Assembly (NCBI GenBank): GCA_014360825.1
Contig: JACIWT010000008.1
Span: 62,001 to 126,000 of the forward strand
DNA: 64,000 nucleotides
Source: Chloroflexota bacterium
Lineage (GTDB): Bacteria > Chloroflexota > Anaerolineae > UBA2200 > JACIWT01
Direction: 5' to 3'
The notes beneath the pieces were generated by a model. That model was not told the origin of the DNA. It ran no database searches and saw only the letters and a list, made by a program, of their open reading frames with translations. Shown here in pieces: positions 1-64,000 of this stretch (positions are counted from its first letter, which is position 1; each line of letters begins with the position of its first letter). The position numbers and the translations under genes are program-made.

Positions 1-320
1 GAGCCCACCGGACCGACAGGTTGTGGGCGAGAGAACCCCGCACGGTGTAGGGCAACACGGGTGGGTCCGCGGGGCGGCGCTTCGGGCCCTGCAGTGCCCT
101 TCGCCAGTCGGTTTCCACTATCGCCCACCAGATCGAGCCCCACAGGGGCCCCACTAAGAGCAGCGCCAGCGCCAGCCGGGCGGCAAAGCCAATCCCTAGC
201 CTGGGCCCGGCTGAGAGAGTCCCGCAAATCAGGGCCAGCGGTGTAGCCAAATAGGATAGTGGCGCCGCCGGATACGTCACCGGCCCGGCCCAGCGCCATG
301 TTAATGTAGGAGAAGGCATC
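1..320 (-). CDS. Hypothetical membrane protein, 5' part only
   Basis: An open frame starts at ATG 320 (minus strand) and runs off the left edge with no stop, so only about 106 N-terminal residues are visible. They contain two hydrophobic stretches (about residues 21-38 and 43-65, the second ending in GPLWGSIWWAIVE), then a basic Arg/Pro-rich segment. A GAGGGG Shine-Dalgarno sequence lies about 11 bases upstream. I do not recognise the family. The two membrane segments and basic loop fit an integral membrane protein, but the missing C-terminus prevents a functional call. Confidence 0.5.
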
Positions 321-387
321 GTCAAGGTGTTCCCCTCGTCAATGGAACAAGAGTTGGAAGTCGCAGCAAAGTGCCTTTTCGATGTGC

Positions 388-960
388 TCACCCCGGCTGT
401 ACCGCCTCTGTTTGCAGCCGGGCCCACAGTTCATTTAATCCCAACGAAGTTACCCACTCTGCTATGTATATTTCATCCAGTCGCCCCCGCTGGATTTCAT
501 ATACGCCAAGCGCATCTTGAAAGTCCTGCTCCCATTGGGTTTCGCGATACCAGAGTAACTTCGAAAGAATGGCATCTTCAGGTGAACTGATGTAGACTAG
601 CCGGCCACCACTTAGCAAAGGCTCGCGACGCCGGCGCTGGAAGGCCTCACACCGATAGGGATCAGTTCCGAGAACCCAGAAATCGATCTTGAAGCCCGTG
701 TCGAGATGAACCAGATTGAACTGGCTATACTGTTCCACCGCCTGGCGCATAGACTCAGCATCGGCATAGAAACGATCGTCAAGAGCGCTGGCCAGATCTT
801 GTGTTACCGCAACAGGGATCTGCACTACCAGATCAACATCATGAGTGGCGCGGGGCCGGCCCCAGAAACTCGTGGCAAAAGAACCTACCACCATGTAGGG
901 AACAGAGCGCAGTTCCAGTTCTTCCACTACCAAGCCCAGGATTTCATCTGGCGTCATCAT
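388..960 (-). CDS. Nucleotidyltransferase-fold protein (MNT/AbiEii-like)
   Basis: A 190-residue protein with a nucleotidyltransferase signature near the N-terminus: VVGSFATSFWGRPRATHDVD, where G-S and the D-V-D carboxylates form the usual metal site, followed by a third candidate acidic residue in FKIDFWV (about residues 91-97). Proteins of this family act as AMP- or NMP-transferring toxins or antitoxins in MNT/HEPN and AbiE-type systems, or as stand-alone transferases. The start ATG overlaps the stop of the small upstream gene, so the two are probably translationally coupled. The exact role is inferred from family and context. Confidence 0.75.
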   Translation of the reverse strand: MMTPDEILGLVVEELELRSVPYMVVGSFATSFWGRPRATHDVDLVVQIPVAVTQDLASALDDRFYADAESMRQAVEQYSQFNLVHLDTGFKIDFWVLGTDPYRCEAFQRRRREPLLSGGRLVYISSPEDAILSKLLWYRETQWEQDFQDALGVYEIQRGRLDEIYIAEWVTSLGLNELWARLQTEAVQPG

Positions 961-1196
961 CGGCGCCCCTCAAGATATCTCTCCACTTGGGCGAAAAGTT
1001 CAGGCGACAACATGCGACGTCGCAACTCCTGACTCAGTGCCTCGGGACTGATGTCCGCATTCTGTTGTCGTATGGCCCGGACAGCCATTTCTTGCACCAT
1101 CGCGCTGAGTTCCAGAGCGATGCGCAGGCGTTGCTGGGGGGTCAGACGACGGTAAATGTTAATCCTGTGCCGCTCGGCGGCCGAATGCTCGGTCAT
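957..1196 (-). CDS. Small basic protein coupled to nucleotidyltransferase (putative TA partner)
   Basis: A 79-residue, highly charged, predicted all-helical protein with many Arg and Gln residues and no recognisable HTH. It is the first gene of a two-gene unit: its stop overlaps the start of the nucleotidyltransferase by four bases. A TTGCCC-N17-TATAAT promoter (1243-1271, minus strand) lies about 40 bases upstream. Small helical proteins preceding nucleotidyltransferases are common in toxin-antitoxin-like pairs. Which member would be toxic cannot be told from sequence alone. Confidence 0.6.
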   Translation of the reverse strand: MTEHSAAERHRINIYRRLTPQQRLRIALELSAMVQEMAVRAIRQQNADISPEALSQELRRRMLSPELFAQVERYLEGRR

Positions 1197-1242
1197 GGCT
1201 CTATCGCTGGCCTAATTGTAATGCCTTAAATCTTACCTCTTG

Positions 1243-1271
1243 ATTATAACCCCGCCTTGCAATCCGGGCAA
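1243..1271 (-). promoter_or_regulatory. Sigma70-type promoter for the nucleotidyltransferase pair
   Basis: On the minus strand, TTGCCC (1266-1271), a 17-base spacer and a perfect TATAAT (1243-1248). Transcription would begin near 1236, leaving a leader of about 40 bases. Confidence 0.55.
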
Positions 1272-1367
1272 ACAAGTCACCACAAAGACCCGAAGGCACA
1301 AAGACGTCCCCATTGTTCCCCCGCAGTTGCACTGCGAGGAAATGTTGCGCTGCCGCGTGCTTCCACT

Positions 1368-2003
1368 TCAACGGCGTTGCGCTTCCTTTTTCAGCCGTGT
1401 TGCCACCAGTCCGCCCAACACCGCCAAATCCTCCGTCGGCAGGTAGTGTGCTGCCGAGGCATCGAAGAGAACATTGGCAGCGGCGGGAAACTCCTCATCG
1501 CCACGGTGCAATACCACCGCCACCGGCACCCGCGGGAGTATGCGGAACATGAACGCGGCGTCGCCGTATGTCAGCCGATCCCCACCCAGAGCCACTGCTG
1601 CGGCGATGAAACCCTCCAGGTCATCGCCGAAGCGGCGGACCAGGATGCCTGCGCTACGTCCTTGGAAAGCGGGGTCGTATCCGAGCCCGCCGGGCAATTC
1701 GCGGAAGGAAATCCAGCGATCGGCGGGAAGGGTGCCATCTGCGGTCAGTAGGTAGTGAAGCATCAGTAGTTGCTCGGTGACCGAAGGTTCTGCCCCGCTG
1801 GCGGCATGGCGCACTGTCACCTTTGGGAAAGTGATCGCGTATTCATCGCCCCAGAAGCGCAGGAGGAAATGGCCGCGGTTTCCTTCCTCGGGGACGAATT
1901 CGCAGGCTGCGCGGTACGCCGTTAAGTAGGGATCCAATTGCTGCATATCCTGGTAAGCCTTGTACAGGGCCAGCAGATGGGCTTCTTGTCTGGTTCGAGC
2001 CAT
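1368..2003 (-). CDS. DUF3786 domain-containing protein
   Basis: A 211-residue protein starting MARTRQEAHLLALYKAYQDM. I recognise the DUF3786 pattern: a central region with DEYAITFPKVTV, LLMLHYLL and WISFRELPGG, then a C-terminal domain with LGGD and PRVPV. The function of the family is unknown; it is often found in anaerobes with corrinoid metabolism. The start at 2003 is chosen because a strong GAGGAGG lies seven to eight bases upstream, whereas an in-frame start further upstream has no such site and would overlap the preceding gene. It lies 40 bases downstream of the metallo-hydrolase gene on the same strand and is probably cotranscribed. Confidence 0.75.
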   Translation of the reverse strand: MARTRQEAHLLALYKAYQDMQQLDPYLTAYRAACEFVPEEGNRGHFLLRFWGDEYAITFPKVTVRHAASGAEPSVTEQLLMLHYLLTADGTLPADRWISFRELPGGLGYDPAFQGRSAGILVRRFGDDLEGFIAAAVALGGDRLTYGDAAFMFRILPRVPVAVVLHRGDEEFPAAANVLFDASAAHYLPTEDLAVLGGLVATRLKKEAQRR

Positions 2004-2043
2004 GATTTCCTCCTCTCTTCTGGTAGAGGCGGAGCATTTTCCC

Positions 2044-2985
2044 CTACTGGAAGATCCTCCGCAGCCAGGCCAACAGCCGCTCCCAGAGCGATGGGCGATG
2101 GCTCTCCTCGGGCCAACGGATATCGCCCGCCTCATCGGTGCGCAGGACCGGCCCATAGGTCTGCAGCCAATCTATCACCGTCGGGTGGGGATGACCGTAG
2201 GTATTGGGGCCCACGCTGATCACCGAGAGACGTGGTTGCACGGTCGAGGGCACCCAGCCTGGCGTCCCCGAAAGCCCCCCGTGGTGCGCCACTTTCAGCA
2301 CATCGGCGCGCAAAGCCCCTTCCCCAGCATTCGCCTGCTCCCAGCCCTCCGCTTCTGCGTCGCCGGGGAGCAGTAATGCCGGGCCACCAGCGTCCACCCG
2401 CAGGATGATACTGGCGTTATTGGTCGCCGTGGAGAGGATGCCCACCCTCTCTTCCACACTCAGGCGCTCCATCCCCGCGCCCAGGCTCTCCAGGATGGCG
2501 CGGATCTCACTAGCGGCAGGTCCCAGCACGCGGAGGTTCAGCCCCGCCGGAGCGACATAGGCGGTGAGGAAGCCCGCCGACGGGTAGGCGATGATTGCGC
2601 CGCTCTGAACTACCTGGGCGTGGAGTTGCAGGTAGTTCTGGAAACTGGTCACAGAGATCTCACCGGGAGTGCTGTTCTCGGTTTCGGTCGCGGCGAAGAG
2701 GGTCAGCGTTAGGCGCGCCTGCCTGGGATCAGGGCCCCAGAAATGGCGGGGAGGAAAAGCCTCCAGAACTGCGGGCAACCCGCCGATGTGGTCGTCGTCC
2801 ACGTGGGTGGCCACCACCAAGTCTAGGCGTCGCACGCCGGCCCGTCGCAGATAGCGCACCACCTTGTTGCCCTGGTCGGCGCGGCCACCGTCCACAAGCA
2901 TGTTCCACGTCGTGCCTCCATCGCAGTATGTGACCAGAATGGCGTCACCCTGGCCGACGTTGATGAAATGGGCTTGTAATGTCAT
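2044..2985 (-). CDS. Metallo-beta-lactamase fold hydrolase, ComEC C-terminal type
   Basis: A 313-residue soluble protein. It opens with the FINVGQGDAILV strand typical of the beta-lactamase-like domain of ComEC/Rec2, has the metal site THVDDDHIGGL (an HxDxDH variant) at about residue 60, a later D in LLLPGDAEAEG, and KVAHHGG followed by SVGPNTYGHP near the C-terminus. In ComEC this domain is thought to degrade the non-transforming DNA strand. Stand-alone versions are common and their substrates mostly unknown. No membrane domain or signal peptide is present, so it is likely cytoplasmic. A good SD (AGGAG, six bases before ATG) supports the start. Confidence 0.8.
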   Translation of the reverse strand: MTLQAHFINVGQGDAILVTYCDGGTTWNMLVDGGRADQGNKVVRYLRRAGVRRLDLVVATHVDDDHIGGLPAVLEAFPPRHFWGPDPRQARLTLTLFAATETENSTPGEISVTSFQNYLQLHAQVVQSGAIIAYPSAGFLTAYVAPAGLNLRVLGPAASEIRAILESLGAGMERLSVEERVGILSTATNNASIILRVDAGGPALLLPGDAEAEGWEQANAGEGALRADVLKVAHHGGLSGTPGWVPSTVQPRLSVISVGPNTYGHPHPTVIDWLQTYGPVLRTDEAGDIRWPEESHRPSLWERLLAWLRRIFQ

Positions 2986-3003
2986 AGCAAACTCCTGGCT
3001 TCC

Positions 3004-3032
3004 ATTATACTTCCATTCAGACCCAGCGCCAA
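3004..3032 (-). promoter_or_regulatory. Promoter for the metallo-hydrolase gene
   Basis: Minus strand TTGGCG (3027-3032), a 17-base spacer and a perfect TATAAT (3004-3009), just upstream of the start at 2985. Confidence 0.45.
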
Positions 3033-3088
3033 CAGGCGGGAGACCCGGTGGTCCGGGTGGCCACTGACTGCAAAGGCCACATCGTTCA

Positions 3089-3136
3089 GCGGCAGTTGCA
3101 CTGCCGCGCGCCGTTCAGCGGCAGTTGTACTGCCGC
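3089..3136. repeat. Two adjacent copies of a GCAGTTGYACTGC palindrome
   Basis: GCGGCAGTTGCACTGCCGC (3089-3107) and GCGGCAGTTGTACTGCCGC (3118-3136), each preceded by TTCA. Related copies occur at 1322-1336, 29918-29930 and 59971-59989, always between genes. Confidence 0.75.
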
Positions 3137-3171
3137 GTATTCCCAGGGTTGACAAGTGTCCCGCTGACAAG

Positions 3172-3200
3172 TTGACATGTGCACTGCTTTGGAGTAGAAT
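3172..3200 (+). promoter_or_regulatory. Promoter of the selenium operon
   Basis: A perfect TTGACA (3172-3177), a 17-base spacer and TAGAAT (3195-3200). The transcript would start near 3207, giving a leader of about 245 bases before the yedE-like start at 3451. Confidence 0.7.
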
Positions 3201-3206
3201 GCTATC

Positions 3207-3450
3207 GCATTTTTGCCACACCTCTACCAAGAAAGGGGGTGACGTCGAGATGGTTTTGTATCGCAAGACATGAGATCGTGCGGGCACAATGCACGGGATG
3301 CATTGGCCGACCATTCTCGCCGCGCCGGCAGCGTCTATGACCGGCGACGTTACCCCCTGCTGTCTCCTGCTTGGACTGCTGTAGGCTCTGACGTTGCCGG
3401 AGGGCTATGCCGTGTGCGGCCCACAAAATCCGTCAACGAAAGGAGCCAAC
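3207..3450 (+). promoter_or_regulatory. Long structured leader of the selenium operon with a seven-codon uORF
   Basis: The region between the promoter and the first gene is unusually long. It holds a short frame at 3250-3273 (MVLYRKT then TGA) with an AAAGGGGGTGA ribosome site just upstream. After it come a small hairpin (CGTGC 3277-3281 with GCACG 3291-3295, a nine-base loop beginning GGG) and a larger helix (CCGGCGACGT 3341-3350 with ACGTTGCCGG 3391-3400, one G-U pair). Read past the TGA, the frame continues to a TAG at 3382-3384. A regulatory role is inference; I match it to no known riboswitch. Confidence 0.4.
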
Positions 3451-4548
3451 ATGTCTTCTCTTGATCGCCTCTTCACGTCCCGCTGGGGACCTATTCTCAC
3501 GGGCATTGCGGTGGGTGTGCTCGGCCCCGTTTTGGTCAGGCTGGGCAACCCCGGCAACATGGGTATATGCGTCGCTTGTTTCAGCCGCGATATTGCCGGT
3601 GCGCTCGGGCTGCACCGCGCCAGCCTGGTGCAATATATCCGGCCGGAGATCATCGGCTTTGTGCTCGGCTCCCTGGTCGCGGCGCTACTTTTCCACGAAT
3701 TCAAGCCGCGCACCGGCTCCGCGCCCCTGGTGCGATTCCTGCTGGGAATTTTCGCCATGATCGGGGCGATGGTGTTTCTGGGCTGCCCCTGGCGTACCTA
3801 TCTGCGCCTGGCCGGTGGCGACTGGAATGCCATTCCTGGCATCCTCGGCCTGATAGGCGGTATCGGACTGGGGATCGTTTTCCTGCGCATGGGCTACAGC
3901 CTGGGGCGCAATCGCCCTGCTCCTCGGGCTTTGGGCTGGGTGATGCCTCTCCTGATGGTGGGCCTGCTCCTGCTGTTGATTGCGGCCCCCCAGTTCGGGC
4001 GTGATGCCGATGGCAACCCCACCGGCCCGATCTTCTTCTCGACGAAAGGCCCGGGCAGCCAACACGCGCCGTTGCTGGTCGCCCTGGGGGTCGGCTTACT
4101 CCTCGGCTTCCTGGCCCAACGCAGCCGCTTCTGCACCGTCGGCGCCCTGCGCGACCTCATCCTGATGCGCGACACGCACCTGCTCAACGGCATCCTGGCG
4201 CTGATCGCAACCGCTTTCGTCACCAACTTGCTGCTGGGACAGTTCCGGCCAGATTTTGAGAATCAGCCTGTGGCCCACACCAACGCGCTGTGGAACTTCG
4301 GAGGGATGGTCCTGGCAGGGTTGGCCTTTACTCTGGCTGGTGGCTGCCCAGGTCGGCAACTTTTCCTGTCTGGTGAAGGCGACGGCGACGCCGCATTGTT
4401 CTCACTAGGGATGATCGTGGGGGCGGGATTTGCCCACAACTTCAACCTGGCCAGTTCGACGAGCGGGCCGAGCCCCTTCGGCCCAGCAGCAGTGATCGTC
4501 GGTTTGATCATCTGCGTTGCCATCGGGCTGACGATGCGCGAACCGTAG
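3451..4548 (+). CDS. yedE: YedE/YeeE-family membrane transporter, selenium-associated type
   Basis: A protein of about 365 residues with roughly ten hydrophobic segments and the duplicated YeeE/YedE architecture. Diagnostic pieces are NPGNMGICVACFSRD (about residues 33-47), the conserved FLGCPWR, QRSRFCTVGALRD in the second half, and LAGGCPGRQLF. The Cys residues in these motifs are the positions proposed to relay sulfur or selenium species in this transporter family. It is followed by tusA/yedF-like, selD and DUF3343 genes, the set that marks the selenium-metabolism variant. The start at 3451 is preceded by AGGAG; an upstream TTG frame start has no SD. Confidence 0.85.
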   Translation: MSSLDRLFTSRWGPILTGIAVGVLGPVLVRLGNPGNMGICVACFSRDIAGALGLHRASLVQYIRPEIIGFVLGSLVAALLFHEFKPRTGSAPLVRFLLGIFAMIGAMVFLGCPWRTYLRLAGGDWNAIPGILGLIGGIGLGIVFLRMGYSLGRNRPAPRALGWVMPLLMVGLLLLLIAAPQFGRDADGNPTGPIFFSTKGPGSQHAPLLVALGVGLLLGFLAQRSRFCTVGALRDLILMRDTHLLNGILALIATAFVTNLLLGQFRPDFENQPVAHTNALWNFGGMVLAGLAFTLAGGCPGRQLFLSGEGDGDAALFSLGMIVGAGFAHNFNLASSTSGPSPFGPAAVIVGLIICVAIGLTMREP

Positions 4549-4562
4549 AGAGGAGAGTAACG

Positions 4563-4784
4563 ATGAACCACGTTGAAACTGTGGACGCTCGCGGGCTATC
4601 GTGCCCGCAACCAGTCATCCTGGCCCGCAAGGCGCTGGAGGCGGCTGGGAAGGGCACGGTAAAGGTGCGAGTGGATAGCGGTACCAGCCGGGACAATGTG
4701 AGCCGTATGGCTCGCGGCCTGGGCTGGCGAGTGGAAATAACGCAGGAAGGAGATGAGTTCCTGCTAACATTATCCAAAGAATAG
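4563..4784 (+). CDS. yedF: TusA/SirA-like sulfur (selenium) carrier protein
   Basis: A 73-residue single-domain protein with the family signature DARGLSCPQPVI, whose Cys (about residue 14) in CPxP is the sulfur- or selenium-carrying residue. It is shorter than the two-domain YedF proteins that accompany SelD in some genomes, as it lacks the C-terminal DsrE-like half. It lies 14 bases after the transporter gene and 60 bases before selD, with GAGAGGAG as ribosome site. It likely passes selenide or a persulfide-like selenium adduct towards SelD. That role is proposed from context. Confidence 0.8.
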   Translation: MNHVETVDARGLSCPQPVILARKALEAAGKGTVKVRVDSGTSRDNVSRMARGLGWRVEITQEGDEFLLTLSKE

Positions 4785-4844
4785 CGAGGAGTGCGACGCA
4801 CTCCTGCGGGGGTGCGTCGCCCCGACTGGAGAAGGAAGATTGAG

Positions 4845-5894
4845 ATGACGAGAGAAGAGATCCGTCTGACTGCGATGACCACGGCTGCGGGTTGAGCGGC
4901 GAAGAGGGGCCCAGCGGCCCTGGCGCAGGTCCTGCGCCCACTGCAAAACCTCTTTCGCGCCGAGGATTACCCCAACCTGTTGGTAGGGCTCTCCAAAGCC
5001 GATGACGCTGCGGTCTATCGCCTGACGGATGACGTGGCCGTCATTCACACCGTGGATTTCTTCACCCCGGTGGTGGATGACCCGTATCAGTATGGGGCGA
5101 TCGCCGCGGCCAACGCCATGAGCGATGTCTATGCGATGGGCGGCGAGGTGATCCTGGCCCTCAACGTCTGCGCTTTCCCCGCCGACATGGACCCGGCAAT
5201 CATCGCCGAGATCCTGCGCGGCGGGGCGGAGAAAGTGGCCGAGGCTGGCGGGGTACTGGCTGGCGGCCACACTCTGGACGACCCCGAGCCGAAATACGGT
5301 CTGGCGGTGCTGGGCGTGGTTCACCCGGATCGGGTGCTCACCAAGGCGGGGGCCCGGCCCGGCGACGACCTGGTGCTGACCAAGCCTCTGGGAGTGGGCA
5401 TCATCACCACCGCCCTCAAGGGCGGGGTGGCCGACCCTGCCCACGTGCAAAAAGCAGTGGAGAGCATGGCTACCCTCAACCGTCTGGCTGCCCAGGCGAT
5501 GCAAAAGGTGGGCGTCCACGCCGCCACCGACATCACTGGTTTCAGCCTGCTGGGTCACGCCAGCGAGATGGCCGAATTAAGTGCCGTGGGGTTGTGTTTC
5601 TATTTCGGCAAACTCCCCTTCTTGGAAGGCGCCCGCGGCTACGCGGGTAAATGGCTCTTCCCAGGTGGTACTAACCGCAACCGGGATTACTACGGCTGCG
5701 GGGTAACCTTCGCCCCTGAGATCCCGGAGGAGATGCAGATGCTCCTCTTCACCCCAGAGACCAGCGGGGGGCTCCTGATTGCCGTGCCGGCGGAGAAAAC
5801 GCCGGAATTGGAAGCCCTTTTCGCCGCCCTGGGGCGAGCGGTCTGGCGCGTCGGTGAGGTCGTGGAGGGTTCGGGGATTGAGGTTCGGAAATGA
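4845..5894 (+). CDS. selD: Selenide, water dikinase (selenophosphate synthetase) with an in-frame UGA at the catalytic position
   Basis: It makes selenophosphate from selenide and ATP. The frame from ATG 4845 reads IRLTAMTTAAG, then TGA at 4893-4895, then AAKRGPAAL, and stays open to 5894 (349 residues, normal SelD length). In E. coli SelD this place is GAGCGCK, with the catalytic Cys exactly where the TGA falls and the essential Lys three residues on, also kept here. Selenocysteine-containing SelD proteins are known, so readthrough as Sec is the natural reading. Downstream motifs are typical: DDAAVYRL, HTVDFFTPVVDDPY, AANAMSDVYAMGG, LAGGHTL, TDITGFSLLGH, TPETSGGLL. Automated callers would probably start at TTG 4980 and lose the active site. 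Confidence 0.93.
4893..4921 (+). promoter_or_regulatory. UGA (Sec) codon of selD and candidate bacterial SECIS hairpin
   Basis: TGA at 4893-4895. Ten bases further on, GGGCC (4907-4911) pairs with GGCCC (4916-4920) around the loop CAGC, with an extra G-U pair (4906/4921). The distance fits bacterial SECIS elements, which lie inside the coding sequence. The loop does not start with G, so the match to the published consensus is imperfect. Confidence 0.55.
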
Positions 5895-6118
5895 CGGCGT
5901 CGGCTGGTGTGGTTTTGTTCTACACGACCTCGGCGGCGATACGCGCCGAGAAGGTCCTGCTCAAGAATGGGTTAGAGGTCCAACTGATCCCCACGCCGCG
6001 GGAACTCTCCAGCGACTGCGGCATTGCCCTGCGTTTCGATTGGGGCAAAGCAGAATCGGTGAGCGCATTGCTGGCCGCGGCCGGCGTGGAGATCGCGGGT
6101 ATGCATCCTGTAGGGTGA
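5891..6118 (+). CDS. DUF3343 protein (putative selenium/sulfur carrier)
   Basis: A 75-residue protein matching DUF3343: FYTTSAAIRAEKVLLKNGLE followed by LIPTPRELSSDCGIALRF. The Cys in SSDCG is the obvious candidate redox or carrier residue. Genes of this family sit beside selD, yedE and yedF in many selenium-using anaerobes, and the family has been proposed to bind or carry selenium; the biochemistry is not settled to my knowledge. The ATG overlaps the selD stop (ATGA), which indicates coupling and a last position in the operon. Confidence 0.85.
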   Translation: MTASAGVVLFYTTSAAIRAEKVLLKNGLEVQLIPTPRELSSDCGIALRFDWGKAESVSALLAAAGVEIAGMHPVG

Positions 6119-6288
6119 GCGGGGCTTGGCAACAAACCGCCTGCCGCTGGCAATCAATCACCGGGCGGCAGTACTCTCAATACTAGCGGAGCGATAAAAT
6201 CAACCTCCCCCCGCAACTATCCCCGCCCTATTCCGTCAAGTAATACAGAAAAGTTACGCACTTTCTATCCAAGGAGTGGATTCTACCG

Positions 6289-6355
6289 CAGAGCACGCCG
6301 AGATGGCTGAGTTTTGAGGTTTTCTCCGCGTTCTTGGCGTCCTCAGCGGTGAATA
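6289..6355. repeat. Imperfect long inverted repeat of the ACCGCAGAG...GCGGT type
   Basis: The left arm begins ACCGCAGAGCACGCCGAGA; the right arm, read on the other strand, is ACCGCTGAGGACGCCAAGAA, with about 27 bases between. Elements of this composition are scattered between genes in many bacteria with larger genomes. The rest of 6119-6495 shows no gene. Confidence 0.55.
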
Positions 6356-6407
6356 ATTATTTACCTGCGTTCACACCACCATCGCCCTCACAAGTAGTTC
6401 GCCAAAG

Positions 6408-6436
6408 TTGACAATTTGGTTGATATATGGTAAGAT
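6408..6436 (+). promoter_or_regulatory. Promoter of the cohesin/dockerin gene pair
   Basis: A perfect TTGACA (6408-6413), a 17-base spacer and TAAGAT (6431-6436), 60 bases before the ATG at 6496, which has the strong ribosome site GGAGGTGA. Confidence 0.7.
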
Positions 6437-6495
6437 AAACGTGCCCTGGGGAGCCATTTTTCCCCGGCGTTTTGGCATCGCCCCGGAGGTGAAAA

Positions 6496-9400
6496 ATGAA
6501 TCAGATGCCGCATCTCACAGCGCAGGCGCGATTGCGCCTGGGTGTAGTCGTGCTCGTCCTGATCGCCCTGGCGCTCAGCCTGTGGATCGTAGTTCTCCCC
6601 GCCCTTGGCCAGCCCGGCGACCCCACCGTCCGTGATCCGTTCACCACCGCCGGCGTAGAAGACCCGCCTTACACCGACCCGTTCGCGGTCTTCAACCCCC
6701 AGTTGTCTCAAGCACCCAAAAAGGATTCCATCACCTGGAACCCTATCTGGATGTACGAACTGGAGACCCCCGACGAGAACCGAGACCTTTACCACCACAT
6801 CTATCTCGGCGACCGCAACGGTTCGGAGAAGGTCTGGTTCCGCATGTGGTATGAGCCGGAGCACTGGGACAAGGACCTCAATGCCAACCGCGTCCTCGAC
6901 CGCGACAGCAGTTACCGGCCCACCAGCACCGACGAGTGGTATCCGGCCATCATGCAGGAGTTCACCTACATGATGATGGAGCCCAAGCGCCTGGCCGACA
7001 AGCCCGAGCCAGCCTGGGCCCAGATGGGCATCTCCAAATTCGTCTTCCCGGTGGGCGTACGCATGGCCGACCTGGGCAACACCAGCAGAGGCTACGGCCT
7101 CACCAGCCTGGACGCCAACTTCGATGGCACCCCAGAGATCGTGCACCTGGATAGCGAACTCAGCCTCTCGCAGGGGCCCTACATCAATCACTTCCGCATT
7201 GACTTCGACGGCGACGGCGTCATCCAGAAACTGGACCAAGATGGAACCCCGCTGAGCGGCGACGAGTTGCTGATCCTGCATCTGGACACGATCGAACTCC
7301 ACGTCGGCGACTCCCTCCAGTTCTTGGACTTCTACCTCGGCCTGGACAACGTGTCGAGCGATGGGGCCCGCCTAATCATTTATTACAATGGCAACATCGC
7401 CTTGGGCATGTCGGTGACCAAATTGGTCCCCGAGCGGCAATTCATCATTGCCAACCCTTCGACGGTCTTCGGGCCCTACAATAGCGACCAGATCGGCCAC
7501 GTCCGCGGGCCCTTCTTCGCCTACGTGGACACCGTGGACCCGACGGAAGCGCGTGCCCGCATCGTGGTGGGTCGCGCCCTCGGCGCCACCCACAGTGGCA
7601 TGGAAGACGCCCCCTATTCTCCGGACCTGCGCCCCGGCGACCCCTGGTGGCTCAAGCGCTTCTACGTGGATGGCCACGAATACAACGTAGTCGCCATCTA
7701 CGCCCGCAACTTCGCGGGTGAAACCGATTCGCGCTTCCAATTCATCACCATTCGCACGCCGCTTCCCAAAGGCCCGGATACTTACTTCATTGACCAGCAC
7801 TCGGTGTACCTGGAGGAATATAACACCAATGAGCAGTTGTCGGTGATGCCGCCGTATAACCACGAGCACTACATTTTGGGCGACGTGCAGGCCATCACCG
7901 AATTCACCTGCGGCACCGACCTGACCGCTGCCGAGAGCGCCGTCCACTATCTGGGACCACTCATCGGGCCGGTGGCACCTATCTTGCAGGACAACGTGAG
8001 CCTGCCCTATGTCACCAGGGATGGGCTGCGGACTTATAGCAGCCCTCTGGACACGCAGATGTACTACGTCCGCGAGGGTCCCAACGAGCAGTACATCGGC
8101 GAACTCAAGCAGAAGTATGGGGAAGACCGGAGCGACGGCAGCGAATTCTGGTACGTGGAGCAGTTCCATTCCCTGCCCTGGTATTACACAGAATTCGTCC
8201 TGCCCGACATCCCCGGCGTGAATGAACTATACTTGCTGACGGCGGCCTACACCGCCCCGCAGAGCGAGTATTTGCAATGGATGCAGGGCCGGCCCGCCGA
8301 TACCGGTCGCTACAACCTGCGCTGGGACGACACCGTGGATTGCTGGGTGCGCGATGAAGGAGTCTCTGCCATGCCTGGCAGCGGCTGGCAGCCGCGGGTG
8401 AAGTTCTGGTTCGACCCAGCACAAGGTGGCCCGAAATACAAGACCCTCGAAGGCGTGCGCCTGTACGGCTACGATGGCCGCTCGGCAGGCGATAGCACCG
8501 CCACCGACCGTCTGGCGCCTACCTACCCGGTGGAGGTCTATCCCTACACCGACCCGTGGGCTCCCTTCAACCCGCATCTCCCACAGGCTCCGCGCAAGGA
8601 CTCGCTCACCTTCGACCCGGCCTATATGAACGAGTTCGACCATACCGGCGAACCCATCCACGCCCTCTACGGGCGCATCCGCACCGAGAACGGCGATGCC
8701 CGGGAGAAAGTGTTCCTGCGGATGTGGTATGAGCCAGAGTACATGGATAAGATCCTCACGTCCAGCAGCGTTTACACTTTCCCCGCCCTCCTGCAAGAAT
8801 ATACGTACATGCTGCTGGATACGACCGATAAACCCACCCACGGCCAGCCCGGCCAGACTACCATGGTCTTCCCCATGGCCACGGGGTACCGGGAATTGCC
8901 GGGCCTCGTCGCTGGCGCACCGGACCCGGCCTGGCTGCCCAGCGCTGGCTGGGGCGTGACTTCCTTCGATTGCAATTTCGACGACATCAACGACATCGTC
9001 ACTGTGCATAGCGAGCGCTCACTGGAGAAGCGCACCCACATCGCCGCCGATTTCGATGGCGACGGTGGGGCCCTCGACCAGTTAGACCAGGATGGCGTCC
9101 CCCTGAGTGGCGACGAAATGGTCATCCTGGCCGTGGACGACGTAGAACTCGCCCGTGGTCAGAGTGCCCAGTTCTTAGACTACATGGTGTATCTGGACAA
9201 CGTTTCGGCGAGCGGGGCGGAGTTCCGCATCTGGCGCACAGGCGGTGGCACAGGCCCTTCGCTCCAGCCCTATCAGATCGGCTTCGTCACGCTGGCCGCA
9301 GGCGAGATGGCCATCGCCGGCCGCACCGACACGTGGTACAGGAAGATACCGGCCGGTGGTAACAACCTGGGCAGTATGGACGGCCCGTGGTTCGTCTGGG

Positions 9401-11346
9401 TGAGCGGCATCAATCCCACCACCAAGATGGCCTGGGTGATGGTGGGCCGCGCCCTGGGAGCCTCGCGCTCGGCCATGGATAACGGCGCTGGAGCCCACGA
9501 CCTGACCCCCGGTGATCCCTGGTATCTCAAGCGCTTCTTCGTGGACGGGCACGAGTACAACGTCACCGCCGTCCATGTGGTGCCTGCGGATTATGTTAAC
9601 CCAACCTGGGAACAATATGAGTTCAAGTACATCACTATCCGCACGCCCATCCCCAAGCAGGAATTCGTGAACTACCAGGATTCGCAGCGCCTGCAGGATT
9701 ACGGCATTGACGATTATCTGCCCTTCGTGCCGCCTTTCAACGCTTACCATACTGCTATGCAAGACATCCAGGCTATCACTGAGGCAGATTTCGCCAATCC
9801 CCTCTCCTATGACGCTGATTGTCACGGCTCCATCTATGCCCGGCCGGGGCTCTCCGTCCGTCTGACAGACGAAGATGTGGAACCGCAGTTCAGCGGCGAA
9901 CTCAAAGAGAAGTACTGGCGCATTGGTTCCACAGACCTATGGAGCACCGAGCAGTTCCGCATCATCCCGCAACACTACAGCACGCTGCTTCTGGCCGATG
10001 TACCCGGCATTACCGAGTACTACTTGCTCACCACCGACTGGTGGTCGGATCAGAGCCGCGTGCATTTCTACGGCTGCGACGCGATTACCATCACCCAGAA
10101 CGCCCTACACGGCCTGAACTCCAACATCCCGGCCACCAACACCGACCCGGCCGTGGGCGAAGATTACTTCACCGCCGACCCGGCCCATCCGCTGCGCCTG
10201 ACTTTGCTTTACGCACCGACGGACACCATTGACCCTTACATCAACGTAGTGAGTGCTCGGAACACGTTGCGCGTTTACGGTGAGACGGATTACAGCGCCG
10301 CGCCTGCCGCAGCGCCGACGCCCACACCGACGCGCACTCCGACCCGGACGCCCACGCCTACCGCCACGCCCTCTGGCACCGGCGGCATCTCCGGCGTGGT
10401 GCTGCTCTTCGGGCGGACGAACCACTCCGGCACCACCGTAACCGCCAGTGGGCCCGTCGTGGCCACGACCACCACCGGAGCCAGTGGCAGTTTCAGTTTC
10501 GGTGGCTTGCCCGCCGGGACATACACCGTCCGCGCCTCCAAGCAGAACTACATCTACGCGGAGAAGACCGGTGTGGTCGTATCCGCCGGCGTGAACACCG
10601 ACATCGGCACTGCTCAACTGCCCGCCGGCGACCTGAATGACGACTGCAGAGTGAACATCATTGACCTGGTGATCATCGCCACGGATCCCGGCTGGAGCGA
10701 CCCAAGCCCCTGCCGCATCCCCATCAACCCACGGGCGGACGTGAACGGCGACGGCTGCCTGAACGTGATGGACCTGGTATGCGCCGGCCGCAACTACGAC
10801 GCCACCTGCCCTGCGCCGTGGGCTATGGTCCCAAGCGTGATGACTATGGCGGCAAGTCCGGAGCCGGCCCGCGTCTTCCTGGATCCGGCATGGACGCGGG
10901 TGGAAATGGGCGAGTTCATCACCATCAACGTGAAGATCGAGAACGCGTCGAACCTGTACGGCACGGAGTTCGAGATCGCCTTTGAGCCCACCGTGTTGCA
11001 GGTGGTAGATAGCGATGCCGCGGTGGAGGGCGTACAAATCACCCCCGGCCCATTCGTGGATCTGGGTCCCGACCAGAGCTACATCGGTCCGAACAATGCG
11101 GATAACGCTGCCGGGCGGATCCTGTTTGTAGCCACCCGCAGTGGCTCAGCGGAACCCGGGCAGGGCGACGGCACTTTAGCCAGCATCACGTTCTGGGTTG
11201 TGAACGAAGGCTCATCGGCTCTTACCTTCAAGCGTCTGGCACTCAGCGATGCTGAGGGCGGCGCTCTGGATGCTACCGCCTCTGGCGGGACCGTTTCGGC
11301 TTTCGCTGAGGCTTGGATCTACATGCCCATCGTCCACAAAAAGTAG
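6496..11346 (+). CDS. Giant secreted protein: two repeated modules, Cna-like domain, dockerin and cohesin
   Basis: 1616 residues. An N-terminal signal anchor (about residues 15-38) is followed by two homologous modules of about 600 residues. Module 1 starts near residue 55 (YTDPFAVFNPQLSQAPKKDS) and module 2 near 680 (YTDPWAPFNPHLPQAPRKDS). Each carries an acidic, calcium-site-like stretch such as DFDGDG and LDQDG. After a Thr/Pro linker (about 1273-1295) come a carboxypeptidase-regulatory-like beta domain (about 1297-1373), a type I dockerin with two DxNxDxxxNxxDL repeats (about 1376-1432), and a cohesin-like domain (about 1458-1605, with NLYGTEFEIAFEPTVLQVVD). The chain ends in IYMPIVHKK. 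The function of the large modules is unknown. Probably extracellular and part of a self-assembling surface complex. Confidence 0.8.
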   Translation: MNQMPHLTAQARLRLGVVVLVLIALALSLWIVVLPALGQPGDPTVRDPFTTAGVEDPPYTDPFAVFNPQLSQAPKKDSITWNPIWMYELETPDENRDLYHHIYLGDRNGSEKVWFRMWYEPEHWDKDLNANRVLDRDSSYRPTSTDEWYPAIMQEFTYMMMEPKRLADKPEPAWAQMGISKFVFPVGVRMADLGNTSRGYGLTSLDANFDGTPEIVHLDSELSLSQGPYINHFRIDFDGDGVIQKLDQDGTPLSGDELLILHLDTIELHVGDSLQFLDFYLGLDNVSSDGARLIIYYNGNIALGMSVTKLVPERQFIIANPSTVFGPYNSDQIGHVRGPFFAYVDTVDPTEARARIVVGRALGATHSGMEDAPYSPDLRPGDPWWLKRFYVDGHEYNVVAIYARNFAGETDSRFQFITIRTPLPKGPDTYFIDQHSVYLEEYNTNEQLSVMPPYNHEHYILGDVQAITEFTCGTDLTAAESAVHYLGPLIGPVAPILQDNVSLPYVTRDGLRTYSSPLDTQMYYVREGPNEQYIGELKQKYGEDRSDGSEFWYVEQFHSLPWYYTEFVLPDIPGVNELYLLTAAYTAPQSEYLQWMQGRPADTGRYNLRWDDTVDCWVRDEGVSAMPGSGWQPRVKFWFDPAQGGPKYKTLEGVRLYGYDGRSAGDSTATDRLAPTYPVEVYPYTDPWAPFNPHLPQAPRKDSLTFDPAYMNEFDHTGEPIHALYGRIRTENGDAREKVFLRMWYEPEYMDKILTSSSVYTFPALLQEYTYMLLDTTDKPTHGQPGQTTMVFPMATGYRELPGLVAGAPDPAWLPSAGWGVTSFDCNFDDINDIVTVHSERSLEKRTHIAADFDGDGGALDQLDQDGVPLSGDEMVILAVDDVELARGQSAQFLDYMVYLDNVSASGAEFRIWRTGGGTGPSLQPYQIGFVTLAAGEMAIAGRTDTWYRKIPAGGNNLGSMDGPWFVWVSGINPTTKMAWVMVGRALGASRSAMDNGAGAHDLTPGDPWYLKRFFVDGHEYNVTAVHVVPADYVNPTWEQYEFKYITIRTPIPKQEFVNYQDSQRLQDYGIDDYLPFVPPFNAYHTAMQDIQAITEADFANPLSYDADCHGSIYARPGLSVRLTDEDVEPQFSGELKEKYWRIGSTDLWSTEQFRIIPQHYSTLLLADVPGITEYYLLTTDWWSDQSRVHFYGCDAITITQNALHGLNSNIPATNTDPAVGEDYFTADPAHPLRLTLLYAPTDTIDPYINVVSARNTLRVYGETDYSAAPAAAPTPTPTRTPTRTPTPTATPSGTGGISGVVLLFGRTNHSGTTVTASGPVVATTTTGASGSFSFGGLPAGTYTVRASKQNYIYAEKTGVVVSAGVNTDIGTAQLPAGDLNDDCRVNIIDLVIIATDPGWSDPSPCRIPINPRADVNGDGCLNVMDLVCAGRNYDATCPAPWAMVPSVMTMAASPEPARVFLDPAWTRVEMGEFITINVKIENASNLYGTEFEIAFEPTVLQVVDSDAAVEGVQITPGPFVDLGPDQSYIGPNNADNAAGRILFVATRSGSAEPGQGDGTLASITFWVVNEGSSALTFKRLALSDAEGGALDATASGGTVSAFAEAWIYMPIVHKK

Positions 11347-11378
11347 TCAACAACGAAGCAAGCAAGGAGGTACAAACG

Positions 11379-12470
11379 ATGTGGAACAAAGTACGCGGAC
11401 TTAGAGCCCTGCTGGCGACCCTAATGGCACTCAGTTTCATACTGGTTGCCGCGCCGCCAGCCCTGGCCCAGGGGACAACGGTGATCGTGTACCCGGCATC
11501 ACAGTCCATTGCTGTGGGAGGAACAGCGGTAGTGGAGATCCGGGTGCAGAACGTCACCAACCTGTATGGGGTGGATTTGCGCCTCTCTTTTGACAAGACC
11601 AAACTCGAGGTGCAAGACGCCAACCCGACGGCGCCCGGTATCCAGGTGGCCCCCGGCGCGTTCCTGGATCCCTTCCAGGGGTTCCTGCAGAACAACACCG
11701 CCGATAACACCGCCGGGACCGTGCAGTACGTGTACACCCTGGTGGGTTCGACGGCTCCGGCGGCGACTGGGACAGGCACGCTCATCTCCATCCAGTTCAA
11801 GGGCATCGCGGCGGGGACAGGTAACATCTCCTTCACCGCCACGACCCTGGTGGACTCGAGCGCTGCACCCATCACCCATACCACGACCGGCGGCTCCATC
11901 ACGGTGGTGAGCGGGCCAACCCCAACTCCCACGTCCACCCCCGCGGCCACACCCACGGTCGGGCCTACACCAGCGTGGCCACCAGGTGTGGGGGGCTTCA
12001 CGTACATCGTGCAGTGGGGTGACACTCTGTCCTCGATTAGCCGCAGGTTCGGTGTGCCCATCAGTGTGCTCATCTCGGCCAACGGCATCGTGAACCCGAA
12101 CTATATCCGGGCGGGCCAAGCTCTGTGGATTCCGGCAGCGCCGCCACCCTCGTGGCCCGGGCCCGTCACCCATGTGGTCCAGCCAGGCGAGAACCTGTTC
12201 CGCATCGCCCTGCGCTACGGCACCACAGTGCAGGCTATCCAGGCGGCCAATGGCATCCTGAACCCGAACTACATCCGGGCCGGCCAGGTACTGGTGATCC
12301 CGAGTGGGCCACCGCTGCCGCCGTGCCGCGTGTGGCACACCGTGCAGCCGGGCCAGACGTTGTGGGGTATCGCGGCGATGTACCAGGTCTTACCGTGGTA
12401 CATCATCACGCTCAACAACCTGGTGAACCCGAACCTGATCTACGTCGGACAGGTGCTCTGCATACCGTGA
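11379..12470 (+). CDS. Cohesin-LysM protein (putative cell-wall-anchored scaffold)
   Basis: 363 residues. A signal peptide ends about residue 31 (PPALAQ). A cohesin-like domain follows (about 32-175, with NVTNLYGVDLRLSFDKTKLEV), then a Pro/Thr linker, then three LysM domains (about 206-250, 262-304, 316-362), each with the pattern VxxGxxLxxIxxxxG...NPNxIxxGQxLxIP. LysM domains bind peptidoglycan or other N-acetylglucosamine polymers; cohesins bind dockerins. The gene follows the dockerin gene by 32 bases with its own AAGGAGG site, so both are probably in one transcript. The start at 11379 is preferred over an upstream in-frame start because of the SD and the signal peptide. Confidence 0.87.
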   Translation: MWNKVRGLRALLATLMALSFILVAAPPALAQGTTVIVYPASQSIAVGGTAVVEIRVQNVTNLYGVDLRLSFDKTKLEVQDANPTAPGIQVAPGAFLDPFQGFLQNNTADNTAGTVQYVYTLVGSTAPAATGTGTLISIQFKGIAAGTGNISFTATTLVDSSAAPITHTTTGGSITVVSGPTPTPTSTPAATPTVGPTPAWPPGVGGFTYIVQWGDTLSSISRRFGVPISVLISANGIVNPNYIRAGQALWIPAAPPPSWPGPVTHVVQPGENLFRIALRYGTTVQAIQAANGILNPNYIRAGQVLVIPSGPPLPPCRVWHTVQPGQTLWGIAAMYQVLPWYIITLNNLVNPNLIYVGQVLCIP

Positions 12471-12476
12471 GCCCTT

Positions 12477-12515
12477 CTCAGAAACCCGTTTTCTCGAAGA
12501 AAACGGGTTTCTGAG
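12477..12515 (+). terminator. Perfect 18-bp stem hairpin after the cohesin-LysM gene
   Basis: CTCAGAAACCCGTTTTCT (12477-12494), loop CGA, then the exact complement (12498-12515), six bases after the stop codon. There is no U-tract behind it, so it could be a terminator, an RNA 3' stabiliser or a dispersed repeat. Confidence 0.6.
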
Positions 12516-12644
12516 GCGCTTCACTTTCTGTTAGTCCGCTCCGTTGTAGCCTGCCTGAGAGCAGGCAGTCCCATTGGGCCTACTGTATCTGATAGCCAGG
12601 TCGAGCATGATCGTTGGCATTGGCAAGAGAAAAATAAGTTTGTG

Positions 12645-12689
12645 TAGCGCCAGTGGCTGAAGGCATAATATAAACAGCGGCTGGCGCTA
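12645..12689. repeat. Inverted repeat with 15-bp arms around an AT-rich loop
   Basis: TAGCGCCAGTGGCTG (12645-12659) and CAGCGGCTGGCGCTA (12675-12689) pair with two mismatched positions; the loop holds CATAATATAAA and TTTTAT follows. Either a terminator-like structure or a promoter embedded in a palindrome. Confidence 0.45.
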
Positions 12690-12707
12690 TTTTATGGCCA
12701 TGACAAG

Positions 12708-12964
12708 CCGTCGGTTGGAAACCGACGGCAACGAATGGGAAACCCGCCCAGCGGGTTTGACAATGCGAGCCGTCGAATTCTATTCGACGGCGAGGGATGC
12801 CTATGCGACGGCAGGCTGGAGATTTCGGCGACTGGCCGGAGATTTCGGCAATGTGCCATCAATCTGCCGTCGGTTGGAAACCGACGGCAACGAATGGGAA
12901 ACCCGCGGGGCGGGTTTGATGATATGAGCCGTCGCACACGGGCGATTCCATTCGACGGCGAGGG
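12708..12964. repeat. Two copies of a composite ~90-bp palindromic element
   Basis: Copies at 12708-12796 and 12867-12964. Each strings together three small hairpins: CCGTCGGTTGG with CCGACGG, AACCCGC with GCGGGTT, and CCGTCG... with ...CGACGG, ending GCGAGGG. Between the copies GGAGATTTCGGC occurs twice. The region 12516-13002 shows no gene; frames over it follow the repeats. Confidence 0.7.
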
Positions 12965-13002
12965 CTTGTCATTACCAAAATTGCAACAGAAGGGAGATGC
13001 CC

Positions 13003-13413
13003 ATGGACTGGTTCAGAAAGCGCTCTGCGAGCAGCAAGAAGGACCCGCTGAGAGACGAGATTGAGCAAACCATACGAGTGTATTTGGAAGCCGTGCGTTA
13101 TTTGTCGCTGTGTGGCCCCTTCAACGAAACGAAATTCGATCAAGTAGATCGCATCTTATCGCGAGCGCCCAAGGGAGCACTGGACCCAGCCAAAAAGGCA
13201 CAGATCAAAGAGTCCGTGCGCTACATACTCCCAGAAGGTGGACTCGGTCCATGGGATCAGGTGGGCGTGATGATGTACCGATCCCTCATGGAGGCGGTCA
13301 CCATGTTCATGGATTTACTGTGGAAACTCCGGCCGGATGATCGCACCAAGGAATTCACCCGTTGGGCACGCGACGATTTGGTGGAAATCAAAGGATTGAT
13401 GGAGGCAAAATAG
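13003..13413 (+). CDS. Hypothetical protein
   Basis: 136 residues, soluble, predicted mostly helical, beginning MDWFRKRSASSKKDPLRDEI. No motif that I recognise. ATG 13003 is preferred over ATG 12997 because AAGGGAG sits eight bases before the former and is too close to the latter. It stands alone between the palindromic repeats and the alcohol dehydrogenase gene, 56 bases upstream of the latter. Confidence 0.55.
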   Translation: MDWFRKRSASSKKDPLRDEIEQTIRVYLEAVRYLSLCGPFNETKFDQVDRILSRAPKGALDPAKKAQIKESVRYILPEGGLGPWDQVGVMMYRSLMEAVTMFMDLLWKLRPDDRTKEFTRWARDDLVEIKGLMEAK

Positions 13414-13469
13414 TAAAGCCGAGAACGCCAAGTCTATGAATTTCTCCGCGGCGCAAACGAGGGATTTGA

Positions 13470-14498
13470 ATGAAAGCGATGGTACTGAACAGGCTCTGTC
13501 GCCTGGAGGAGAACGAGACCCCACTGGAACTCACCACCCTGCCCGACCCGATCCCCGGGGAGAAGGAAATCCTGGTGAAAGTGTCCGCCTGTGGGGTTTG
13601 CCACACCGAACTGGACGAAATCGAGGGGCGAACACCGCCACCCATTCTGCCCATTGTCCTGGGTCACCAGGTGGTGGGGAGAGTCGAAGATCTCGGTCCC
13701 AAAGCGAGCATCTTCCGGGTCGGGGATCGGGTTGGAATCGCCTGGATTTATTCTGCGTGCGGGAAATGCAAGTTCTGCCTGGCAGGGAACGAGAACCTGT
13801 GCCCCGAGTTCAAGGCTACGGGCCGAGACGCAAACGGCGGATACGCCCAGTATATGACCGTGCCCGAGGATTTCGCCTATCCCATTCCCGATGTCTTTTC
13901 GGACGCGGAAGCAGCGCCCCTTCTGTGCGCTGGGGCGATCGGCTACCGATCCCTGAGATTATGCGATCTCAAGGATGGGGGGAACCTGGGCCTCACCGGA
14001 TTTGGGGCTTCGGCGCACTTGGTGCTGAAGATGGTGAGACACCGCTATCCGAACGCCAGGGTCTTCGTGTTCGCCAGGAGCGAAGGGGAAAGGGCGTTTG
14101 CCAGGGAATTAGGCGCCGTCTGGGCCGGGGATGTGGGAGAGGAATGCCCGGTGAAATTGGATTGCATCATGGATACCACGCCGGTCTGGAAACCAGTGGT
14201 GGAGGCGCTAGCGAATCTCGAGCCTGGCGGAAGGCTGGTCATTAACGCCATCCGCAAGGAAGAAGCAGACAAAGACCATCTTCTCCGCGTAGATTATCCC
14301 TCCCATCTGTGGATGGAGAAGGAGATCAAGAGCGTCGCCAATGTCACCAGGAGGGATGTGAGCGAATTCCTGGCCCTGGCAGCAGAAGTGCCCATCCGAC
14401 CCGAGGTGCAGGAATACGCATTGGAAGAGGCGAATAAGGCCTTGCTGGAACTGAAAAGGCGGAAGATCCGGGGAGCGAAGGTTTTGAGGATAGATTGA
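13470..14498 (+). CDS. Zinc-dependent alcohol dehydrogenase family protein
   Basis: 342 residues of the medium-chain dehydrogenase/reductase superfamily. The catalytic zinc ligand motif is ACGVCHTELDEIEG (Cys about residue 38), the second ligand is in LGHQVVG, and the structural zinc loop is CGKCKFCLAGNENLC (about residues 96-110). The Rossmann part reads GLTGFGASAH rather than GAGxxG, as in the bacterial AdhA-like group that often oxidises or reduces short-chain alcohols and aldehydes with NAD(P). The substrate cannot be specified. An acceptable SD (GAGGGA) precedes the ATG. Confidence 0.85.
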   Translation: MKAMVLNRLCRLEENETPLELTTLPDPIPGEKEILVKVSACGVCHTELDEIEGRTPPPILPIVLGHQVVGRVEDLGPKASIFRVGDRVGIAWIYSACGKCKFCLAGNENLCPEFKATGRDANGGYAQYMTVPEDFAYPIPDVFSDAEAAPLLCAGAIGYRSLRLCDLKDGGNLGLTGFGASAHLVLKMVRHRYPNARVFVFARSEGERAFARELGAVWAGDVGEECPVKLDCIMDTTPVWKPVVEALANLEPGGRLVINAIRKEEADKDHLLRVDYPSHLWMEKEIKSVANVTRRDVSEFLALAAEVPIRPEVQEYALEEANKALLELKRRKIRGAKVLRID

Positions 14499-14595
14499 GC
14501 AGAGAGATGGTGGTGACTGGGAGATACTCCATTTGACAGCGGCGAGGTTCGAGATATTATTAATAACCAAGAATCTTTCAAGGAGAGGGGAAGCG

Positions 14596-15291
14596 ATGGA
14601 AACGAAAGCCCTTGAGAAGAGAACACCGTTGCTGGATATATTCACCGCCATCGCGGTGCTTGGCTCCCTTTGGGGTGTATCCGAGGTGGTTCTGGGAGGC
14701 GCGATGGCATCAGCGAACTTCCCGTACCGAGCCGCCATCCTGACCGGGATCGGGATGGGCATCCTGGGCATCGCCACCGGTGCTTTCAGGCGGCCCATGA
14801 TGCTGGCGGGGGTGGCATTGGTGGCCATCCTGTGCAAGCAACTGGTAGTCCCCATCCTCCACGTCTCGGTCTTGTGCAAGGCAAACTCCTGCCTGGCCGT
14901 GATGCTGGAGGGACTTGCTCTGGCCGGAGTCGTGTCCTTTGCCGGACGCAAACTGGAGAGGGGCCATCTGGCCCGTGTAGCGAGTGGTGCGTCGGCGGCG
15001 CTGTTGGCGGCGGCGGCTTTCTACTTTGCTGGCATGCGGCTCGCGCCATGCCAGTACCTTCTATCCTTCAATCGCCCCGGGGGTTTCGTGGCCTTCTTAG
15101 CGGCGGAGGGTTTGCCGTGGGCAGTTTTCTCCGCACTCCTCTTCCCCGCAGGCTACTGGGTGGGAGCGCGACTCCGCGACGCTGTTCTCGCTCCGGGGAC
15201 GAGGAGGCCCTCGCTTTATTACATTGCCTCGGCGGCACTGGTGGTTGGTTCCTGGATAGCGAGCGCCGTTGCCATCGCTGCCGGGCTTTAA
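14596..15291 (+). CDS. Integral membrane protein of unknown function
   Basis: 231 residues with about six hydrophobic helices and short loops; SSLYY-type soluble domains are absent. It contains Cys-rich stretches within or near the membrane (VLCKANSCLAVML and MRLAPCQYLL), which could matter for metal or small-molecule binding. The layout resembles substrate-binding (S) components of ECF transporters, but I find no clear motif and do not assign it. AAGGAGAGGGG before ATG 14596 decides the start; an upstream in-frame start lacks one. Confidence 0.6.
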   Translation: METKALEKRTPLLDIFTAIAVLGSLWGVSEVVLGGAMASANFPYRAAILTGIGMGILGIATGAFRRPMMLAGVALVAILCKQLVVPILHVSVLCKANSCLAVMLEGLALAGVVSFAGRKLERGHLARVASGASAALLAAAAFYFAGMRLAPCQYLLSFNRPGGFVAFLAAEGLPWAVFSALLFPAGYWVGARLRDAVLAPGTRRPSLYYIASAALVVGSWIASAVAIAAGL

Positions 15292-15320
15292 GTTCGAGGG
15301 TAGTAGGAAAGACCGACCGT

Positions 15321-15596
15321 ATGTCATGCCCAGACCCGCGAAACTATGTGCTCACCAATCACGCTCGCTGGGAAATGGAGCGACGGGGCATCACAGAAGA
15401 CGAGGTGGATGGGGTTCTGACTACACCAGAACAGTGGTGGGAGATACGTTCTGGGCGTCGTGTTTATCAATCCAGGCTAACCTTTGGTGAACCGCCTAAG
15501 GTGTACTTGGTGCGTGTGTTTGTGGATGTACACCATGAGCCATTTGAGGTGGTTACTGTCTATCGCACCAGCAAGGTAGAGAAATATTGGAGATAG
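15321..15596 (+). CDS. DUF4258 domain-containing protein
   Basis: 91 residues: an N-terminal LTNHARWEMERRGITEDEV segment, then a beta-rich part ending VTVYRTSKVEKYW. This is the DUF4258 pattern, a small fold related to RelE/BrnT-like mRNA-cleaving toxins. It is followed after two bases by a DUF2283 gene. The two families are repeatedly found adjacent and are suspected toxin-antitoxin pairs. The pairing is seen here; toxicity is inferred. Confidence 0.75.
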   Translation: MSCPDPRNYVLTNHARWEMERRGITEDEVDGVLTTPEQWWEIRSGRRVYQSRLTFGEPPKVYLVRVFVDVHHEPFEVVTVYRTSKVEKYWR

Positions 15597-15598
15597 AA

Positions 15599-15805
15599 AT
15601 GCGGGTAATTTACGACCCCCAAACAGATACGCTGACCATCATCCTGAGCGAAGCGCCTGTGGCAGAAAGCGATGAGGACAAGCCGGGCATCATCATTGAT
15701 TACGATGCCGCAGGGAATGTAGTGTCGTTAGAGATATTAGACGCTTCGCGCCGGGTGATTCAGCCGACCCGAATGGTGTATGAATTAGCAGGGAAGCCGA
15801 CTTAA
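15599..15805 (+). CDS. DUF2283 domain-containing protein
   Basis: 68 residues with the DUF2283 signature: YDPQTDTLTIILSE near the N-terminus and IIIDYDAAGNVVSLEILDAS in the middle. ATG 15599 has GGAG nine bases upstream, inside the end of the DUF4258 gene, so the two are cotranslated. Probably the antitoxin-like partner, by position and family association only. Confidence 0.78.
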   Translation: MRVIYDPQTDTLTIILSEAPVAESDEDKPGIIIDYDAAGNVVSLEILDASRRVIQPTRMVYELAGKPT

Positions 15806-15905
15806 GATATCGCCGTCGAGTAAATTCGACGACTGCTCTGCGAACCCCGAAGGAACCTCAGACCCAGCCTGAAAGTTCTCCCCCGGACCAAAGGTATTAC
15901 TATCC

Positions 15906-15930
15906 TGCCCCCGGCCAACGGTCGGGGGCA
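15906..15930. repeat. Strong hairpin between the DUF2283 and cohesin genes
   Basis: TGCCCCCGGCC (15906-15916), loop AAC, GGTCGGGGGCA (15920-15930): 11 pairs including one G-U. It is followed by TATTCTT, a weak U-tract, so a terminator is possible. The rest of 15806-16106 holds the promoter at 16018 and nothing else that I can name. Confidence 0.5.
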
Positions 15931-16017
15931 TATTCTTGGTGGGGCGAGGAGAGTAACGATACCGCACTGCCACCGTCATCAAGGGTGGTAACGCGGACAG
16001 CAGAGACATCGCACGAG

Positions 16018-16046
16018 TTGACTTGCTGGACGTGACGCGCTAAACT
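16018..16046 (+). promoter_or_regulatory. Promoter of the third cohesin gene
   Basis: TTGACT (16018-16023), a 17-base spacer and TAAACT (16041-16046), about 60 bases before the start at 16107. Confidence 0.5.
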
Positions 16047-16106
16047 GCGCCCACGCCAGAGGTTGGACCACAGCGCGCCAATTCGCTTGTCGGAGGATAA
16101 TCCATC

Positions 16107-17438
16107 TTGCGTGTCCGAATCATCGCCACACTGTTGACCCTCATAGCCTTGGTACTCTCTTCCGACGCCACCACAGCGTTGGTGCGCGTCGTCCCTGCGA
16201 CACAGCAGATCAACGTCGGTGAGCAGACGACGGTGGACGTGCGCGTCGAGAACGTCAGCAATTTCTGGGGAGTGCAAGTGCGTTTGCGTTTCAACCCCAC
16301 GGTGTTGCAGGTAGTAGATGCTGATCCCGCTGTGGATGGCGTGCAGGTCGAGTACGGCGACTTCCCGCCCCCTGTCACCGGCCAGACGTATGTCGCCCGC
16401 CGCAGCGCCGACAATAAGACAGGCGAAGTGCTCTACGCCGCAACGCTCATCTACGGGACCGCACCACTGAGCGGCAGTGGCACCATCTGTCGCATCACCT
16501 TCATCGCCATCGCCAATGGCACCAGCCCCCTGGCCTTGGATGAGGTGATCCTGGTGGATTCAAACACCCATGCCATCCCCGCCACCTCTACGTCGGGGCA
16601 CATCCAGGTGGGCGAGGCTCCACCGCGCTTCGTCTATCTGCCAGTAGTGCGGGTGGGGTATCCGCCTATCACCCCCACCTATACGCCCACCCGCACGCCG
16701 ACTGCAACACACACCTCCACCCCCACACCATCCCCCACTTTCACCGTTGGCCCCTCACCCACGGCAAGTGAGACGCCCACGAACACCGCCACGCCGACGC
16801 CATCCCTCAGCCCCACCAGTGGCCCCTCGCCCACGCCGAGCGAGACACCGACCAGCACTCATACGCCCACCAACACCCCGACGGGCACGAGCACCCCAAC
16901 CGCGACGGTAACCCTTACCCCCACGCCCACTGGGTCACCCACGCCAGGGGGCCAGCAGTTAGTGGTCAACCCTGGCTTCGAGGACTACGAGGCTTGGCAG
17001 TACCGCACTACCTACCCATGCGCCAGCGCCTACACTGCAGCGCTCTCGTATAGGGGGATGCGCAGTTACCGGTTGGGCATCACGGATGGGCCTGATGGAG
17101 AATGTTGGTCATCTGTCTGGCAGGATATTACCATTCCCATCACTACGACGCGAGGGACCATCAGCTTCTGGTACTATCCCATCAGCGCCGATACACTGCC
17201 CTATGATCTCCAACTGGTGCGTATTCTGAACACACAGAACGAGTTTTTGGAAAATATCCTGCGCGTCTGCGAGAACACGCAAAGTTGGACCTACTACCAG
17301 ACACCGCCGGAGTGGGATATCACCCGCTACGCTGGCCAGACCATCCGGCTGTACTTCGGGGTGAAGAATGACGGCGTCGGCGGACAGCCCACAGCAATGT
17401 ACGTAGATGATGTGGAGATGAGGGTGTGGGGGCCTTAG
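16107..17438 (+). CDS. Secreted cohesin protein with Thr/Pro linker and C-terminal jelly-roll-like domain
   Basis: 443 residues from a TTG start with GGAGG ten bases upstream. A signal peptide (about residues 1-25) precedes a cohesin-like domain (about 27-165, with NVSNFWGVQVRLRFNPTVLQVVD), very close to the cohesin of the 1616-residue protein. Then FVYLPVV, a long Thr/Ser/Pro linker (about 190-285), and a C-terminal domain beginning VVNPGFEDYEAWQ and ending with YVDDVEMRV, the outline of a carbohydrate-binding CBM4/9-like beta sandwich. Probably extracellular, joining a dockerin partner to a glycan or surface. The CBM call is by shape and needs a profile match. Confidence 0.8.
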   Translation: MRVRIIATLLTLIALVLSSDATTALVRVVPATQQINVGEQTTVDVRVENVSNFWGVQVRLRFNPTVLQVVDADPAVDGVQVEYGDFPPPVTGQTYVARRSADNKTGEVLYAATLIYGTAPLSGSGTICRITFIAIANGTSPLALDEVILVDSNTHAIPATSTSGHIQVGEAPPRFVYLPVVRVGYPPITPTYTPTRTPTATHTSTPTPSPTFTVGPSPTASETPTNTATPTPSLSPTSGPSPTPSETPTSTHTPTNTPTGTSTPTATVTLTPTPTGSPTPGGQQLVVNPGFEDYEAWQYRTTYPCASAYTAALSYRGMRSYRLGITDGPDGECWSSVWQDITIPITTTRGTISFWYYPISADTLPYDLQLVRILNTQNEFLENILRVCENTQSWTYYQTPPEWDITRYAGQTIRLYFGVKNDGVGGQPTAMYVDDVEMRVWGP

Positions 17439-17519
17439 ACCTCACTATCCGCCCAAGTGGAGAGTGGACGCCTGCAATCCAAAAGTCGGTGCATCGTTTT
17501 TGCATGATTCGAGCGCGAT

Positions 17520-17547
17520 TTGACTATTTTGACATGTCGTGTATAAT
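17520..17547 (+). promoter_or_regulatory. Strong promoter for the 35-residue membrane miniprotein
   Basis: GCGATTTGACT with -35 TTGACT (17520-17525), a 16-base spacer and a perfect TATAAT (17542-17547). Confidence 0.7.
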
Positions 17548-17633
17548 ATAAGCAGATTCAATCCCGCCCCCTTTTGGCCTAGCGCCGTCGCCGCCCGCCG
17601 TGCGCATCACCGCCCACATAGGAGAACTGCTCG

Positions 17634-17741
17634 GTGGACACCCTTTCGCTGGTCTTGCTCATCGTCGTCGCCTTTGCCTCTGTTGGGGCATTCATCCTGA
17701 TCATGGCAGCCATCGCCAGTAAGATCCTGGGGCTGCGCTAA
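17634..17741 (+). CDS. 35-residue single-span membrane miniprotein
   Basis: A GTG start at 17634 with AGGAGA nine bases upstream opens a frame of 35 codons ending in TAA. It is almost wholly hydrophobic: MDTLSLVLLIVVAFASVGAF, then about ten more apolar residues, ending in SKILGLR with basic residues at the tail. This is one membrane helix with the C-terminus likely cytoplasmic. A consensus promoter (17520-17547) lies about 80 bases upstream and no other gene follows closely, so it seems to be a real monocistronic gene. Function unknown; small regulators of membrane complexes look like this. Confidence 0.6.
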   Translation: MDTLSLVLLIVVAFASVGAFILIMAAIASKILGLR

Positions 17742-17858
17742 GATCTGCGAACAGACTTTGCGAGAGGATCTCAGGTTCCCGAAGCCCAAACGCTCTCGGT
17801 CGTTTGGTGCTACTCGCCGAAGTTGACCGATACTTACCCCACAGAGCACTGCAGCGAT

Positions 17859-17886
17859 TTGACAGATTTGCGAATCTGCGTATAAT
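17859..17886 (+). promoter_or_regulatory. Promoter of the cold-shock gene with palindrome in the spacer
   Basis: TTGACA (17859-17864), a 16-base spacer and TATAAT (17881-17886). CAGATT-TGCG-AATCTG, an inverted repeat, fills the spacer, a possible operator. Confidence 0.75.
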
Positions 17887-17908
17887 GTTTTACTGTAGGA
17901 TGTAGTTA

Positions 17909-18049
17909 GTACTTGTTCTGGGTAAACCAATCGGGCCACCTAGGGCAAACTCCTAGGTGGCCCTGTTTGTGGAGCGAGGTTGGACCGCTTGAGACCACGC
18001 CACCGAACAAGTACCTCCACCCTGCAACATCTACCAAAGGAAGGAGGTA
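17909..18049 (+). promoter_or_regulatory. Switch-like 5' leader of the cold-shock mRNA
   Basis: GTACTTGTTC (17909-17918) is exactly complementary to GAACAAGTAC (18005-18014), closing the leader. Inside sits a perfect 12-bp hairpin (GGGCCACCTAGG 17933-17944 with 17952-17963, loop GCAAACT). TACCTCC (18012-18018) is exactly complementary to the ribosome site GGAGGTA (18043-18049) and overlaps the closing helix by three bases. The two pairings compete, as in known cspA-type thermosensing leaders. The base pairs are seen; the switching is inferred. Confidence 0.6.
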
Positions 18050-18058
18050 TGTCGGGAC

Positions 18059-18268
18059 ATGAGTGACAGAATGACCGGCACCGTCAAGTGGTTCAACCGA
18101 ACCAAGGGTTACGGCTTCATCAGCCGCGAGAGCGGCAATGACGTGTTCGTGCACTTCTCGTCTATCCAAGGCGAAGGTTTCCGCAACCTAGACGAGGGTG
18201 ACCACGTCGAGTTCGACATCGAAGACAGCCCCAAGGGGCCGCACGCTGTGAACGTCGTCAAGTTATAG
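18059..18268 (+). CDS. cspA: Cold-shock domain protein
   Basis: 69 residues, one cold-shock domain: [15 protein letters not shown] carries RNP1 (KGYGFI) and [10 protein letters not shown] carries RNP2 (VFVHF). It binds single-stranded nucleic acid and works as an RNA chaperone in the cytoplasm. The start at 18059 has AAGGAGG 11 bases upstream; the internal ATG at 18071 (MTGTVKW) is where many homologues begin but has no SD. The gene has its own promoter, structured leader and intrinsic terminator. The symbol names the family; which Csp paralogue it is cannot be decided. Confidence 0.93.
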
Positions 18269-18286
18269 CACGCCGCAACCAAAGAA

Positions 18287-18322
18287 GCCTCGGTGGGAAC
18301 AGGGTTCCCGCCGAGGCTTTTT
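18287..18322 (+). terminator. Intrinsic terminator of the cold-shock gene
   Basis: GCCTCGGTGGGAAC (18287-18300), loop AGG, GTTCCCGCCGAGGC (18304-18317), then TTTTT. Fourteen pairs with one G-U. Confidence 0.9.
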
Positions 18323-18386
18323 CATTTGCCACACCTTCTGAGCCCGATCGCGCCCCGCCGCCGTGTGGTCAAGCCACAGGCGCGAT

Positions 18387-18415
18387 TTGACAAATTAGAA
18401 CATTTGTGCTATTAT
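18387..18415 (+). promoter_or_regulatory. Promoter of the small HTH gene
   Basis: GCGATTTGACA context with TTGACA (18387-18392), a 17-base spacer and TATTAT (18410-18415); only about 17 bases separate the likely transcript start from the ATG at 18439. Confidence 0.6.
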
Positions 18416-18438
18416 AATGGCAGGAAGTGGGCAGGGCC

Positions 18439-18696
18439 ATGGACGAACTGCTGCGCCGGCTACGGGAGAAGCAAGAGAACGAGAACCTGACCCTACAAGA
18501 GATGGCGCAGCGCATCGGTGTTACCGCCGCCTGCCTGTGTATGATCTACCGGCGGCAACGCTCGCCGGGGCGCAAGTTCCTCAGCGGTGTCCTCGTCGCC
18601 TACCCCGACCTACGCGAGTGCATCCTTCGCGCCCTGAGGGCAGACGTTGATAAGAATGGAAGCCAGCGGATTCCCACTGTGGACGGAGAGTACTAA
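18439..18696 (+). CDS. Small helix-turn-helix (XRE-like) protein
   Basis: 85 residues. LTLQEMAQRIGVTAACLCMIYR (split here as LTLQEMAQRIGVTA and ACLCMIYR) fits the helix-turn-helix of XRE/Cro-type regulators: L..xEMAxxxGVxxxxLxxIY. The remainder is short and lacks a known effector domain. An upstream in-frame GTG (18427) exists but its SD spacing is poor. It lies just before a block of phage-tail-like genes, and a phage-repressor ancestry is possible. Its target is not evident. Confidence 0.65.
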   Translation: MDELLRRLREKQENENLTLQEMAQRIGVTAACLCMIYRRQRSPGRKFLSGVLVAYPDLRECILRALRADVDKNGSQRIPTVDGEY

Positions 18697-18704
18697 GCAC
18701 TCCC

Positions 18705-19229
18705 TTATCCGCTTATCCTGTCCCACACTTCCTCTAACCCGCCTACTAATTGCACGTTGGTTTCGGCCATTATCTCCGGTGGGATGGCGCTCACCAGTTC
18801 GCGGATCACGAACACTGGTTTATAGCCCGTCCACTTCGTCCAAGCGATCTCGGCGATGGTGCCACAACTCAGGCCAATGCACAGGAGCGCATCGGCAAGT
18901 TGGCAGAGGCGAGGATGCTGTTCGTCCCAGGTCAGGTCGTCCACGACCACATCGCACAAGTCCCGATGTCGCTCACACTCGGCGATCCGAGCCTGCAAAT
19001 TCGACCCGCCGCGCGGGATAAGGCCGATTACCTTGGGCCCGCCCGCCCGCCGGTAAGCCTCCGCGGCGATGAGGCCCACACCCCGGTCGGGCACGACCAC
19101 CAACTCGTGGCCCCGCGCCGCTAGTTCCTCTCCAGCCTGGGCTGCCAGGCGGCGGCACTCCTCCGCGCTCCACCCTCCTGCCGCTGCCACAGTCTCAATC
19201 GCCGTCGGGCCAATGATGGCTATTCGCAA
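18705..19229 (-). CDS. SLOG/LOG-fold nucleotide-binding protein
   Basis: 174 residues. An N-terminal MRIAIIGPTA strand, then a Rossmann-like body with VVPDRGVGLIAAEAYRRAGG and the family GLIPRGG, and a C-terminal ADALLCIGLSCGTIAEI in place of the usual GGxGTxxE of LOG proteins. It belongs to the SLOG superfamily, whose members bind nucleotides and include cytokinin-type phosphoribohydrolases and CBASS/TIR-linked sensors. The altered GTxxE-like site (SCGTIAEI) suggests binding rather than a defined enzyme activity. It is convergent with the HTH gene, ten bases away. Confidence 0.65.
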   Translation of the reverse strand: MRIAIIGPTAIETVAAAGGWSAEECRRLAAQAGEELAARGHELVVVPDRGVGLIAAEAYRRAGGPKVIGLIPRGGSNLQARIAECERHRDLCDVVVDDLTWDEQHPRLCQLADALLCIGLSCGTIAEIAWTKWTGYKPVFVIRELVSAIPPEIMAETNVQLVGGLEEVWDRISG

Positions 19230-19247
19230 GAAGTCCTCCCTGCAGTC

Positions 19248-19312
19248 GCTGTCAACGGATTATGAGAACGGATTGAACAGATTACACTTCAGTCGCCAAA
19301 TCCGTTGACAGC
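19248..19312. repeat. Inverted repeat GCTGTCAACGGATT / AATCCGTTGACAGC
   Basis: Perfect 14-base arms at 19248-19261 and 19299-19312, beside the GxxExxY gene. Related pieces (GCTGTCAGCGGATT and two copies of CCGTTGACAGC) lie on its other side at about 19854-19973, so the gene is bracketed by this repeat family. Confidence 0.7.
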
Positions 19313-19317
19313 ACTTC

Positions 19318-19773
19318 TCATCCCTCTCCCTTAAGCCAGTCGGGAACAAACAGCCACTGCCGATTGATTCGGTGTTCGCTGATATTGCGGGGTGGCAGAA
19401 TGCGACGATACTGCAGACTTCGTGTCCCAAAGTTGATCAGCAATCCCACCGGACACCCGGTCACTGCTAGATAGCCGATCACTTGCGCCAGGTGGCTATT
19501 ATCCAGATCGCCCAAGGCCTTGATTTCCACTACGACTCGCTCTTCAACAATGAAGTCGGGAATGTAGAAACCCACTAGCACATCTCGATCATAGACCGGA
19601 AGGTTTTGTTGGGCCGTATAAGAGAGTTCCATCTCCGTGAAACTGATCTCCAAGCTGCGTTGATATTGCTGCTCTTTGAGACCCGGCCCCCATTGGCGAT
19701 GAACAGCCATCGCTGCACCAATGATACGATAGGTCAAGTCCTCATGCGGCCCCTCAATGCGCTTGTTAGTCAT
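19318..19773 (-). CDS. GxxExxY family protein
   Basis: 151 residues starting MTNKRIEGPHEDLTYRIIGA, with the family motif GPGLKEQQYQRSL (G-L-K-E-x-x-Y) and a PD-(D/E)XK-like core: YIPDFIVEERVVVEIKALGDL, where D, E and K are arranged as in small nuclease folds, then INFGTRSLQYRRI. The family's function is not established. The start at 19773 is chosen because GGGAG precedes it and the upstream extension has no homologous character. It is flanked on both sides by the CCGTTGACAGC repeats, suggesting it moves or spreads with them. Confidence 0.8.
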   Translation of the reverse strand: MTNKRIEGPHEDLTYRIIGAAMAVHRQWGPGLKEQQYQRSLEISFTEMELSYTAQQNLPVYDRDVLVGFYIPDFIVEERVVVEIKALGDLDNSHLAQVIGYLAVTGCPVGLLINFGTRSLQYRRILPPRNISEHRINRQWLFVPDWLKGEG

Positions 19774-19998
19774 CGCATCTCCCGTCCTAAATTGTTTCCG
19801 CGACCCTGCATTTGGCATTATATCATAACTGGTGGGTTTGTTCAATTGCAGCGCTGTCAGCGGATTCCGGGAACAGATTGAGTAGATTGGGTTGGTATCG
19901 AGAGTGCCTTTCTGGTAAGTAAATCCATTCAATCCGCTCCAAAAATCCGTTGACAGCGATCCGTTGACAGCAACCCCCAAGACAACAGGAGGCTCACG

Positions 19999-20625
19999 AT
20001 GTCCAAATGGTCCACATTGGCAGACGCCATCGCTGACTTGGAAGCCCGGCTGCGCGATGCCGGCAACGCCGATTGGTCCGACGCCCAATTAGCCGAACAT
20101 CTTGCCACTGCCCTGGAACGCTACAGCGCCGTCGCCCCCTACACCCGCATCGCTACCCTCACCGCCTCGGTCGGTCTGCGCCGCTACAGCCTGGCCGCGC
20201 TCTCCGACCGCTTCCCCGGCCGACGCGGCGTCGCGGCGGTGGAATGGCCCACCGGGCGCTATCCCCGCGCCTGGTGTCGCTTTGAAGTCGAATCCGACGC
20301 CGGCACCGACTACTTGGTCCTCCTCACCCTCGACGCTCCTGCCAGCGGCGATGCCATCTCCGTCCACACCCGCGGCCCCCATATCCTGGACGAGACCGAC
20401 TCCACCATCCCCGAGACCGATCAACCCCACATCGTCAACGGGGCGGCCGGATACGCCGCCGAAGCATTGGCCCGCTCGCTGATGGGCAAGGTCACAGTGG
20501 AGCGGGCCTACGATGCTCTGGCCTCCTGGGGACGGCTGCGGGCCCGTGAGTTCGAGGTCTGGCTGCGTGAGGTGTCGTCCCGCGAGATCATCGCCGATCA
20601 CCTGATTGTGGAGCCAGGTCTGTGA
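19999..20625 (+). CDS. Phage connector/neck-like protein
   Basis: 208 residues with a clear AGGAGG site. The N-terminal helix-rich part has LATALERYSAVAP, followed by beta-rich sequence (LRRYSLAAL, VEWPTGRYPRAWCRFEVE, LLTLDAPASGD) and HIVNGAAGYAAEALARSL. This outline resembles head-tail adaptor or neck proteins of tailed phages, in which such an ALxxYS...P segment is common. The next gene starts inside its stop codon. Resemblance is by pattern only and needs a structure-based search. Confidence 0.45.
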   Translation: MSKWSTLADAIADLEARLRDAGNADWSDAQLAEHLATALERYSAVAPYTRIATLTASVGLRRYSLAALSDRFPGRRGVAAVEWPTGRYPRAWCRFEVESDAGTDYLVLLTLDAPASGDAISVHTRGPHILDETDSTIPETDQPHIVNGAAGYAAEALARSLMGKVTVERAYDALASWGRLRAREFEVWLREVSSREIIADHLIVEPGL

Positions 20626-21089
20626 ACACGGCCACCCTGCACGTCGAACCCGACCCACCCGATGGCGAACCCCACGTCATCCTCTACCATCCTGCCCAAG
20701 GCATCCGGGTCTGGTACCCCTGGGATGACCCGGCCCCCGCCCTATTCGCTCTGCGCTACGAGCGGGTGGTCACCTTTCGGGTCCGCCAATCTGACCTGCG
20801 CGCCCTGGCCTGCGGCGACCGTGCCTTGGCCCGCGCCCTAATCGAGCGCACCACCGACCTCCACGACCTGATCCGCCGCCGCACCGGGCGCCGTGTCTCC
20901 CTGCGCACCCTCGTCGCCCTCAACCTGGGCGAACCCCCTCCTGCTCCCTCCCCCGTCGACGAGGGCGGGCTGGCGTGGGAGGCGGCTACGGGCGCGCTTA
21001 TCCTCCTCTCTGAACTATGGACACTCTACGCCGGCTGCGGACTTCTGTGGGTGGGCGAGAGCGAGCGCTTGGCCTGGCCGCCGGAATAG
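20622..21089 (+). CDS. Hypothetical protein of the tail-like block
   Basis: 155 residues from GTG, overlapping the previous stop by four bases (GTGA), so it is translationally coupled. It has beta-rich N-terminal sequence (PHVILYHPAQGIRVWYPW, YERVVTFRVRQSDLRAL) and an Arg-rich helical middle (LIRRRTGRRVSLRTLV). I recognise no family. Its place between a connector-like and a tail-hub-like gene suggests a structural or assembly role. Confidence 0.5.
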   Translation: MNTATLHVEPDPPDGEPHVILYHPAQGIRVWYPWDDPAPALFALRYERVVTFRVRQSDLRALACGDRALARALIERTTDLHDLIRRRTGRRVSLRTLVALNLGEPPPAPSPVDEGGLAWEAATGALILLSELWTLYAGCGLLWVGESERLAWPPE

Positions 21090-21103
21090 AGGAGTGATGC
21101 GTG

Positions 21104-23263
21104 ATGCGTAACCTAACGGATACCTTGCGGGCGGCGGTGCGGTCACTGCGGCGCACACCTGCGGTTGAGGCGGATATTCGGGATAAGCAAGTGCGCTGGG
21201 AAACGCTTTACGGCGATGGCTGGATGTCCGTCGGTGACCTGTGCGCTGCTTGTGTGGCTGGTAGCACGATCGTGCGGGTGATGTTAGAAACAGATGGCGA
21301 GATCTGGACGCAGGTGATCACGGACGTCAACCAGGAAAGTCAATGGCAGTGGGGGGACCCCAACCCCTGGGTGTTGCGGGCGTCTAACGCCCTGCCCCCG
21401 CCCTACGGCGATGTGGCCATCGTCCGTGATGACAATGGCACGATTCGCGTTTTCTTCTTCGAGGGGACCTACACGCGGTTGATCAACGAGATTCAGTCCA
21501 CCGATGGGGGCTACACCTGGAGCGCCAAGCGGACGGTGAAGAACTTAGGGAACTACTCCGGGAACTACTATTTCCGGATTGCTGCGGGTGGTGGTGAGGC
21601 GATTTTCTACGCTACCAGCATTGAGGGGATGCGCTACGTCTATCGGTGCGATTACAACGGCGGGTCGGTGCTACAGATCACGAACCTGGTAGACGAATAC
21701 GGGCCTGAGTTTGACTACTGTCGGGGGTTGGCGGTGGCGTATCACGACTCGAAGTGGTATTTGGTGGCGGCGATACGGCGGTTGCAGGACTCCCGGATTG
21801 TCTCCACGGTAGTGAGTGAGGGGTCTTGGACTACGCCACAGCGGATAGTTCCTCCTGGGTATGCTTCGGCTGGGTTTGACCCCTGGTGGCCTTCCTTGAC
21901 CTATTGTGAAGGTGCCACAGAGGGGCAAGTATGGGCACTGATCTATATAGATGACTTCTCGGCGTCTGGTATGGAATGGCGGATGCCGATGTACATTAAG
22001 TCGCGGGATTTCGACCACTGGAGTTATGCCACGCCTTTGAATGAGGACATGACGAACCTCCATCGGGTTTGTGCCACCTGGTTCAACCTGGCGCTGTATG
22101 CCAACTCAGAGGCCACGGTGAACCGGGCGCGGTTTTACTACGGTGGGCATGCGGATATGAACTGGACCTGTCCACAGAGTCGGATCTTGGGCTACTGGTG
22201 CCTGGAGCGGCCAGGCCATGGGCGGTTGGTGGTGGACCTGGATAATTCCGATGGCGCACTCAACGACCTGGGCCAGCCAGGGGCGACAGAGGAGGCGGTG
22301 AAGCTACTATCTGTGGTGGTATTAAAACAGGGATATACCACCAGTAGTGGTAGGGAGCTGGTGGAGATGCGCCCGTTCTTCATTGATCGGATTGAGCGCC
22401 GCGTCGGGGCGTCGGGGACGCGGTGGGTGCGTCCGTCGGCGTGGGTGAGGCTTTACTGTGTGGACGGGTGGGAACTGTTTCGGCGGTGGAAAGCGGATGC
22501 GACCTTCACGTTCAAGGGTAAGACGGTGAAGTGGGTGATAGAGGAGTTAGCGGCGCGGGTGGGCTTTTTCTCGGTGATGTTCGATGGGTCCCCTGAGTGG
22601 GACACCATCGTCGAGAACGTAGCGGTGTCTGGACACATCCTGGGCTATTGGGGGCGGTACGTGCGTGCTTGGGGGCGGTGGTGGCCTGCGGATCAGTACA
22701 GTGGGGCGCTGGAGACGCCGCGAACGGGCTTGCAGGTACTGAACGACCTGTTATCGTTGGTGGGTGGGCGTGCGCGTTGGGGTAGTGGTTTTTACACAGG
22801 GGGCTTGTATTGTTTCATTCCGTGGAAGCAGTCATCGGACCCGCCCACGGATTACGACTATGGGACCAGCAATGAGATACTTCGTGGGTCCTATTTAGTG
22901 GGCGTAGTAGGGCCGACGCGGGTGCGAGCGGTGGGATATGGGGCGGGTTATCAGGTCAAGGACATACAGCGGGCAAGTGAACTGGGGATGGACACATTTG
23001 ATGTGGTATCGCGTCGGCAGTGGAATACGGTGCAGTTGTGTTGGTCTGCGGCTGAGGCGGTGATAAGGGATAGCCAGGCGATGAACTATTCGGGGTGGTT
23101 TGAGGCGGGGTTGAATCCGGCGCTGGAGTTGTTCGATTTCATTGGGATTACGGATGCAAGGGCTGGGCTTGCTTCAGCCAAGCGGCGGGTGGTGGGCATT
23201 GAGCACGTGTGGGAGCCTGGACGTGGGACATATCAGCAGCGGGTATGGATTGAGGGGGTATAA
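21104..23263 (+). CDS. Large tail-hub-like protein with N-terminal sialidase-type Asp-box
   Basis: 719 residues. The N-terminal half looks like a beta-propeller and has an Asp-box (STDGGYTWS, about residues 131-139). The C-terminal half (from about 420, IERRVGASGTRWVRPSAWVR) ends with ELFDFIGITDARAGLASAKR, then WEPGRGTYQQRVWIEG, the arrangement of phage tail hub or baseplate proteins in which a GD/D...-type beta domain ends in a short y-x-Q-x-v strand. A combined glycan-binding and hub protein is plausible. There is no signal peptide. ATG 21104 has GGAG nine bases upstream. Confidence 0.5.
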   Translation: MRNLTDTLRAAVRSLRRTPAVEADIRDKQVRWETLYGDGWMSVGDLCAACVAGSTIVRVMLETDGEIWTQVITDVNQESQWQWGDPNPWVLRASNALPPPYGDVAIVRDDNGTIRVFFFEGTYTRLINEIQSTDGGYTWSAKRTVKNLGNYSGNYYFRIAAGGGEAIFYATSIEGMRYVYRCDYNGGSVLQITNLVDEYGPEFDYCRGLAVAYHDSKWYLVAAIRRLQDSRIVSTVVSEGSWTTPQRIVPPGYASAGFDPWWPSLTYCEGATEGQVWALIYIDDFSASGMEWRMPMYIKSRDFDHWSYATPLNEDMTNLHRVCATWFNLALYANSEATVNRARFYYGGHADMNWTCPQSRILGYWCLERPGHGRLVVDLDNSDGALNDLGQPGATEEAVKLLSVVVLKQGYTTSSGRELVEMRPFFIDRIERRVGASGTRWVRPSAWVRLYCVDGWELFRRWKADATFTFKGKTVKWVIEELAARVGFFSVMFDGSPEWDTIVENVAVSGHILGYWGRYVRAWGRWWPADQYSGALETPRTGLQVLNDLLSLVGGRARWGSGFYTGGLYCFIPWKQSSDPPTDYDYGTSNEILRGSYLVGVVGPTRVRAVGYGAGYQVKDIQRASELGMDTFDVVSRRQWNTVQLCWSAAEAVIRDSQAMNYSGWFEAGLNPALELFDFIGITDARAGLASAKRRVVGIEHVWEPGRGTYQQRVWIEGV

Positions 23264-23266
23264 AGA

Positions 23267-23302
23267 TGCAGGGTGCAGGGGGCAGGAGGCAAGAGGTAGG
23301 GA
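23267..23302. repeat. Degenerate GGGTGCA/GGCAGGA heptamer repeat
   Basis: A run of GCAGG-type heptamers. A longer, reverse-oriented run is at 27840-27903. Repeats of this type are dispersed in many larger bacterial genomes. Confidence 0.5.
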
Positions 23303-23413
23303 GTTCCGTGCAATTGGTGATTTCAGCGTCGCCCCTCCCCTGCAGCCCGTGCTATCGCTTGTCATATTATCACAGGAGCCGCGTGGCGTCAAGACCTGTG
23401 ATCGAATAAGAGA

Positions 23414-23481
23414 GACAATGGGCTTAAGCCCATTGTCCCAGCCCATTGTCTAAGCGCAACGCATCGCCGTCTGGAGACGGC
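23414..23481. repeat. Two short palindromes before the spike-like gene
   Basis: A perfect 24-base palindrome (23414-23437, half site GACAATGGGCTT), followed by another CCCATTGTC, and GCCGTCT-GG-AGACGGC at 23466-23481. They lie between the hub-like and spike-like genes. Confidence 0.65.
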
Positions 23482-23522
23482 TCCCACGATCGCGCCGATT
23501 ATCTGCTAACTGGAGGTATCCC

Positions 23523-23816
23523 ATGATCATCCACCCCGCTATCATCCGCGCCTTCGACGAAGCGTCGTGGACGGCGACCGTCGAACTGGTCGGCTACGAG
23601 AACTCGCTTCTAATGGGCGTACCGGTGGCTATGGACATCCGCCCTGACCTGATCGCGCCGGGGGTGCAATGCGGGGTCCTCCTCTTCGACGACATCAACC
23701 CGGCCGATGGGTGCGTGTTCTGTCTCTACGGGGCGACTCCCGCCCCCGACCCGCGCTTCGACCCAGTGCACGGTCACCGCCACCGCGGCCTGGAGGGCGA
23801 TGGGCCGAAACTGTGA
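23523..23816 (+). CDS. Baseplate spike / OB-fold-like small protein
   Basis: 97 residues with a strong GGAGGT site. It is beta-rich: an N-terminal IIRAFDEASWTATVELVGYE, then LLMGVPVAMDIRPDLIAPGV, then CGVLLFDDINPADGCVFCLY. This order (trade of a variable loop, GxxV, then GD-V/I-xVxF...VxxxYG) is that of the gp5/VgrG-type OB fold in phage baseplate spikes. It is short, with a His/Arg-rich tail and no spike helix. The assignment rests on pattern and on the hub-like gene upstream. Confidence 0.45.
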   Translation: MIIHPAIIRAFDEASWTATVELVGYENSLLMGVPVAMDIRPDLIAPGVQCGVLLFDDINPADGCVFCLYGATPAPDPRFDPVHGHRHRGLEGDGPKL

Positions 23817-23829
23817 AGGGATGGTGGTC

Positions 23830-23948
23830 CGCGGATACATAGCGGATGAACGGATTGCTATCAGCGGATGGGTAGCGGATTAGCGGATATATGGGCGATA
23901 GGGCGATGCATTCGCTAATCCGCTATGCCGAAGGACATCCGCTGATGA
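23830..23948. repeat. AGCGGATTAGCGGAT hairpin element (inverse orientation)
   Basis: Contains GGGTAGCGGATTAGCGGAT and, downstream, the complement CGCTAATCCGCTATGCCGAAGG. It is a reverse-complement relative of the tandem copies at 32278-32483. The region 23817-24003 otherwise has no gene. Confidence 0.7.
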
Positions 23949-24003
23949 ACTATCAGCGAATTGAGGTGAGTTTCCACACCCGCTCCGGGGAGAAGAAAAC
24001 ACT

Positions 24004-24032
24004 TTGACAAGATCACCCTGGCTGTATATAGT
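24004..24032 (+). promoter_or_regulatory. Promoter of the YfhO-like gene
   Basis: TTGACA (24004-24009), a 17-base spacer, TATAGT (24027-24032); 45 bases before the ATG. Confidence 0.7.
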
Positions 24033-24077
24033 GGGGTGGACGGTCGTATCTCTTCGGCCTGCCAACGAGGGTGTTGA

Positions 24078-26366
24078 ATGCAATCTCGCACGCCAGGGTA
24101 TGCTCAGGCGAAACAAAAGTGCTGGCAAGATGCGCTTTCGCTCGCCACACTGACGCTGCTCGTACTGGCGTTTTTCTGGCCCCTGCTCTCCGGCCGCTAC
24201 TGGATACCGTGGGGCGGCGGCGACCTGGTCTCCTTTCTGTGGCCCACCTGGCGCTTTGCCGCGCGCTCCCTGCGCCAGGGGATTTTCCCTCTGTGGAACC
24301 CGACCCTCTACGCCGGTGCACCCTTCGCCGCCGATCACCAGTCCTGCCTCTTCTACCCCATCCACCTGCTCCTCTTCCTGGTGGGTGGGGAGCCAAGTTA
24401 TGAGGTTATGGAGGGGCTGGTGGTTTACCACATAGTTCTCGCCGCCGCGCTGATGTACCTCCTCCTGCGCGACAAGGGCCTCAGCCGAACCGCGTCTGTC
24501 TTCGGGGGGCTTGCTTTTACCCTATCCGACCCTTTCATCACCCACATCGGCAACCTCAACCTCAACGCCACCATCGCTTACCTGCCCGCGCTGATCCTGC
24601 TCGCCGATCGCGCCTTCACCCGCCGGTCCTTGCACTTCGCCGCGGCAGCGGAGGCAGTGCTGGCCATTGCAGCCCTGGCGGGACACGGGCAAATGCTGCT
24701 CTTCCTCGGCCTGGCTCTCGCCATCCTGACGCTATATCGCATCTATGCTGCCAGGCGGCTGGGCGTTCGAGCGGCCGCGGGTGTGGCGGCTCTGGCAGCG
24801 ATAGTCGTCCTGGTGGGTATGGCGGCGGCAGCAGTGGCCCTCTACCCCGCCTATGAGTTGGGGTCCCATACCGCCCGCGCCGGACTATCGTGGGCAGAAG
24901 CGACCCGCTACTCTCTGCCCTGGCAAGCGCTGGTTGGGTTGGTGGTCCCCGGCTTCTATGGTCGCGGACCTCAGAACTTTTGGGGCTCATGGGATCGGGT
25001 CGAGGTGGGATATGTGGGCGTATTGACACTGGCCTTGGCCGTGGCGGGATTGCTGGCGGGGCGAAGGAAGGAAAGCCCGATCTCCACCGACGTGGGGCAA
25101 TTTCCAGCGGCGTTCTTCGCCCTCCTGGTGGTCGTCGGATTTGCCCTGGCCCTCGGAGGCCACACTCCCGTCTACCGTTTGATCTACTGGCTGCCGGGGT
25201 TCCGCGGCGTCCGCGCCCCCGCCCGGCTGGTGGTACTAGGCGACTTCGGGTTGGCCGCGCTGGCCGCTTACGGGCTGGACCGTATCCGCCATTCGCGCCG
25301 CGGTCAGATCGCGGTTATCGTTATGTTAACTGCCGCGCTCGTCCTATCCGCCTGGCTACTTAGGGCTGTATCTGTTCCCGCCGACCGGTGGGAGAGGACG
25401 CGAAATGCCCTCTGGATGGCGGTGGCTTTGTGTTGCCTGGGGCTATTGTGGCTCTGGGCAGTGGCGCGCAGATATGGGACACGCTGGCTGGGCGGGGTTG
25501 CCGTCGCGATTCTGGCCCTCGACCTGATCCTGAGCGGCTCGATGGTGGAGGTCCAGCGGGAGGATCCGACCACGGGTTACCAGCATGATGATGTCGTAGC
25601 ATTCTTGCGCCGCGACCCGGGTCTCTACCGCATTGACTCCAGCGCCGCCAGCGCCTGGCAACCCGACGCCGCCGCCGTATACGGCCTATACGATATCGGT
25701 GGAGTCGCCAATCCGCTGAATCTCGCCACCTATGAGACCTACCGCTGGAGCATCGGGGCGCGAGGCGACAGGCTGTACGGACTCTTGGGGGTCAAATACG
25801 TGTTGGCCGATAAGGGCAGCCCTCCCGGAGACGAGCGGCTGGTGCCCGTTTACACCGCTGGGTCCGACGTGGATATCTACCTGAACACCACCGCCTATCC
25901 AATGGCGCAACTCATCTACCAAGCGGTGGAGGTGGAAAGCGCTGAGGCCGCCTTGGCTGCGGTTCACGCCCCCGATTTTGACCCGGCGCAAATCGTGGTG
26001 CTGCAAGAGAAACCGATGCCGGTCCAGGAGCCGGGCAACCAGCCCCGTTCCATTTCTTTCATCGAATACTCGTGCAATCGTCTCTCGCTCCAGGTGAGTA
26101 CGCCCACGCCCGCCTATCTCCTGCTGAGCGAGGTCTATTATCCTGGCTGGCGGGCGACCATAGATAGTCAGCCGACGAGGGTCCTCCAGGCGGACTACCT
26201 TTTCCGCGCCATCTACATCCCCCCAGGAGACCATGAAGTGCGCCTCTGGTTTTCGCCCTCCAGTTTCTGGATTGGGCTGTCCTTGAGCGCGCTAAGTTGG
26301 TTGGGATTGGCAGCCTGGGGCCTCGCCTGGTGGAAGAAATTTTTCCGCCAGCGTGGCACCACCTGA
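24078..26366 (+). CDS. YfhO-family membrane protein (GT-C-like)
   Basis: 762 residues with about 12-13 membrane helices in the first 500 residues, then an extracytoplasmic C-terminal domain and a last helix near residue 735. Family landmarks are the luminal loop FPLWNPTLYAGAPFAADHQS after helix 1, YHIVLAAALMYLLLR, and LLSEVYYPGWRATIDSQPTR near the end. YfhO-like proteins are polytopic GT-C-related proteins, and B. subtilis YfhO takes part in glycosylating lipoteichoic acid. The substrate here is unknown. Its SD is GAGGGTG; the promoter is immediately upstream and no operon partner is on this strand. Confidence 0.8.
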   Translation: MQSRTPGYAQAKQKCWQDALSLATLTLLVLAFFWPLLSGRYWIPWGGGDLVSFLWPTWRFAARSLRQGIFPLWNPTLYAGAPFAADHQSCLFYPIHLLLFLVGGEPSYEVMEGLVVYHIVLAAALMYLLLRDKGLSRTASVFGGLAFTLSDPFITHIGNLNLNATIAYLPALILLADRAFTRRSLHFAAAAEAVLAIAALAGHGQMLLFLGLALAILTLYRIYAARRLGVRAAAGVAALAAIVVLVGMAAAAVALYPAYELGSHTARAGLSWAEATRYSLPWQALVGLVVPGFYGRGPQNFWGSWDRVEVGYVGVLTLALAVAGLLAGRRKESPISTDVGQFPAAFFALLVVVGFALALGGHTPVYRLIYWLPGFRGVRAPARLVVLGDFGLAALAAYGLDRIRHSRRGQIAVIVMLTAALVLSAWLLRAVSVPADRWERTRNALWMAVALCCLGLLWLWAVARRYGTRWLGGVAVAILALDLILSGSMVEVQREDPTTGYQHDDVVAFLRRDPGLYRIDSSAASAWQPDAAAVYGLYDIGGVANPLNLATYETYRWSIGARGDRLYGLLGVKYVLADKGSPPGDERLVPVYTAGSDVDIYLNTTAYPMAQLIYQAVEVESAEAALAAVHAPDFDPAQIVVLQEKPMPVQEPGNQPRSISFIEYSCNRLSLQVSTPTPAYLLLSEVYYPGWRATIDSQPTRVLQADYLFRAIYIPPGDHEVRLWFSPSSFWIGLSLSALSWLGLAAWGLAWWKKFFRQRGTT

Positions 26367-26375
26367 CCACTGCCG

Positions 26376-26810
26376 CTACTTTGGCTCGCCGGGCAGGTTG
26401 TATTGGGCGTAGTTGCCCTCAAACTCGGTGGGGATGGTGCGCAGGATTTCCACCCAGCGAATGATGCGGTTGGCGCCCTGCAAGAGTTGCAGGAATGGGC
26501 CCTGGGTCTTGAGTTTGCGCATCGTGATGGCCTTGGTGGCTCCCATCTTGCCGCGCAGGATATCTACCCACACGCCGTACGAGCCGGACAGGGTGAACTG
26601 GGTGGGACGCTGCCCTAGCCAAACCGCGTTCATCTTCCCGTCCACGTTGTCGAAGCCGACCACGATCTGCTCGGCTACACCCTGGGCGGGTTCGGGCTCG
26701 AGAACGAGAGTGTACGACTCGTTGTTCCCCTTCGCTAGTTCGAGATACTCCGGGTCGGCGTTGGTTCTCTTCTTGACCTCTTCCAGATACTCCAAAGAAC
26801 CCAGTTTCAT
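26376..26810 (-). CDS. SCP2 sterol-binding-like protein
   Basis: 144 residues resembling the SCP2 lipid-carrier domain: an N-terminal helix (LEYLEEVKKRTNADPEYLEL), beta strands around YTLVLEPEPAQG and NAVWLGQRPTQFTLSGSYGV, then GKMGATKAITMRKLKTQGPF. SCP2-like proteins bind acyl chains or other lipids. Its ATG overlaps the stop of the dehydrogenase by four bases, and it is third in a minus-strand operon with a TPP enzyme and a zinc dehydrogenase. This suggests it handles a hydrophobic substrate of that pathway. Confidence 0.65.
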   Translation of the reverse strand: MKLGSLEYLEEVKKRTNADPEYLELAKGNNESYTLVLEPEPAQGVAEQIVVGFDNVDGKMNAVWLGQRPTQFTLSGSYGVWVDILRGKMGATKAITMRKLKTQGPFLQLLQGANRIIRWVEILRTIPTEFEGNYAQYNLPGEPK

Positions 26811-27832
26811 GATTCCCCTCCTATCTGAACCAGGATTTTGACGGCTCCGGAGCCGGGTGTATCTAACAGATGGAACCCCTTGGTCACCACGTCATTTAGA
26901 GCGATCTCGTGGGAGATCAGCGATTCTACATCTACCCGGTGTTGGGCGATGAAGTCTATGGCAGCGGGAAACTCGGCCCGTCCCATAAGGCTGCCCTCAA
27001 TGCACAAGTCGCCCATGACCACGCTCATGAAATCGGTCTCCACTGGCTCCACGCACAGGCCGATGAGGAAGATCTGCCCGCCCTTGCGGACGAGGGAGAT
27101 GGCGTCGCGGAATGGCTCTGGCGCGCCAGTGCAGATGTACACCACGTCGGGGCCCCAGCCATCGGTCAGGTCGGCTAACGCAACGCCCACGTGGTCGCGG
27201 TTCGGGTCCAGCACGGCCGCCGCACCGAGCCGACCTGCCAGCGCTGCACGGACCGGGTCCACTTCAGTCACGGCCGCCGTTCGCGCCCCAGCCAGCAGGG
27301 CGCACTGCAGGGTTAGCAGCCCGATGGGGCCAGCACCCATCACCAACGCGTTGTCCCCCGGCTTGAGTCGTGAGCGCCGGACGCCATGCAGTGCGATGGT
27401 AAGCGACTCCACCAGCGCGCCCTGGCGCAGGGTAACACCATCGGGCAAGCGATGGAGGCCCCGGACAGGAGCCTTCACGTACTCTGCCATGCCCCCATCG
27501 TGGCTGACGCCGATCATCATCACACTCTCGCAAGCATCCGGCCGCCCCTCTCGACAGGGCAAGCACTCACCGCAGGGGATGGCATCGTTTACCACCACCC
27601 GATCGCCGATTCGCCAGTCCGCCACGCCCGGGCCCACCTCCACAATGGTGCCGGCGAACTCGTGTCCGATGACCAACCCCGGCTCGTACATCCCGGTGTG
27701 GAATGCCTCCAAATCGGTCCCGCAGATGCCACAGTACCCAACGCGGATCAGCGCCTCACCGCGGTCCAATTCAGGCCGTGGCACCTCTGTTACCTCGATT
27801 TGTCCTCTCCCTCGGAAGACCGCCGCCTTCAT
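26807..27832 (-). CDS. Zinc-dependent dehydrogenase (threonine/sorbitol dehydrogenase-like)
   Basis: 341 residues. Catalytic zinc ligands are GYCGICGTDLEAFHTG (Cys about residue 37) and GHEFAG; the structural zinc loop is CGECLPCREGRPDAC. The nucleotide fold has VMGAGPIGLLTLQCALLAGA and an acidic residue after it (TEVD), which favours NAD. This is the threonine 3-dehydrogenase / polyol dehydrogenase branch of medium-chain dehydrogenases. An in-frame extension upstream codes for low-complexity GCKMQGAG-type sequence from the heptamer repeat and is not part of the protein; the start at 27832 has GGAAGAG upstream. Confidence 0.85.
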   Translation of the reverse strand: MKAAVFRGRGQIEVTEVPRPELDRGEALIRVGYCGICGTDLEAFHTGMYEPGLVIGHEFAGTIVEVGPGVADWRIGDRVVVNDAIPCGECLPCREGRPDACESVMMIGVSHDGGMAEYVKAPVRGLHRLPDGVTLRQGALVESLTIALHGVRRSRLKPGDNALVMGAGPIGLLTLQCALLAGARTAAVTEVDPVRAALAGRLGAAAVLDPNRDHVGVALADLTDGWGPDVVYICTGAPEPFRDAISLVRKGGQIFLIGLCVEPVETDFMSVVMGDLCIEGSLMGRAEFPAAIDFIAQHRVDVESLISHEIALNDVVTKGFHLLDTPGSGAVKILVQIGGES

Positions 27833-27839
27833 TGCTCTT

Positions 27840-27903
27840 CCTGCCCCTTGCATCTTGCATCCTGCCCCTTGCATCCCGCCTCTTGCATCCTGCCTCCTGC
27901 CCA
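27840..27903. repeat. Degenerate TGCATCCTGCC/CCTTGCA heptamer array
   Basis: About nine degenerate heptamers (CCTTGCA, TCTTGCA, TCCTGCC) fill the gap between the TPP enzyme stop and the dehydrogenase start. The same motif is at 23267-23302 on the opposite strand. Confidence 0.75.
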
Positions 27904-29634
27904 TCACCGCGGCAACTCACACCCCTCCATCCACACCGCGTCCAGGTTCTCCAGGTCAGGCGGGGTCAGATGGGCCCACTGATCCACCACCACGTCCAGG
28001 ACCGCCGGCTTGCCCGAGGCCACCGCGCGTTCCAGTGCCGGCCTGATCTCCTTCGCTTCCTCCACCCGTTCGCCGTGGCAGCCCATCGCCCGCGCTATCA
28101 GGTCGTAGCGGATGTCGCTGAAATCCACGCCGATGTAGCAGGCATCATAAGCGGCCATCTGGGTGGCCTTGATCATGCCCCACTGGCGGTCGTTGACGAC
28201 GATGGCAACCAACGGTACATTCAGCCGCGCGGCGGTCTCCAATTCCTGGATGTTCAGGCCAAAGGCCCCGTCGCCGCAGATGGCATACAACATACGATCG
28301 GGCCGGGCCAGTTTAGCGCCGATGGCGTAGGGTAGCCCTGCCCCCAGATGACCCGAATCGGCCGCCCAGAGGAACGAACGGGGCGCATAGATGCGGTTCA
28401 GATAATGCGCCCACACCGCAGTGTTGCCGCCGTCCACAACGGAGATGGCGTCGCGCGGGAAGAAGGTGCGCACATCCCGGACCAGGCGCAGGGGATGGAT
28501 CGGTTTCTTGTCCGATGCGGCCTGTTTCTCGAACTGGGCCAGCCAAGCCTCCTGAGTGGCCCGATATTCCGCCATTTCGGGGCGCTCGGGGATAGGGGAC
28601 GTCAGGCGCTTCACGGCCTCGATGAGGGCGCGCAGGGTAGCCTTGGCATCGCCGATCAGGGCCAGGTCCACGGGGCGATTGAGCCCCACGTTCTCGGGCT
28701 CGATGTCAATCTGGATCAGTTTCTGCTGGTCGGGCTCGCCCCAGTAGGGAGGCTGACCCCAGAAATCCACATCGCCCATTCGCCCGCCGATCAAAAGGAC
28801 GACGTCGGCTGCCGCCTGAGCGCCGAGGGCACCGTACCCCCCAGCGATGAGACAGAGCGGGTGATCCTCCGGGATCGCGCCACAGGCTCCCTGGCTTGTG
28901 GTAACCGGAGCGGAGAGGTACTCCGCCAGTTCGCGGACTTCATCCCATGCGCCCGAACGCAACACACCGCCGCCGGGGTGCAGTAGCGGGCGCTCTGCCT
29001 CCACCAGCATCCGCGCCGCCTGTTCGATCAGATCCGGCTGAGCCATCGGCCCGCGGTCGGCCCGGTAGCGCGCCGGGGGATAAGGATGGAAGGCCAGAGA
29101 CGCCTCGTCGCCTGTGGCCACCATCACATCCACGTGTAGGTCCAGGTGCACTGGCCCGGGACGACCCGACACGGCAACGCGGAAGGCGCGCTGCACCAGT
29201 TCTGGGATCCGCCGCCAGTGGGTTACCCGCGCCCTCCACTTGGTAATCGGGGCGAATAGGTCCACCTGGGCCAGGGACTGCATAGAACCGTGCTCGGGGT
29301 AACTCTTCCAGGTCTGGTTCTGGGCGGTCAGGATGATCATTGGGATGGAGTCGGCCCAGGCGGCGTACACGCCGGGCACCAGGTCGGCGGCGCCGGGCCC
29401 CACCGTGCCCATACAGACGCCGGGCTCACCGGTCACGCGGGCGTAGGCGTCGGCCATGTGAGCGGCAGCCTGCTCGTGGCGGGTCATGATGAACTGCATG
29501 CCCACCTCGGTGCCCAAGCGCCGGATGGCATCGAGGATGGGGCACAACTGCCCGCCCGGGATGCCGAAGACAAACCGCACCTTCTCCTGGATCAGACATT
29601 GGACCAGGACATCCGCACCCATGATTGCGCTCAT
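27904..29634 (-). CDS. Thiamine pyrophosphate enzyme, acetolactate synthase-like
   Basis: 576 residues with the three-domain layout of the IlvB/POX/benzoylformate decarboxylase family. The N-terminal PYR domain has FGIPGGQLCPILDA and the catalytic Glu in TRHEQAAAHMADAYAR (about residue 52). The C-terminal PP domain has the TPP motif GDGAFGLNIQELETAARLNV (the GDG...N-type motif). The middle domain has RMGDVDFWG and no clear FAD signature. No regulatory small subunit is adjacent, so ordinary branched-chain synthesis is less likely than a catabolic lyase or decarboxylase role with the following dehydrogenase. Start: GAGGG before ATG 29634. Confidence 0.85.
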   Translation of the reverse strand: MSAIMGADVLVQCLIQEKVRFVFGIPGGQLCPILDAIRRLGTEVGMQFIMTRHEQAAAHMADAYARVTGEPGVCMGTVGPGAADLVPGVYAAWADSIPMIILTAQNQTWKSYPEHGSMQSLAQVDLFAPITKWRARVTHWRRIPELVQRAFRVAVSGRPGPVHLDLHVDVMVATGDEASLAFHPYPPARYRADRGPMAQPDLIEQAARMLVEAERPLLHPGGGVLRSGAWDEVRELAEYLSAPVTTSQGACGAIPEDHPLCLIAGGYGALGAQAAADVVLLIGGRMGDVDFWGQPPYWGEPDQQKLIQIDIEPENVGLNRPVDLALIGDAKATLRALIEAVKRLTSPIPERPEMAEYRATQEAWLAQFEKQAASDKKPIHPLRLVRDVRTFFPRDAISVVDGGNTAVWAHYLNRIYAPRSFLWAADSGHLGAGLPYAIGAKLARPDRMLYAICGDGAFGLNIQELETAARLNVPLVAIVVNDRQWGMIKATQMAAYDACYIGVDFSDIRYDLIARAMGCHGERVEEAKEIRPALERAVASGKPAVLDVVVDQWAHLTPPDLENLDAVWMEGCELPR

Positions 29635-29666
29635 TGTTCCCTCCTCTCTGTGCGTTAGGCCAGTAG

Positions 29667-29687
29667 GGGCACCCCTTGTGGGTGCCC
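29667..29687. repeat. Short hairpin GGGCACCC / GGGTGCCC in the TPP operon leader
   Basis: Eight-base arms (29667-29674, 29680-29687) between the promoter at 29733-29761 and the start at 29634; preceded by GTAGG, as in the repeat family at 48484 and 38224. Confidence 0.6.
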
Positions 29688-29732
29688 AGGGCGGCAACAC
29701 AGGACTGCCCCGACGATGACGCTCGCGAATTC

Positions 29733-29761
29733 AGTATAACGCAGCCGAGGGCGAAAGTCAA
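29733..29761 (-). promoter_or_regulatory. Promoter of the TPP enzyme-dehydrogenase-SCP2 operon
   Basis: Minus strand TTGACT (29756-29761), a 17-base spacer, TATACT (29733-29738). Between here and the insertion sequence (29762-30053) I see no gene, only one GCAGTTACACTGC palindrome (29918-29930). Confidence 0.65.
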
Positions 29762-30053
29762 TGGCCTGGAGTTGGTTCAGCGAGCTGAACGCGAGGGCGG
29801 TAGCAAGCAGCCGCAGAAGATGTGGCACGAGGGAAGGCGACGTGCAGGCTCAGGTAAAGAAGTGAGGGCTGTTACAAAATCCCTTGACAGGCGATAATTC
29901 TACGCCGATGTTCTCCCGCAGTTACACTGCAGGCCTTGTTCGCGCCTCTTGGCAGCGACGGTACAGCGTCGCCGGGCGCTCCGGCACTGCAAGTGCTTTG
30001 GAACAGATCGAGTCCAGCCGACTTTGCAACTACCCTGTGAAAGGAGTGAAAAG

Positions 30054-31263
30054 CTGAGATTCGGACATGAGTTCGGACATGCAGGGGTGAACGAATGGAT
30101 GAAGCTTCCTCCTTTAGGTAAACTTATCCTTGCACAACATTACCGAGGAGGAAGCTTCATGGTAAAGAATATACGAGTCCAGCGCTTTGTGCAAACCCTG
30201 TTTGCACATAAGCAAGTAGCGGAGAAGGTAAGTCGGATCGTTCAAGCCATTTTGGAAGCTCAGTCGGTGCGATTGACAGACATCGCGCGAGCGATGCCTG
30301 GCTCTCTGGCCGCGCGATATAAGGAGATCCAACGCTTTGTGGCGCAGAACGATGTGAAGGCGGGGTTGCTGCAGCAGATGCAGCCGGATGCAAAGTTCGT
30401 CATCGGGGACGTGACAGAGATTCCGCGCCGGCAAGCGCGGCGCACGGAGTACGTAGGTAAGCTGAGCGACGGCAAGACGAGGGGGTTCTGGCTACTGATG
30501 TTGGCCACGCCCTTTCACGGGCGGGCCATCCCCTTTCATTTCATCACCTATTCCTCCAAGACCATTCGCCAAGAGGCCACTTCACGCAATATGGAACACT
30601 GTCGGGCCTTTGCAGGGATCAAGGCCGTGTTGGGCGACCGGCCTCTCGTTCTGGATCGCGAGTTCAGCTACCTGGAGTTATTGCTGAACCTGGCTGCTGA
30701 AGGGGTGCACTTCGTGATTCGCCTGAACCTGGGCTCTCACCCACCCGTGATGTGGACCAAGACTGGGGAACGCATCGACTTGGTCGTCAGTCCACAGCAA
30801 ACCGTTGTGTACCGCAACGTGTTGTACAAAGGGCAAGTCCCTGTCAATGTCATTGGGTACTGGCAACGCGGATTCGGGCAACCCCTTTGGCTGACCACGG
30901 ACTTGCCACCAGAGCAAGCACTCACCCTATACCAGCAGCGCATGAAGATTGATGAAAGCTTCCGTGACCTCAAGAACCTCCTGGGACTGGGGAGGGTCAT
31001 GAATCAGCGCCAGGACTATCTGGAACAGATCCTGGCTTTGCTCTTGATCGCTTACACCATCGGCCTCTTGTTGGGTGAAACCTTGCGTGACAAGCTGTTT
31101 GACAGTAGCCACAGCAAATACCGCCTTTATTCCGGACTCTTCCTCCTACTGGAACACAGACCACAGGTATCCCGCGCCATGGCCAAATGGGTAGCGAACA
31201 CTGCCTTGCTCGCTTTCACTAACCTCGTCTCCGCTCCTGTCCGAACTCATGTCTGAACTTCAG
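30054..31263 (+). mobile_element. Complete IS4-type insertion sequence with TIRs and 5-bp target duplication
   Basis: About 1210 bases. The left end (30054-30079) is CTGAGATTCGGACATGAG... and the right end (31238-31263), read on the other strand, is CTGAAGTTCAGACATGAG...; the inverted repeats are 26 bases with three mismatches or fewer. AAAAG flanks both sides (30049-30053 and 31264-31268), a perfect 5-bp duplication. One transposase gene fills it and its stop codon lies within the right repeat. The intact structure suggests recent insertion. Confidence 0.9.
30159..31256 (+). CDS. IS4-family DDE transposase
   Basis: 365 residues. It has an RNase H-like DDE core: the first Asp in FVIGDVTEIPRRQ (about residue 86), the second in PLVLDREFSYLELL (about residue 166), and the Glu in the YxxRxxIDESFRDLK block, the Y-R-E-K signature of IS4 enzymes. 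GAGGAGG lies directly before ATG 30159. An upstream in-frame extension reads through the left terminal repeat and is not used. The protein appears complete, with no frameshift or internal stop. Confidence 0.9.
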   Translation: MVKNIRVQRFVQTLFAHKQVAEKVSRIVQAILEAQSVRLTDIARAMPGSLAARYKEIQRFVAQNDVKAGLLQQMQPDAKFVIGDVTEIPRRQARRTEYVGKLSDGKTRGFWLLMLATPFHGRAIPFHFITYSSKTIRQEATSRNMEHCRAFAGIKAVLGDRPLVLDREFSYLELLLNLAAEGVHFVIRLNLGSHPPVMWTKTGERIDLVVSPQQTVVYRNVLYKGQVPVNVIGYWQRGFGQPLWLTTDLPPEQALTLYQQRMKIDESFRDLKNLLGLGRVMNQRQDYLEQILALLLIAYTIGLLLGETLRDKLFDSSHSKYRLYSGLFLLLEHRPQVSRAMAKWVANTALLAFTNLVSAPVRTHV

Positions 31264-31271
31264 AAAAGTAA

Positions 31272-31301
31272 TTGACAAAAATGCGCTGATTGGTATATAA
31301 T
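31272..31301 (+). promoter_or_regulatory. Promoter of the TM2/DUF2752 genes
   Basis: TTGACA (31272-31277), an 18-base spacer, TATAAT (31296-31301). It begins only eight bases outside the IS right end, so the insertion spared it. The leader to 31473 is about 170 bases and featureless to me. Confidence 0.65.
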
Positions 31302-31472
31302 AGAAATAATAACATGTAAGACTCCGTAAACTTCACACGGCCACCAAAAAGGGAAAAACCTCATAGAGTATCGAAAGCAGTGCTCGCCGGTTATCTATGA
31401 GCAGTTAGTTGCCGGTTAGCCCGCTTGATGTTCAACTTCTAAATCAATTCATATTTTTTAAGGAGGGCAGCA

Positions 31473-31853
31473 ATGTATTGTCGCAATTGTGGTGCTCCAG
31501 TGGGCGAAAAGGCAGCAGTCTGCACCAGCTGTGGTATGAAGGTAGGCCAAGGGGTGAGGTACTGCTGGAACTGTGGCGCAGAAACCGGCCCGGCCGCTGA
31601 GATCTGCATTAAGTGCGGTGTTCGTGTTGCGGCGGGCGAGATCGCCGAGCAGAAGGACTGGACTACTGCACTGCTACTATCGATCTTCTTGGGTGAACTA
31701 GGAATTGACCGGTTCTACCTAGGGTACACTGTGCTGGGCATCCTGAAACTGCTCACGGCAGGTGGATGTGGCATCTGGTGGCTGATCGATCTAATCCTGA
31801 TTGCTATGAACAACTTGCCTGACGCTGAGGGACGAGCCCTTCGCAAGCGATAG
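31473..31853 (+). CDS. Zinc-ribbon and TM2 domain protein
   Basis: 126 residues. The N-terminal half has three CxxC pairs in series (YCRNCGAPVG, CTSCG, YCWNCGAETG, CIKCG), i.e. two zinc ribbons (about residues 1-52). The C-terminal TM2 domain follows (about 60-118), two helices with the conserved LGELGIDRFYLGYTVLGILK and WWLIDLILI. TM2 proteins are small membrane proteins of unclear role; zinc-ribbon fusions are common. AAGGAGGG precedes the ATG. The DUF2752 gene begins one base after its stop, so they are cotranslated. Confidence 0.88.
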   Translation: MYCRNCGAPVGEKAAVCTSCGMKVGQGVRYCWNCGAETGPAAEICIKCGVRVAAGEIAEQKDWTTALLLSIFLGELGIDRFYLGYTVLGILKLLTAGGCGIWWLIDLILIAMNNLPDAEGRALRKR

Positions 31854-31854
31854 G

Positions 31855-32247
31855 ATGACCAACAAGCTTACCGGCACGGCGTACTGGTTCTACGGCATTA
31901 CACCTGCTTCTCGATTGTTATTAATCGTCGTGGCATGTATCGCGCTAGCGATCGTGCCTTTGAACGTGCTAGACGCGCTTCCGCAGTTTTGCCTGTGGGA
32001 ACGCTTGTTCGGTTATTGCCCTGTTCACGGTACCACCCACGCTTTGGCTGCCCTTCTCCACGGTGACCTTGAATCCGCCGTCGCCTACAACGCCAATGTG
32101 CTACTGATCGCACCACTGTTAGTAGTCATCATCGCGCGAGACCTGTACCTATTATTACACCAAACAAGAAGGGAGGGTTTTACACTGCTTTCCACAAGTG
32201 CCATTTCCATCGCCGAAGAACCCTCTCCCAAAAAACAAGAGAAGTAG
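31855..32247 (+). CDS. DUF2752 membrane protein
   Basis: 130 residues with two to three membrane helices. It matches DUF2752 by FCLWERLFGYCPVHGTTHAL then LLHGDLESAVAYNANVLLIAP. Most members have CPGCGxTRA at this point; here it is CPVHGTTHA, so the second Cys is replaced, possibly by His as metal ligand. Its function is unknown. The pairing with a TM2 gene is frequent, which suggests a joint membrane role. Confidence 0.8.
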   Translation: MTNKLTGTAYWFYGITPASRLLLIVVACIALAIVPLNVLDALPQFCLWERLFGYCPVHGTTHALAALLHGDLESAVAYNANVLLIAPLLVVIIARDLYLLLHQTRREGFTLLSTSAISIAEEPSPKKQEK

Positions 32248-32277
32248 GTTTGAACCGTCCCTGCACAAGCCACAGAT

Positions 32278-32490
32278 GCCGTCCGCCAACAGCCTATCAA
32301 CGGATGGCCTTCGGCATAGCGGATTAGCGGATACGTCCATCCGCTCCCCCATCCGCTAATCCGCTACCCATCCGCTGATAGCCGTCCGCCAACAGCCTAT
32401 CAACGGATAGCCTTCGGCATAGCGGATTAGCGGATACACCCATCCGCTCCCCCATCCGCTAATCCGCTACCCATCCGCTGACAGCCGTCC
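32278..32490. repeat. Tandem duplication of a 103-bp hairpin element
   Basis: Two near-identical 103-bp units (32278-32380, 32381-32483) and the start of a third. In each, TAGCGGATTAGCGGAT pairs exactly with ATCCGCTAATCCGCTA about 15 bases later. Decayed or inverted relatives are at 23830-23948 and 33787-33868. The region 32248-32597 has no gene. Confidence 0.85.
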
Positions 32491-32597
32491 GCTCCATCCG
32501 TATCCAATCCGCCGCCCTCATTCCGTTTGTCCGTTTTCTCAATCTGATGACAGCCCCTGACGCCTACAGATAGGGCCAGTTCCGGCCCTTCCAGGAT

Positions 32598-32643
32598 TTG
32601 ACAAACTGGATGTTTGGGTATACAATGTGGTCACAATAGTGAC
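32598..32643 (+). promoter_or_regulatory. Promoter and putative operator of the Phd/VapC pair
   Basis: TTGACA (32598-32603), a 17-base spacer, TACAAT (32621-32626), then the inverted repeat GTCAC-AATA-GTGAC (32630-32643) over the likely transcript start. This is the expected place for autoregulation by the antitoxin. Confidence 0.6.
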
Positions 32644-32662
32644 TACTAGACTTGGAGGAACA

Positions 32663-32932
32663 ATGGCTGAGATTGGCGTGCGGGAACTGAAGGCGCGGGC
32701 CTCGGCGATCATCCGGGCGGTGCGAGACCGCCGCGCCCGCTACCTGGTCACCTACCGGGGGAAACCGGTCGGTGTGCTAATGCCGCTGGGGGAGGCAGGG
32801 AGAGAGGCGATACCTCCTGCCGACGAGGGCGAGGACGCGTGGAAAGAACTGCTTTCCCTGGGGGAGAAGATCGGTCAAGGATGGCAGTCTGACCTGACCG
32901 CCGCCGAACTCCTCTCCGAGATACGCCGTTAG
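32663..32932 (+). CDS. Phd/YefM-type antitoxin
   Basis: 89 residues from ATG 32663, with GGAGG just upstream. The N-terminal IGVRELKARASAIIRAVRDR, then YLVTYRGKPVGVLMPL, is the Phd/YefM DNA-binding fold; the C-terminal acidic stretch would bind and neutralise the toxin. The toxin gene follows after nine bases. It would repress its own promoter through the GTCAC/GTGAC palindrome; this is inferred from the family. Confidence 0.87.
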   Translation: MAEIGVRELKARASAIIRAVRDRRARYLVTYRGKPVGVLMPLGEAGREAIPPADEGEDAWKELLSLGEKIGQGWQSDLTAAELLSEIRR

Positions 32933-32941
32933 GAAACTGCC

Positions 32942-33394
32942 ATGGCCGCGACCTACACCGTAGATGCCAGCGTTTTCCTGAACGCTTTCAACCCCCGCGA
33001 ACAGGGCCACGAGGTGAGCCAGAATCTCCTGGCCCGGATGCAGGAGAATGGCACACCGATCATAGTGCCCACGCTCCTCCTGCCCGAGACAGCCGCCGCT
33101 CTAGGGAGGGGGCAAAGAGACACCGACCTGACCCGTCGGTTTGTTGCCGCCCTCAGCCGTCTGCCTTATCTGGTGCTGGTTCCGCTGGACGTAACCCTGG
33201 CGCAGCAGGCGGCGGACCTGGCTGCGCAACACCGCCTCCGGGGAAGCGATGCAGTCTACGCTGCCGTGGCCTTGCGCTTCGGCAGCACATTGGTTACGCT
33301 AGACCGGCAGCAGCGGGAGCGGGTGGCCGAGATCGTCGCGACTCGCTGGCCTGCCGAGGCCCTGGCAGACTGGAATAAAGGAGCATTGAAATAA
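32942..33394 (+). CDS. vapC: PIN-domain ribonuclease toxin (VapC-like)
   Basis: 150 residues. PIN-domain acidic residues appear in order: TVDASVFLNAF (first Asp), LLLPETAAALG (Glu), LRGSDAVYAAVAL (third acidic residue) and LVTLDRQQRER (fourth). These ribonucleases cut RNA, often tRNA, when freed from their antitoxin. The gene is full-length and translationally close to its antitoxin, so the pair is probably functional. Confidence 0.88.
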   Translation: MAATYTVDASVFLNAFNPREQGHEVSQNLLARMQENGTPIIVPTLLLPETAAALGRGQRDTDLTRRFVAALSRLPYLVLVPLDVTLAQQAADLAAQHRLRGSDAVYAAVALRFGSTLVTLDRQQRERVAEIVATRWPAEALADWNKGALK

Positions 33395-33405
33395 CACTTC
33401 AACCA

Positions 33406-33642
33406 TTGACGGGGTTCAAGGCGTTGCCGACCCACCACTGTGTTACTGGTTCGATGCGCCACATCTACACCTACAACGACCACGACATCAGCGAGGAGAT
33501 GCTGTTAGGCGTAGGCAGAGGCAACGGGGCTGGCAGGCGGATGACCCGGCCGCCCTACTCCCGGAAATAACGGCCCCGATGATGGACATTGCCGACTTGG
33601 AAGAAGCAGCGTGGGCACGGCTGGGGGAGATAACGAGATAAG
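33406..33642 (+). pseudogene. Internally deleted remnant of a BtrH-like (DUF4872) gene
   Basis: A frame from 33406 reads FKALPTHHCVTGSMRHIYTY then NDHDISEEMLLGVG, the N-terminal pattern of BtrH/DUF4872 acyltransferase-like proteins, which normally continue for about 300 residues. After roughly 30 more bases it becomes unrelated and stops. In another frame the downstream stretch encodes EITAPMMDIADLEEAAWARL, a likely C-terminal piece. Most of the middle is thus missing. No start codon with an SD remains. Confidence 0.55.
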
Positions 33643-33786
33643 GGGCAAGGAGTTGCCATCTCGGACCAGATACTCTAATCAGGGCAGTTGAAACCGCACT
33701 TGTGGAGCCTATATCGGCCTGGCGTCCGCCTGCGAGGACGCGAGCGCAAGTTGACAACTTGCGCTACGTTCCAAGCGACCGACCGC

Positions 33787-33868
33787 CCCCCATCCGCTCA
33801 TCCGCTACCCATCCGCTGACACCCATCCGCTCCCCCATCTGCTCATCCGCTACCCATCCGCTGATAGC
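33787..33868. repeat. Decayed ATCCGCT-type element
   Basis: ATCCGCT occurs repeatedly (ATCCGCTCATCCGCTACCC twice), a partial copy of the 103-bp element at 32278. The stretch 33643-34047 has no gene. Confidence 0.6.
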
Positions 33869-34047
33869 CATCCAGGGCAGGTACGGAAACCTGCCCCACC
33901 ATACTAGCCAACCACTGCAATCAATCCGCTCAATCCGTTCCCCGAATCCGCTGTTCCCGGCCCCGTAGGGCTGCGGTCACTCTGCTGCGCAGAGGCGGCT
34001 CACACTATAAATACATTACAATTGAATCAGACTTGTGTTTCAGACTT

Positions 34048-34082
34048 CAGACTTCCGAAGTCTGGCAGACTTCGGAAGTCTG
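34048..34082. repeat. Perfect inverted repeat CAGACTTCCGAAGTCTG
   Basis: CAGACTTCCGAAGTCTG (34048-34064), one base, then its exact complement (34066-34082). Each 17-base arm is itself nearly palindromic, so several foldings are possible. Confidence 0.8.
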
Positions 34083-34088
34083 AAACAG

Positions 34089-34134
34089 TTTTCACCAGGA
34101 GGTAGACCGCAATCCATTTTCACCAGGAGGTAGA
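34089..34134 (+). promoter_or_regulatory. Duplicated ribosome-binding region
   Basis: TTTTCACCAGGAGGTAGA occurs at 34089-34106 and again at 34117-34134, two bases before the ATG at 34137. A 28-base duplication has given the gene two consecutive AGGAGG sites. Confidence 0.8.
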
Positions 34135-34136
34135 TT

Positions 34137-35504
34137 ATGTCAATCAAACGCCTTTTCGCCGCCTGCACTTTCGCCGTCCTTGTCGTCGCCCTGGCTCTTA
34201 TCGCCTGCACCGCTCCCCCAATGCCTCCCACGTCTGAGGGGCGCGTCGCCGCCCAATCCACCATCGTCACCGCCTACGTGGGCGCGCTGGCCACAGATGA
34301 CGCCTGGCATGCCCAGTCCTCGTCGCCCCCAGTGTGGCTCTACGACACCGCCCTTAACATGGGCAACAAGGGCACGGGATACGGCTGGGCCCACACCGGG
34401 CTGGTCCTCGACCCGGTGAACGTCCCACAGGGAGCACAGGTGCTCTCGGCCACGCTGTTCGTCATGGCCAAGGAGACCTCCAGTGCCTCGGTCCCCCTGC
34501 GCATCTACGTCGAGGACGCCGACGATGCGGCCACCTTCGCCTCAGACAACGGCCCTGCCAACCGGACTACTATGCCCACCTACGTAGATTGGTCGCCGGG
34601 CCCCTGGACCGCCAACACCTGGTACACCTGCACCATCACTTCGCTCATCCAGCAGGTGGTGAATCGGCCCGGCTGGGCCTTTGGCAATGCCCTGGACATC
34701 CTGATCAAAGACAACGGTGCCTCGTACGGGAACTACCGCGCCATCTACTCCCGCGATTATGCCCCCGCCTACCGCGCCTACGTCACCATCGAATACGCCG
34801 TCGCTACCCCCACGCCCACGCCGACACCGCTGCCCACGGCAACCCCGGCCTGCGGGGTGATCTCCGCTGACACCGCGTGGTCCAGTGGACCGGTAACCGT
34901 AACCTGCAACGTGGCTGTGGCCGAAGGGGTCACGCTGACTATATACCCAGGGGTGGAGGTGCGGGTGAATGGCCCCTATCTCTTCGATATCGCGGGGACG
35001 CTGTACGCGGTGGGGACCGTCAGCCAGCCCATCACCTTCACCCACGCCACTACGACTACCAAAGGGGCATGGCTGGGGCTCCGTCTGGGTGGGCCTGGGT
35101 CCACATTGGAGCGGGTGGTGGTAAGATACGGGGCGGGGCTGAACATCTACTCGCCGTCGGTGATACGATACTCCATTATCGCATCCAACACCTATGGCGT
35201 GGCCTTGTACGGGCCTCACGCTATGACCGTTACGAGCAGCACCATCCAATACAACGACTACGGGATACTGACCTACGGCGTGCCTGGCCCTGCAACGGCG
35301 TTGATCACCGCCTGCAATGTGCTATCGAACACGGTTTACGACGTTTGGGTGAACTCGCCTGCCCCGCTGTGTGTATGGCGGTCCTGGTGGGGTGGCCCGC
35401 CACCGACCTATCCCCTGGGCTCAGCAATCTGTGATTACCGGGACAACTGGCGGCAGGGTGAGTTCACGGCGGTGGATTCGGCAGCAAGCCCGATCTCGTG
35501 GTGA
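34137..35504 (+). CDS. Secreted lipoprotein with DNRLRE-like and parallel beta-helix domains
   Basis: 455 residues. The signal sequence ends in a lipobox (ALIAC, Cys about residue 24), so it is probably a membrane-anchored lipoprotein. Residues about 40-220 form a beta-sandwich with YVDWSPGPWTANTWYTCTIT, resembling the DNRLRE/CBM96-like domain. A Thr/Pro linker (about 222-237) precedes a right-handed beta-helix (about 240-440) with VRYGAGLNIYSPSVIRYSII and similar coils. Such surfaces bind or process polysaccharides, but no catalytic residues can be named. Confidence 0.75.
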   Translation: MSIKRLFAACTFAVLVVALALIACTAPPMPPTSEGRVAAQSTIVTAYVGALATDDAWHAQSSSPPVWLYDTALNMGNKGTGYGWAHTGLVLDPVNVPQGAQVLSATLFVMAKETSSASVPLRIYVEDADDAATFASDNGPANRTTMPTYVDWSPGPWTANTWYTCTITSLIQQVVNRPGWAFGNALDILIKDNGASYGNYRAIYSRDYAPAYRAYVTIEYAVATPTPTPTPLPTATPACGVISADTAWSSGPVTVTCNVAVAEGVTLTIYPGVEVRVNGPYLFDIAGTLYAVGTVSQPITFTHATTTTKGAWLGLRLGGPGSTLERVVVRYGAGLNIYSPSVIRYSIIASNTYGVALYGPHAMTVTSSTIQYNDYGILTYGVPGPATALITACNVLSNTVYDVWVNSPAPLCVWRSWWGGPPPTYPLGSAICDYRDNWRQGEFTAVDSAASPISW

Positions 35505-35507
35505 GGG

Positions 35508-38198
35508 TCAATCCCAGAGGGGCACCAGCCGTAAGATCCAGCGCGTCATATACACGCCGGCCAGGGAGGACCCCGCTACGACTGGGATGATCAGCAACCA
35601 GGCTCGCAGATCCAGAGGCACCGCGCCGAAGATGACCCGCAGCGGGGTGTACAGGGCCACCAGTTGCAGCGCCACCGAGACGGCATAACTGCCCAGCAAC
35701 GTGGGGTTGGACCACAGGGAGAGCGAATCCATCTGCCGCACCACCATCACCCGGGTGAAGGCGTGGAGCACGATGGCGGTGAAAAGAATGGTGCGGGCGT
35801 AGGCCACATCGCCCAGGCGCAGACCCATAGCGAACAGGAACGTGTAGGCGATCACCGTGCGGAAGACGCTGCCGGCGATGACTGCATAGATGGCGCGGTT
35901 TAGGATGGGCTCATCGTGGCGGCGTGGACGGCGCTTCATAATCCCTGGGACAGCCGGGTCGCCAGCCAGGGCGCTGGCCGGCACCAGGTCGGTGACCACG
36001 TTCACCCACAGGAGCATGGTAGCGTTCAGGGGGAAGTAACCTGCGACCGAGAGGATGAGCACCTCGAACACTTCGGCCAGGCTCGTGCTCAACAGGTAGT
36101 TGGTGAACTTGCGGATGTTGTCGAAGATGCGCCGTCCCTCTTCGATGGCCGCGGCGATGGTGGCGAAGTTATCGTCCAGGAGAACCATGCTGGCCGATTC
36201 CTTGGCGATATCGGCCCCGCGCTGACCCATGGCCACCCCCACATCGGCCTGCTTGAGGGCGATGGCATCATTGACGCCGTCGCCGGTCATAGCCACGAAG
36301 TGCCCCTCGCTCTGCAGAGTCTCGAGCACCTGTTGTTTCGTTTGAGGTGTTGCCCGAGCCACGATGTCCACGCCCTTCAGCCGGCGGCGTCGTTCCTCGA
36401 CCGACACACTCTCCAGATCGTCGCCTTCGATGGCCCGCTCGCCCAGGCCCAGTTCCCGACCCACTGCCCGCGCCGTCAGCGCGTTGTCGCCGGTGATCAT
36501 AATCAGGCGGATGCCAGCCTCGCGGCAGGCGGCGATGGCAGGCTTGGCTTCGGGCCGCGGCGGGTCTATCATCGCCTGCAGGCCCAGGAAAACCAATCCG
36601 TTCTCCAGTACCTCCTCGTTCTCCAGTATGCCATCGTCCTCGGCCGACGAGATTTCTCCGCTCGCCAGGGCCAAGACATACCAACCTTCGTCCTGCAGGC
36701 TTCGCACCACGTTGGTGATGTCCTCCCGTCTCTCCTCCGTGAGCGGGACGATCTGTCCGTGCTCCAACAGTCGGTCACATCGGCTCAACACTGCCCGCAA
36801 GGCTCCTTTGGCGAAAACCAGATAATGGCCTGCACCATCGCCGGGGGCTTGGTGCACTGTGGTCATCCGCATCCGCTCTGAATCGAAGGGGATCAGCTTC
36901 ACTCGGGGGTAGGCCCGGCGTTCTGCCTCCACATCCAGTCCTGCTGCTTGTGCGGCCCGGAGCAGCGCCACATCCACCGGGTCGCCCAAAACGGGCAGTT
37001 CATTTATCCCGCTTTGCCGGGAGGCGTGGTTCGTATTCCCCTCCAGCGAAGCCTCATTGCAAAGGAGCCCTGCCAAGAGCAACTCCCGCCACGTCCCATC
37101 AGGGTTCGAGTGGGGCAAGGGGAAAGGCATCACCTGTCCATCGGCGAAGAGTCTCTGCACAGCCAGTGTGCTCTGGGTCAGCGTGCCCGTTTTGTCGGTG
37201 CAGATCGTATCCACCGAGCCCAGGCTCTCGGCCACCGACAGCCGCCGCACCACAGCCCGTCGCCGTGCCATCTCGCGGGCCCCCAGTGCCAGGGCGAAGG
37301 TGAGGACCATGGGCAGGCTGGCCGGGATCGTGGCCACGGCCAGGCTCAGCGTATTCAGAGCCACCTCGATCAACGGTGCGTGCAGGATGAAGAGCAGGAC
37401 CAGCGCCACCACAACCGCCAGCGTGCCCACGATGACGGTCATCTGGCGGGCCATTTTCTGCACCTCCACCTGGAAGGGAGTGGGGCGCTCGGCCATTTCC
37501 CTCAGTGAGGTAGCAATCCGTCCCATCTCGGTGGCCTGACCCGTGCGCACCACCACAGCCAACCCGGAACCGTGGGTGATATAGGTCCCGCCATACACCA
37601 TGCTGCTCCGCTCGGCCAGGGGTGCATCCGGTGCAACAGGTTGCTCGCCCTTGTCCACTGCCACACTCTCGCCAGTGAGAGCCGCCTCGTCGGCCCGCAG
37701 CGCATGGGCCTCCACCAGCCTGCCGTCAGCGGGTACCTTCTGCCCCGCAGAGAGGACCAAGATATCGCCGGGCACAATGTCGGCAGCGCTTATCTCAAGG
37801 CGGCGACCGTCGCGCAAGACAACCGCCCGGTCGGCCAGAAGTTGCCGGATGGCTGTCAGTTCCCGCTGGGCCCGGTACTCTTCGATGAAACCCAGAGTTA
37901 CGGTGACGGCGATGATGAACAAGATGAAAATCGCATCCAGAGTGCGCGGCTGTTGGCCAGGAATGAAGCCCACCGCATACGCCAAGCCGGCGGCAACAAA
38001 GAGCACCAGGATGAAGAAGTTGGAGAACTGGCGCAAGAGGAGACGAACTGGCGAGACCCCGCGCACCTGGCCAGTGATGTTGCCACCATAGCGTGCCAGG
38101 CGGGCGGCAGCCTCCTCGGAGGTCAGGCCCTCCCGGCTGGTGTGGAATTGGGCCAGGACGTCATCCACAGCCTGCGCATGCCATAGTATCTCTTGCAT
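35508..38198 (-). CDS. Cation-transporting P-type ATPase (P2-like)
   Basis: 896 residues with the full P-type layout: an N-terminal cation ATPase domain, actuator motif AALTGES, phosphorylation site CTDKTGTLT (about residue 333), nucleotide-binding KGA (FAKGALRAVL), MITGDN, and MTGDGVNDAIALKQADVGVAM, with about ten membrane helices. The helix-6 motif WVNVVTD matches calcium and sodium/potassium pumps. In helix 4 the usual PEGLP is PASLP (residues about 291-295), so the ion-binding Glu is absent and the transported ion is uncertain. It is downstream of the TPR gene on the same strand. Confidence 0.88.
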   Translation of the reverse strand: MQEILWHAQAVDDVLAQFHTSREGLTSEEAAARLARYGGNITGQVRGVSPVRLLLRQFSNFFILVLFVAAGLAYAVGFIPGQQPRTLDAIFILFIIAVTVTLGFIEEYRAQRELTAIRQLLADRAVVLRDGRRLEISAADIVPGDILVLSAGQKVPADGRLVEAHALRADEAALTGESVAVDKGEQPVAPDAPLAERSSMVYGGTYITHGSGLAVVVRTGQATEMGRIATSLREMAERPTPFQVEVQKMARQMTVIVGTLAVVVALVLLFILHAPLIEVALNTLSLAVATIPASLPMVLTFALALGAREMARRRAVVRRLSVAESLGSVDTICTDKTGTLTQSTLAVQRLFADGQVMPFPLPHSNPDGTWRELLLAGLLCNEASLEGNTNHASRQSGINELPVLGDPVDVALLRAAQAAGLDVEAERRAYPRVKLIPFDSERMRMTTVHQAPGDGAGHYLVFAKGALRAVLSRCDRLLEHGQIVPLTEERREDITNVVRSLQDEGWYVLALASGEISSAEDDGILENEEVLENGLVFLGLQAMIDPPRPEAKPAIAACREAGIRLIMITGDNALTARAVGRELGLGERAIEGDDLESVSVEERRRRLKGVDIVARATPQTKQQVLETLQSEGHFVAMTGDGVNDAIALKQADVGVAMGQRGADIAKESASMVLLDDNFATIAAAIEEGRRIFDNIRKFTNYLLSTSLAEVFEVLILSVAGYFPLNATMLLWVNVVTDLVPASALAGDPAVPGIMKRRPRRHDEPILNRAIYAVIAGSVFRTVIAYTFLFAMGLRLGDVAYARTILFTAIVLHAFTRVMVVRQMDSLSLWSNPTLLGSYAVSVALQLVALYTPLRVIFGAVPLDLRAWLLIIPVVAGSSLAGVYMTRWILRLVPLWD

Positions 38199-38223
38199 TT
38201 TCGGAGGATCTCCCCCAATAACG

Positions 38224-38263
38224 GTAGGGGCGTAGCATGCTACGCCCCTACTACGCCCCTACT
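38224..38263. repeat. Perfect 28-base palindrome of the GTAGGGGC family
   Basis: GTAGGGGCGTAGCA and its complement (38224-38251), then TACGCCCCTAC again. Located between the TPR and ATPase genes; related to the tandem array at 48484. Confidence 0.75.
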
Positions 38264-38289
38264 TTGCTTTGCCAGTATGGGACGAGAGC

Positions 38290-39495
38290 CTACGCCTCGC
38301 TTAGGAATCGGAGACGTCGGTGTAGGTCCGTGTAGTAACTCACCTGGGTCTGCAGGGTGGGTTCGGGCCCCAAAGCATTGTAGGCGCGACTGATCTTGCC
38401 GGCAATCGTGGCCGCCTCGCGCCTGGAGGGTGTGGAGCCCCAGGGTAACGCCACCGGGCGATTGGAAAGCACGCCTACGATGTCTGGCAGCAGGTCGCTC
38501 TCGCCAGCCCAATCCACCCCCAGGATGAAAGAAAGCATCGGCCCCTCGATGCGTTCCATCACCACCTGGCAGAGTTCAGGCACCGAACCGTGGGCTGTAA
38601 CCACTAAGGTGAACTGCGTGGGAGATAACTCTTCGACAGGTTTCAGCGGGGCGTGGAACAAACGTGAGAGCACCAATCCCAACGGTTGCGAACCCTCATC
38701 GGTCATAGCGATGGCGTCGAAGTGCCAGCCGAAGCCCAGAGCGATAGCGTAGAGACGTCGCAGAGTAACGGCCACGTCGTGATACCGGAAGGTGTAACCC
38801 TCGTACTCGGGGATAGTGATGCCGTCGTCGCCGCCGCTGCCCAAGTAGATCACGCCGTAGTCAGCGTAGAGGCGGTCCTTGGGCCGGCTGTCGTGATCTG
38901 CGTCCATCTCCAGATGGCGCCGGGCGATGGCCAAAGTATCCTGGACGGATATCGCTTCTGCGGGGGAGGGAGCCTTTGCCACCGCGGTCTCCAACGCTTG
39001 CGCAGCAGCAGTGTAATCGCCCATGCTCAAGTAGCAACTTCCGGACAGGTGGTACAGGTCCCAATCGTCCGGGTAAGAGCCCAGAAGTTCTTTCAACAGT
39101 GTCAGGGCAGCCTGGTAATCGGCCAGACAGTAGTAGGCATAGGCCAATTCGTAGCGCGACGACGGATCATCGGGCAGAATCTCCAGGCACCGAGCGAATA
39201 CTTGGACGGCTTCTTCATATTGCTCCAAGTCAATGAGCACGTGACCCAGGCTATAGTAAGCCTCGTAACTTTCTTCCAGGGAAAGGGCGGTGCGGAATTC
39301 CTCGGCGGCCTTGGTCAAAAGACCCTTCCGCTGGTAGTGATAGCCTAAGGCCAGGTGGGCTCTAGCCAGGCCGGGGTCGGCCTCCACTGCCCGTTTGAAC
39401 TCCAACATCGCCTCATCGAAGCGTCCGGCCCGTTCTAGCGCCTCCCCGTGCTCGACGTGTATGTATGCTTGCCCATGTCTCGATTCGTCTAACAT
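38290..39495 (-). CDS. Tetratricopeptide repeat protein
   Basis: 401 residues. About five TPR units (residues about 12-190), for example HGEALERAGRFDEAMLEFKR, ARAHLALGYHYQRKGLLTKA and DPSSRYELAYAYYCLADYQA. They mediate protein-protein contacts. The C-terminal 200 residues, with YADYGVIYLGSGGDDGI and FILGVDWAGESDLLPDIVGV, match nothing that I recognise. A longer frame starts at TTG 39564, but that codon overlaps the TATAAT of the promoter at 39553-39580, so ATG 39495 must be the start. No signal peptide. Confidence 0.75.
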   Translation of the reverse strand: MLDESRHGQAYIHVEHGEALERAGRFDEAMLEFKRAVEADPGLARAHLALGYHYQRKGLLTKAAEEFRTALSLEESYEAYYSLGHVLIDLEQYEEAVQVFARCLEILPDDPSSRYELAYAYYCLADYQAALTLLKELLGSYPDDWDLYHLSGSCYLSMGDYTAAAQALETAVAKAPSPAEAISVQDTLAIARRHLEMDADHDSRPKDRLYADYGVIYLGSGGDDGITIPEYEGYTFRYHDVAVTLRRLYAIALGFGWHFDAIAMTDEGSQPLGLVLSRLFHAPLKPVEELSPTQFTLVVTAHGSVPELCQVVMERIEGPMLSFILGVDWAGESDLLPDIVGVLSNRPVALPWGSTPSRREAATIAGKISRAYNALGPEPTLQTQVSYYTDLHRRLRFLSEA

Positions 39496-39552
39496 CTCAG
39501 GTTCCCTGAACTCTTTTCCGAGCGGGTAACCACGCCCGATTTTTGCGAATGG

Positions 39553-39580
39553 ATTATAGTCCAATCCCGCTCATTGTCAA
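39553..39580 (-). promoter_or_regulatory. Promoter of the TPR gene (decides its start)
   Basis: Minus strand TTGACA (39575-39580), a 16-base spacer, TATAAT (39553-39558). The transcript would begin downstream of the alternative TTG start, excluding it. Confidence 0.75.
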
Positions 39581-40764
39581 TTGTCGAACCCGGTTCGCGT
39601 CACCGGCGCTCGGCGCAGGACCTCCCAGGCGGGATCATCGGCAGCGTAGCCATAGATGCCGCAGAAATACTGGATCTGACCGTCGGGCCGTTCCAGCGCC
39701 CCATACGCATAGTCCCAGAGCAAATAGCCGTCCACGCCATTCTCCCAGGCCCGGCGCAGGTCCTCGGCGATCACGACTGCCCGCTCATCCAGGGCATTGG
39801 AGTTCAAAGGGCGGCAGTTTTCTTTATACGCCTGATGGTACACTTCGCCGTAGAAGACGGGTTTGCCCAGTTCGTGAGCGATGCGCAATTCCGCTTCACA
39901 GCCGCGGTAGGTGGGGCGATGCACGCTGACCACATCCACCGTGGGCAGTGCATTGACGCGACGGAAGAGATCTTCCTCGGCCTCTATCCAGCCTGTTCCC
40001 ACCGTTCCCACCGATACCAGGTGACATGGGTCCAGAGCCTTGATTTCCACCGAAAGTGCTTTTGCCCACTCGTACACCGCCTCAGTGCAGTTAGGGCTCC
40101 AATCGTCATTACCACAGCCCGGCTCGTTCATCAGTTCCCACATCAAGATCTCGGGCCGGTCTGCGAACTGGGAGACCAACGCCCGCACGTGGGGCAGGTC
40201 CACTTCGCGATAAGTGGTCTTGAACCAGCGAGCATCTTTCCAGAAGTAGTAATCCTGCAGAGTAACGATGAAACGCAGGTGGTGCTGACGTCCCAAATCC
40301 AAAATGTAAGAGAGACGGGAGATATCACTATCGGGCTTTACCCAGATGCGTACTACGGTGACACCAGAATTGGCCAGGGTAGCCAGAAGGAGTTCGACTT
40401 CGCTCTGGGGAAATTCCGGCGCGGCCAGGTAACTGACATTCACCCCAACGAAGAGGAAGGGCTGCCCATCCAGTTCCAAGTTCTCGCCGACGCGGCGGAC
40501 CATGCCACGACAATCGGAAACCGGTCGGCTATCCACGAAAGGTAGTGGTACAGCTGAGGCTGGCAGGATGGCAGCACCAGGAACCACGCTCTCGGTCCCC
40601 CCAAAAATGGGCAGGTAAGCGGTATAACGCGGATTACATACCGCGACGGGCACGTATACCTGGTACGGATATGAACTTGCCAGTTGGGGCGTCCCCTGGG
40701 CGGATGCGACCGCCACTACCGCTGCCAACATCGCGCAGACGAGCCCCAGACGCCGAAATGTCAA
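39577..40764 (-). CDS. Secreted glycoside hydrolase family 5-like protein
   Basis: 395 residues with a signal peptide (about 1-22, ending ASAQG). The (beta/alpha)8 domain starts near residue 90 (LDGQPFLFVGVNVSYL). The acid/base Glu is in ILMWELMNEPGCG (about residue 212) and the nucleophile Glu in PVFYGEVYHQ (about residue 302), as in GH5 mannanases and cellulases. The segment after the signal peptide has YQVYVPVAV and YLPIFGG, similar to the YLPxV tags of other exported proteins here. It starts at TTG 40764 with AGGAGA seven bases upstream. Substrate probably a beta-mannan or glucan; not decidable. Confidence 0.8.
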   Translation of the reverse strand: MTFRRLGLVCAMLAAVVAVASAQGTPQLASSYPYQVYVPVAVCNPRYTAYLPIFGGTESVVPGAAILPASAVPLPFVDSRPVSDCRGMVRRVGENLELDGQPFLFVGVNVSYLAAPEFPQSEVELLLATLANSGVTVVRIWVKPDSDISRLSYILDLGRQHHLRFIVTLQDYYFWKDARWFKTTYREVDLPHVRALVSQFADRPEILMWELMNEPGCGNDDWSPNCTEAVYEWAKALSVEIKALDPCHLVSVGTVGTGWIEAEEDLFRRVNALPTVDVVSVHRPTYRGCEAELRIAHELGKPVFYGEVYHQAYKENCRPLNSNALDERAVVIAEDLRRAWENGVDGYLLWDYAYGALERPDGQIQYFCGIYGYAADDPAWEVLRRAPVTRTGFDN

Positions 40765-40802
40765 GGACGTTCTCCTCTCCCCGGCTTATCGCGGGCATCT
40801 CC

Positions 40803-40831
40803 ATTCTACAACAAAGCACGACTTTTGTCGA
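40803..40831 (-). promoter_or_regulatory. Promoter of the GH5 gene
   Basis: Minus strand TCGACA (40826-40831), a 17-base spacer, TAGAAT (40803-40808), divergent from the epimerase promoter. Confidence 0.55.
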
Positions 40832-40857
40832 ACCAGTCACAACCTTCATCCCAGACA

Positions 40858-40886
40858 TTGACATCCACCGCACTACAAGATATAAT
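40858..40886 (+). promoter_or_regulatory. Promoter of the epimerase gene
   Basis: TTGACA (40858-40863), a 17-base spacer and TATAAT (40881-40886), a full consensus. Confidence 0.85.
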
Positions 40887-40933
40887 CACGCCAACGGAGA
40901 AAATCACCGCCAATCGGAGAGGATAAGGCTGAG

Positions 40934-41860
40934 ATGAAATTTCTGATCACGGGAGGGGCAGGATTCCTGGGGGCAGCGCTGGCCAACCGCCTGGCAGAGG
41001 AGGGTCATCACGTTCGCGTGCTCGATGATCTGAGCGCCGGCGATAGCGCCCGTCTAAACCGCGACGTGGTCTTCACTCGCGGCGATACCCGCGACATCCC
41101 CAAACTGTGGACACTGCTCAAGGGGGTGGATTGCGTTTACCATCTGGCCGCGCGGGTGTCGGTGCCAGAATCGGTGCTTTACCCCGTCGAGTACAACGAC
41201 GTGAACGTAGGCGGGACTGTGAGCCTGATGACCGCGGTGCGCGACGCCAAGGTCAAGCGAGTGGTGTTCACCTCCTCGGGGGCCGCCTATGGCGAGCAAG
41301 ATCGCCAGCCCGTTACCGAAGATGCAGTGCTCCGCCCTCAAAGTCCCTATGCCGTCAGCAAGATGGCCGCGGAGGGCTACGTGCGGGCATTAGGTGCTCT
41401 CTATGGCATAGAGACGGTGATATTGCGGGTCTTCAACGCTTACGGCCCGGGCCAGCCCAACCCTCCAGAACACGCGCCCGTGATCCCCAAATTCCTGAAG
41501 GCTGCCATCAGCGGCGGATCATTGGTCATCTACGGGCAAGGGCACCAGACGCGGGATTTCGTGTACATCTCCGATGTGGTAGATGCCCTCGTGGCCGCGG
41601 CGCGGGCCGAGACGGTGGATCGCACCGCCATCAATGTGGGCAGCGGGCGCGAAGTGAGCATCAACGAACTGGTGACGACCATTGAACGGGTTACCGGACG
41701 CGAGGCTCACCGGCTGTACTCCAACCTCCAGAGCGGGGGTGTGTCACGCCTGGTGGCCGACATCCGCCTGGCACGCAAGAAATTGGGTTTTGAGCCAAAA
41801 GTGGATCTGGAGACCGGCCTGCGGCGGATGATGGCCGAGGACCCACAGTTCAAACGGTGA
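40934..41860 (+). CDS. NAD-dependent epimerase/dehydratase (UDP-glucose 4-epimerase-like)
   Basis: 308 residues, extended SDR. It has the NAD motif ITGGAGFLGAALA at the N-terminus, HLAARVSVPES, the catalytic TSSGAAYGE, and YAVSKMAAE with the YxxxK pair (about residues 141-145); then RVFNAYGPGQ and the substrate-binding RDFVYISDVV. These are features of GalE-like sugar-nucleotide epimerases and related dehydratases. The specific sugar is unknown. Cytoplasmic; possibly supplies glycans for the cell surface. Confidence 0.87.
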   Translation: MKFLITGGAGFLGAALANRLAEEGHHVRVLDDLSAGDSARLNRDVVFTRGDTRDIPKLWTLLKGVDCVYHLAARVSVPESVLYPVEYNDVNVGGTVSLMTAVRDAKVKRVVFTSSGAAYGEQDRQPVTEDAVLRPQSPYAVSKMAAEGYVRALGALYGIETVILRVFNAYGPGQPNPPEHAPVIPKFLKAAISGGSLVIYGQGHQTRDFVYISDVVDALVAAARAETVDRTAINVGSGREVSINELVTTIERVTGREAHRLYSNLQSGGVSRLVADIRLARKKLGFEPKVDLETGLRRMMAEDPQFKR

Positions 41861-41890
41861 GCGTGCGAGATAGCAAAACGGGGGTGTATT

Positions 41891-42070
41891 ATGCGAACTT
41901 TTGCTGCTTATTTGGAATGGGATCCAGAGACGAAACTTTATGTAGGAATAGTACCAGGCATTCCAGGTGCTCATACTCAGGGGGCTACATTAGACGAACT
42001 TCAGAAGAACCTCAAAGAGGTTCTAGAACTGTGCCTAGAAGAGTACAAAGGGCCAGTGGAAGAGGTATAG
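41891..42070 (+). CDS. HicB-like antitoxin-type protein (orphan)
   Basis: 59 residues from ATG 41891, with GGGGGTG upstream. The pattern [20 protein letters not shown], then [20 protein letters not shown], is the partial RNase H fold of HicB. There is no C-terminal DNA-binding domain and no hicA neighbour, so it is either a solitary regulator or a relic. It lies between the epimerase and DUF2007 genes in the same direction. Confidence 0.78.
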
Positions 42071-42091
42071 AGTAGTGAAGAAAGGGGCTCA

Positions 42092-42403
42092 ATGCTGCAA
42101 GATAGACCTCGCGGCGTGAATCTGGGCGCGGATTTGGTAACGGTGTACATATCCCAGGGGCACCTGGCAGCCCGGGTCATCAAAGCCAAACTGGAAGCGG
42201 AGGGGATACCGGCGCTCTTGAACTACGACAGCGCAGGGTTGGTGTTTGGCCTCACGGTAGATGGCCTCGGCGAGGTGCGGGTGATGGTGCCCGCCGCATA
42301 CCAGGAACAGGCCACCGAGGTGCTGCACAGCCTGACGCCAGAGGAACAAGCGGCACTGGAGACTGAGGGGGAGGAGGAACCTCCCAGCGCCAACGAAGAC
42401 TGA
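42092..42403 (+). CDS. DUF2007-like small protein
   Basis: 103 residues. LVTVYISQGHLAARVIKAKL, then EAEGIPALLNYDSAG, then GEVRVMVPAAYQEQATEVL is the pattern of DUF2007 putative signal-transducing proteins, a ferredoxin-like fold. The tail (EEEPPSANED) is acidic and probably disordered. Function unknown. AAAGGGG precedes the ATG. Confidence 0.75.
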   Translation: MLQDRPRGVNLGADLVTVYISQGHLAARVIKAKLEAEGIPALLNYDSAGLVFGLTVDGLGEVRVMVPAAYQEQATEVLHSLTPEEQAALETEGEEEPPSANED

Positions 42404-42449
42404 ACGCCCTTGGAACAGTCGAGGCGCTACGAGTCCCAGCGCAGCGCAT

Positions 42450-42478
42450 TTGACAAAGAAATCCTTTCGTCATATACT
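42450..42478 (+). promoter_or_regulatory. Promoter of the murein-peptide cluster
   Basis: TTGACA (42450-42455), a 17-base spacer, TATACT (42473-42478), in the context GCGCATTTGACA. Confidence 0.75.
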
Positions 42479-42519
42479 ACGAGTAAGCGTGCGTATATCT
42501 ACGTGGAGGAGGAGCTGGA

Positions 42520-43494
42520 GTGTTAGGGAAGGGTTTGGTCCTGATAGGGCTTATCTGTACCCTAACTCTAACAGCATGTGCTAAGGCAACGAACACGAGT
42601 GTCCCATCGCCGCCCCCAGGCCCACAGGTAATCCCCACCCCCACAACCTCCGCCATACAACAGCACCCCACTGCCATGACAACCAGCCACCAAACCAAAG
42701 GAGTGGTGGTAGGCAGCGTAGTGAACCTCTACAGCCAGCCCAGTAAAGCCGTGGATGTGGTTACCCAGGCTACTCTGGGTACCGAACTCTCCATCTGGGA
42801 GAGCAGGGACGGCTGGTACTACGTCCGGATGCCCGATCAGTACCAAGGCTGGATCGAGGCGTCCCAGGTCCGGGTCTACGCCGAGGGCGAGAGATCCTAT
42901 GCTTCAGCCGGCCAAGTTGCGGAAGTTCGAAACCTGCTCGCCTTCCTCTACCACGAACCCGATGTCACCGCTCACGCGCCCGCACTGCAGGTTACTATCG
43001 GCACCCGTATGGAGGTGGTGGAAGACCGGGGGGATTGGGTTACAGTGGTCCTGCCCGATAGGGCGGTGAGGTGGATTCAGAAGGGCGACGTGACCATCGC
43101 CCCGGCCGATGCCCCCAAGCCGCGTGGGAGCGGGCTTGACCTGGTGGAGACCGCTAAACGCTTCCTCGGACTACCCTACCAGTGGGGCGGATGCACCCCC
43201 CTGGGGATTGACTGCTCCGGCTTCGTCCAACTCGTCTATCGCCTGAACGGGATCAGCCTGCTACGAGATGCAGACATCCAATACACTCAGCCCAACTTGC
43301 AGCCCGTGGCCAGAGAGAACCTGCAACCGGGGGACCTCGTATTTTTCGGCCAGGGGCGCGTCAGCCATGTGGGAATGTATATAGGCAACGGCGAGTTCAT
43401 CCACGCTACCACCCACGAACGTCCCATCGTCCAAATCTCTCGCCTTGATGAACCTTACTGGGTCTCGCTCTATCAGGGAGCGAGAAGACCATAG
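42520..43494 (+). CDS. SH3-NlpC/P60 peptidase lipoprotein (YkfC-like)
   Basis: 324 residues from GTG with GGAGGAGGAG upstream. The lipobox LTLTAC (Cys about residue 20) marks it as a lipoprotein. Two bacterial SH3 domains (about 63-122 and 126-195) precede the NlpC/P60 domain (about 207-320) with the catalytic Cys in GIDCSGFVQLV, His in VSHVGMYIG and the third polar residue in EFIHATTH. This layout is that of gamma-D-glutamyl-diamino-acid endopeptidases which trim murein peptides (YkfC type). The following peptide transporter, LysA and DppA genes fit that job. Confidence 0.88.
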   Translation: MLGKGLVLIGLICTLTLTACAKATNTSVPSPPPGPQVIPTPTTSAIQQHPTAMTTSHQTKGVVVGSVVNLYSQPSKAVDVVTQATLGTELSIWESRDGWYYVRMPDQYQGWIEASQVRVYAEGERSYASAGQVAEVRNLLAFLYHEPDVTAHAPALQVTIGTRMEVVEDRGDWVTVVLPDRAVRWIQKGDVTIAPADAPKPRGSGLDLVETAKRFLGLPYQWGGCTPLGIDCSGFVQLVYRLNGISLLRDADIQYTQPNLQPVARENLQPGDLVFFGQGRVSHVGMYIGNGEFIHATTHERPIVQISRLDEPYWVSLYQGARRP

Positions 43495-43667
43495 TTGTCA
43501 GCGACTCTGACGAGCCCTGCCCGGCTACAATGGTGAAGCCTCAGGGGGGCTTTGCAGAAATGGCCTCCGAATTCTATTCGTCGGCTGGACTTTGCGAAAA
43601 GGAGGTGAGAGGAAAGGAAAGTTGTGTACTGTCTATCGCATTTTGAGATTCCCAAAGGAGGAGGGAC

Positions 43668-45323
43668 ATGAAAACCAATAGAATCTATTTGCTGTTGACC
43701 CTGTTTGCTTGCGTGGCTTTGCTAGCCAGTTTTATATCTGGCTGCGCGCCAGCGGCCCCACCGACCCCTGTGCCGCCTGCCAAGGCCACCGAAGCACCAC
43801 CCACGCCTACGCCAGTGCCTCCGGCCAAGCCCAAGATCCTCCGCGATGGTTCCTTGTTAGATTCGGACCTAAGTGGCCTGGACCCGCAAATGGACATGAG
43901 CCTGGCAATGTACGGCGTGGCCCGCCAAATCTACAGCACGCTGGTGCGCCTCGACTATTCGGGTGACCTCTCCATTGTGCCCGACTTAGCAGAGAGATGG
44001 GATATCTCTCCTGACGGCAAGGTCTACACTTTCTACCTCAGGAAGGGAGTCAAATTCCACACCGGCCAAGAAGTCACCGCAGAAGATGTGAAGTTCACCT
44101 TCGAGCGCCTCTACGATCCAGCCCTGGCTTCGCCAGCCCAGATGTTTGGCGTCTACATCGTGGGGGCGATGGACAAGGCAGGGGGCAAAGCCACAGAGGT
44201 CGAGGGCATCAAGGTGATCGACAAGTACACCATCCAATTCACCCTGAGCCAGCCCTACGGCGCTTTCCTGGCTGAACTGGTCACGCCCTGTCTCGGCATC
44301 CTCTGCAAAGAAGAGGTAGAGAAGTGGGGCGCTGACTACATCGTGCACCCATCCGGCACCGGCCCCTTCAAACTCAAGGATTGGGTCCGGGGAGAGAAGA
44401 TCGTCTTGGAAGCCAACAAGGACTACTACGAGGGCCCACCGGCGCTGGACGGCGTGGAGATCATCATCATCGAAGACTCAGCCACCGGCATGCTGAAATT
44501 CGAGAACGGTGAACTGGACGTCTACGATGTGCCCACCGCCGAATTGGAGCGCCTGACCACCGACCCCAAGTGGAAGGATCTCGTGGTGCGGGTGCCAGCG
44601 CTGGATACCTACTATTTCCAGTTGAACAACTTTTCGGGACCGCTCAAGGATGTGCGCGTCCGCCAGGCCATCGCCCATGCCATTGACCGACAGTCCATCC
44701 TGGATAAGGTCCTCAAAGGTACTGGCGTACTGGCTAACACCGTCCTGCCACCGGGCATGCCCTGCTACAACCCGGACATCAAGGTATATGAGTACAACGT
44801 CGAAAAGGCAAAAGCCCTGCTCACGGAAGCCGGGTATGAGAAGGGCTTCACCATCAAGTGCGTGCAGCGTGCTCAATCCGACGTTGTGGATGCCATCGTC
44901 GCTCAACTGGCCCAGGTGGGTATCACCGTCGAGCAACAGATCGTGGAGCGCAGCGCCTTCTGGGATATGGTGTACAAAGGCCAGACCGACTGCTACTACC
45001 TGAGTTGGTGGGCCGACTTCGCCGATCCGCACAACTTCTTCGCCTATATCTGGCGTTCCGCCCCGGAGACCGAAGAGTCGAAGAACATGTACGTCAACCC
45101 CAGGGTGGATGAATTGATTGACAAGGCAGCGACCACGACCGATTTAGAGGAGCGCTGCAAACTCTATCACGAGATCGAGAAGATCGGCATCGAGGAGGAC
45201 TGCCAGCGGGTGTGGTTATGGCACCTGGAGACCATGCGCATTATCCAGCCATGGGTCAAGGGCTTTGTCCTGCCGCCTAACGAGGTGGTCTTCTACTATC
45301 CCGTTGACCTGACAGAGCACTAA
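43668..45323 (+). CDS. Oligopeptide ABC transporter substrate-binding lipoprotein (SBP family 5)
   Basis: 551 residues. A lipobox (FISGC, Cys about residue 26) and a Pro/Thr-rich spacer precede the family 5 fold, with LAERWDISPDGKVYTFYLRK, VKFTFERLYDP, GTGPFKLKDW and DVRVRQAIAHAIDRQSI. DppA/OppA-type proteins bind peptides or other solutes outside the membrane and deliver them to two permeases, here encoded next. A GGAGGAGGG site precedes the ATG. Murein peptides or dipeptides are the likely cargo by context. Confidence 0.9.
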   Translation: MKTNRIYLLLTLFACVALLASFISGCAPAAPPTPVPPAKATEAPPTPTPVPPAKPKILRDGSLLDSDLSGLDPQMDMSLAMYGVARQIYSTLVRLDYSGDLSIVPDLAERWDISPDGKVYTFYLRKGVKFHTGQEVTAEDVKFTFERLYDPALASPAQMFGVYIVGAMDKAGGKATEVEGIKVIDKYTIQFTLSQPYGAFLAELVTPCLGILCKEEVEKWGADYIVHPSGTGPFKLKDWVRGEKIVLEANKDYYEGPPALDGVEIIIIEDSATGMLKFENGELDVYDVPTAELERLTTDPKWKDLVVRVPALDTYYFQLNNFSGPLKDVRVRQAIAHAIDRQSILDKVLKGTGVLANTVLPPGMPCYNPDIKVYEYNVEKAKALLTEAGYEKGFTIKCVQRAQSDVVDAIVAQLAQVGITVEQQIVERSAFWDMVYKGQTDCYYLSWWADFADPHNFFAYIWRSAPETEESKNMYVNPRVDELIDKAATTTDLEERCKLYHEIEKIGIEEDCQRVWLWHLETMRIIQPWVKGFVLPPNEVVFYYPVDLTEH

Positions 45324-45353
45324 GCCAGTAACCCGCCTCGAGTGGCGGATGAT

Positions 45354-45383
45354 ATGCGGGGGTGCTAAAATGCACCCCCGCAT
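45354..45383 (+). terminator. Hairpin between the binding-protein and permease genes
   Basis: ATGCGGGGGTGC (45354-45365), loop TAAAAT, GCACCCCCGCAT (45372-45383). No U-tract. Such intergenic hairpins after binding-protein genes often stabilise the upstream mRNA and lower permease expression. Confidence 0.65.
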
Positions 45384-45415
45384 CCTAATGTAGCGCGTTT
45401 GGAGCAGGGAAAAAT

Positions 45416-46345
45416 ATGACCGCCTATATTGCCCGCCGATTCTTGCAGATGATCCCCGTCTTCATCCTGGTCACCGTGATCACCTTCACCCTGATGAACG
45501 TCGTCCCAGGGGACCCGGTGGTAACGATGCTGGGACCACGTGCGGCATCTCAGAAGAGCCTCGTGGAGCGCATCCGGCACGAGTACGGCCTCGACCAACC
45601 CGTTTACGTGCAATACTTACGTTTCGTGAGCGGCATCCTACATGGAAATTTCGGCAAGTCTTTCTTCTACCGCCAGCCCGTGATGAAACTGATTCTGGAG
45701 CGGCTTCCCATTACGATCGCCTTGGCGGTCTCGGCTATGATCATAGACTTGGTGATCGGCATCGCCGCCGGCACGATCTCGGCGATCAAACAGTATTCCA
45801 TTGCGGACTACGTCGGGATGTTGATCGCCCTCGCTGGCGTCTCGATGCCCAGTTTCTGGCTGGCCCTGCTCCTGCAACTGGTGTTTGCTTACCGGCTCGG
45901 CCTGTTTCCCGTCTCTGGTTTCTCGGAGGGGCTGAGGTCCCTGGCGCTCCCGGCCCTGACTCTGGGTTTGTTAGGCTCCGCCTCCACTGCTCGGATGACC
46001 CGTTCCTGCTTGTTGGAAGTGCTCCGAGAGGACTACGTGCGCACCGCGCGGGCCAAGGGACTGCGCGAGCGGGTGGTCATCTTCCGGCATGCTTTCCGCA
46101 ATGCCCTGATCCCTCTTGTGACTATGGAAGCCATCGGCTTCGGCGTTTACCTCACCGGGGTGGCCTTCCTGGAAATCGTCTTTGGCTTGCCTGGGGTGGG
46201 TAAACTTCTTCTGGACGCTACCTTTAACCGCGATTTATTCCTCATCCAAGGGGATGTGATGTTCTGTGCTTTCATTTTTTTGTTCGTCAACCTGGCTGTG
46301 GATATCCTGTACGCTTTCCTCGATCCGCGTATCCGCTATCAATAG
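45416..46345 (+). CDS. dppB: Dipeptide/oligopeptide ABC permease, DppB type
   Basis: 309 residues with six membrane helices. Typical DppB sequence: YIARRFLQMIPVFILVTVIT at the start, NVVPGDPV, then the coupling loop for the ATPase, VLREDYVRTARAKGLRERVV (EAA motif, about residues 202-221), and FLDPRIRYQ at the end. Forms a heterodimer with the next gene product. No ATP-binding subunit is encoded nearby, so ATPases must come from elsewhere. Confidence 0.92.
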   Translation: MTAYIARRFLQMIPVFILVTVITFTLMNVVPGDPVVTMLGPRAASQKSLVERIRHEYGLDQPVYVQYLRFVSGILHGNFGKSFFYRQPVMKLILERLPITIALAVSAMIIDLVIGIAAGTISAIKQYSIADYVGMLIALAGVSMPSFWLALLLQLVFAYRLGLFPVSGFSEGLRSLALPALTLGLLGSASTARMTRSCLLEVLREDYVRTARAKGLRERVVIFRHAFRNALIPLVTMEAIGFGVYLTGVAFLEIVFGLPGVGKLLLDATFNRDLFLIQGDVMFCAFIFLFVNLAVDILYAFLDPRIRYQ

Positions 46346-46378
46346 TCGAAACGAGAGGGGTTGCTTGTGGAGAAGACA

Positions 46379-47251
46379 ATGAAGTTCCGCGAAGAAAAGG
46401 CCCCGCGTACCTTTATCTCGGATGCCTGGGATCGGCTGCAGCGCAATAGGATGGCGATCGTCGGGCTCGTAGTCATCGTACTCCTGTTTGTGGTCGCCAT
46501 CTGTGCCCCGCTACTTGCACCGCACGACCCCATAGAGCAACACTTGGAAGACAGTCACTCGCCGCCGGGGAGCAAGTACCCGCTGGGAGCAGATATTAAG
46601 GGCCGTTGCCTCCTCAGCCGGCTGATCTACGGCACCCGTGTTTCATTGTTAGTGGGCTTTTTGCCCCAGTTTCTCTCCCTGTTTGTGGCCGTGGTGATGG
46701 GGTTGGTCTCTGGGTATTACGGCGGCCGGGTAGATGACCTGATCATGAGATTAGCCGACGCCTTCTTCGCCTTCCCCAGCCTTTTATTTATGATGGCTCT
46801 GATGTTTGTCCTGGGACCAAAGGGGGGACTGTTGGGCATCATTTTGGGGCTGGGAGTGGTGGGCTGGGCTGGCCGGGCTCGCATCATGCGCGGGCAAGTG
46901 CTCTCCATCAAAGAGCGCGCCTACATCGAGGCCGCCCGGGCCGTGGGAGCCAGCGACCTGCGCATCATTTTCAGGCATGTGCTGCCCAATTGTCTGGCCC
47001 CGCTGATCGTGAGCACCACGATGGCCATCCCAGGAGCCATTATGACCGAGGCTGGCTTGAGTTTCATCGGGCTGGGTGTTCCCCCACCCACTCCTTCCTG
47101 GGGTGAGATGCTCTATTCCGGCAGACCCTATATTCGCACCATGCCCTGGCTCTCCATCTGGCCCGGCCTTGCCATTTTCATCACTGTGCTCAGTTTCAAC
47201 CTCTTCGGCGATGGCCTGCGAGACGCCTTGGACCCATACTTGAAGCAGTGA
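46379..47251 (+). CDS. dppC: Dipeptide/oligopeptide ABC permease, DppC type
   Basis: About 290 residues with five to six helices. An N-terminal cytoplasmic stretch, APLLAPHDPIEQH, PLGADIKGRCLLSRLIYGTR, the EAA coupling loop SIKERAYIEAARAVGASDLR, and LFGDGLRDALDPYL at the C-terminus are all typical of DppC/OppC. ATG 46379 has GGAGAAG nine bases upstream; an in-frame TTG at 46361 is less likely. Confidence 0.92.
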   Translation: MKFREEKAPRTFISDAWDRLQRNRMAIVGLVVIVLLFVVAICAPLLAPHDPIEQHLEDSHSPPGSKYPLGADIKGRCLLSRLIYGTRVSLLVGFLPQFLSLFVAVVMGLVSGYYGGRVDDLIMRLADAFFAFPSLLFMMALMFVLGPKGGLLGIILGLGVVGWAGRARIMRGQVLSIKERAYIEAARAVGASDLRIIFRHVLPNCLAPLIVSTTMAIPGAIMTEAGLSFIGLGVPPPTPSWGEMLYSGRPYIRTMPWLSIWPGLAIFITVLSFNLFGDGLRDALDPYLKQ

Positions 47252-47260
47252 TTCTCCTCC

Positions 47261-48487
47261 ATGAAGATCCGCGATAATCAACTCTACCTCGCCGATTGCA
47301 AGGCGATTGACCTAGTGCGTGAATACGGCTCTCCCCTCTACGTCTACGAGGAAGAGACCATCCGCCGCCAATATCACACTCTGGCACAGACAATCGCGTA
47401 TCGCCCACTGCGCATCCTCTACGCCTGCAAAGCCAACACCAACCTGGCCATCCTGAAAATCCTACTGGAGGAAGGAGCGGGCATTGACGCCGTCTCGCCA
47501 GGGGAGGTTTTCCTCGCCCGCCAGGCCGGCTACCCGCCGGATCGCATCCTCTACACCGGCTACAATGCCAGCCAAGAGGAACTCGCCTACCTGGCGCGTG
47601 GGGGTGTGATGCTTAACCTGGACTCGTTCACGCAAATGAGGCATTGGGCGCGGCTGAAACCCGGGGCCAGGGTATCCGTCCGCATTAACCCTGGGGTGGG
47701 CAGTGGCCACCACCAGTATGTGGTCACTGCTGGGGAGCATAGCAAATTCGGCATTGACCGCCGCCAACACGAGGAAATCAAGTCCCGGGCCAAAGAGGAG
47801 GGACTGACCATCATTGGCTTGCAAAGCCATATCGGCTCGGGCATCCTGGATGCAGAGGTCCTCCTCGAGGCTATGGCCTTGCTCTTAGAGACCGCGCGCC
47901 ATTTCCCTGACCTGGAGTTCATTGACATCGGGGGCGGACTGGGTGTTCCCTATCGGCCCGGCGAAGAGCCGCTGGACATCGCGGAATTCGGACGTCAGGT
48001 GTCGGCTATCTTCTCTGATTTCTGCGCCTCCTACGGGCGAGAACTGACTCTGATGCTCGAGCCGGGACGTTATTTGGTTGCCGAGTCCGGCTACCTCTTG
48101 GTTACAGTGAACGACATCAAACACACGCCGAATAGGACCATCGTGGGCGTGGACTCTGGCTTCAATCATTTGATCCGTCCCGTGCTATACGGGGCATATC
48201 ACCCGATCATCAACGCTTGCCGGGTAGAGGGGGAGAAACACGTGGTTACAGTGGCCGGCAACATCTGTGAGAACGGCGATATCTTCGCCCAGCAGTGCGC
48301 TCTGCCGCCCACAGAGGAAGGCGATATCCTGGCCATCACCCACGCTGGAGCCTACGGCTTCTCTATGGCCAGCCGCTACAACTCGCGACCCCTGCCGGCA
48401 GAGGTACTGGTCAAAGGCTCCCAGAGCCGTCTCATCCGGCACAGAGAGAGCCTGGATGACCTACTTCATAGACAAACCAATCTGTAG
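47261..48487 (+). CDS. lysA: Diaminopimelate decarboxylase
   Basis: 408 residues, fold III PLP enzyme (alanine racemase-type barrel). The PLP lysine is in RILYACKANTNLAILK (about residue 51), then HIGSG for the phosphate, IDIGGGLGVPY, EPGRYLVAE, CENGDIFA (catalytic Cys from the second chain) and AYGFSMASRYNSRPLPAEVL. It converts meso-diaminopimelate to lysine. It starts ten bases after dppC with no SD of its own, implying coupling. Position in a murein-peptide cluster suggests use of scavenged diaminopimelate. Its stop codon lies in the first unit of a tandem repeat. Confidence 0.9.
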   Translation: MKIRDNQLYLADCKAIDLVREYGSPLYVYEEETIRRQYHTLAQTIAYRPLRILYACKANTNLAILKILLEEGAGIDAVSPGEVFLARQAGYPPDRILYTGYNASQEELAYLARGGVMLNLDSFTQMRHWARLKPGARVSVRINPGVGSGHHQYVVTAGEHSKFGIDRRQHEEIKSRAKEEGLTIIGLQSHIGSGILDAEVLLEAMALLLETARHFPDLEFIDIGGGLGVPYRPGEEPLDIAEFGRQVSAIFSDFCASYGRELTLMLEPGRYLVAESGYLLVTVNDIKHTPNRTIVGVDSGFNHLIRPVLYGAYHPIINACRVEGEKHVVTVAGNICENGDIFAQQCALPPTEEGDILAITHAGAYGFSMASRYNSRPLPAEVLVKGSQSRLIRHRESLDDLLHRQTNL

Positions 48488-48658
48488 GGGCGGGGTTCAC
48501 CCTGCCCAAACCAACCTAGGGGCAGGCCTCGCGCCCGCACAACGTAGGGGGCAGGTCTCGCGCCTGCACAACGTAGGGGGCAGGTCTCGCGCCCACACAA
48601 CGTAGGGGGCAGGTCTCGCGCCTGCACAACGTAGGGGCGGGCCTTGTGCCCGCCCAAG
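48484..48658. repeat. Six-unit tandem repeat of about 29 bases
   Basis: Units start at 48484, 48516, 48544, 48573, 48602 and 48631. The consensus is GTAGGGGGCAGGTCTCGCG followed by CCTGCACAAC; inside each unit GGGGCAGG pairs with the downstream CCTGC/CGCC. The first unit overlaps the lysA stop and the last ends 15 bases before the next gene. Confidence 0.9.
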
Positions 48659-48672
48659 AAGGAGTCTAAACA

Positions 48673-49689
48673 ATGACAGAAAACATCCGCACTATTCACT
48701 ACGGCCTCGGACCCATCGGGGCGGCCATCGCCCGCCTCGTGACCCAACGACCAGGATTCACCATCGTCGGTGGTATTGACATTGACCCCGCCAAGGCGGG
48801 TCGTGATATAGGCGAGGTCATCGGCCTGGACGCCCCGCTGGGTGTTACCGTCTCCGATCAGCCCGGAGAAGTCCTGGCCAGCAGCCAGGCAGACATCGTC
48901 GTACACTCCACCGGCTCTTTTCTGAAACAGGTGCAGCCACAGCTCCTGGAAATCATCGCTGCGGGCCTGGACATCGTATCCACCTGCGAAGAACTATCCT
49001 ATCCTTGGATGCAACACCCAGCGCAGGCTTACGAACTGGACCGGGTCGCTCGCCAACACAAGGTTACCGTGGTGGGCACGGGCGTCAACCCAGGGTTCAT
49101 CATGGACACCTTGCCCATTGCCCTCACCGCGGTTTGTCAGGAAGTGCGGCGCATCCGGGTGCAACGCATCGTGGACGCCTCTCAGCGCCGCCTGCCGCTG
49201 CAGAGGAAGATCGGCGCCGGGCTGACGGCAGAGGAATTTGCCGCCCGAGTGGAGACGGGCACCGTGAAGCACGTCGGTCTCCCAGAATCGGTGGCCACCA
49301 TCGCCGATGCCCTGGAGTGGAGATTGGACCGCATCGAGGAGACCATCGAGCCACTGATTGCCGATCGCCCCCTGAAGAGCAAATATATCGAAGTGCAGCC
49401 TGGCCAAGTAGCGGGCTTACAGCAAATAGCGCGCGGCTGGAAAGGAGACGAAGCGGTTATCACCCTCGACCTGCGCATGCAGATCGGCGCTGAAGAGGCC
49501 GGCGATTCCGTCTTCATTGAGGGTACACCAAACCTGGAGATGGTGGTGAAAGGCATCCACGGTGATGTGGCCACAGCAGCCATCGTGGTCAACGCCATCC
49601 CACGGGTGATGAAGGCCCCACCCGGTTTGTTGGCTATGAAAGACCTGCCTCCGGCCTGTGCACCTGGCAAGAACCAGATGGGATTTTGA
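48673..49689 (+). CDS. 2,4-diaminopentanoate dehydrogenase-like / DapB-like reductase
   Basis: 338 residues. The Rossmann start IRTIHYGLGPIGAAIARLV, the DapB-like HSTGSFL, CEELSYPW, and the hallmark GTGVNPGFIMDTLPIAL followed by DASQRRLPLQRKIGAGLT are those of 2,4-diaminopentanoate dehydrogenases, relatives of dihydrodipicolinate reductase that act in ornithine fermentation. A different diamino acid substrate is possible given the lysA and dppA neighbours. AAGGAG precedes the ATG. The genes for the other ornithine-pathway enzymes are not in the window. Confidence 0.8.
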   Translation: MTENIRTIHYGLGPIGAAIARLVTQRPGFTIVGGIDIDPAKAGRDIGEVIGLDAPLGVTVSDQPGEVLASSQADIVVHSTGSFLKQVQPQLLEIIAAGLDIVSTCEELSYPWMQHPAQAYELDRVARQHKVTVVGTGVNPGFIMDTLPIALTAVCQEVRRIRVQRIVDASQRRLPLQRKIGAGLTAEEFAARVETGTVKHVGLPESVATIADALEWRLDRIEETIEPLIADRPLKSKYIEVQPGQVAGLQQIARGWKGDEAVITLDLRMQIGAEEAGDSVFIEGTPNLEMVVKGIHGDVATAAIVVNAIPRVMKAPPGLLAMKDLPPACAPGKNQMGF

Positions 49690-49715
49690 TAAAATTGGGA
49701 AAGGGAAGGATCAAT

Positions 49716-50525
49716 ATGAGAGTATTCATTTCCGCCGATATGGAAGGCATCTCTGGGGTGGTCGCCTCGCCACAGACAGAAATGGGGGATAAGGAATACG
49801 ACCGGGCACGCAAACTGATGACCGCGGAGGTCAACGCCGCCATTGAAGGGGCGCTGGCTGGCGGTGCAAACAAGATCGTGGTCAACGATTCCCACGGCTC
49901 TATGCGCAACATCCTGATCGAGGAACTGAACCCTGCCGCCACTCTCATCAGCGGCGCACCTAAGCCCCTGAGCATGATGCAGGGCATAGACGAAGGCTTC
50001 GATGCTGCCTTCTTCGTTGGTTACCATGCCCAGTCCGGCACAGCCTATAGCGTTTTGGATCACACCTACTCCAGTATCGTCTATCAGGTCAGCCTAAACG
50101 ACCGGCCGATGGGCGAGACCGGGCTCAACGCAGCCCTGGCCGGCTATTTCGGGGTGCCGGTGGTGTTACTGACAGGTGACAAGATGGTGGTGGAAGAGGG
50201 CAAAGCCCTGCTCGGGCCAACGTTGGAGGTCGTGGCGGTCAAGGAAAGTTACAGCCGCGTGGCAGCCAAATGCCTGCCGCCTCAAGTGGTCCGCGACCAG
50301 ATCAAGGCGGCGGCTCAGCGGGCGCTACAGGCGAAGGCGGTTCCTTTCACCATCCGCCCTCCCATCACACTGACCATTGACTTCACCTCCAGCGCCCATG
50401 CCGATAAGGCAGAACTGATCCCCGAGAGCAAACGGGTCGGCGGCCGGCGGATCCAATACACCCACCACGATTATCTGACCCTCTACAAAGTCTGGCGGGC
50501 GATGCTGATATTAGCGAGCCAGTAG
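49716..50525 (+). CDS. dppA: D-aminopeptidase, M55 family (DppA-like)
   Basis: 269 residues. MRVFISADMEGISGVV carries the zinc ligands D and E (SxDxEG), then VNDSHGSMRNILIEEL with the DSHG motif and HAQSGTAYSVLDHTYSS (His ligand), as in B. subtilis DppA, a zinc D-aminopeptidase acting on D-Ala-D-Ala and similar peptides. The in-frame GTG/ATG upstream is weaker; ATG 49716 has AAGGA before it. It completes the scavenging cluster (transport, endopeptidase, D-peptidase, decarboxylase). Confidence 0.9.
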   Translation: MRVFISADMEGISGVVASPQTEMGDKEYDRARKLMTAEVNAAIEGALAGGANKIVVNDSHGSMRNILIEELNPAATLISGAPKPLSMMQGIDEGFDAAFFVGYHAQSGTAYSVLDHTYSSIVYQVSLNDRPMGETGLNAALAGYFGVPVVLLTGDKMVVEEGKALLGPTLEVVAVKESYSRVAAKCLPPQVVRDQIKAAAQRALQAKAVPFTIRPPITLTIDFTSSAHADKAELIPESKRVGGRRIQYTHHDYLTLYKVWRAMLILASQ

Positions 50526-50634
50526 GCATCTGTGAGGATGACTTAGTGAAGCGTTCGGCTCACCGGGTCGGTCGAAGCGCAAACTGCTGGGTGCTTATGC
50601 CAAATGACATACAAGCGATAGAAGGAACCCAACG

Positions 50635-50856
50635 ATGAGCAATTTGATTGTAAAAGCGATCCTGGGCCTGGCTTTTTGGATACTATGTCTGGCCCTCATC
50701 TTGTTTGTATCGGCCGGATCCCTGGGCTTCTGGCAAGCCTGGGTCTTCCTGGCCGTATTCTCGGTTTGTACTATCCTCATAACCGCGTATTTGATCCAAT
50801 ACGATCCGATCTCACTCCCCAAACACCGCATCCGCCGCCATCCCGGGCTTGAGTAA
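50635..50856 (+). pseudogene. Truncated isoprenylcysteine methyltransferase-like fragment
   Basis: 73 residues, with two hydrophobic helices and GSLGFWQAWVFLAVFSVCTI, then YLIQYDPISL, the N-terminal pattern of ICMT/phospholipid methyltransferase-like membrane proteins (usually 200 or more residues). The family sequence stops at about residue 60; the last part reads into the opposite-strand adaptor gene. Probably a remnant left when the exporter operon end was joined here. A short functional form cannot be excluded. Confidence 0.55.
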
Positions 50857-53316
50857 CCCTCCCGGGTTGGGCAGGCGAATCTTGACCGCATAGACGGTAT
50901 TGACCCGCTCTTCCTTGGTGGCCACGTTGCGCGGCGTGTACTGCGCCTCATCCGCAATGTGCACCACCTGCCCCTCGAACTGCCGCTGCGGGTAACTGTC
51001 CACCGTTATGTAAATCTTCTGCCCGAGATGTACCTCGCCCAGCCGGGTCACCGGCACGTAAACCACCAGGTCCACCTGGCTCAAATCCGCAACGGTGAGC
51101 AGGGTTACGCCAGGCATCGCCGTCTCCCCGACGTGGATCGTGCGCTCCACCACCGTGCCATGCACCGGCGCGCGGATAGTCAGGCGCTCGAGCGTGGTCT
51201 GGGCCAGGCGGAGTTGTGCCTGCGCCAGCGCGGTGTTCGCCTCGGCAACGGCCACTTCCTCCGCCGTCGCCCCGGCCAGCAAATCGTCCAATTCCGCCCC
51301 CGCCACTTGCACCGCCGCCTCGGCTACGCGATACTTGCCCTCTGCCTCATTTGCTTTGGCTTGCAGAACCAGGGGCTTCTCCAGCATACCTCGAAGGTGC
51401 TGCGAAGCAACTTGGGCGGCGCGTTCGTCCGCACGTGCGGCTTCCAATGTGGCCTTCGCCGCCTCTGCCTGCAATTCTAACACCTGCCGCTCGGTGCTGT
51501 TCCATTCCGCGTGGTCCGCGGCGTAACGAGCCCGATAGTAATCCGCTTCTGCCATTTGTACGTTCTGGGCAGCGAGAGCCACCTGCGCCTCCGCCTGTAG
51601 GATCTGCTCCTGCAAAGCCTGTGGTTCACGCAAGGCGCGAAGCGCCGCCTGCCACGCGGCATAAGCCCCATCTCGTTCCGCCTTGGCCATCGCCAATTGC
51701 GCCTGCTTCGCTGCCACTTCCTCGGTTCGCGGCCGGGCCCTAACCACGGCCAGGTCTGCTTGTGCCGTGTCCAACGCGGCTTGCGCCTGGCGGACGTTGG
51801 ATTGCAGGGTGTTGCTATCGAGTACAACCAGCACCTGCCCCGCGGTGACTGGATCTCCCGCCTGCACAGACACTTGCGAGACGTAGCCCTGGAATTCAGA
51901 GGCAAGGCGAATCTCCTCGACCTGGATGACCCCCGAAGCCTCCAGCGGGCTGTGGACGGAGTTCGTGGCAACAACCTTAGACGCGGGCAATGGGGAGGAA
52001 GCGCCTGAACCCGCCGCTACAAAGGCAACGTCGGCGGGCATCCCCGGCTTGAGCAACCCCTCCTCGTTGGACAAGCGTATTTCCACACCATAGACCGTGT
52101 TCACCCGCTCCTCTTTGGTGGCCACGTTGCGCGGCGTGTATTGTGGCTGATCGGCGATGCGCACCACCTGCCCCTCGAAAGTGCGTCCGGGAAAGGCATC
52201 CACCGTCACCAGCACCTTCTGGTTAAGTGCCACCTCACCGAGATGATTTTGGGCCACGTACACTGTCAATTTCAGCTCGGCCAGATTGGCCAGCGAGAGC
52301 AGCGTGCTACCCGGTGCCACGATCTCGCCGGTATGTACCGCCCGCGAGAGGACGATGCCATCCACTGGGGCACTGATGACCATTTCGTCGCGTTGCGCCA
52401 GGAGCGCATCCAGTGCCGCGCGTGCCTGTGCCACCCGCGCCCGGGCGGCGGAGAGTTGCTCTTCGCTGGCTCCGGCCCGGTAGGCATCTATTTGCGCTTG
52501 TGCTGCCTCCACCGCCGCGGCGGTCTGTGCTACGGTTGCCTGGGCCGCATTCACTGCCGCGTCCAACTCCTGGGGATTTTCCCGCACCGCGCGCCAATGT
52601 GCCAGTTGCGCCTTGGCTTCTTCCAGGCTAGCGCTGGCTGCGTTAACCCCGGCCCACGCTCGCCACCAGTCGTATGGCGCGGACTCCAACTCACTTGGGA
52701 TTTTCGGTGGCGGCACGGGATAGGGCCAGTCGCGAATCTGACCCTGCGTGTATTCCAAGGTATCCTTGGCTATTTCTGCCGCATCTTTCAGCGCCACTGC
52801 GCTCTGCAGGCGATATTCGGCTGCTTCCACCTGGATCTCCCCCACGGCGATCTGCATCTCCAACTCCTGAGGGTTGTCGCGGAGCCCCCGTGCATCTGTC
52901 AACGCCTGCAATGCAGCCTGATGGGCTGCCTTGGCCTGCGCCAAGCGCGCTTCGGCCACGGCGATCGCACCCGGCCGAGCGCCAGCCTCCAACTGCCGCA
53001 AGGCAGCCTGGGCTACCGTCCATTGCGCCTGGGCCACGGCGATCTGGGCCTCCAGCAAAGTTGTATCCAACTCCACCAGTCTCTGCCCGGCCCGCACGCT
53101 TTCTCCCTCCGTTACGTAAACTGCTGCCACCCTGCCCCCCTGAGAGGAAGACAGGGCGATCTCCTCCGCGGTGATGACGCCGGACGCATCCGCATCACCT
53201 GGCCACGTGCTCGTCTGCATACCAAAGCCGAATCCCGCCCGTGTGGAGAAGAGCACGGCCACTGCCACCAATATGGCCAAAATCAGGCCCACCAGCCTGA
53301 GCCCACGTTTTCTCAT
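50812..53316 (-). CDS. Double HlyD-type membrane fusion (adaptor) protein
   Basis: 834 residues. One N-terminal membrane anchor (about 8-28) is followed by two complete tandem HlyD modules. Module 1 (about 40-430) ends YTPRNVATKEERVNTVYGVE, and module 2 (about 455-834) repeats it with YTPRNVATKEERVNTVYAVK. Each has a biotinyl-lipoyl half (GRVAAVYVTEGESVRAGQRL and GYVSQVSVQAGDPVTAGQVL), a long Ala/Gln/Glu coiled-coil hairpin, and the second lipoyl half (ISAPVDGIVLSR; IRAPVHGTVVER). Most adaptors have one module. It is last in the ABC-2 exporter operon, in the place of YbhG. Confidence 0.85.
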   Translation of the reverse strand: MRKRGLRLVGLILAILVAVAVLFSTRAGFGFGMQTSTWPGDADASGVITAEEIALSSSQGGRVAAVYVTEGESVRAGQRLVELDTTLLEAQIAVAQAQWTVAQAALRQLEAGARPGAIAVAEARLAQAKAAHQAALQALTDARGLRDNPQELEMQIAVGEIQVEAAEYRLQSAVALKDAAEIAKDTLEYTQGQIRDWPYPVPPPKIPSELESAPYDWWRAWAGVNAASASLEEAKAQLAHWRAVRENPQELDAAVNAAQATVAQTAAAVEAAQAQIDAYRAGASEEQLSAARARVAQARAALDALLAQRDEMVISAPVDGIVLSRAVHTGEIVAPGSTLLSLANLAELKLTVYVAQNHLGEVALNQKVLVTVDAFPGRTFEGQVVRIADQPQYTPRNVATKEERVNTVYGVEIRLSNEEGLLKPGMPADVAFVAAGSGASSPLPASKVVATNSVHSPLEASGVIQVEEIRLASEFQGYVSQVSVQAGDPVTAGQVLVVLDSNTLQSNVRQAQAALDTAQADLAVVRARPRTEEVAAKQAQLAMAKAERDGAYAAWQAALRALREPQALQEQILQAEAQVALAAQNVQMAEADYYRARYAADHAEWNSTERQVLELQAEAAKATLEAARADERAAQVASQHLRGMLEKPLVLQAKANEAEGKYRVAEAAVQVAGAELDDLLAGATAEEVAVAEANTALAQAQLRLAQTTLERLTIRAPVHGTVVERTIHVGETAMPGVTLLTVADLSQVDLVVYVPVTRLGEVHLGQKIYITVDSYPQRQFEGQVVHIADEAQYTPRNVATKEERVNTVYAVKIRLPNPGGLLKPGMAADAVFGE

Positions 53317-54315
53317 CTACACACTCCCTCCCGTTTGGATACTCGAAGAAAGAACTGTGCGATCCTCGTTCTCTCGCACATTGGATATGAACACGTCCTC
53401 AAGCGAAGGGGCGATCCAATTCAAACTCTGCACGGCGAGGCCCGCATCGCTCAGGAAAGAGGCGATGGCCGGCTTCGCTTCCTGGGCATCTGGCACCACC
53501 ACATGCACCTGGGCACCATACAGCGCCACCTCATCCAACGCCAGCAAGCCCTGTTGCTGGGCCTGGCGCAACGCCCGCACCACAGCCTCTGCATCAGCGC
53601 CAGCGATCTCTATCACCTGGCCACGCATCTGCTGGGATTTCAACTCCGAAGGTGCACCTAATGCCATCAGCCGCCCATTGTGAATGAAACCAACGCGCTG
53701 GCAATGCTCCGCCTCATCCATGTAGTGTGTGGTGACGAAAACGGTTACCCCCTGCTGCGCCAAACCATAGATCAACTCCCAGAACTGGCGGCGCGAGACC
53801 GGATCGACGCCCGCGGTCGGTTCGTCCAGGAAGACGAGTTCCGGCCGGTGCAAGATGGCGCACCCCAGGGCCAAGCGTTGCTTCCATCCACCGGAGAGGT
53901 GTGACGTCAGTTCGTTTTCGCGGCCACGCAGCCCCGCCATCGCCACGACCTCATCCTTGCGCTGTGCCAATTCCCTGGGCCTCAGACCATACACTCGCCC
54001 ATAGAAGAGGATGTTTTCCGCAGCGGTCAGGTCTGGGTACAAAGTGAACAACTGCGACATATAACCGACGCGCGACTGCATAGTCTTGGCTTCCCTCGTC
54101 ACGTCGTATCCCAACACCATGGCTTTGCCACTCGTGGGGCGCAGAAGGCCCAGCAGCACTCGGATGGTGGTGGTTTTGCCCGCACCGTTGGGCCCCAAAA
54201 AGCCGAATATCTCGCCGCGTGAGACCTCGAAACTGATATGGTCCACGGCGGTGAAATCCCCGAAACGCTTGACCAGGTCCTCCACCACGATCGCCGGTGT
54301 TGTGCTCATGAGCAT
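53317..54315 (-). CDS. ABC-2 exporter ATP-binding protein
   Basis: 332 residues. Walker A GPNGAGKTT (about residue 40), Q-loop YMSQLFTLYPDLT, signature LSGGWKQRLALGCAIL, Walker B LVFLDEPTAGVDP and the His switch VTTHYMD are all present, so it should hydrolyse ATP. It ends with a C-terminal helical domain typical of drug-export ABC-2 ATPases (LEDVFI). Its start overlaps the end of the other ATPase gene and its stop adjoins the adaptor ATG. It resembles the second half of fused YbhF. Confidence 0.9.
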   Translation of the reverse strand: MLMSTTPAIVVEDLVKRFGDFTAVDHISFEVSRGEIFGFLGPNGAGKTTTIRVLLGLLRPTSGKAMVLGYDVTREAKTMQSRVGYMSQLFTLYPDLTAAENILFYGRVYGLRPRELAQRKDEVVAMAGLRGRENELTSHLSGGWKQRLALGCAILHRPELVFLDEPTAGVDPVSRRQFWELIYGLAQQGVTVFVTTHYMDEAEHCQRVGFIHNGRLMALGAPSELKSQQMRGQVIEIAGADAEAVVRALRQAQQQGLLALDEVALYGAQVHVVVPDAQEAKPAIASFLSDAGLAVQSLNWIAPSLEDVFISNVRENEDRTVLSSSIQTGGSV

Positions 54316-55283
54316 ACTGCTTGGCCTCCCGTCTGGCGGCCCTGGCGGCGGATGAGTGAAACGAAGGCCTCCTCCATACGGGGCTCGATGGCCCGCATCC
54401 CGCTGACCGTGATCCCCTTTGCTTCCAGGGCGGCCTGGATCTCCGGCGCGCGCCGTCGCACGTTGTCCACAAAGATGTGTAGCAAATCCCCGTAAGTCTG
54501 CACTTCCAGCACGCCCTCCAATGGACGGACCACTTCCCTGGCGGCATACAAAGCCGAGGGCCGCAGTTCAAGCAACTCGCCCGGCACCATGCGTTTGATC
54601 GCCTGGGGCGTATCACAGGCAATCAGCCGGCCCTCGTACATCAGCCCCACGCGGTGGCAGCGCTCTGCTTCGTCCATATAAGGCGTGCACACGAAGACCG
54701 TCAGTCCTTTCTCCGCTCTCAGATCCGATAGGAGGTTCCAGAACTCTCGTCGCGACACCGGGTCCACGCCCAACGTCGGCTCATCCAGGAATGCTATTTC
54801 CGGCTCATGCACCAGCATACACGCCAGAGCCAATTTCTTCTTCATCCCGCCCGACAACTGCGCTGCCAGACGGTTTTGGAATGGCTCCAGTCGTGCAAAG
54901 CGCAACAAGCGCGGGATGCGCTCCTCTTGCTGTGCCTGGGTTAGTCCATGCACTCTGGCGAAAAAAGCCAAGTTCTCCCGCACGCTCATATCGCCGTACA
55001 GCGCGAATTGCTGTGGCATATAGCCGGCCCGCTTGTGTATCTGATGGAACTCCCTCACCGTATCGAAGCCAGCGACCCGGGCCTCACCCCTATCCGGCCT
55101 GAGCAAGCCGTTCAACAGGCGCAACGTGGTCGTCTTGCCTGCGCCATCTGCCCCGAGCAGGCCGAAAGTCTCCCCATGTCGCACCAAGAGGTCCACGCCA
55201 TCTACCGCCCGGACCAGGCCATTCTTTTGCCGGCTGCGGAAAGATTTGCACAGCCCATGGGCTTCGATTACGTATTCGCTCAT
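54306..55283 (-). CDS. ABC-2 exporter ATP-binding protein
   Basis: 325 residues. Walker A GADGAGKTT, Q-loop YMPQQFALYGDMS, signature LSGGMKKKLALACML, Walker B IAFLDEPTLGVDP and the switch VCTPYMDEAERC; the switch residue is Pro-adjacent Thr rather than His (CTPYMD), so its catalytic site may be weakened compared with the partner ATPase. The pair would form an asymmetric dimer with one strong and one degenerate site. This is inferred from the motif. Confidence 0.9.
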   Translation of the reverse strand: MSEYVIEAHGLCKSFRSRQKNGLVRAVDGVDLLVRHGETFGLLGADGAGKTTTLRLLNGLLRPDRGEARVAGFDTVREFHQIHKRAGYMPQQFALYGDMSVRENLAFFARVHGLTQAQQEERIPRLLRFARLEPFQNRLAAQLSGGMKKKLALACMLVHEPEIAFLDEPTLGVDPVSRREFWNLLSDLRAEKGLTVFVCTPYMDEAERCHRVGLMYEGRLIACDTPQAIKRMVPGELLELRPSALYAAREVVRPLEGVLEVQTYGDLLHIFVDNVRRRAPEIQAALEAKGITVSGMRAIEPRMEEAFVSLIRRQGRQTGGQAVCS

Positions 55284-55318
55284 GCCAGCCTCATCCCATC
55301 GGATGATTCAGCGGCCAC

Positions 55319-56452
55319 TCACTCCAACCGTTCCTTGAATGAGAACGCGCTCAGGACAAAAACTACTACGCCATAGATAAGCAACACCCACACTTGCTGC
55401 CGGAAGAAGTAAAAGCCCACGCCCTTGGTCATGATACCCCGCGCGATCTGCAAGAAATGAGTTACCGGCAGCAAATCCCCGGCCCAGCGAACAAGGGCGG
55501 GCATCTGGGAGCGGGGAAAGATGTAGCCTGAGAGCATCATGCCCGGCAACAGGATCAGCGCCGAGAGTTGCTGGGCCTGCCTTTGATTGGTGGACACCGT
55601 GCTCACCAAAATGCCCAGCCCCAGCGACGAGAACACATACAGCAGCGACATCCAGAAAAAGAGACCCAGGCTGCCCTTAAAAGGCACACCAAACCAAAAC
55701 ACGCCCAAGGCTAGGATAGTGCCCATATTGAAGAAAGCGATTAAGATGTTGGGCAGTATCTTGCCCAACATAAGTTCCCAGGGCCGTATGGGTGTGACCA
55801 ACACTTGCTCGATGGTGCCCAATTCGCGCTCACGCACGATAGCCAGGGCGGTCAACATCACCGTCTGCTGTTGCAGGATGAGGGCTACCATGCCAGGCAC
55901 CATAAAGACAAGCGAGCGGATGTCAGGGTTATAGAGCACGCGCGTGCGCACGTCCAGTGGTGCGAGGGAGGAACTTTGCCCTTGCAATCCAGAGCGCTCC
56001 AGTTTTTCGGTCAGCAGATCCACAGCATGAGCCTGCCCCACAGTGACGGCGGCGTTGAAAGCCGATTGCACCGTCATAGCATCGGAACCATCCACCACCA
56101 CGAGGGCTTGCGCGTTGCCACGCTCGACAGCCGCGGCAAAGTCGGCGGGGATTACGATCGCCACACGGGCCTGCCCCTCGTCAATCGCCTTGATCGCCTC
56201 CGCCTCGCTCTGCACGTAATACTCAATGTCGAAAAACCCGGATGTCTCCATCGCCTCCAGGAACTGCCAACTGCGCTGGTCGCGACTGTTATCCACCACC
56301 ACGGTAGGGATGTGATCTACCTGCATCTCCACGGCATAGCCGAACAAAAAGAGGAGGACTACCGGCAAAATAAGTACGATAGCAAGGGTGCGCCGGTCGC
56401 GTAGGGTCTGAATGAATTCTTTCTGGATAATCGCCCCAAGTCTCTGCCACAT
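55319..56452 (-). CDS. ABC-2 type permease (YbhS/YbhR-like)
   Basis: 377 residues. One N-terminal helix (ILPVVLLFLFGYAVEM) and a large extracytoplasmic domain (about 45-180, VVVDNSRDQRSWQFLEAMET) precede five C-terminal helices including RERELGTIEQVLVTPIRPWE, the standard ABC-2 permease layout. It probably homodimerises, since only one permease gene is present. It starts the structural part of the operon, directly after the TetR gene. Confidence 0.9.
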   Translation of the reverse strand: MWQRLGAIIQKEFIQTLRDRRTLAIVLILPVVLLFLFGYAVEMQVDHIPTVVVDNSRDQRSWQFLEAMETSGFFDIEYYVQSEAEAIKAIDEGQARVAIVIPADFAAAVERGNAQALVVVDGSDAMTVQSAFNAAVTVGQAHAVDLLTEKLERSGLQGQSSSLAPLDVRTRVLYNPDIRSLVFMVPGMVALILQQQTVMLTALAIVRERELGTIEQVLVTPIRPWELMLGKILPNILIAFFNMGTILALGVFWFGVPFKGSLGLFFWMSLLYVFSSLGLGILVSTVSTNQRQAQQLSALILLPGMMLSGYIFPRSQMPALVRWAGDLLPVTHFLQIARGIMTKGVGFYFFRQQVWVLLIYGVVVFVLSAFSFKERLE

Positions 56453-56461
56453 AGAAACCCC

Positions 56462-57076
56462 CTAAGCCCGTAACCCATCGAATAGTATGTCTGCCACTAG
56501 TTCTGCCTGTTGGCGACGTCGCTCCGCCGAGGGCATAGGTTCGAGTTCCTGCACGTAAGGCATGGCCAAGTAGATGACCATGCCCATCACCATGCGCGCC
56601 ACATCGTGGACATCACAGGGACGTATCACCCCTGCAGCGATGCGCGCTCTCAAGTAATCCTCAATCCGGGCGATGATCTTCTGCGCCCCAGGGAGGAGGT
56701 AACCGTGAAAACCGTAGCCCTGATCCCAGAGCGCGGTCAATAGACCACGGATCACTACCACGTTCTCGCCGATGACCGTCAACAAACGCTCAATGGCATT
56801 GACGATACTGGTTCGGTCATCTCCATTGGATGGCGGCTCAGGCACAATGGCCGCGAGTTTATCCTGCACCATACTCGCCAGAGCCATAAGCAATTCCCCT
56901 TTGCTGGCGAAGTAGTTATAGATCGTGCCCTCCGACACGTCCGCTGCCTGCGCGATCTCGCGCGTGGTGGCCTTCTCGAAACCCTTGCGGGCAAAAACCC
57001 GCGCTGCCCCCTCCAGGATGCTCTGACGCCGCTCACCCATACGCCGGGCGCGACGCTCCTCGCTCGTGTTCACCAC
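56462..57076 (-). CDS. TetR-family repressor of the ABC-2 exporter operon
   Basis: About 205 residues. The HTH is in REIAQAADVSEGTIYNYFAS (residues about 42-60), after ILEGAARVFARKGFEKATT. The C-terminal ligand domain is all helical. The frame extends upstream to a GTG at 57112, but that lies inside the operator (57096-57136); GGGGGAGG before GTG 57076/57073 supports the shorter start. As first gene of the exporter operon with its operator over the promoter, it likely senses a compound that the pump exports. Confidence 0.88.
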   Translation of the reverse strand: MVNTSEERRARRMGERRQSILEGAARVFARKGFEKATTREIAQAADVSEGTIYNYFASKGELLMALASMVQDKLAAIVPEPPSNGDDRTSIVNAIERLLTVIGENVVVIRGLLTALWDQGYGFHGYLLPGAQKIIARIEDYLRARIAAGVIRPCDVHDVARMVMGMVIYLAMPYVQELEPMPSAERRRQQAELVADILFDGLRA

Positions 57077-57095
57077 CGCAAACCTCCCCCGAATA

Positions 57096-57163
57096 ATTGA
57101 GTGAGCACTCACAAAATGAGTGAATGCTCACTCAATAATACCACACCTGCGCCGATTTGTCAA
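57096..57163 (-). promoter_or_regulatory. Promoter and TetR operator of the exporter operon
   Basis: Minus strand TTGACA (57158-57163), a 17-base spacer, TATTAT (57135-57140). Directly downstream lies a long inverted repeat: ATTGAGTGAGC (57096-57106) with GCTCACTCAAT (57126-57136), inner ACTCA/TGAGT pair. It overlaps the transcript start, the normal site for TetR repression. Confidence 0.8.
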
Positions 57164-57169
57164 ATGCCG

Positions 57170-58465
57170 TTAGGCGCGTGAATGCACCGCGCTCGCCACC
57201 CCCATCCCCATGAGGAGGAACGCCAACAGAAACATCACATTGGTGATACCAATGAGGTCGGCCAAGCCCCCCGCTATGGGCAAAGGCAGCGTATTGGCCA
57301 GATTGGTCAGGGTGGATTGCGTGGCCAAAACCCGACCCCGCATATCCGCTGGCGGGTGTTCCTGCAAGATAGTCCTAGTGGGCACCAGAACCAGTGCTAA
57401 CCCAAGGCCCAGGCCCATCCCACCCATCAGTAGTAGGGGTATCACCCGCCAACCCCACTGGTGCATAAACGGAAAGCAACTTAGCGAGAGCCCGAAACAG
57501 ATTAGGCCGGCGCTCACCCATGTGATCTGGCTCCAGCGCTGTTTCCGACGATTCAGCAGCACCAAACCCACACCAAAGCCCACTCCCGCGGGAACAGCCA
57601 TATAGGCGATGCTGGATACCCTCACCCCTAACACCCGTGATGCCAACCCTGGGGCTAGTGCGCTCAATAAGATAGCGGTAGCAGAAACCGCCACCGAGCA
57701 GATCGTGGCCAACGTTACAGCCCGATTGTGGGCGATGAAATGCCACCCCTCGCGCAGATCAGACCAGACAGCGGACAGGGAGCGCCCAGACGGTGAGAAT
57801 GAGAAAGACCGATGGGGCAAGCGGCTGGCGATGATGGTAGCCACCGCGTAGAGCACTACACCCGCCATCCCCACGGCCGCTGGCCCAGACACTGACAACA
57901 GTAGCGGCGTCAGAACCACCACACCCAACCCTTGCGAACCAAGGGCAAACAGGCTGCTCAAGGAATTCAGTCTCACCAGTGTGGTCTCGTCCCCGGCCAA
58001 GCGGGGCGCGATGGCTGCCTGGGCGGGGCTGATAAACTGTGCCAGTGCGGATAGGGCAAAGCAACTCAGATAAATCCCCGCCAGCACCAAAGGGTGGGTT
58101 ACGTCCTGGACGGCGAGCACAAAACACCCCGCCGCCGCTATCCGCAGCGCATTGGCCATCACCAGCACCATCACTCGGTCCCGGCGGTCCACCACCACGC
58201 CGGCCACCAGGCCGAACAGTAGCCCCGGCAAAGTGGACGATAGAATCGTCCACGCTACCCGCATGGTAGAGCTGGTCATCTCTTCCACCACAGCCACGGC
58301 GGCGAAGACGATCGCGTACGTGGCCGTGTCGGCCGCGAACTGTGCACCTAAGAGCCGCCGCAACCATTGCCATCTGACAGCCGGGCTGCCACCTAAGAGA
58401 TGCGGGTCCAATGAAGACCCGCCTTCGGGGAAGCGATGCTCCCTCATGATATTATGTTCTGCCAA
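57170..58465 (-). CDS. Major facilitator superfamily transporter
   Basis: 431 residues with 12 predicted helices after a 35-residue N-terminal tail. VVVDRRDRVMVLVMANALRI holds the MFS loop 2-3 motif (GxxxDRxxR-like). The layout matches efflux-type MFS proteins (MdfA/bacilysin-exporter type). It begins at TTG 58465 with AAAAGGAG upstream and overlaps the end of the radical SAM gene by 14 bases. Substrate unknown; its neighbour is the radical SAM gene, so it could export a peptide-like product. Confidence 0.82.
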   Translation of the reverse strand: MAEHNIMREHRFPEGGSSLDPHLLGGSPAVRWQWLRRLLGAQFAADTATYAIVFAAVAVVEEMTSSTMRVAWTILSSTLPGLLFGLVAGVVVDRRDRVMVLVMANALRIAAAGCFVLAVQDVTHPLVLAGIYLSCFALSALAQFISPAQAAIAPRLAGDETTLVRLNSLSSLFALGSQGLGVVVLTPLLLSVSGPAAVGMAGVVLYAVATIIASRLPHRSFSFSPSGRSLSAVWSDLREGWHFIAHNRAVTLATICSVAVSATAILLSALAPGLASRVLGVRVSSIAYMAVPAGVGFGVGLVLLNRRKQRWSQITWVSAGLICFGLSLSCFPFMHQWGWRVIPLLLMGGMGLGLGLALVLVPTRTILQEHPPADMRGRVLATQSTLTNLANTLPLPIAGGLADLIGITNVMFLLAFLLMGMGVASAVHSRA

Positions 58466-59915
58466 GATACTCCTTTTCCCAGATCTCCTGACTGAACTCG
58501 CCGAAATCTACCCCGTAGGCGACCAACCCCTTATAATACTCCTCGTCTTCCAGAGCCTCTTGCGCCGCCTCGTCCTCCGGCTCGGGGCCATAGCGGTCAA
58601 TGAGTTCCCGATACATCCGGTAGTGATCGCGAATAGGGCAGGTGCGAAGCCAGTTCCCCTCCCTCAGCGGCTCCTCTCGACCGTAGCCGTAGTTGTATTG
58701 CCATTGGCGGATGGCCTGGAAGAAGGGGGCTTCCCACAGGTCGTTTAGCGTGCCTCCCCGCGCGTATACATCGTGGATATTGGCCACAGAATAGGGTGCG
58801 AACACACAAGGCATGACTTTGCCATTCCAGTCAATGTAGATGTAGCCTCCCTCTCTGCCAGCCGAGATGCAGCCTTGCACCAACGGCCCCTCGTTCCAGA
58901 AGTCAATCAGCACGATCTGCCGTTTTTCAATGACTTCCCAAGTGCGCCGCCATAACTCGACCCGCTGCCCAGGGGTGGGCATAAGGTCCAGGGTATAACT
59001 GCGGCCAATGGGCATATAGTGAAAGATAAACCCATAGAACGCCCCCTGCTCGCCGAAGAAGAAATCCAGGAACTCATCGGAGAGGATTTCCTCGCAGTTG
59101 AAGCGGGTGGCAGTGATAGAGATGCCGAAGGGCACTCCAGCCTCGCGCAGGTTGGCCATGGCCTCCAGGATGCGGTCGAAGACCCCTGCTCCACGGCGCT
59201 CGTCGGTGCGTTCCCGGAGGCCCTCCACAGAGATGGCTGGGGTGAGAGTGCCCGCCCGCGCCATCCGCGCTGCCATCTCTTTGTCAATCAGCGTGCCGTT
59301 GGTGTACATCAGGAACATGCAATCGGAATGCTTCTCCACCGCGTCTAAGACTCCCTTGCCGTCGGACCGGTAGGCCAGAGGCTCACCCCCAGAGATGACG
59401 ATGAAGCGACAACCCCACAGTTCCTTGGCCTCCTCTATGATGCGGTCGAAGATGGGCCAGGGCAATTTGGCTGGGCTGGGGCCAGAATTGGCATAACAGC
59501 CCACGCAGTTCAGATTGCACGCCTTGCCCGGGCTCACCGTCACGAACCAAGGGGGATTGCAGCCGTATTTGTCCTTGAAACGCTGCTGGATAGATAACTG
59601 CCCGGGCCCGAACAGTACGGGCACGACCACATTGATGATCCCGCGGGTCATCTCTGGAGAGAGGTTCTTTTGTCTCAAGGCCTGGTCCAGGGTATGGAAG
59701 AGGGCCAGGCCCATTAGGCCCCGCTGCTGGGCGATCTTGCGCCAAGCCGGCGGAACGCGCTCGTTTCTCTCCAGATTGGCCCGCAGCCGCCCATCCACAA
59801 AACGGACGACAGGCTCCCGCAGGGTGTCATTGTGGAGCAGGGAGTTGGCGGCTGCTAACAGGGCCCCGCCAGCGCGAGTAGACAGCAATCTCCCTGCCAA
59901 CTGCACGGCATCCAT
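58452..59915 (-). CDS. Radical SAM protein with SPASM-like C-terminus
   Basis: 487 residues. Residues about 1-120 are an N-terminal helical domain, then the radical SAM cluster motif CNLNCVGCYAN (about residue 135-145, CxxxCxxC) after TVSPGKA, with the SAM-binding VISGGEPLA. A C-terminal segment with additional Cys (GKVMPCVFAP, TCPIRDHY) resembles a SPASM/twitch cluster region. Radical SAM/SPASM enzymes modify peptides or other substrates. Start ATG 59915 with GGGAGGTG; an upstream in-frame start lies in repeats. Confidence 0.85.
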   Translation of the reverse strand: MDAVQLAGRLLSTRAGGALLAAANSLLHNDTLREPVVRFVDGRLRANLERNERVPPAWRKIAQQRGLMGLALFHTLDQALRQKNLSPEMTRGIINVVVPVLFGPGQLSIQQRFKDKYGCNPPWFVTVSPGKACNLNCVGCYANSGPSPAKLPWPIFDRIIEEAKELWGCRFIVISGGEPLAYRSDGKGVLDAVEKHSDCMFLMYTNGTLIDKEMAARMARAGTLTPAISVEGLRERTDERRGAGVFDRILEAMANLREAGVPFGISITATRFNCEEILSDEFLDFFFGEQGAFYGFIFHYMPIGRSYTLDLMPTPGQRVELWRRTWEVIEKRQIVLIDFWNEGPLVQGCISAGREGGYIYIDWNGKVMPCVFAPYSVANIHDVYARGGTLNDLWEAPFFQAIRQWQYNYGYGREEPLREGNWLRTCPIRDHYRMYRELIDRYGPEPEDEAAQEALEDEEYYKGLVAYGVDFGEFSQEIWEKEYLGRT

Positions 59916-59970
59916 ATTAGCACCTCCCTCTGCACTCGTGTTTTCCCGACGTCTTCTCCCGCTATGTTGT

Positions 59971-59989
59971 CCCGCAGTTGTACTGCGGG
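59971..59989. repeat. Perfect palindrome CCCGCAGTTGTACTGCGGG
   Basis: A member of the GCAGTTGYACTGC family; a half copy (AATGCAACTGCCGCTGAAC) follows at 60011-60029. It lies between nadE and the radical SAM gene. Confidence 0.75.
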
Positions 59990-60080
59990 AGCGTCTGCAG
60001 CCGCGCGGCAATGCAACTGCCGCTGAACCCAGTGTATGACTGCCACGCAACACCGGCCCCATCTGCGCCAGAACTGGTTC

Positions 60081-61001
60081 TTAACGCATCGAAGGGCTAA
60101 GAGTGCCCTGGCGCATGTGCTCGGAGCGCTTAGTCAGCCCTTCCACGTATTCCACAACCCCCACTTCCACACCAAGAGCCTCTGCTATCTCAGCAGGCTC
60201 TTTTCCTGCCTCTAACCGCCACAGTATGCGGTCCAATAATTCGTACGGTACTCCTACCGCGCCCTCATCGGTCAGCCCAGGGATGAGGTCTGGAGAGGGG
60301 GGCTTCTCGATGATCTGGTGTGGGAGATCCAAGAAAGCAGCCAGTTGCCTGACCTGGGTCTTATACAAGCCAGCGATGGGCGCGATGTCCGCCGCAGAGT
60401 CCCCGTGTTTGACGAAGATGCCCACCGACCGCTCCGTCTTATTGACCGTGCCCAGCACCAGTAGGTTATGCAGTTCCGCATAGTAGTAGAGCAAGACCAT
60501 CCTCAGCCGCACCTTCACCCGGTGATAGGCCACTGCTTGGTTCAACCAGGGGCCCTGCAGGCCACGGGTGCCCACCATAATGGCGGAAAAAGGCGTCTGC
60601 CCAGGGCCTAATTGCTCATTCAGAGCAGCATAGTAATGCTGCACCACCCTCTCCCGCCACCGCCGCCACGGCACCACCCACAGGGGGACCTGCCGGTAGA
60701 TGCCGATGCGAGCCAATAGCCCGGTCAACCCCACCTTCTGGCAGCGGACGCCGAGTTGGGTGGCGAATTGGCGGGCGTGGCGTTCGTGGACGGGGTCGCT
60801 GTCACGGTCGGGCATCAATAAGGCCATTACCCGTTGAGCCCCCAGGGCGCGAGTAGCCAGTGCTGTCACCACCGCCGAATCAATCCCTCCGCTCAAGCCC
60901 ACGATGGCCCCCTCGCGGTCGAGAGCATCCACGCTCTGGCGGATGAAGGCTTCGATAGTCTCGGCCACTTCGACGGCGTCGATCGCCAATTCATCGCTCA
61001 T
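60081..61001 (-). CDS. nadE: NAD(+) synthetase, ammonia-dependent type
   Basis: 306 residues. The ATP pyrophosphatase P-loop IVGLSGGIDSAVV (about residues 34-46), the deamido-NAD-binding LGTVNKTERSVGIFVKHGDS and the ADIAPIAGLYKTQV segment identify NadE. It makes NAD from nicotinate adenine dinucleotide with ammonia; no N-terminal glutaminase domain is present, so it depends on ammonia. The middle region (about 90-150) is longer than in typical NadE. GGAGG lies about ten bases before the start. Confidence 0.9.
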   Translation of the reverse strand: MSDELAIDAVEVAETIEAFIRQSVDALDREGAIVGLSGGIDSAVVTALATRALGAQRVMALLMPDRDSDPVHERHARQFATQLGVRCQKVGLTGLLARIGIYRQVPLWVVPWRRWRERVVQHYYAALNEQLGPGQTPFSAIMVGTRGLQGPWLNQAVAYHRVKVRLRMVLLYYYAELHNLLVLGTVNKTERSVGIFVKHGDSAADIAPIAGLYKTQVRQLAAFLDLPHQIIEKPPSPDLIPGLTDEGAVGVPYELLDRILWRLEAGKEPAEIAEALGVEVGVVEYVEGLTKRSEHMRQGTLSPSMR

Positions 61002-61045
61002 GCCGACAGCGCCTCCCTTCGGCAGGCTAGTTCCACTGAGTGCCT

Positions 61046-62182
61046 CTACAATGGCATCTTGTAAACGCGGTAGCGCTTGTACTCCTCAGCCCCAAAGTGA
61101 GCGGCCAGGGTTGCCACCCTGTCGTTCTCCTCTGCGTTGAGCGATAGATCCACCCACTCGTAACCCCGCCTGACGGCTCGCTCGGCGATTCTCAGGAGCA
61201 GAAGTGCCTCCAGACCGCGGCCTTGGTACTCCTCCAGCACCCCGGCGATCTTGAAACTGAGCACCTTGACCCGACGCAAGTACCACCAGGCCTTCAGTTT
61301 GTTCAGGCCATCCAGTCGCCCGTTGAGATGAATCAGAACCTGGTTGAAGTCCGGGAAAGCGATGGCCATTCCCACCGTCCGGCCATCCACTTCGCCGAAG
61401 AGGGCGAAGGCGGGGTCTATGATGGGGCGCAACTCCTCCGCGAACTCTTTCAGTTCCTCCTGCTCCCAAGGGATGTGATCGGGCATCAGGCCTATGGTGG
61501 CGTCGTACAACTGGCCCACTAGTGCTACTTCGTGCTCCCAATTGGCCAGATTCGCCTGGCGGATAGAGAAGCGCGTCCTTCGCTCCGCGGCCTCAGCAAG
61601 GCGACGGAGACGTAGGGGGATGTTCCCGTCTTTATCCAGGAAATCGGAGGCAAACAGGCGCCGCGCCAGCGAATCGTCGTGTTTGACCATGCCGAAACGT
61701 TCCACAAACTCCCGATAGTAGGATGGGCTATGAGCGCATAGCATAGGCGGCGGGCAATCGGCTCCGGACACCAGGATGCCGCGCTCGCGATCGCGGTGAA
61801 AGTTGATCGGCCCGCGCAGTTCGGTCATGCCCCGTGCTCGCACCCAATCCCGGGCGGTGGAGAGAAGTGCCTCGGCGGCCTCGTAATCGTTCAGGACCTC
61901 GAAAAAGCCGAAGAAACCAACCCGCTGCTGGAAGTACTCGTTGAAACGATGGTCAATAAAAGCGGCGATCGTGCCCACCGTGCGGTCATCGCGGCGGGCG
62001 ATGTATCGGGCCACGTCGGCGATCTGGAAGAAACGGTTCTGGTCCGGATCCAGTTGCGCTTCCCGCTCCTTGAGGATGGGCGGCACCCAGTTCTTATCCC
62101 CACGGTACACTACCCAGGGGAAAGTGGCCATCTCGTGAAGGTCTTTTTTGTTCTGGACTTGGCAAATACGCAATTCGCTCAT
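61046..62182 (-). CDS. GNAT-fold acyltransferase-like protein
   Basis: 378 residues. It begins LRICQVQNKKDLHEMATFPW, VYRGDKNWVPP, and has an acetyl-CoA-binding type stretch SFKIAGVLEEYQGRGLEALL (about 302-321) with the Q/RxxGxG/A-like motif EYQGRGLEALLL. It is longer than a single GNAT domain and probably contains two (duplicated fold). Function unknown. GAGGTGAG just before ATG 62182 fixes the start; a TATAAT (minus strand, 62214-62219) with a weak TTGGTA at -35 is upstream. Confidence 0.75.
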   Translation of the reverse strand: MSELRICQVQNKKDLHEMATFPWVVYRGDKNWVPPILKEREAQLDPDQNRFFQIADVARYIARRDDRTVGTIAAFIDHRFNEYFQQRVGFFGFFEVLNDYEAAEALLSTARDWVRARGMTELRGPINFHRDRERGILVSGADCPPPMLCAHSPSYYREFVERFGMVKHDDSLARRLFASDFLDKDGNIPLRLRRLAEAAERRTRFSIRQANLANWEHEVALVGQLYDATIGLMPDHIPWEQEELKEFAEELRPIIDPAFALFGEVDGRTVGMAIAFPDFNQVLIHLNGRLDGLNKLKAWWYLRRVKVLSFKIAGVLEEYQGRGLEALLLLRIAERAVRRGYEWVDLSLNAEENDRVATLAAHFGAEEYKRYRVYKMPL

Positions 62183-62370
62183 CTCACCTCCTTGACTTCG
62201 TCTCCACATACATATTATACGCACGCCGTCTATCTTACCAAGTCTGACTTGCGCCAACAGATCGTTACTGGAGTAGCGAGCGTCATTTTGGAGGCTGATG
62301 CTTCTAAGGTGGGGTTTTCTTCTACGTGGATGAGCGATCGCTTCCTTCTCACCTCTGTCCTTGGGCTGGA

Positions 62371-63549
62371 TCAGCGCTGACCTGGGCGCCTCGGGTCCAG
62401 AGGATGCCTGCGATCCGTTGGCCTGTTGCAGCTCGTTGTGAACAGCGCGCCGATAGTAGCGAGCAACACAGCACCTGCCATACGCGCTGTCGTCATAACA
62501 CCAGCAACACGGACGCGCTCACGAATAAAATCCCAGGAGAACAACCAGGAGAGAGATAATTCGGGCACGCCCCATCTCAGGACAGCTGCAGCCCAGGTCA
62601 GGCCAGCACCAAAGCCGAGGAGAAGAACGTGGTCACCTGGATGCAAACGCCCTTCTTCCACTGCTTCGCAGAGAGCAATAGGAATGGAGGCAGCGGAAGT
62701 GTTGCCATACTTGTGGATATTGACGAAAACTTTCTCCTCCGGCAATCCGAGTCGCTGGCAAATGGACTGCACGATGCGCATATTCGCTTGATGGGGTATC
62801 AACAACGCGATGTCGGCGGATGAGAGGCCAGCTAGAGTGAGAGCCTCGATTGCGGCCTGAGCTGGCTTGCTAATGGCGAACCTGAAGACTCGCTTTCCAT
62901 CCATTTTTATGTGGTGCCATCCTCTATCCAGGACTTCCTGACAGAAGGGATATTTGCTGCCCCCGCCCGGCACGAATAGCGCATCGTAGTCAGCCCCGTC
63001 TGACCCCAGGTAGCAGGCGAGCAGGCCAGTGGATTCTTCACTGGCTTGCAGAACCACTGCCCCGGCTCCGTCGCCGAAGAGGACACACGTGTCACGATCC
63101 TGCCAATCAATGAACTTGGAGATGATCTCAGCACCGATGACTAACACATGTCGATACATGCCGGTGGCTATGAATTGTGTACCGACAGCCAGAGCATAGA
63201 CAAAGCCCGAACAGCCGACTCGCAGGTCGAAGGCTGCAGCGTGCTTCGCTCCCAGGTGATGTTGGATCATACTTGCCGCAGCAGGAAGGAGATAATCTGG
63301 GGAGGAAGTGCCGACAATAATCAGGTCAAGTTCAGCGGGATCTAGGCCCGCGACTGCCAGGGCCGCTTTGCTGGCGGCGACGGACATCGTTGTCACCGTT
63401 TCATCGGAGGCTGCAATCCGTCGCTCTCGAATGCCTGTGCGGGAGTAGATCCATTCATCGCTGGTTTCCACAATTTTTTCCAGTTCTTGATTGGATAAGG
63501 TTCTCTCTGGAACGTACTTCCCCCAACCCGTGATGCGTGCATACTTCAT
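62371..63549 (-). CDS. 3-oxoacyl-ACP synthase III (FabH-like) with C-terminal extension
   Basis: 392 residues. The thiolase fold has the catalytic triad: Cys in DLRVGCSGFVYAL (about residue 113), His in LIPHQANMRI (about 246) and Asn in HKYGNTSAASIP (about 278), and the GFGAGLTWAAAVLRW end. Ordinary FabH stops here at about 330; this one continues for about 62 residues (FSWDFIRERV, then a hydrophobic AGAVLLATIGALF, then a basic tail). The start has GGAGGGGG upstream. It may initiate fatty acid or polyketide chains; the extension is atypical. Confidence 0.88.
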   Translation of the reverse strand: MKYARITGWGKYVPERTLSNQELEKIVETSDEWIYSRTGIRERRIAASDETVTTMSVAASKAALAVAGLDPAELDLIIVGTSSPDYLLPAAASMIQHHLGAKHAAAFDLRVGCSGFVYALAVGTQFIATGMYRHVLVIGAEIISKFIDWQDRDTCVLFGDGAGAVVLQASEESTGLLACYLGSDGADYDALFVPGGGSKYPFCQEVLDRGWHHIKMDGKRVFRFAISKPAQAAIEALTLAGLSSADIALLIPHQANMRIVQSICQRLGLPEEKVFVNIHKYGNTSAASIPIALCEAVEEGRLHPGDHVLLLGFGAGLTWAAAVLRWGVPELSLSWLFSWDFIRERVRVAGVMTTARMAGAVLLATIGALFTTSCNRPTDRRHPLDPRRPGQR

Positions 63550-63609
63550 TACACAACCCCCTCCCGAACTCGTAGTCCTTTTCAGTATGAAACTCCAGCG
63601 GTATGACCT

Positions 63610-63888
63610 TCAGCCTCTTGTCGCCTGCCAGAGAAACAGCGCGAACAGCAATAGAAATAGCGGAACCAGCCACATTGTTCTGCCATAACTTCGCAGTGTG
63701 CCGAACGAGTTCCGGATACAGTACACTCCATACCAGAGCAGAAACGACAAAACACCTGCCATGACGGCCTTTGACTCTGGCGGTAGGCTGGCAAGCCTCT
63801 CGTCCAGCCAATCGGCTGCAATCCGACAAAAGATGTAAATAAAAGCAGCAATGACAATGGCTACAAGCGCGATACTTGCCTCGCTCAT
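63610..63888 (-). CDS. Small membrane protein of unknown function
   Basis: 92 residues from ATG 63888 (or 99 from 63909). Three hydrophobic helices: IALVAIVIAAFIYIFCRIAA, then MAGVLSFLLWYGVY, then MWLVPLFLLLFALFLW, with DWLDERLASLPPESK between the first two. Family not recognised, and neither start has a clear SD. Upstream to 64000 I see no other gene. Confidence 0.5.
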   Translation of the reverse strand: MSEASIALVAIVIAAFIYIFCRIAADWLDERLASLPPESKAVMAGVLSFLLWYGVYCIRNSFGTLRSYGRTMWLVPLFLLLFALFLWQATRG

Positions 63889-64000
63889 TTGACAGCCCAA
63901 GAGGTGCATTCTGTTCGGTAAGACTGGCTATCCCCTTGCCCACCGGGTGTGTGACCGGTCATCGCCAATCGGAACGCATGATGGATAGAAGCAACCACAG

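Follow-up and report, generated by a model that had tools for sequence, protein, structure and literature searches.

The selD gene of the analysed window (the whole 64,000-nucleotide stretch of DNA examined here, from a Chloroflexota bacterium) most probably encodes a standard bacterial selenophosphate synthetase carrying selenocysteine (Sec) at catalytic residue 17, a reading to which we assign a probability of about 0.97. According to this reading, Sec is inserted through tRNA-Sec, SelA, SelB and a hairpin in the message, and the gene sits within a selenium supply cluster. The gene should therefore be annotated from ATG 4845 with Sec17, and not from TTG 4980. Nothing in it departs from the established bacterial mechanism of Sec decoding, which has been summarised elsewhere (PMC1794560, PMC13188914).

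The frame opens with ATG at 4845-4847, continues for 15 further codons to an in-frame TGA at 4893-4895, and stays open from there to the terminal TGA at 5892-5894, giving 349 residues. Its beginning reads MTREEIRLTAMTTAAG-TGA-AAKRGP, and the ATG is preceded by the purine-rich stretch AGAAGGAAG. When the TGA is read through, the protein belongs to family TIGR00476 with 381.7 bits (cut-off 125), covering model positions 1-310 of 311, that is, its full length. Under genetic code table 11, the first ATG, GTG or TTG after the in-frame TGA is TTG 4980, and the ORF that starts there (4980-5894) scores 349.3 bits over model positions 39-310. Since read-through raises the score from 349.3 bits, the segment that precedes the TGA genuinely belongs to SelD. 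The initial annotation, made from the letters alone, had already assigned this leading segment to SelD, had considered the total length normal and had expected an automated call to start at TTG 4980 and lose the active site; segment and length are borne out, and TTG 4980 is indeed the first start available after the TGA.

The same annotation had placed the TGA at the catalytic Cys/Sec of selenophosphate synthetase with the Lys three residues later kept, and had suggested aligning the N-terminus with known Sec-type SelD. Alignment bears out both statements, as the TGA coincides with Cys17 in the E. coli protein (PDB 3u0o) and with residue 17 of Aquifex aeolicus SelD (2yye), and the Lys at +3 is retained as Lys20. 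The homologous codon was compared across 110 SelD loci, comprising the window's own gene and 109 others, which represent both the same class and other phyla. Of these loci, 96 have TGA and 14 have TGC or TGT at that codon, and no other residue occurs at the site (0/110). Because the relatives share the TGA residue or carry Cys in its place, a chance coincidence is excluded, and the conservation of TGA excludes a sequencing error at this codon in practice.

The nearest relatives judged by SelD (L052, L053, L029, L054 and others) all have TGA; those named are Chloroflexota/Anaerolineae metagenome bins, and the SelD proteins fetched from the nearest relatives are about 75% identical to that of the window. 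A SelD tree was computed with the N-terminal columns left out. In it, the smallest clades with good support that include the window's gene (2 and 22 rows) consist entirely of Sec forms, and the Sec/Cys label switches only five times. Among 298 genomes drawn from the class, SelD was found in 250, the Sec form prevails, and nearly all SelD matches listed contain exactly one in-frame TGA; the genus-level genome search comprised this genome alone. Three class relatives (L022, L023 and L024) have a long SelD-containing frame of 743-770 aa with a CxxC-type active site, GLGCACK, which we take to be consistent with known NADH-dehydrogenase-SelD fusions.

Compared with known enzymes, the protein shares with Sec-type SelD (TIGR00476; Aquifex aeolicus, PDB 2yye/2zod) its full-length match, its length, the position of the catalytic residue (GUAAK here) and the conserved Lys, and differs from it in nothing of substance. 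It shares fold family and catalytic position with E. coli SelD, which has Cys17 where Sec17 is predicted here. Thus, selD in this genome is an ordinary Sec-type gene, the usual form in its class, and no surprise. Descriptions of Sec-type SelD go back about two decades, and it ranks among the two most widespread bacterial selenoproteins (PMC1794560), so that the finding stands as a correct annotation and leaves general views unchanged. Of the SelD genes found in 223 reference prokaryotes, 19% were Sec-type, with Sec always at position 17 (PMC4561486).

The machinery needed to decode UGA as Sec is encoded in the same draft assembly (2.89 Mb in 64 contigs, 97.9% complete), which contains SelA, SelB and a tRNA-Sec with anticodon UCA (Table 1). 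SelB shows the GTPase domain, the SelB beta-barrel and the SECIS-binding winged-helix domains 2 and 3 (Pfam SelB-wing_2/3), and SelA is also present in 52 of 60 relatives. The initial annotation had expected selA, selB and selC elsewhere in the genome and regarded UGA as very likely decoded as Sec, naming a lack of selB or tRNA-Sec in a complete genome and a sequencing error between TGA and TGC or TGT as grounds for refuting it. Both genes are present and the TGA recurs in the relatives, so that its expectation is supported on each count. These results settle that the organism decodes Sec and belongs to a class whose SelD is usually of the Sec type. The genome also encodes YqeB, which marks the trait of selenium-dependent molybdenum hydroxylases. 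MnmH, the selenouridine tRNA synthase, was sought in the genome at E ≤ 0.001 and not found, and selenouridine is therefore unsupported as a use of selenophosphate.

Table 1. Location of selD, its associated elements and related genes (coordinates refer to the window unless a contig or locus is named)
Feature	Location	Strand	Evidence and remarks
Putative selenium transporter, YedE family	3394..4548	+	TIGR04112, 494.8 bits over cut-off 200
TusA/SirA-like protein, 73 aa	4563..4784	+	PF01206
selD, predicted Sec-containing selenide, water dikinase, 349 aa, U17	4845..5894	+	ATG start, terminal TGA; TIGR00476
In-frame TGA, predicted Sec17 (= catalytic Cys17 of E. coli SelD)	4893..4895	+	Alignment; 96/110 relatives TGA, 14/110 TGC/TGT
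AAG codon, conserved active-site Lys20, +3 from Sec	4902..4904	+	Alignment
Predicted bacterial SECIS hairpin, GGCGCAG-GUC-CUGCGCC (also split GGCGCA-GGUCC-UGCGCC)	4922..4938	+	bSECIS rules, comparison
DUF3343/Se_S_carrier protein, 75 aa	5891..6118	+	PF11823, 79.1 bits over cut-off 25; ATG overlaps selD stop
SelB	C9:21829-23700		353 bits over cut-off 242
SelA	C9:119271-120605		585 bits
tRNA-Sec, anticodon UCA	C9:16747-16842		About 5 kb from selB
Extra in-frame stops in fdhA	TAG, L132 plus-strand 3877-3879; TAA, 2554-2556	gene on minus	Contig G000:C2

Downstream of the UGA, a hairpin with a 7-bp stem and the loop GUC, the loop lying 33 nt past the UGA, has a folding energy of -11.3 kcal/mol (z -3.45). 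The published rules for bacterial SECIS elements (bSECIS) call for a loop of 3-9 nt, a stem of 4-16 bp, G at one of the two leading loop positions, a distance of 16-37 nt from the UGA and an MFE of at most -7.5 (PMC13188914), and the hairpin agrees with all of them. The initial annotation had proposed folding 4890-4930 against the bacterial SECIS model; a rule-conforming hairpin does exist, but at 4922-4938, so that the proposed stretch cuts through it. Longer single-sequence folds, including 4885-4950, and shorter pieces did no better than shuffled sequences, and the case for a SECIS element consequently rests on comparison.

Over 95 distinct Sec-type sequences, a mean of 5.01 of the 6 helix pairs are formed. 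Resampling of synonymous codons, which controls for protein sequence and not for relatedness, gave 4.61 (sd 0.06) when column-specific and 4.04 (sd 0.09) when pooled, and none of 2000 replicates reached the observed value in either scheme. The helix also covaries: with column 1 as the first base of the TGA, two-sided changes include GC to TA at columns 33-43 (8 sequences) and GC to CG at columns 30-46 (6 sequences). The Sec genes have a mean MFE of -8.4 kcal/mol, versus -2.5 for the 14 Cys-type genes. At a threshold of -6 kcal/mol, the hairpin is missing in 16 of 96 Sec genes and present in 4 of 14 Cys genes, and the relatedness-corrected contrast between hairpin and Sec codon comprises just 4 independent Sec/Cys pairs. 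A nearer hairpin at 4906-4921 (GGGGCC-CAGC-GGCCCU) was rejected as the SECIS element, since its loop does not have G at either of the two leading positions and it is less well conserved across Sec-type relatives. An Rfam search at the hairpin site returned no matching family, with two weak chance matches only.

Like the SECIS element of E. coli fdhF, the predicted selD element is a stem-loop that follows closely on the UGA and carries AGGU in its apex (GCAGGUCUGC in fdhF, GCAGGUCCUGC here). They differ in spacing, the loop starting 18 nt after the UGA in fdhF and 33 nt after it in selD, and in the stem, which is continuous in selD and lacks the bulged U found in that of fdhF. In the fdhA of this genome, GGUCU occurs 18 nt past the UGA, between CC and GG. 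In SelD genes of Rokubacteria bins (L082, L083 and L107), the hairpin is missing in the usual register and a possible one is shifted towards CCAGGAGGTGCTGG, so that this lineage may use a different SECIS register.

Taken together with the established mechanism, these elements suggest how the protein would be made. UGA 4893-4895 is most likely decoded by Sec-tRNA-Sec, which SelA would form on tRNA-Sec(UCA) with selenophosphate, the product of SelD itself. SelB, presumably bound to the 4922-4938 hairpin, would bring this tRNA to the ribosome. The resulting enzyme is predicted to convert selenide and ATP into selenophosphate, which would serve Sec synthesis and probably also the YqeB-linked selenium-dependent molybdenum hydroxylase pathway.

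An ordinary Cys-type SelD whose TGC or TGT was misread as TGA could be imagined in a draft of 64 contigs, the more so as Cys-type genes are real among the relatives. However, such an error would have to coincide with TGA at the same codon in all nearest relatives and with the exclusively Sec clades of 2 and 22 rows, in a genome that has the Sec machinery and in a gene that keeps a SECIS-like hairpin, and we consider it highly improbable. Equally little credit can be given to the TGA as a real stop, whether in a pseudogene or in a gene translated only from TTG 4980 without the active-site loop. An ORF from that TTG does exist, yet the segment preceding the TGA is recognisable as SelD, many genera share the pattern, and a good ATG follows the purine-rich AGAAGGAAG. 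The shortened protein would also lack residue 17 and Lys20, both of which are required for activity in E. coli SelD.

Least probable of all is a genome-wide reading of UGA as another residue, such as Trp, or as Cys by a suppressor, for which nothing specific speaks. TGA is the commonest stop of long ORFs here (53 of 104), the site admits Sec or Cys alone in relatives, and both in-frame TGAs found, in SelD and FdhA, lie at known Sec sites. Insertion of Sec at residue 17 of SelD thus stands as the reading that we prefer by far.

The second of these genes, encoding the formate dehydrogenase alpha subunit, has its TGA within CARL-U-HSSTV, a site that is TGA in most of the best-matching relatives and Cys in others. 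The remainder of FdhA is well conserved (886.6 bits). As a second selenoprotein it is weakened by two further stops in its frame, TAG and TAA. The TAA site is Gln in 29 of 29 relatives compared, and of the relatives alignable at the TAG site (29 compared) a single one lacks Gln there; the Gln codons are CAG or CAA. A changed code is a less likely cause than a very recent loss or an assembly error: of the 104 long ORFs in 204 kb, 51 end in TAG or TAA, which speaks against their being read as Gln, and no further interruption of a conserved frame was seen in the same 204 kb. One could also suppose that fdhA was broken by two recent nonsense changes and that Sec decoding is kept mainly for the SelD that feeds the YqeB-linked pathway. 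If so, SelD would be nearly the only selenoprotein of the organism and would maintain a self-sustaining loop, but we regard this scenario as unlikely.

The neighbourhood of selD is that of a selenium supply cluster. YedE, YedF/SirA-like and DUF3343 proteins are described as SelD neighbours (PMC5322559), and here YedE, a TusA/SirA-like protein, SelD and DUF3343 are encoded in one block, as in those known clusters. In difference to them, no selenocysteine-lyase-like gene was seen between the cluster genes. The true start of yedE is probably further in than the mechanically assigned TTG 3394. The TusA/SirA-like protein matches the N-terminal part of the YedF model TIGR03527 below its cut-off and, unlike true YedF, is without the DsrE half. 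Several relatives likewise have genes for YedE, TusA-like and DUF3343 proteins in the vicinity of selD. The interval 4785-4844, which separates selD from the TusA-like gene, contains two inverted repeats, both short and GC-rich (GGAGTGCGACGCACTCC and GGGGTGCGTCGCCCC), which are possibly a terminator or attenuator, or else an intergenic repeat.
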